Shown here piece after piece: positions 1 to 13,633 of a stretch of DNA of 13,633 nt. The stretch is from an uncultured Rubritalea sp. (GTDB lineage: Bacteria > Verrucomicrobiota > Verrucomicrobiia > Verrucomicrobiales > Akkermansiaceae): contig CALFBV010000017.1 of the NCBI GenBank assembly GCA_937951395.1, forward strand, positions 1-13,633, given 5' to 3'. The notes under the pieces were generated by a model. That model saw only the letters and a list, made by a program, of their open reading frames with translations. It did no database searches and had not been told where the DNA came from. The translations under genes and the position numbers were made by a program. The first letter of the stretch is position 1, and every line of letters begins with the position of its first letter.

Positions 1-1134
1 ATCGCGGAGACCATGGAGAATTTTCACAGTATTTTCCTGTGATGGCTCTTCCACTCTCACCTGCTGGAAACGACGCTCCAGAGCTGAGTCTTTCTCAATA
101 AATTTTCTATATTCGTTCAGCGTGGTCGCGCCCACACATTGAAGCTCGGATCTACTGAGGGCTGGCTTGATGATATTAGATGCATCCATAGCGCCTTCTG
201 CAGAACCAGCACCCACGATGGTGTGGAGTTCGTCAATAAAGAGGATGACGTCACCCACTTTTTTGATTTCGTCCATCACTGCCTTGATGCGCTCTTCGAA
301 CTGTCCACGATACTTCGTACCCGCGACCATGAGTGCTAGATCGAGTGTGATGACTTTTTTATCCCGAAGTAGCTCCGGGACATTTCCAGTAATAATTTCT
401 TGAGCAAGGCCTTCTACAATAGCGGTCTTACCCACACCTGCTTCACCCACGAGGACGGGGTTGTTTTTGGTGCGTCGACATAAAATCTGGATCACGCGCT
501 CAGTCTCAGACTGCCGCCCTATAACTGGGTCTAGCTTTCCTTCATGTGCCATTTTTGTCAGATCTCTACCGAATGCCTTGAGTGCTGGCGTCTTGGTATT
601 TCCTTCCCCAGCTGACTCTTCATCATCAGAATCATTACTGCTACTGCCATCGTCATCAAATACCTCGAAGATGTCTTCTTCGCTATCTTCTGGATCGAAA
701 TTAGGATCTATTTCAGAGAGTATTTCTTGGCGTGCGGTTTGGATATCTACATCCAGGCTGCCGAGAACTCTTGCCGCTACTCCTTCCCCCTCGTGAAGTA
801 GGCCTAGCAGAAGGTGCTCAGTTCCCACGTATGAGTGATTTAGTTGCTTGGCTTCCTTATCAGCAAGGCTAAGGACTTTTTTCACACGTGGAGTGTAAGG
901 GATCTGTCCTGACATAGTTTGGTCTGGCCCTGTGCCGACCTGCTTCTCTACCTCCACGCGGACTGTTTCTAGCTGTAGCCCCATTTTTTCCAGGACATTA
1001 ACAGCCACACCCTGACCTAACTTAATAAGACCTAGTAGTACGTGCTCGGTGCCAACATAATTGTGGTTAAATCTCTCTGCCTCCTTGCGGGCGAGAGCTA
1101 ATACTTGCTGGGCTCTTGGAGTGAAATTATTCAT
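1..1134 (-). CDS. clpC: ClpC-type AAA+ unfoldase, N-terminal part (runs off the window)
   Basis: ATP-driven unfoldase that feeds substrates to the ClpP protease in the cytoplasm. The window holds the first 378 codons; the rest lies beyond base 1. It begins [19 protein letters not shown], followed by two Clp_N repeats, each carrying the signature YVGTEHxLLGL (about residues 26-36 and 101-111). A strongly acidic linker follows (about 139-178). The first AAA+ module has Walker A GEAGVGKT (about 229-236) and Walker [10 protein letters not shown] (about 296-304). The ATG at 1134-1132 lies 7 bases after the mcsB stop, so it is very probably co-transcribed with mcsA and mcsB. That gene order mirrors the Firmicutes mcsA-mcsB-clpC arrangement, in which McsB-phosphorylated proteins are delivered to ClpC. 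ClpA or ClpB is less likely because of the N-domain sequence and the McsA/McsB neighbours. Confidence 0.95.
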
Positions 1135-1141
1135 TCTTTTT

Positions 1142-2293
1142 TTAATCTATGGGTGGCTCTATTGGAAGCTCATCACCAGGGTCGGTGCTGTTTACTTCAT
1201 TTTCTATGTTACTAATAGCAGGTGGATCTAGATTTTGCAAACGCTCACGGATGATTTCTGCACGAATTAGGTCTCTTTTTAGCGGTTCTAGCTCTTTTCC
1301 GGCATATAATTGCAAATGCGCGGGCTGAATTTCCATCATCAGAGCATCACACAGCTGCATGGTGCCCTCAGGGAAATAGCTAAGATCTGCACCGAGCCTG
1401 AGTAGAGAAATGTGGGTGAACGCCTCTTTAGAGTCAAACATATGGGCAAACTTTAACGTCCCATACGCCCTCCCTACTTTGTTACTAAGCTCGTGCGGTT
1501 CCTCCTCCATCATCTTGAGCCTTGCATTACGCTCGTGGTTGGCGACTTGTTTGATCACTCGCTCTAATCTATCGATGATCGCGTCCTCGGACTCACCAAG
1601 TGTGGATTGATTTGAAATCTGAAATAAGTCTCCGAGTGACTCAGTCCCCTCCCCGAATAGCCCCCTAACAGCGAGACCTAATTTACTCACAGCTTGGAGC
1701 ACTTGGCCTATCTGATCTGTTAGAACGAGAGCGGGCAAATGCAGCATCGCAGAAGCGCGCATTCCAGTTCCTAAGTTCGTTGGACAGGCGGTGATGTAGC
1801 CGAGATTACCATCATAGCCGTAGCTGAGCTTAGTTTCTAGATCACGGTCGATAGAATCTAACAGATCATATGCTTCACGGAGATGTAGACCTGCGCAGAT
1901 GGATTGCATACGAAGATGATCTTCCTCGTTCACCATGAGTGAGAGTGATTGCTTTCGGTTCACTACTGCGGCACATCCCTCACTTCGGGCAGCCTGTTCC
2001 CGGCTGATGAGATGACGCTCTACTAAAACTTGTTTCTGAAGTGAATCTAGCTGAGATAGCTCTTGGGCGAAGCCCTTCTTCATCTTCGTGAGTCCCGCTA
2101 TTTCTGGTAGAATGGTTTCTAAAATTGCTTTACGCTCTTCCTTCATCGCCCACCCAGGAAATGGAAAGTCACGGATATTCCTTGCTAGGCGAATACGGCT
2201 AGTAATAACCACCGAGTTGTCCTTGCTCTTGCCCGTCATCCAGTCTGCCGGATGCTTCACTAGTGTGGAGAACCTCATCATACTACTTGGCAT
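1142..2293 (-). CDS. mcsB: Protein-arginine kinase McsB (phosphagen kinase fold)
   Basis: Phosphorylates arginine side chains of proteins, marking them for ClpC-ClpP degradation in the well-studied Firmicutes system. Numbered from the ATG at 2293, visible family motifs are [13 protein letters not shown] TSRIRLARN (31-39), the NEEDH loop (122-126), [10 protein letters not shown] with the conserved Cys (170-179) and [16 protein letters not shown] (214-229). These cover nucleotide binding and catalysis, and nothing essential looks lost. Three starts compete: ATG 2293, which would overlap mcsA by 11 bases, or the paired ATGs at 2281 and 2278 just after the mcsA stop. The later pair gives [14 protein letters not shown], which looks more like a normal McsB N-terminus, so the true protein is probably 378 or 379 residues. 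No strong Shine-Dalgarno decides it. It sits between mcsA and clpC in a tight operon. Confidence 0.93.
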
Positions 2294-2792
2294 CTACAGG
2301 TAAGGTTTTCTGGAGAGTTTCGAGCTCATTCTTAAGCTTCCCCGCCTTTTCATATTCTTCATTGGCGATGGCTTTATCGAGCTTGCTTTGGAGTGTCTTC
2401 AACTTTGTCTTGGCCTCTATCTCTTTCAGCATGCCCTCCGGAACCTTTCCTTTATGCTGAGTCCCCTTATGCATATTGCGGATCATGCTCTGCACTTCAC
2501 TACCGAAGGTATCATAGCAAGAGCTACAACCCAGTCTCCCAATCTTGCGTAGATCTGCTAAGGTGAATCCACAATCCGCGCACTCGCTCTTACTTGACGC
2601 AGCATGTTCTTCAGCTTTAGCAGGGGCAAATTGATCATCGCTCATGAGCATATCTGTCAGGTCAAAGTTTTCTAAATTAGTAATCCCCTTATCATCTGCA
2701 CATTGATTACAGAGATGGATTTTCTGGGACTTATCACCTACTACTTTGGTGTAAGTCACGTTCGCTTCTTGTTCACAAAATTGGCACTTCAT
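2283..2792 (-). CDS. mcsA: McsA, zinc-finger/UVR activator of McsB
   Basis: Small zinc protein (169 residues) that in Firmicutes binds and activates the arginine kinase McsB. Four CxxC pairs are visible: C3/C6, C28/C31, C71/C74 and C89/C92, two complete zinc sites. A C-terminal UVR (UvrB/UvrC-like) helical hairpin follows at about 133-166, starting LKTLQSKLDKAIANEEYEKA. The ATG at 2792-2790 is chosen over a longer TTG start because MKCQFCEQ places the first zinc pair at the usual N-terminal position. The stop touches or overlaps mcsB. Upstream, the stop of a degraded sulfatase ORF lies only two bases before this ATG, with GGTGGTGA as a possible weak ribosome site. Its promoter must lie inside or beyond that debris; no CtsR or CIRCE-like site was seen. 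Confidence 0.92.
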   Translation of the reverse strand: MKCQFCEQEANVTYTKVVGDKSQKIHLCNQCADDKGITNLENFDLTDMLMSDDQFAPAKAEEHAASSKSECADCGFTLADLRKIGRLGCSSCYDTFGSEVQSMIRNMHKGTQHKGKVPEGMLKEIEAKTKLKTLQSKLDKAIANEEYEKAGKLKNELETLQKTLPVDAK

Positions 2793-2794
2793 TG

Positions 2795-3205
2795 TCACCA
2801 CCAGACTACACACGAACTCGCGGGTATGCGAAGTTTTTTCTCAGGAAAATCAGAAACCATCTCAAAGCTAGAGAGCTGTGCTAGTTTTTTCCTTTTGATG
2901 CGCTTGGCTTTTAGGTTCAGGTCATTATCACGCACATCCTTGAGCTTCGCCTGCATCATCAATTTGTAACGGGCTACTACACCCTTAAACTTAGGGTCTT
3001 TTACCAGATTTGTGTATTGCTTAGGGTCACTCTTCACATCAAACAGCTCGACCCCATCTCCCACGTCTTCGCCATACTGAATGTAGGAAAAATGATCATC
3101 AGGCAGCAGACACCCTTTCCTCATAGGAGCAACACAAAATGCGGTTTCGCGCACCAAAAACGATCCTGGATGGACTCGATATTTAAGAAAATAGCAGACC
3201 TGAAG
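2795..3205 (-). pseudogene. C-terminal remnant of a sulfatase
   Basis: An open frame bounded upstream by a TAG at 3208-3206 and ending in TGA at 2797-2795. Its middle reads like the end of a secreted sulfatase: FSYIQYGEDVGDGVELFDVK followed by SDPKQYTNLVKDP matches the usual C-terminal layout where the Y-I-x-Y strand is followed by ELYD...DPxExxNL. There is no formylglycine motif, no metal-binding N-terminal domain, no signal peptide and no ATG at a sensible place (only a TTG at 3157). The tail after about residue 75 is basic and does not look family-like, so it may be frameshifted. I infer a decayed gene whose 5' part was deleted. It is not necessarily related to the intact-looking sulfatase at 12542, whose C-terminus is outside the window. 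Confidence 0.65.
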
Positions 3206-3216
3206 CTACCCTATGA

Positions 3217-3375
3217 TTATTCTACTGCATAATCCAGGGTAAACCCATTTTGATTACGCTCCATAAAACTGCGAGTTATAATGTAGACTCTATTCCTGGC
3301 TACTTGAACCGTGCCTTCTTCAGAGTCCAGGTGAATCAACCCTAGACCATACTCCTGAGGGTAGTGACATCCTTC
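3217..3375 (-). pseudogene. Possible short gene remnant, unrecognised
   Basis: Between the DUF3472 stop and the sulfatase remnant, one minus-strand frame stays open and reads protein-like: HYPQEYGLGLIHLDSEEGTV, then QVARNRVYIITRSFMERNQN, ending LDYAVE and TAA at 3219-3217. It is in a different frame from DUF3472 and its open frame runs back into the 3' end of that gene. There is no convincing start codon. It resembles the end of some larger protein rather than a small gene. I do not recognise the family, and chance openness is possible over about 50 codons. Confidence 0.25.
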
Positions 3376-4267
3376 ACTTTTTCTCACTCCCTATCAACGG
3401 CAGCACACTCTTAGGAAGCTTTCCTTTACGGACATCTCCCTGCATCCAGCTCCAGAGCTTATTAGTCTTCATCTCGGTAGCTCCACCAGTTTGCAGGAAA
3501 AATCCGTCACCATCCTTGCCCGCGTCCACATTAGTAGCTGGGTTGCGGTCGCCAGTGAAGCGAGCTTTAGTGAGAGGTGTCCATTTCTCATCTAAACCCA
3601 GTGACCAGGTATTTTGAAAACGAGCACGACGGATTATTTTTGCAGATTTGTAATTACGACGGAAGTCCTCTACGAATCCGTAACCACCTCGCAAGTAGAT
3701 TCTTTTTTTAGGGGTTGGTGTTCGTAGCGTAGTCATGGATTGCCACTGCTTACGCTTCCCATCATAGAGCCAGCCCTTGAAGTCAGTATATGCGACTCCA
3801 TCCACGATGACCTGCTTCGCCTGGACTAGGAAGCGCACCGCCTCGCCCACCTTCCAATCATAGTCATAAAAACTCTGTACCCCAGTCCCTTCACCGCCAA
3901 ATCTACCGGTACGAACTCCTTCTCCTGTTTCCAGCACACGTGCACGTTTAGACTCATCCACTGCATTTTTATCATCCGTATTAGATTTATCCCAGACGGA
4001 AAAAACAATAATTTTCTTACCATTTGAAAGCTCCTGCATTCCCAAGTATCCACTATTGAATCCCATGGCACAAAAGTAGGTTCCGGGTGCAGATTTCTGC
4101 ACCACTACTTCCGTGTAGAGCGCGAGAGATTCTCCCATCTCGTAGCTGAGGTGAACTGACCTACACTGGCGTTTTTTCTCCATTTCTAAATCAGGAGCTG
4201 AGAAGGCAATTTCGGTTAGTCCCAATATTGCCAATATCGGTAACATCAAATTTTTAAGCGGCATCAT
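3374..4267 (-). CDS. Exported DUF3472 domain protein
   Basis: A 297-residue secreted protein. Residues 1-24 form a signal peptide: MMPLKN, then the hydrophobic stretch LMLPILAILGLTEIAFSA, with likely cleavage after A24. The rest is one DUF3472 domain: YFCAMGFNSGYLGMQELSNG (about 64-83), IIVFSVWD (86-93) and GTGVQSFYDYDWKVGE (127-142) are its hallmark strings. The family is frequent in secreted carbohydrate-related proteins of Planctomycetes, Verrucomicrobia and Bacteroidetes, but no biochemical function is certain. Two adjacent ATGs (4267 and 4264) are possible starts. It ends in TGA (3376-3374), showing that TGA terminates translation normally in this genome. No operon partner is evident; its 3' neighbours are gene debris. 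Confidence 0.88.
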   Translation of the reverse strand: MMPLKNLMLPILAILGLTEIAFSAPDLEMEKKRQCRSVHLSYEMGESLALYTEVVVQKSAPGTYFCAMGFNSGYLGMQELSNGKKIIVFSVWDKSNTDDKNAVDESKRARVLETGEGVRTGRFGGEGTGVQSFYDYDWKVGEAVRFLVQAKQVIVDGVAYTDFKGWLYDGKRKQWQSMTTLRTPTPKKRIYLRGGYGFVEDFRRNYKSAKIIRRARFQNTWSLGLDEKWTPLTKARFTGDRNPATNVDAGKDGDGFFLQTGGATEMKTNKLWSWMQGDVRKGKLPKSVLPLIGSEKK

Positions 4268-4578
4268 TCTATTAGTTTAGTGTGTTATTTAATAAGCTGT
4301 TTGAGTAATGCATCGACCTTGAATCGTAAGTATAGATTTCATGATGATGAATACTCACTTGAGTAAAGCACCTATCTAATCATTAAGCAACTGGTTTAAA
4401 CTGGTAACACCACTCCGTGAACCAAATAAGACAACTAGTTTTATCAAGTATTTCTAGTGTTTCACATCAGAAAAGAACGGACGCTTTCTCTTACTATCAG
4501 CATTATTCCGCAGTCATGATACCCGAGTATAGAAATATGGTTTATGAGGAATACATCCCTACTTTATTCTGGGAAATA
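4268..4578. other. Gene-free stretch of about 310 bases
   Basis: No credible coding frame or RNA gene was found on either strand. It must carry the promoter of the minus-strand DUF3472 gene at its left end and any 3' signal of the minus-strand NUDIX gene at its right end, but no clear -35/-10 pair or T-tailed hairpin stands out. A small inverted repeat (TACTC-ACTT-GAGTA, near 4350) and a tandem ACTGGT pair (near 4390) are too short to interpret. Confidence 0.5.
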
Positions 4579-5031
4579 CTAAATCTCTAACTCAAAGAAA
4601 TCCCGCATCACCTCTCGATACACTTCTAGTTTAAATCCTGGAAGCCAGTCCGCCTCGAAATCTTCTGGTTTCACCCAATCAAAATCACGAAACTCTGGAT
4701 TATTTTCCCCTAGGTCTGGACCTTTGGCTTTTTTCTTCAGTTGACAGAGAAAATAGGTTTGCTCTTGGCCATCCCATTTCTTTTTCACCCTTATATGAGC
4801 GGGATAGAAATAAAAATATCCGTCCCGGTATTCAATCGTCTTATAATCTTCTGGCGGAATCCCCACTTCCTCCATGACCTCGCGCTCCATTGCTTCTAGG
4901 CGGGATTCTTTCCCATCAACACCCCCTTGCGGGAATTGCCAGGCTCCACGATCATTCTTCCTCTCGCACACTAAAATCTCTCCTTTTTTATTCAAAATAA
5001 TTGCAGCTACATTAGGACGAAATTTCGGCAT
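4579..5031 (-). CDS. NUDIX hydrolase, RppH/diadenosine polyphosphatase type
   Basis: A 150-residue cytoplasmic NUDIX hydrolase. It begins MPKFRPNVAAIILNKKGEIL, which matches the RppH/IalA group (YRPNVGIIL...), followed by WQFPQGGVD. The Nudix box is complete: G36-x5-E42-x7-R50-E51-V52-x-E54-E55-x-G57-I58, giving the metal-binding glutamates. The group removes pyrophosphate from the 5' end of triphosphorylated mRNA or cleaves diadenosine polyphosphates; which one applies here cannot be told by eye. The ATG at 5031 is preferred to an upstream TTG at 5043 because it aligns with the family N-terminus. It is divergent from the exported protein at 5154, with about 120 bases between them holding both promoters. 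Confidence 0.9.
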   Translation of the reverse strand: MPKFRPNVAAIILNKKGEILVCERKNDRGAWQFPQGGVDGKESRLEAMEREVMEEVGIPPEDYKTIEYRDGYFYFYPAHIRVKKKWDGQEQTYFLCQLKKKAKGPDLGENNPEFRDFDWVKPEDFEADWLPGFKLEVYREVMRDFFELEI

Positions 5032-5153
5032 GACACTAAACAAGCATCTTTTTTCAATTCTTGCAATCTAGGTTTTGACGAATTATCGTAACTAGTCATA
5101 ATTAACACCGTAAACCACTCTGCAAGCTAAAATATAAGACCACCACTATTATC

Positions 5154-5687
5154 ATGAAATCATTCATCAAATCTACAGTATTCGCCGCAATTTCCTCGTT
5201 CCTAGCTCTCGGGCAGCTCAGTCATGCTCAAGATACAAATGATAAAGACAACACTGACGTCACTACTAGTTCCAAAAGATTTTGGGAAGCAGACCTTCCT
5301 GGGGGCAACTATATGGTCGCGCTTGACAGAGTTTCATCAGTAAGCATGCATTCTTACATCATCGGTAAATCACTCGTAGTCTATGAAGTCTGTGTGCAGA
5401 CGAGTGGTTCAGGCTTGGTAAGATTTTACACCTTTGAGGCTGTAGGTGAGAGATCTGACTCCAACATCGCTAAAAACCTTATCGAGCGTGGCAAAAACCT
5501 CGTAGAACAAGGTGGCAGCCGTGCGGGAATAGATACAAATACCACGGTAGAAAAAGAATACCCCATCACCACTCACTCACACACTATCGAGTATAGAATC
5601 TTCGATAAAGAGGATCTCAACCAGCTCTACAGCTCACTCAAGCGCTCATGGAAAGAGAACAGAGGGCGTAAATTCACTATTAAGTAA
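5154..5687 (+). CDS. Exported protein of unknown function
   Basis: A 177-residue protein I do not recognise. Residues 1-25 form a clear signal peptide: basic MKSFIK, a hydrophobic core, and a likely cleavage site at SHA|QD (25/26). The mature part begins with a polar Asp/Thr-rich stretch (about 26-40), followed by a mixed domain with WEADLPGGNYMVALDRVSSV and a more charged C-terminal half ending RKFTIK. It has no cysteine pairs likely to matter and no transmembrane segment, so periplasmic or surface location is inferred. The ATG is not preceded by a clear Shine-Dalgarno. It is followed 52 bases later by the exonuclease gene on the same strand, so co-transcription is possible but not evident. 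Confidence 0.75.
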   Translation: MKSFIKSTVFAAISSFLALGQLSHAQDTNDKDNTDVTTSSKRFWEADLPGGNYMVALDRVSSVSMHSYIIGKSLVVYEVCVQTSGSGLVRFYTFEAVGERSDSNIAKNLIERGKNLVEQGGSRAGIDTNTTVEKEYPITTHSHTIEYRIFDKEDLNQLYSSLKRSWKENRGRKFTIK

Positions 5688-5739
5688 GACTCTAGATTTT
5701 ATATCACACCCTCCCGTATTTCTCAGCGATGATAGCCCT

Positions 5740-6366
5740 GTGATTAGACAAGCCACTTTCACTGCCGTAGACTTCGAGTCAGCTGGCACTAGCTCTGGAG
5801 GCACCGACACCCCCGTTCAGATAGGCACTGCTACATGGTCCCCCTCAGTTGAACCACCTAAGCAACTCTCAGACACCTGGATGTCCTACATCCATACTGA
5901 TCGCAAAATTACTTGGGTCGCGCAGCAAGTCCACGGCATCACTAAGGAACACTTAAGAGATGCCCCTAAGATGATACTCCTCTGGCCTGACATCAAACGT
6001 CGCCTCAGAGGAAATATAGTCGTTGCTCACGGGCACGGCACAGAAAAACGCTTTCTCAGAGCTTTCCCCGGCCACGGATTCGGCCCATGGGTGGACACCC
6101 TACACCTGGCCCGAGCAGCATATCCAACATTAGATGATTACTCGCTCGGAAGTATTTGCGGCGCACTCAAGTTAGAAGAAGAGATTACTGCACTATCTAA
6201 TACATCCTCTACTAAAAGTAAGCTCACCTGGCACGATGCACTCTACGACTCCATCGCTTCCATAGTTCTCCTCCGGCACATCATTCAGAATTTTTCACTA
6301 GAGGACTCAGACATCTCACTGCTCACTCAGCCTAATACTTCTTCGTGGAGAAAAAATAGACGATAG
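5740..6366 (+). CDS. DEDDh-type 3'-5' exonuclease-like protein
   Basis: A 208-residue member of the DnaQ/epsilon-like exonuclease fold. Exo I is FTAVDFESAG with D11 and E13; exo II is VVAHGHGTEKRFL; D119 lies in WVDTLHLARAAYP; exo III is H165-x4-D170 in WHDALYDS. These correspond to the DEDDh layout used to remove 3' nucleotides. The exo II acidic position, five residues after the His of AH, is glutamate (E102) instead of the usual aspartate. This may alter activity or may be a subfamily trait. The GTG start at 5740 is chosen because it gives IRQATFTAVDFESAG, a normal distance to the first motif; the nearby ATG at 5729 is out of frame. Its 3' end converges on the sterol-desaturase-like gene with 16 bases between. 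Confidence 0.82.
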   Translation: MIRQATFTAVDFESAGTSSGGTDTPVQIGTATWSPSVEPPKQLSDTWMSYIHTDRKITWVAQQVHGITKEHLRDAPKMILLWPDIKRRLRGNIVVAHGHGTEKRFLRAFPGHGFGPWVDTLHLARAAYPTLDDYSLGSICGALKLEEEITALSNTSSTKSKLTWHDALYDSIASIVLLRHIIQNFSLEDSDISLLTQPNTSSWRKNRR

Positions 6367-6382
6367 AGCGGAAGTCATTCAA

Positions 6383-7510
6383 CTATTTACCCTTAGGTTT
6401 TTTCTTCTTTTTTCGCGGCTTCAGAGGAAACCAAAACTGCTTCCAAATCCCCTCTGGTGGCTTACCACTGACAATTCCATATTCTTCTGGCCACTCACCT
6501 TTAGGGCAGCGATAAGTGCCAAAGATCATATCGATCACTGGCAGGTGAACCGCGTAGTTGGCATCCATATATTTATGGTCCTTGGCATGATGCCAGTGAT
6601 GAAACTGCGGTGTCGCAATGATGTAACGAAGCCAGCCAAAGTTAATCCCCACATTAGCGTGAATAGCTACCGCCTGAACGCCAACCAAGGTGATATAGGC
6701 ATTCAACGCAGACACTTCAAAGCCTAAGGCATACAGAGGTAACATGACGATGGAGCGTGTGACTAGAATTTCAATCAAATGCGTGCGTGACCCCGCTAGC
6801 CAATCCATATGTTCTGCCGAGTGATGCACTGCGTGAAATCTCCACAACATCGGGATTTTATGATGAAAGCGATGGCACAAATATTGGCAGAGATCAGCAG
6901 CAAATGTGGCTACAATAAATTGCAACCAAATAGGCATCGAACGGATACCATTTTGCACTGATGCGAGAGCCATCCAGCCAAACCAATCTTCTGTGAATGT
7001 AGTGACGAACAATAGAATGAACTGAATTAATAAATGGCTAACAAAAAAGTAAGCTAAGTCAGTCCTCCAGCCTTTACGTAGAATTTTCTGTTCTCTATGC
7101 AGAGCAAAACTGCGCTCGATAGGAATGAAAATGAGCATCGAAAAGATCAGGCTCAGGGCAAACCAGTCAAGACCGAAAGAATAAGGCGTTGACTCATAGA
7201 ATTTCACTTCCACCGCGGATCCTCCAGCTACCGTGGCGACTAATGCACTGACAATTCCAATAACTGCAAGTTTTTTAGAGCGATTAAGAACGAAGCTGAT
7301 GACACCCATAAAGTAAGCGATGATCAAACAGATAAATATTGTTCCACGAACAAAATCCACAGAATAGGCCGCCCTTATCTCCTGAGAAGTAAAAACCTCT
7401 GGGTAATAAAAACAGAGCACCCCCATGAGTGAAAGTATCCCCAGAAAGGCTGATAAATACCCACTGATGAGTCCTTTTCCAAATTGCATCTCTATTTCGT
7501 CAGACATCAT
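6383..7510 (-). CDS. Sterol desaturase / fatty acid hydroxylase superfamily membrane protein
   Basis: A 375-residue integral membrane di-iron enzyme candidate. Several hydrophobic segments are visible (about 16-37, 52-75, 82-98, 115-131, 152-172, 193-209, 247-265). The His clusters that bind iron in PF04116 enzymes are present: HRFHH (213-217), HAVHH (226-230), H244, H284 and HHWHH (304-308) with H312. This supports C-H hydroxylation or desaturation of a lipid, but the substrate cannot be read from the sequence. The C-terminus is unusually lysine-rich (PRKKKKKPKGK) and would face the cytoplasm. The roughly 110-residue N-terminal extension with extra membrane segments is longer than in minimal family members. 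Two ATGs (7510, 7507) compete. It is divergent from lexA, with 118 bases between. Confidence 0.9.
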   Translation of the reverse strand: MMSDEIEMQFGKGLISGYLSAFLGILSLMGVLCFYYPEVFTSQEIRAAYSVDFVRGTIFICLIIAYFMGVISFVLNRSKKLAVIGIVSALVATVAGGSAVEVKFYESTPYSFGLDWFALSLIFSMLIFIPIERSFALHREQKILRKGWRTDLAYFFVSHLLIQFILLFVTTFTEDWFGWMALASVQNGIRSMPIWLQFIVATFAADLCQYLCHRFHHKIPMLWRFHAVHHSAEHMDWLAGSRTHLIEILVTRSIVMLPLYALGFEVSALNAYITLVGVQAVAIHANVGINFGWLRYIIATPQFHHWHHAKDHKYMDANYAVHLPVIDMIFGTYRCPKGEWPEEYGIVSGKPPEGIWKQFWFPLKPRKKKKKPKGK

Positions 7511-7592
7511 CGGAGTATAACCTCATGAGTATAGTAGTCACGCTCAAAGACAGCATCTGAAATCAGCCTATTCTATTTTCTGACTTTAGCCG

Positions 7593-7598
7593 TTGACA
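7593..7598 (+). promoter_or_regulatory. Candidate -35 box of lexA
   Basis: A perfect TTGACA 30 bases before the lexA ATG. The best-spaced -10 candidates (around 7616-7625) are poor, and a start near there would leave almost no leader, so lexA mRNA may be nearly leaderless. No Shine-Dalgarno precedes the ATG. Confidence 0.45.
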
Positions 7599-7612
7599 TG
7601 TTCTATCGAATA
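7599..7612 (+). promoter_or_regulatory. Candidate LexA operator (SOS box)
   Basis: TGTTC-TATC-GAATA abuts the TTGACA box and lies in the spacer of the lexA promoter. The core TTC-N4-GAA is a perfect inverted repeat and the outer positions differ by one base from TGTTC-N4-GAACA, which I recall being reported as a verrucomicrobial LexA motif. A further TGTTC half occurs at 7614-7618. Binding here would block RNA polymerase and fit autoregulation. Confidence 0.6.
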
Positions 7613-7628
7613 GTGTTCAAATAGATAC

Positions 7629-8243
7629 ATGAAGAACACGCTTACCAATCGCCAGCAAGAAGTTTATGATTATCTGAAACGTGAATCTAGAATTACAGGA
7701 GTCATGCCATCCACTAGAGAGATCCAGCATTTTTTCGGATTCGCCAGCCAGACAGCAGCTATGAACCACCTCCGTGCACTGGAGAAAAAGCAAGTTATCC
7801 AGCGCGTTCCAGGTAAGGCAAGAGCAGTTGTGTTCCCAGATGAGCTAGACCGAGAAGAGATAGTGGACATCCCTATCTACGGAAATATCGCCGCTGGTAT
7901 GGGACAAGATGTAGATCATGAGAAAGAAGGCTGCATATCCATCGATATCCGCAGCCTAGGCCTTAAGCACAATGCCCGCACCTTCGCGCTCAAAGTCCGT
8001 GGAGAATCCATGGTAGATGCACATATTTGTGATGGCGATACCGTCGTGTTAGAATTTAGAGAGCCTAGAAAAAACGACGTCGTGGCAGCTCTTATTGACG
8101 GCGAGACCACACTCAAACGCTACGTCGTAGAAAATGGCAAACCGTTCCTCAGAGCAGAGAACGAAATGTTCCCAGACCTTATTCCAGCCAGAGAGCTTAT
8201 TATTCAGGGCGTGTTAGTCGCTCTCGTTAGAAATGCAGCTTAG
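7629..8243 (+). CDS. lexA: LexA SOS repressor
   Basis: A 204-residue transcriptional repressor of the DNA-damage response that cleaves itself when RecA filaments form. The N-terminal winged helix-turn-helix spans about 6-60, with the helix pair STREIQHFFGFAS and QTAAMNHLRALEKK. The C-terminal S24 peptidase domain has the scissile A89-G90 bond (YGNIAAGMGQ), catalytic S127 (VRGESMVDAHICDGD) and K163 (ETTLKRYVVE). All elements for autocleavage are present and the length is normal. The ATG gives the classical LexA N-terminus MKNTLTNRQQEVYDYL. A palindrome just after the -35 box suggests it represses itself. No other SOS gene is adjacent, so it is probably monocistronic or transcribed only with rpmE2 after it. 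Confidence 0.96.
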   Translation: MKNTLTNRQQEVYDYLKRESRITGVMPSTREIQHFFGFASQTAAMNHLRALEKKQVIQRVPGKARAVVFPDELDREEIVDIPIYGNIAAGMGQDVDHEKEGCISIDIRSLGLKHNARTFALKVRGESMVDAHICDGDTVVLEFREPRKNDVVAALIDGETTLKRYVVENGKPFLRAENEMFPDLIPARELIIQGVLVALVRNAA

Positions 8244-8312
8244 CAATGGAAAATGGAAACATTCTATTACTCTACCCCCCTTAACAAAAAGCACTATTTA
8301 CCGCGCATCTGC

Positions 8313-8318
8313 TTGACA
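8313..8318 (+). promoter_or_regulatory. Candidate -35 box of the L31 gene
   Basis: A perfect TTGACA 70 bases before the L31 start codon. No good TATAAT follows at 16-18 bases (TGCAAT at 8333-8338 is close but has a short spacer), so the promoter assignment is tentative. A transcript from here would contain the leader hairpin at 8352-8368. Confidence 0.35.
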
Positions 8319-8351
8319 GTTAGCTGATTTTCTGCAATCTCCACGTTCTTG

Positions 8352-8368
8352 CTGCGTCGGAAACGCAG
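8352..8368 (+). promoter_or_regulatory. Leader hairpin upstream of the L31 gene
   Basis: CTGCGT-CGGAA-ACGCAG forms a perfect 6-bp GC-rich stem with a 5-base loop, ending 20 bases before the ATG in the presumed mRNA leader. Ribosomal protein L31 leaders with autoregulatory structures are known in several phyla. This one may be an analogous element, but a chance hairpin or a translation-start accessory is possible. No T-tract follows, so it is not a terminator. Confidence 0.4.
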
Positions 8369-8388
8369 ATTTAAACCAATAAATAATC

Positions 8389-8661
8389 ATGAAATCAGAA
8401 ATTCACCCAGACTACCACCCAGTCATCTTTCAGGATATGACATCGGGTAAACGTTACTTCACACGCTCAACAGCTAAGTCAGACAAGACAGAGACTGTTG
8501 ACGGTGTAGACTACTTTGTAATCTCAGCAGGAGTTACTGCTGATACACACCCATTCTTCACAGGTAAATCTACCTTCGTGGATACTGAGGGACGCATCGA
8601 CAAGTTCACTAAGAGATTCGGTTCGGTTCGCCGCGCCAAGAAGCCATCTCTCAGCGAGTAA
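8389..8661 (+). CDS. rpmE2: 50S ribosomal protein L31, type B
   Basis: A 90-residue ribosomal protein of the large subunit that contributes to an intersubunit bridge. It starts MKSEIHPDYHPVIFQDMTSG, contains HPFFTGKSTFVDTEGRIDKF, and ends in a basic tail KRFGSVRRAKKPSLSE. This is the type B form: the zinc-binding Cys motif of type A L31 is absent, so it does not need zinc. In several bacteria the zinc-free paralogue is made under zinc limitation, but no Zur-like operator was recognised here, and this could be the only L31 of the genome. Upstream lie a TTGACA box and a leader hairpin; downstream is a strong terminator shared with the converging U32 gene. The ATG lacks a Shine-Dalgarno. Confidence 0.95.
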   Translation: MKSEIHPDYHPVIFQDMTSGKRYFTRSTAKSDKTETVDGVDYFVISAGVTADTHPFFTGKSTFVDTEGRIDKFTKRFGSVRRAKKPSLSE

Positions 8662-8685
8662 TCCTTGCAGAACATGGCTTGTTTT

Positions 8686-8703
8686 GGCTTATTCATTTAA
8701 GCC
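8686..8703 (+). other. Hairpin in the 3' region of rpmE2
   Basis: GGCTTA-TTCATT-TAAGCC, a perfect 6-bp stem 24 bases after the L31 stop. It has no T-tract and precedes the real terminator at 8726. It may protect the mRNA 3' end or be incidental. Confidence 0.3.
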
Positions 8704-8725
8704 GATCTAAGAACACTTTAAATAC

Positions 8726-8755
8726 AAAACCATCTAGGAAACTAGATGGTTTTTT
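8726..8755. terminator. Bidirectional intrinsic terminator
   Basis: A perfect 8-bp stem CCATCTAG / CTAGATGG closed by a GAAA tetraloop. It is flanked by AAAA on the left and TTTTTT on the right, which extend the pairing and give a U-tail on both strands. It lies between the converging rpmE2 (plus) and U32 (minus) genes and can serve both; the plus-strand U-run is longer. Confidence 0.88.
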
Positions 8756-8775
8756 GTTGCGTTTAGCTATCCGCC

Positions 8776-11268
8776 TTATTTAAAATCCTCGCTAAAGGTT
8801 CCCTCAGTCACGCCGAGTTTCTCCATCACATCTAAGTCTTGCCAGAGCATGTGGCCGTCTGACCTTCCGTCGATGAGTTGTTGGTATGCCTGGATCGTCA
8901 TGAGAGCTTCGTCTTTGGTTTCGTTGAGCAGGTCGATGCGATATTTGCCGAGTCCAGCTTTTGCCAGATCATCATAGAATCTCGCGCCAGTTTGAGCCCT
9001 ACCATTGAATAAAGTATTTCTACAGCCCACATCTGCTTTCAGAGTGTGCAGCTGCCCCACTCTATCCCTAAGCTGGACTTCATGCTTCTCACACGGTTTA
9101 CCGCAGTCCTTGATACTAGTCCCTTCACTTAGGAAAGTGCAGAACACGCAGTGCTCCATATGAAACATCGGCATGTGCTGGTGAATGGTAAGCTCATACC
9201 AGTTCTCTGGAGACTTGTAGAGCATCTGCTTCACTTGGCTGATGTTCAGGTCATAGGAAATGGTGAGGTGATCTAGGTTTCCTTGCTCCTTAAGAATTTT
9301 TGCGGTGATTGGGTTGGCGCAGTTCAACGAGAAGTCCCCTGTTCGGTAGAAATTTTCTCTATTTTTAAAATACTCGATCGCTCCCAGATTACGTATGAGA
9401 ACTCCATCTGCTTCTGCCTTGTCGATGTATTTAAAGTAGCCCCCCTCACCCGGCTTCTGGATGCGTGGTGTTGCTAGATGGATCGTAGCATCTTGACCAA
9501 AATCTCTGACCAGCTTGACTGCATCCTTATATCTACGGATGTCTTCGAAGTCTGCATAGACTCGTTTGATCCCCGCTTCTAACGCTGCTTCCACTTGGTG
9601 TGGTTGGCGTGTAAGAATACTAAGTTCGTTGACCACATCTTGCTCATCTCCCATGTCAGGGAATAGCGAATCCAGTTTATTTTCTGAGCGCTGATGCACC
9701 TCCGTGATTACTGTGCGCTTGTCTAACTCGGTGACTAAAGCTCTGCGAAGGCGGTTGAGAGCAGAGACTGGCATCATTACTTCGCCTATTAGATTGTTTT
9801 CTACTTTTGCGAGCGCATAGGCAGTCTCACCTAGACGTGAAAGTTGCTTCTCTAATAGTTCCTGACTAACCGGTCTATTCTGAGCTTGCTCTAACAGATC
9901 TTCTGAACGAACAGAAACTCCACTAGCTCTCAGAACCATAGGCTCGCCCACTGCGCCACTGACGCTGATGTTGAGCTGTTCCTTTTTCAGCTGAGGCTTC
10001 ACATTTTTCCAGAGTGCTTTGACCTCGGCATTGAGCTTAGGGTCATCGGTCTTCCAGATCCCCTGCCCCACACGCACTCGGGTCCAGTCTACATTTGAGT
10101 GCTTCTCGTGAAATTTTACTTTATCGCCATCCACGCGGAAAATCCTACCGCCCTGCTCATCGTTTCTATCCTCGCCAGCATCGAAGACTATTCCGTCTCC
10201 AGATTTCAGATCCGTGTTCCCGGTCCATTTCACCTGAACATACCCTCTACCCACTTGAGTGATTTCACCTACGTAGGCGCCACGTTTTTTGCCAAATTTA
10301 CCATGAGTCAAATATGGATGGTTTGTCCCTTCTAACCATCCTGTAGATAACCCACGAGAAAATGTCATTTCTAGCGCATACCTATCTCGCTCAGTGACTG
10401 TGGACTCGCACTTCGCAACCGCATCATCGATCGCTTTGCGGTAAACTTTAGTGACCGCTGCCACATACTCTGGACTCTTGAGACGTCCTTCTATTTTAAA
10501 TGAAACCACACCCTCCTCGATGAGCTTAGGGATGACATCGACAGCGGCTAGATCCTGAGGGCTGAGAAGATAACGAACCTCACCCATTTCCTGAGTCTCT
10601 CCATCTACGACTAGTTCATAAGGCATACGGCAGGCTTGGGCGCACTCACCACGGTTTGCAGAGCGTTTACCTAGTGACTCACTGGTGAGACACTGACCAG
10701 AGTATGCTACGCAAAGTGCACCATGACAGAAGACCTCGAGCGGAACGCATTCCTTCGGTTTAAATCTGCCAATATCTTCCACCGAAAGCTCACGTGAAAG
10801 CACTGCGCGCTCTAACTTATAAAGCGAGTCCACAAACTGAAGCCCTTCTGGCGAAGTCAGCGTCATCTGTGTGGATGCGTGGATTTCTAACTTAGGCGCT
10901 ACATGTCTAGCTATCCTCGCTAAACCTAAATCTTGGACAATAATAGCGTCTACTCCGGATTCCTCTAACAACCTAAGCTGCGCTTCTGCGGCCTCTAGCT
11001 CACCAGTGAAAATAAGGGTATTCATGGTCACGAATCCCCTTACACCGTGAGCATGTAGAAATTTCATCAGCTCTGGTAGATCTTCCTCAGTGAAGTTATC
11101 CGCACGCAGACGGGCATTAAATTTACTCAGCCCGAAGAAGATAGCATCTGCCCCATTTACTACCGCCGCCTTAGCACAGTCCCAGTTACCTGCAGGTGAG
11201 AGGAGTTCTGGATCACGGTTGTATACGACAGGCTGTATACTATTCTTGCTTAGGGTTATTTCAGTCAT
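8776..11268 (-). CDS. U32 family protein, RlhA/YdcP-like, large form
   Basis: An 830-residue cytoplasmic protein of the U32 'peptidase' family. E. coli RlhA of this family hydroxylates a cytidine of 23S rRNA; other members act in RNA or quinone hydroxylation or were first described as collagenases. The N-terminus ELLSPAGNWDCAKAAVVNGA leads a TIM-barrel-like domain. Cysteines C186-x6-C193-x15-C209-x3-C213 (in LCVAYSGQCLTSES...RGECAQACR) match the four-Cys spacing seen in RlhA and probably hold an iron-sulfur cluster. The middle (about 370-480) looks like the DUF3656-type insert. The last third contains a second Cys-rich block, HMPMFHMEHCVFC...CGKPC and GCRNTLFN (about 695-760), also typical of long U32 proteins. 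It is larger than the E. coli protein because of this block. The ATG at 11268 fits. rRNA hydroxylation is inferred, not shown. Confidence 0.85.
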   Translation of the reverse strand: MTEITLSKNSIQPVVYNRDPELLSPAGNWDCAKAAVVNGADAIFFGLSKFNARLRADNFTEEDLPELMKFLHAHGVRGFVTMNTLIFTGELEAAEAQLRLLEESGVDAIIVQDLGLARIARHVAPKLEIHASTQMTLTSPEGLQFVDSLYKLERAVLSRELSVEDIGRFKPKECVPLEVFCHGALCVAYSGQCLTSESLGKRSANRGECAQACRMPYELVVDGETQEMGEVRYLLSPQDLAAVDVIPKLIEEGVVSFKIEGRLKSPEYVAAVTKVYRKAIDDAVAKCESTVTERDRYALEMTFSRGLSTGWLEGTNHPYLTHGKFGKKRGAYVGEITQVGRGYVQVKWTGNTDLKSGDGIVFDAGEDRNDEQGGRIFRVDGDKVKFHEKHSNVDWTRVRVGQGIWKTDDPKLNAEVKALWKNVKPQLKKEQLNISVSGAVGEPMVLRASGVSVRSEDLLEQAQNRPVSQELLEKQLSRLGETAYALAKVENNLIGEVMMPVSALNRLRRALVTELDKRTVITEVHQRSENKLDSLFPDMGDEQDVVNELSILTRQPHQVEAALEAGIKRVYADFEDIRRYKDAVKLVRDFGQDATIHLATPRIQKPGEGGYFKYIDKAEADGVLIRNLGAIEYFKNRENFYRTGDFSLNCANPITAKILKEQGNLDHLTISYDLNISQVKQMLYKSPENWYELTIHQHMPMFHMEHCVFCTFLSEGTSIKDCGKPCEKHEVQLRDRVGQLHTLKADVGCRNTLFNGRAQTGARFYDDLAKAGLGKYRIDLLNETKDEALMTIQAYQQLIDGRSDGHMLWQDLDVMEKLGVTEGTFSEDFK

Positions 11269-11430
11269 GAGACGGCAGAGTATGCCAATTGCTCAGCTAG
11301 GTCAATCAATGAGCGATCCTGGCTAATGTAAAAAAATTAACAATAACAAGACAAGATCACTTGAGTTCTACGCTTTATGTGTAATAATGGCTAAGTTGAA
11401 ATGCATTTTACTAGCTACCTCTAAAACATC

Positions 11431-12168
11431 ATGAGAAAAACGAAACTAATCACCGCACTTGTAGCCACCATGCTTGCAGTGCTCCCATTCAGTGCATCTG
11501 CCGAAAATGGTGAACAGAATTTATCCAATTGGAAATTTAAAGAAACGATCATCGGAGAGAAGCCAACCGCCCAATACCTCAAAGGCAAAGTAGTAGTCAT
11601 AGAATACTGGGGAGTTAACTGACCACCTTGTATCGCAGGAATGCCCCATCTGGTTCAGATGGACAAAAAATTACGTGAAAAGGGACTCGTCATCATCGGT
11701 GCTGAGTGCCAAAGAAGCAGTAACGATAAAATCAAACAAGTCACTGACAACGCCAAAGTAGAATTCACAATTACCAAAGGAGTAAGCGGCCCAATGAAAG
11801 TCCGCGGCATACCAGTGGCTCTTGTCTTTGACACTAAAGGCAAGCTGATCTATAAAGGACATTCAAGTGATAATAATTTTGAGAGAACAGTAAAAAAAGC
11901 ACTTAAAGACGTGGTCTTAGAAGATGAGAAAGCCAGTAAAACGCCTGAAAAATCTAACCAGCCACTTATTGCTCAGCGTGCATGGACAAATTCTGAAGGA
12001 AAATCCATCACCGCATCAGTCACTCAGGTCAATGGAAAAGAAGTTACTTTCAAACTCCGAAACCTCAAAGTAGTCAAATATCAACTCTCTAAGCTCTCTG
12101 AAGCTGATCAGACTCTGATTAAGCAAGCAGTAGAAGACGCCGCTAAAGAGACAGCAGAAGCAGAATAA
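11431..12168 (+). CDS. Exported thioredoxin-like selenoprotein (UPPC redoxin with SHD1-like tail)
   Basis: One 245-residue protein if the in-frame TGA at 11620-11622 is read as selenocysteine (U64). Residues 1-24 form a signal peptide (MRKTKLITALVATMLAVLPF, cleavage near SASA|EN). Residues 38-150 form a TlpA/ResA-type thioredoxin fold: KGKVVVIEYWGVN-U-PPCIAGMPHL, where U64 takes the place of the first Cys of CPPC and C67 is the resolving Cys. GLVIIGAECQ follows, with the cis-proline in VRGIPVALVFDTKGKLIYKG. After a charged linker, residues about 181-235 (RAWTNSEGKSITASVTQVNG ... YQLSKLSEADQTLI) resemble SHD1, a tail frequent in planctomycete and verrucomicrobial secreted proteins. The role inferred is periplasmic thiol/selenol redox chemistry. 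Homology is continuous across the TGA in the same frame. Alternatives are a nonsense mutation of a Cys codon or a sequencing error; the SECIS-like hairpin downstream argues against both. Confidence 0.85.
11620..11666 (+). promoter_or_regulatory. SECIS-like element for the TGA at 11620
   Basis: Downstream of the TGA, CCATCT-GGTTC-AGATGG (11646-11662) gives a perfect 6-bp stem with a 5-base loop starting GG, with 29 nt between the TGA and the loop. A possible lower helix pairs TTGT (11628-11631) with ACAA (11663-11666). Bacterial SECIS elements are hairpins just 3' of the UGA whose apical loop has a G at its first positions and is bound by SelB; the E. coli fdhF loop is GGUCU. Spacing, loop and stem fit this. 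The hairpin lies within codons for PHLVQMD. Confidence 0.75.
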
Positions 12169-12190
12169 ATTTAAACACTTTTTCATTAAA

Positions 12191-12212
12191 TACATAAATG
12201 TTTCTTTATGTA
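12191..12212 (+). other. AT-rich hairpin after the selenoprotein gene
   Basis: TACATAAA-TGTTTC-TTTATGTA, a perfect 8-bp stem starting 23 bases after the TAA. There is no U-run after it, so it is more likely a 3'-end stabiliser or part of the larger 3' structure than an independent terminator. Confidence 0.4.
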
Positions 12213-12219
12213 TGTGTTT

Positions 12220-12286
12220 CACCCCGTCCTGTTTTTTAGACTTAGGCTTTCATCTAAGTCTACCCTACAAGGTGGGGTGTTTTTTT
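12220..12286 (+). terminator. Two-stem intrinsic terminator
   Basis: An outer helix pairs CACCCCGTCCTG (12220-12231) with CAAGGTGGGGTG (12268-12279), with two G-U pairs and one mismatch. It encloses a perfect 9-bp hairpin TAGACTTAG / CTAAGTCTA (12237-12245 with 12254-12262). Seven T follow at once (12280-12286). This ends the selenoprotein transcript. The nested form is more elaborate than a usual single-stem terminator. Confidence 0.8.
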
Positions 12287-12541
12287 GTGGAGGATCCCCC
12301 ACCGCGCGCTCAAACAGGTTTCCTGCCAAAGGAAAGCTTCGAGTCTAAATTCTAGTAATAAGAGAGCCTTCAGAGTCATGCCAAACGTTGGCTACATTCC
12401 AAGAGGAGTCCATGTGCTAGCCTCCATCATGAAGAAAAACTGTATAATAGCCCTTCGAACTAGATTTGCTACAATCTTTGCTCCTTCGAGTGGCTTATCT
12501 TGACCTACATGAAATATCTCTCATAATTCATATAACCAATC

Positions 12542-13633
12542 ATGATTGACTCAACATTATCATCCCTTTTAAAACCTAGTTATCTTCTTAGTGGACTCCT
12601 TATTTTTAGTAGCCTAGTTCATGCTCAGGATGAAGCTCCGGCGACAACTGAAAAAGATGCCGTAGCTCCGAAAACAGATCCTGACCCAGCGCTTGTGATT
12701 GAGAAGATTACGAATCAGCCTAATGTCATACTGCTCATGAGTGATGATCAGGGCTGGGGCGACTTTGGAGTGCATGGTAATGCGATCATTGAGACCCCAA
12801 ATCTCGATAACCTCTCTAAGAAAAGTGTGAGCTGGGAGATCTTCTACGTCAGCCCAGTATGCTCACCGACTAGAGCATCTCTAATGACGGGCAGATACAA
12901 TCAACGCACTAAGTGCCTCGATACCTACCTAGCCAGATCCATGATGGCAAGCGACGAAGTCACCATTGCAGAAGCTCTCCAGGGCGCAGGCTACGCTACA
13001 GGAATATTTGGTAAATGGCACCTTGGTGACAACTATCCGATGCGTCCTTCTGACCAAGGTTTTGAATATTCATTCATCCATAAAGGTGGTGGTCTAGCTC
13101 AGCCTGCAGACCCCATTGAGAACAACGAACGCTACACAAATCCGATCCTATTTAGAAATAACAAAGAGACAACAACTGAAGGATACTGCACTGATCTGTA
13201 TTTTGAAGAAGCTATCAAATTCATCAATGATTGCCAAACTGCTGAGCGACCATTCTTCACCTACATTGCTACTAATGCTCCGCATGGTCCATTCGGTGAT
13301 GTTCCTGAGGAATTACTAGCGCATTATAAAGCAAAGGACATCGCTTCTATTCTGCCAGAGAACTTAAAAACTAATGAAAAGCAATTAGACACAGTAGCAC
13401 GCGTCGCAGCGATGATTACTAACTTCGATCAGAACGTAGGCAAACTCATCAGCGCTCTCGGTGAAAAGAAACTCTTAGAAAACACTATCATCATTTACCT
13501 CAATGATAATGGGCCTAACACGACCCGTCACACTGGAGCATTCCGTGGCAGGAAAGCTGACGTCCAGGAAGGTGGTATCCGTTCACCTCTCTGGATTCAT
13601 TGGCCCGCTAAATTTAAGTCAGCAAAGAAGATC
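12542..13633 (+). CDS. Secreted formylglycine-dependent sulfatase, N-terminal part (runs off the window)
   Basis: The window holds 364 codons without a stop; the C-terminal part is missing. Residues 1-28 form a signal peptide with likely cleavage at VHA|QD. A low-complexity Ala/Pro/Asp/Lys linker (about 30-52) precedes the alkaline-phosphatase-like sulfatase domain NQPNVILLMSDDQGWGDFGV, where D68/D69 bind the metal. The formylglycine signature is C107-S-P-T-R111-x4-LMTGR, the classical type I form in which C107 is converted to formylglycine. GIFGKWHLGD (K158, H160), ATNAPHGPFG, YLNDNGPNTTRH and GGIRSPLWIHWP complete the usual order. Substrate is probably a sulfated polysaccharide or ester outside the cytoplasm, which cannot be specified. 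The ATG at 12542 is preferred because it gives a full signal peptide. A separate anaerobic or aerobic maturase must act on C107; none is in the window. Confidence 0.93.
   Translation, partial: MIDSTLSSLLKPSYLLSGLLIFSSLVHAQDEAPATTEKDAVAPKTDPDPALVIEKITNQPNVILLMSDDQGWGDFGVHGNAIIETPNLDNLSKKSVSWEIFYVSPVCSPTRASLMTGRYNQRTKCLDTYLARSMMASDEVTIAEALQGAGYATGIFGKWHLGDNYPMRPSDQGFEYSFIHKGGGLAQPADPIENNERYTNPILFRNNKETTTEGYCTDLYFEEAIKFINDCQTAERPFFTYIATNAPHGPFGDVPEELLAHYKAKDIASILPENLKTNEKQLDTVARVAAMITNFDQNVGKLISALGEKKLLENTIIIYLNDNGPNTTRHTGAFRGRKADVQEGGIRSPLWIHWPAKFKSAKKI

What the first reader, a model, noticed from the sequence alone, without database searches (positions are those of the whole stretch)
11431..12168. 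Hidden selenoprotein: TGA at the active-site position of a TlpA-like redoxin
Two ORFs in one frame are separated by a single TGA. The first has the signal peptide and the strand before the active site; the second has the rest of the fold. The TGA sits at the first Cys of the CPPC motif, giving WGVN-U-PPC-IAGMPHL. Selenocysteine replacing the redox Cys of a thioredoxin-fold protein is a recurrent pattern among bacterial selenoproteins. TGA ends the DUF3472 gene normally here, so this is specific recoding. A gene caller would split it and leave an export-less 175-residue orphan. I do not know of a described selenoprotein with this exported UPPC plus SHD1-like layout.
Basis: partly seen in the sequence, partly recalled or inferred. 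Interest (0 to 1): 0.93.

Follow-up and report, generated by a model that had tools for sequence, protein, structure and literature searches.

The report
Exported selenoprotein hidden as two genes
A stop-like TGA in the middle of this bacterial gene is almost certainly read as selenocysteine, making a secreted thioredoxin-like enzyme, many of whose relatives sit in databases as headless fragments.

Summary
The finding holds. Window 11431-12168 is one frame broken only by TGA at 11620-11622, at the first Cys of a TlpA/ResA-type CxxC motif (WGVN-U-PPC). The window's own genome, an incomplete MAG (58%), encodes SelA, a SelD that itself carries an in-frame TGA (CGGUASKL), and the last 118 residues of a SelB cut off by a contig end. 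tRNA-Sec was not found in this assembly. Of 63 related loci in named genomes, 23 have TGA and 40 Cys at this position. SelA, SelB or tRNA-Sec is present in 22 of 23 TGA genomes and 2 of 27 Cys genomes tested. A hairpin of the published bacterial SECIS type, in the window CCAUCUG-GUU-CAGAUGG 24-40 nt after the UGA, occurs in 24 of 26 TGA genes and 0 of 40 Cys genes; synonymous recoding gives 2.5 of 26 on average (maximum 8). In a 5.8-billion-protein search, 48 of 114 homologues begin shortly after the UGA. TlpA-like UxxC selenoproteins are a known kind. This verrucomicrobial family, mostly with an SHD1-like tail, was not recognisable in the catalogue of 119 families that I read, and the window protein passes no NCBIfam cut-off. 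Sec insertion is inferred, not tested.

The parts
11431..12168 (+). Whole selenoprotein gene: 245 codons incl. one UGA, then TAA
11431..11502 (+). Signal peptide (MRKTKLITALVATMLAVLPFSASA), cleavage site judged by eye
   Evidence: sequence; no predictor was run
11530..11874 (+). Redoxin / AhpC-TSA (TlpA-ResA-like thioredoxin fold), residues 34-148
   Evidence: Pfam PF00578 34.8 bits, PF08534 29.2 bits, both over cut-off; ResA and Redoxin PDB chains
11620..11622 (+). UGA codon 64, read as selenocysteine at the N-terminal catalytic position of UPPC
   Evidence: aligned with Cys of homologues and with the CxxC of solved ResA-type proteins
11629..11631 (+). Cys67, resolving Cys of the UxxC motif (invariant in A1)
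11646..11662 (+). Bacterial SECIS-type hairpin CCAUCUG-GUU-CAGAUGG, 7 bp, GUU apical loop 30 nt after the UGA, -7.7 kcal/mol
11812..11814 (+). Pro128 of the conserved GIP, the expected cis-Pro of the thioredoxin fold
   Evidence: invariant in A1 and A2; cis-Pro role recalled, no structure obtained
11962..12138 (+). SHD1-like C-terminal domain (about residues 178-236)
   Evidence: PF03983 at E<=0.1 in 9 of 14 members of A1 and alignment A1; the window protein itself gives no PF03983 match at E<=0.1
12261..12279 (+). Terminator-like hairpin plus T-run downstream of the gene
   Evidence: 2 overlapping sites found, 0.9 expected in shuffles

Best explanation
The gene encodes an exported thioredoxin-fold oxidoreductase of the TlpA/ResA type with a selenocysteine at the attacking position of its active site (U64-P-P-C67) and an SHD1-like tail. 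During translation the mRNA hairpin that follows the UGA (window 11646-11662) binds SelB carrying Sec-tRNA-Sec. SelA makes Sec-tRNA-Sec with selenophosphate from SelD, and Sec is inserted instead of termination (inferred from established bacterial Sec biology and the genes present). After export the selenolate of U64 should attack disulfides (or oxidised thiols or peroxides), and C67 should resolve the mixed selenenyl-sulfide. The SHD1-like tail probably docks a partner or substrate. Shown: the conserved UGA/Cys exchange, the SECIS-type hairpin, the Sec machinery and the fold family. Inferred: actual Sec insertion, export and redox activity. Guessed: the substrate and the role of the tail.
For: Homology across the UGA. 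TGA in 23 and Cys in 40 of 63 genome loci. SelA over cut-off in 21 of 23 TGA genomes vs 2 of 27 Cys genomes, SelB over cut-off in 17 of 23 vs 1 of 27, tRNA-Sec in 16 of 23 vs 2 of 27 (15 of the 16 also by ARAGORN); any of the three in 22 of 23 vs 2 of 27, Fisher p about 1e-10 (related genomes are not independent). Own genome: SelA 419 bits, SelD 382 bits with its own UGA, SelB C-terminus at a contig edge, E 1.7e-27, PF09107 50.4 bits. SECIS-type hairpin in 24 of 26 TGA genes vs 0 of 40 Cys genes; synonymous resampling mean 2.46, maximum 8 of 26 in 500 runs. The own SelD gene has the same GUU apical loop at a similar distance from its UGA.
Against: No tRNA-Sec was found in the own assembly (the MAG is 58% complete), and its SelB is only a fragment. 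L077 (a TGA gene) has no hairpin of the required kind and L024 only a weak one. Several other TGA-gene hairpins taken alone miss the model's limit of -7.5 kcal/mol, for example -4.4 in four of them. For the window alone, folding energy against synonymous recodings is unremarkable (488 of 5000 as low); the case rests on conservation. One TGA genome (G070) shows none of SelA, SelB or tRNA-Sec over cut-off. One relative (L034) has Arg at the site. No direct evidence of protein.
Confidence: 0.96

Rival explanations
1. The gene is a pseudogene or the TGA is a sequencing/assembly error for TGT/TGC.
For: A single TGA could arise from one base change; the source is a fragmented MAG.
Against: The same TGA at the same column occurs in 23 of 63 loci from other assemblies, at 26-51% identity in the best segment, with a hairpin specific to TGA genes and co-occurring Sec machinery.
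Confidence: 0.01
2. Two proteins are made: a 63-residue export fragment and a 175-residue protein restarted at the ATG after the UGA (MPHLV...).
For: In TGA genes the codon at this place is ATG in 21 of 26, in Cys genes in 3 of 40; 48 of 114 database homologues are annotated from a start shortly after the UGA.
Against: The ATG is missing in 5 of 26 TGA genes while the UGA stays; the short product would lack the signal peptide, the first strands and the first catalytic residue; uninterrupted Cys versions are found in genomes of which 25 of 27 tested lack SelA.
Confidence: 0.02
3. TGA is read as tryptophan (code 4/25-like reassignment) or by general suppression.
For: One database protein (P0003, 63% identical) has Trp at this site, presumably a TGA translated as Trp by a gene caller (not checked at DNA level).
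Against: TGA ends the DUF3472 gene and is in frame in none of the ten other window genes checked; the 40 non-TGA loci have Cys, none Trp.
Confidence: 0.005

Closest known systems
TlpA/ResA/DsbE family of exported thiol-disulfide oxidoreductases (NF002854 ResA, NF047696 TlpA, cd02966)
   Same: Thioredoxin fold with CxxC after a W-G/A-x-x motif; ResA is the best NCBIfam match and among the best PDB matches.
   Different: Scores far below those models' cut-offs (44 of 170 bits for ResA); Sec in place of the first Cys; SHD1-like tail.
Thiol-disulfide isomerase-like UxxC selenoprotein (cd02966, Sargasso Sea 2005), 'Redoxin family protein' UxxC (PF08534) and 'UGC-containing TlpA disulfide reductase' in the 2026 catalogue PMC13188914
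   Same: TlpA-like or redoxin fold, Sec as first residue of the motif (table read; Sargasso passages).
   Different: Representative sequences could not be compared here; the catalogue's text mentions neither SHD1 nor Verrucomicrob-.
NF041054 ResA-like WAxxUGC motif-containing protein
   Same: ResA-like domain, by its name with Sec after a WAxx segment; 9 of 14 members of A1 hit it at E<=0.01.
   Different: Window protein scores 14.5 bits against a cut-off of 300; motif is UPPC/UGPC, not UGC.
SHD1 (PF03983) extracellular proteins of bacteria
   Same: SHD1 is an SH3-fold domain also found in extracellular bacterial proteins (PMC5906684 passages).
   Different: Here joined to a Sec redoxin; its ligand in bacteria is unknown to me.

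Membership tests
Bacterial selenoprotein gene | In-frame UGA aligned with a catalytic Cys of homologues | tested here: met
   63 of 63 loci have TGA (23) or Cys (40); one further relative, L034, has Arg
Bacterial selenoprotein gene | SECIS hairpin: loop 3-9 nt with G in its first two positions, stem 4-16 bp, 16-37 nt from UGA, energy -7.5 or lower (model of PMC13188914) | tested here: met
   window: 7 bp, GUU, 30 nt, -7.7; family 24 of 26 by my looser energy criterion (at least 5 pairs, G followed by G/U at the loop start, -4 or lower)
Bacterial selenoprotein gene | SelA, SelB, SelD and tRNA-Sec in the genome | tested here: inconclusive
   SelA and SelD complete, SelB 3' end, tRNA-Sec not found in a 58% complete MAG; SelA, SelB and tRNA-Sec together in relatives such as G058 and G059 (SelD not searched there)
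Bacterial selenoprotein gene | Selenium in the protein | not testable with these tools
   needs 75Se labelling or mass spectrometry
TlpA/ResA-like thiol-disulfide oxidoreductase | Redoxin/AhpC-TSA fold with [CU]xxC and conserved Pro | tested here: met
   PF00578 and PF08534 over cut-off; P128 invariant; aligned with ResA CxxC; no structure model obtained
ResA (NF002854) | Score over the model's cut-off | tested here: not met
   44.1 of 170 bits
ResA-like WAxxUGC selenoprotein (NF041054) | Score over cut-off | tested here: not met
   14.5 of 300 bits
SHD1 domain protein | PF03983 match | tested here: inconclusive
   none in the window protein; 9 of 14 members of A1 match at E<=0.1; tail aligns
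Exported protein | N-terminal signal peptide | tested here: inconclusive
   basic start, hydrophobic stretch and ASA seen by eye; no predictor available

The most novel reading that the evidence does not exclude
This is an undescribed selenoprotein family centred on Verrucomicrobiota: an exported UxxC redoxin, mostly with an SHD1-like docking tail, that has swapped Sec and Cys several times (7-8 changes on the tree, at least 3 forced by well-supported branches), carries a strongly conserved GUU-loop SECIS, and acts as a secreted selenium-dependent redox relay.
Probability: 0.5. Interest if true: 0.55.

Novelty: new member of a known kind. Interest (0 to 1): 0.45.

Why it matters
It adds a family to the selenoproteome of a phylum for which my literature searches (open-access library, capped lists) showed no selenoproteome paper. 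It also suggests that public protein sets often hold only the headless C-terminal part (48 of 114 homologues, one of them the window's own ORF), sometimes named TlpA disulfide reductase although the first catalytic residue is missing. A set of Sec and Cys versions within one family, with matching presence or absence of Sec machinery, makes the question of why Sec is kept or lost testable, and a cultured member (Roseibacillus persicicus) exists.

Tried and rejected
Pseudogene, sequencing error, re-initiation and TGA=Trp were considered and rejected (see rivals). Folding energy of the window segment alone against synonymous recodings was not significant (488 of 5000); only the family-wide hairpin test was. 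NCBIfam WAxxUGC was tested as a home and rejected. Gene neighbourhoods of 12 of the 23 TGA loci were listed and judged by eye: three close relatives (L061, L063, L068) share downstream genes, otherwise I saw no shared operon; some have a sulfatase-like gene upstream, which may only reflect how many such genes these bacteria have (not tested). Rfam found nothing over gathering score in the window. Structure prediction was never run: the queue was full, so the fold rests on profile matches. Literature: searches; in the lists shown (20 of 25 papers, 20 of 283) no title was a verrucomicrobial selenoproteome paper; most were not opened. The mSystems paper by Haft and Tolstoy is not held.

Full report
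The observation. The window holds one frame from ATG 11431 to TAA 12168, broken by a single TGA at codon 64 (11620-11622). The part before carries a signal-peptide-like start and the first strands; in the mechanical ORF list the part after starts at an ATG seven codons later (11641). Ten other genes of the window have no in-frame TGA, and one of them (DUF3472, PF11958) ends in TGA.

What the protein is. With TGA read through, the product matches AhpC-TSA and Redoxin over Pfam cut-offs. Its best curated relatives are ResA and TlpA, but far below those models' cut-offs. A family profile (A2, 49 sequences) matches a solved Redoxin domain protein (28db, 107 bits) and ResA. The U column lines up with the first Cys of WGINCPPC and WGTWCKPC in them. 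C67 and P128 are invariant in A1. The tail matches SHD1 (PF03983) at E<=0.1 in 9 of 14 members of A1, though not in the window protein itself. The tail is not universal: a simple signature of it (W[TS][ND]xxG) is present in 19 of 26 TGA and 17 of 40 Cys rows of the tree set (one TGA row, L072, is cut short by a TAG), and L024, a TGA gene from the same genus as the window, ends before it.

UGA against Cys. One search covered 58 genomes, the own one included. I read L016-L035, the 20 best of the 29 further loci it returned: 9 have TGA, 10 Cys and 1 Arg at this position. A scan of the 84,980-species genome collection with a conserved-peptide pattern gave 63 loci, nearly all Verrucomicrobiota: 23 TGA, 40 Cys. 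One TGA locus, L107, is planctomycetal and distant. On a tree of 67 proteins (60 of the 63 loci, L104-L106 left out, plus the window and six loci) the Sec/Cys label changes 7-8 times at minimum, of which starred branches force 3; shuffled labels need about 21.

Sec machinery. I searched 50 genomes: 23 with TGA, and those of 27 of the 40 Cys loci (of the 13 left out, five are second copies in tested genomes). SelA is over cut-off in 21 of 23 and 2 of 27. SelB is over cut-off in 17 of 23 and 1 of 27; TGA genome G072 has a SelB of 219.7 bits, just under the cut-off, and the Cys genome G095 has SelB pieces. tRNA-Sec is in 16 of 23 and 2 of 27, counting ARAGORN SeC(tca) plus L150, which Infernal alone supports (60.2 bits). 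Of the other hits over Rfam's cut-off, five were tRNA-Ser or tRNA-Leu by ARAGORN, and five listed ones (G058 one, G079 two, G096 one, G106 one) were not checked. At least one of the three: 22 of 23 against 2 of 27. The two Cys genomes with machinery, G095 and G096 (L079, L080), sit next to a TGA gene on the tree, as expected for a recent Sec-to-Cys change. Own genome: SelA; SelD, itself with UGA in CGGUASKL; 118 C-terminal residues of SelB at the very start of contig C95, 47% identical to a relative's SelB, with the winged helix PF09107. No tRNA-Sec in an assembly rated 58% complete (eight of its nine weak hits were checked by ARAGORN and are other tRNAs).

SECIS. The 2026 review (PMC13188914; outline and abstract, passages, section 6, section 7 parts 1-2 of 3, and part of its references read; [quoted passage not shown] The window hairpin has 7 bp, loop GUU, distance 30 nt, -7.7 kcal/mol. 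With a uniform, looser energy criterion (at least 5 pairs, G followed by G or U at the loop start, -4 kcal/mol or lower) 24 of 26 TGA genes pass and 0 of 40 Cys genes; at -2 it is 25 of 26 and 0 of 40. Synonymous resampling of the TGA genes passes 2.46 of 26 on average and at most 8 in 500 runs. The exact string CATCTGGTTCAGATG is in 17 of 26 TGA genes and 0 of 40 Cys genes. L075, L085 and L029 instead form a different hairpin, shifted 5 nt towards the UGA, with an AGUUG loop, so structure rather than sequence alone is kept. The own SelD gene has an 8-bp hairpin with the same GUU loop 33 nt after its UGA. Against: L077 has no such hairpin, L024 a weak one, several hairpins taken alone miss the model's energy limit, and the window's energy alone is not unusual.

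Databases. Of 114 homologues found among 5.8 billion proteins, 48 (one of them the window's own ORF) start shortly after the UGA position, 57 have Cys in the motif, 1 has Trp there and 8 fit none of these. That the 48 lack their first part because of a UGA is inferred for most; for Roseibacillus persicicus the 169-residue hypothetical protein (P0045) matches the TGA locus L045. MAG records call two such fragments TlpA family protein (P0014, P0067).

Novelty. The review's table, read in full, lists 119 families by the authors' count, among them a thiol-disulfide isomerase-like UxxC protein (cd02966; reported from the Sargasso Sea, PMC1088965 passages), a Redoxin-family UxxC protein and a UGC-containing TlpA protein. 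I could not fetch their representative sequences, so I cannot say that this family is unlisted; the review's text has no SHD1 and no Verrucomicrob-. NCBIfam release 20 has no model over cut-off for the window protein; the other members of A1 mostly hit the same models (cut-offs are printed only for the window protein). Passages of PMC2398784 and PMC5029168 and a term search in PMC12013277 showed nothing on this family; passages of PMC4807772 concern planctomycetal selenoproteins. I file it as a new member of a known kind, TlpA-like UxxC selenoproteins, with a distinctive tail.

Mechanism. Established bacterial Sec biology plus the anatomy give the sequence stated in the best explanation. Sec at the attacking position should make a faster nucleophile than Cys (general knowledge). 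Substrate, electron donor and role of the SHD1 tail are unknown.

Noticed in passing
L013 (G000:C180), match 1501-2424: SelD of the same genome is itself a UGA gene (CGGUASKL), followed by an 8-bp hairpin with the same GUU loop.
   Followed up: partly
L163 (G000:C95:3-359): SelB 3' end cut by the contig start; the selB profile missed it, a relative's SelB protein found it.
   Followed up: yes
L034 (G055:C46), codon at the UGA column: A relative has Arg (CGC) at the catalytic position with the resolving Cys kept: a loss of the redox pair or another function.
   Followed up: no
L107 (VGYY01000170.1): A distant planctomycetal TlpA-like protein also has UGA (WGTRUPPC) in a genome with SelA, SelB and tRNA-Sec; probably a separate UxxC family.
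   Followed up: partly
codon 7 after the UGA in TGA genes (window 11641-11643): ATG in 21 of 26 TGA genes but 3 of 40 Cys genes; it gives gene callers a start there and is unexplained apart from descent.
   Followed up: partly
L072 / L023: A TGA family member has an additional in-frame TAG after the UGA, possibly an assembly error or a decaying copy.
   Followed up: no
window 2795-3157 (-): A 120-residue ORF resembles only the C-terminus of a sulfatase (PF16347, below cut-off) and slightly overlaps the start of a UVR-motif gene: a likely gene remnant.
   Followed up: no
window 12285-13633: About 1.3 kb after the terminator-like site has no complete ORF of 80 aa or more.
   Followed up: no
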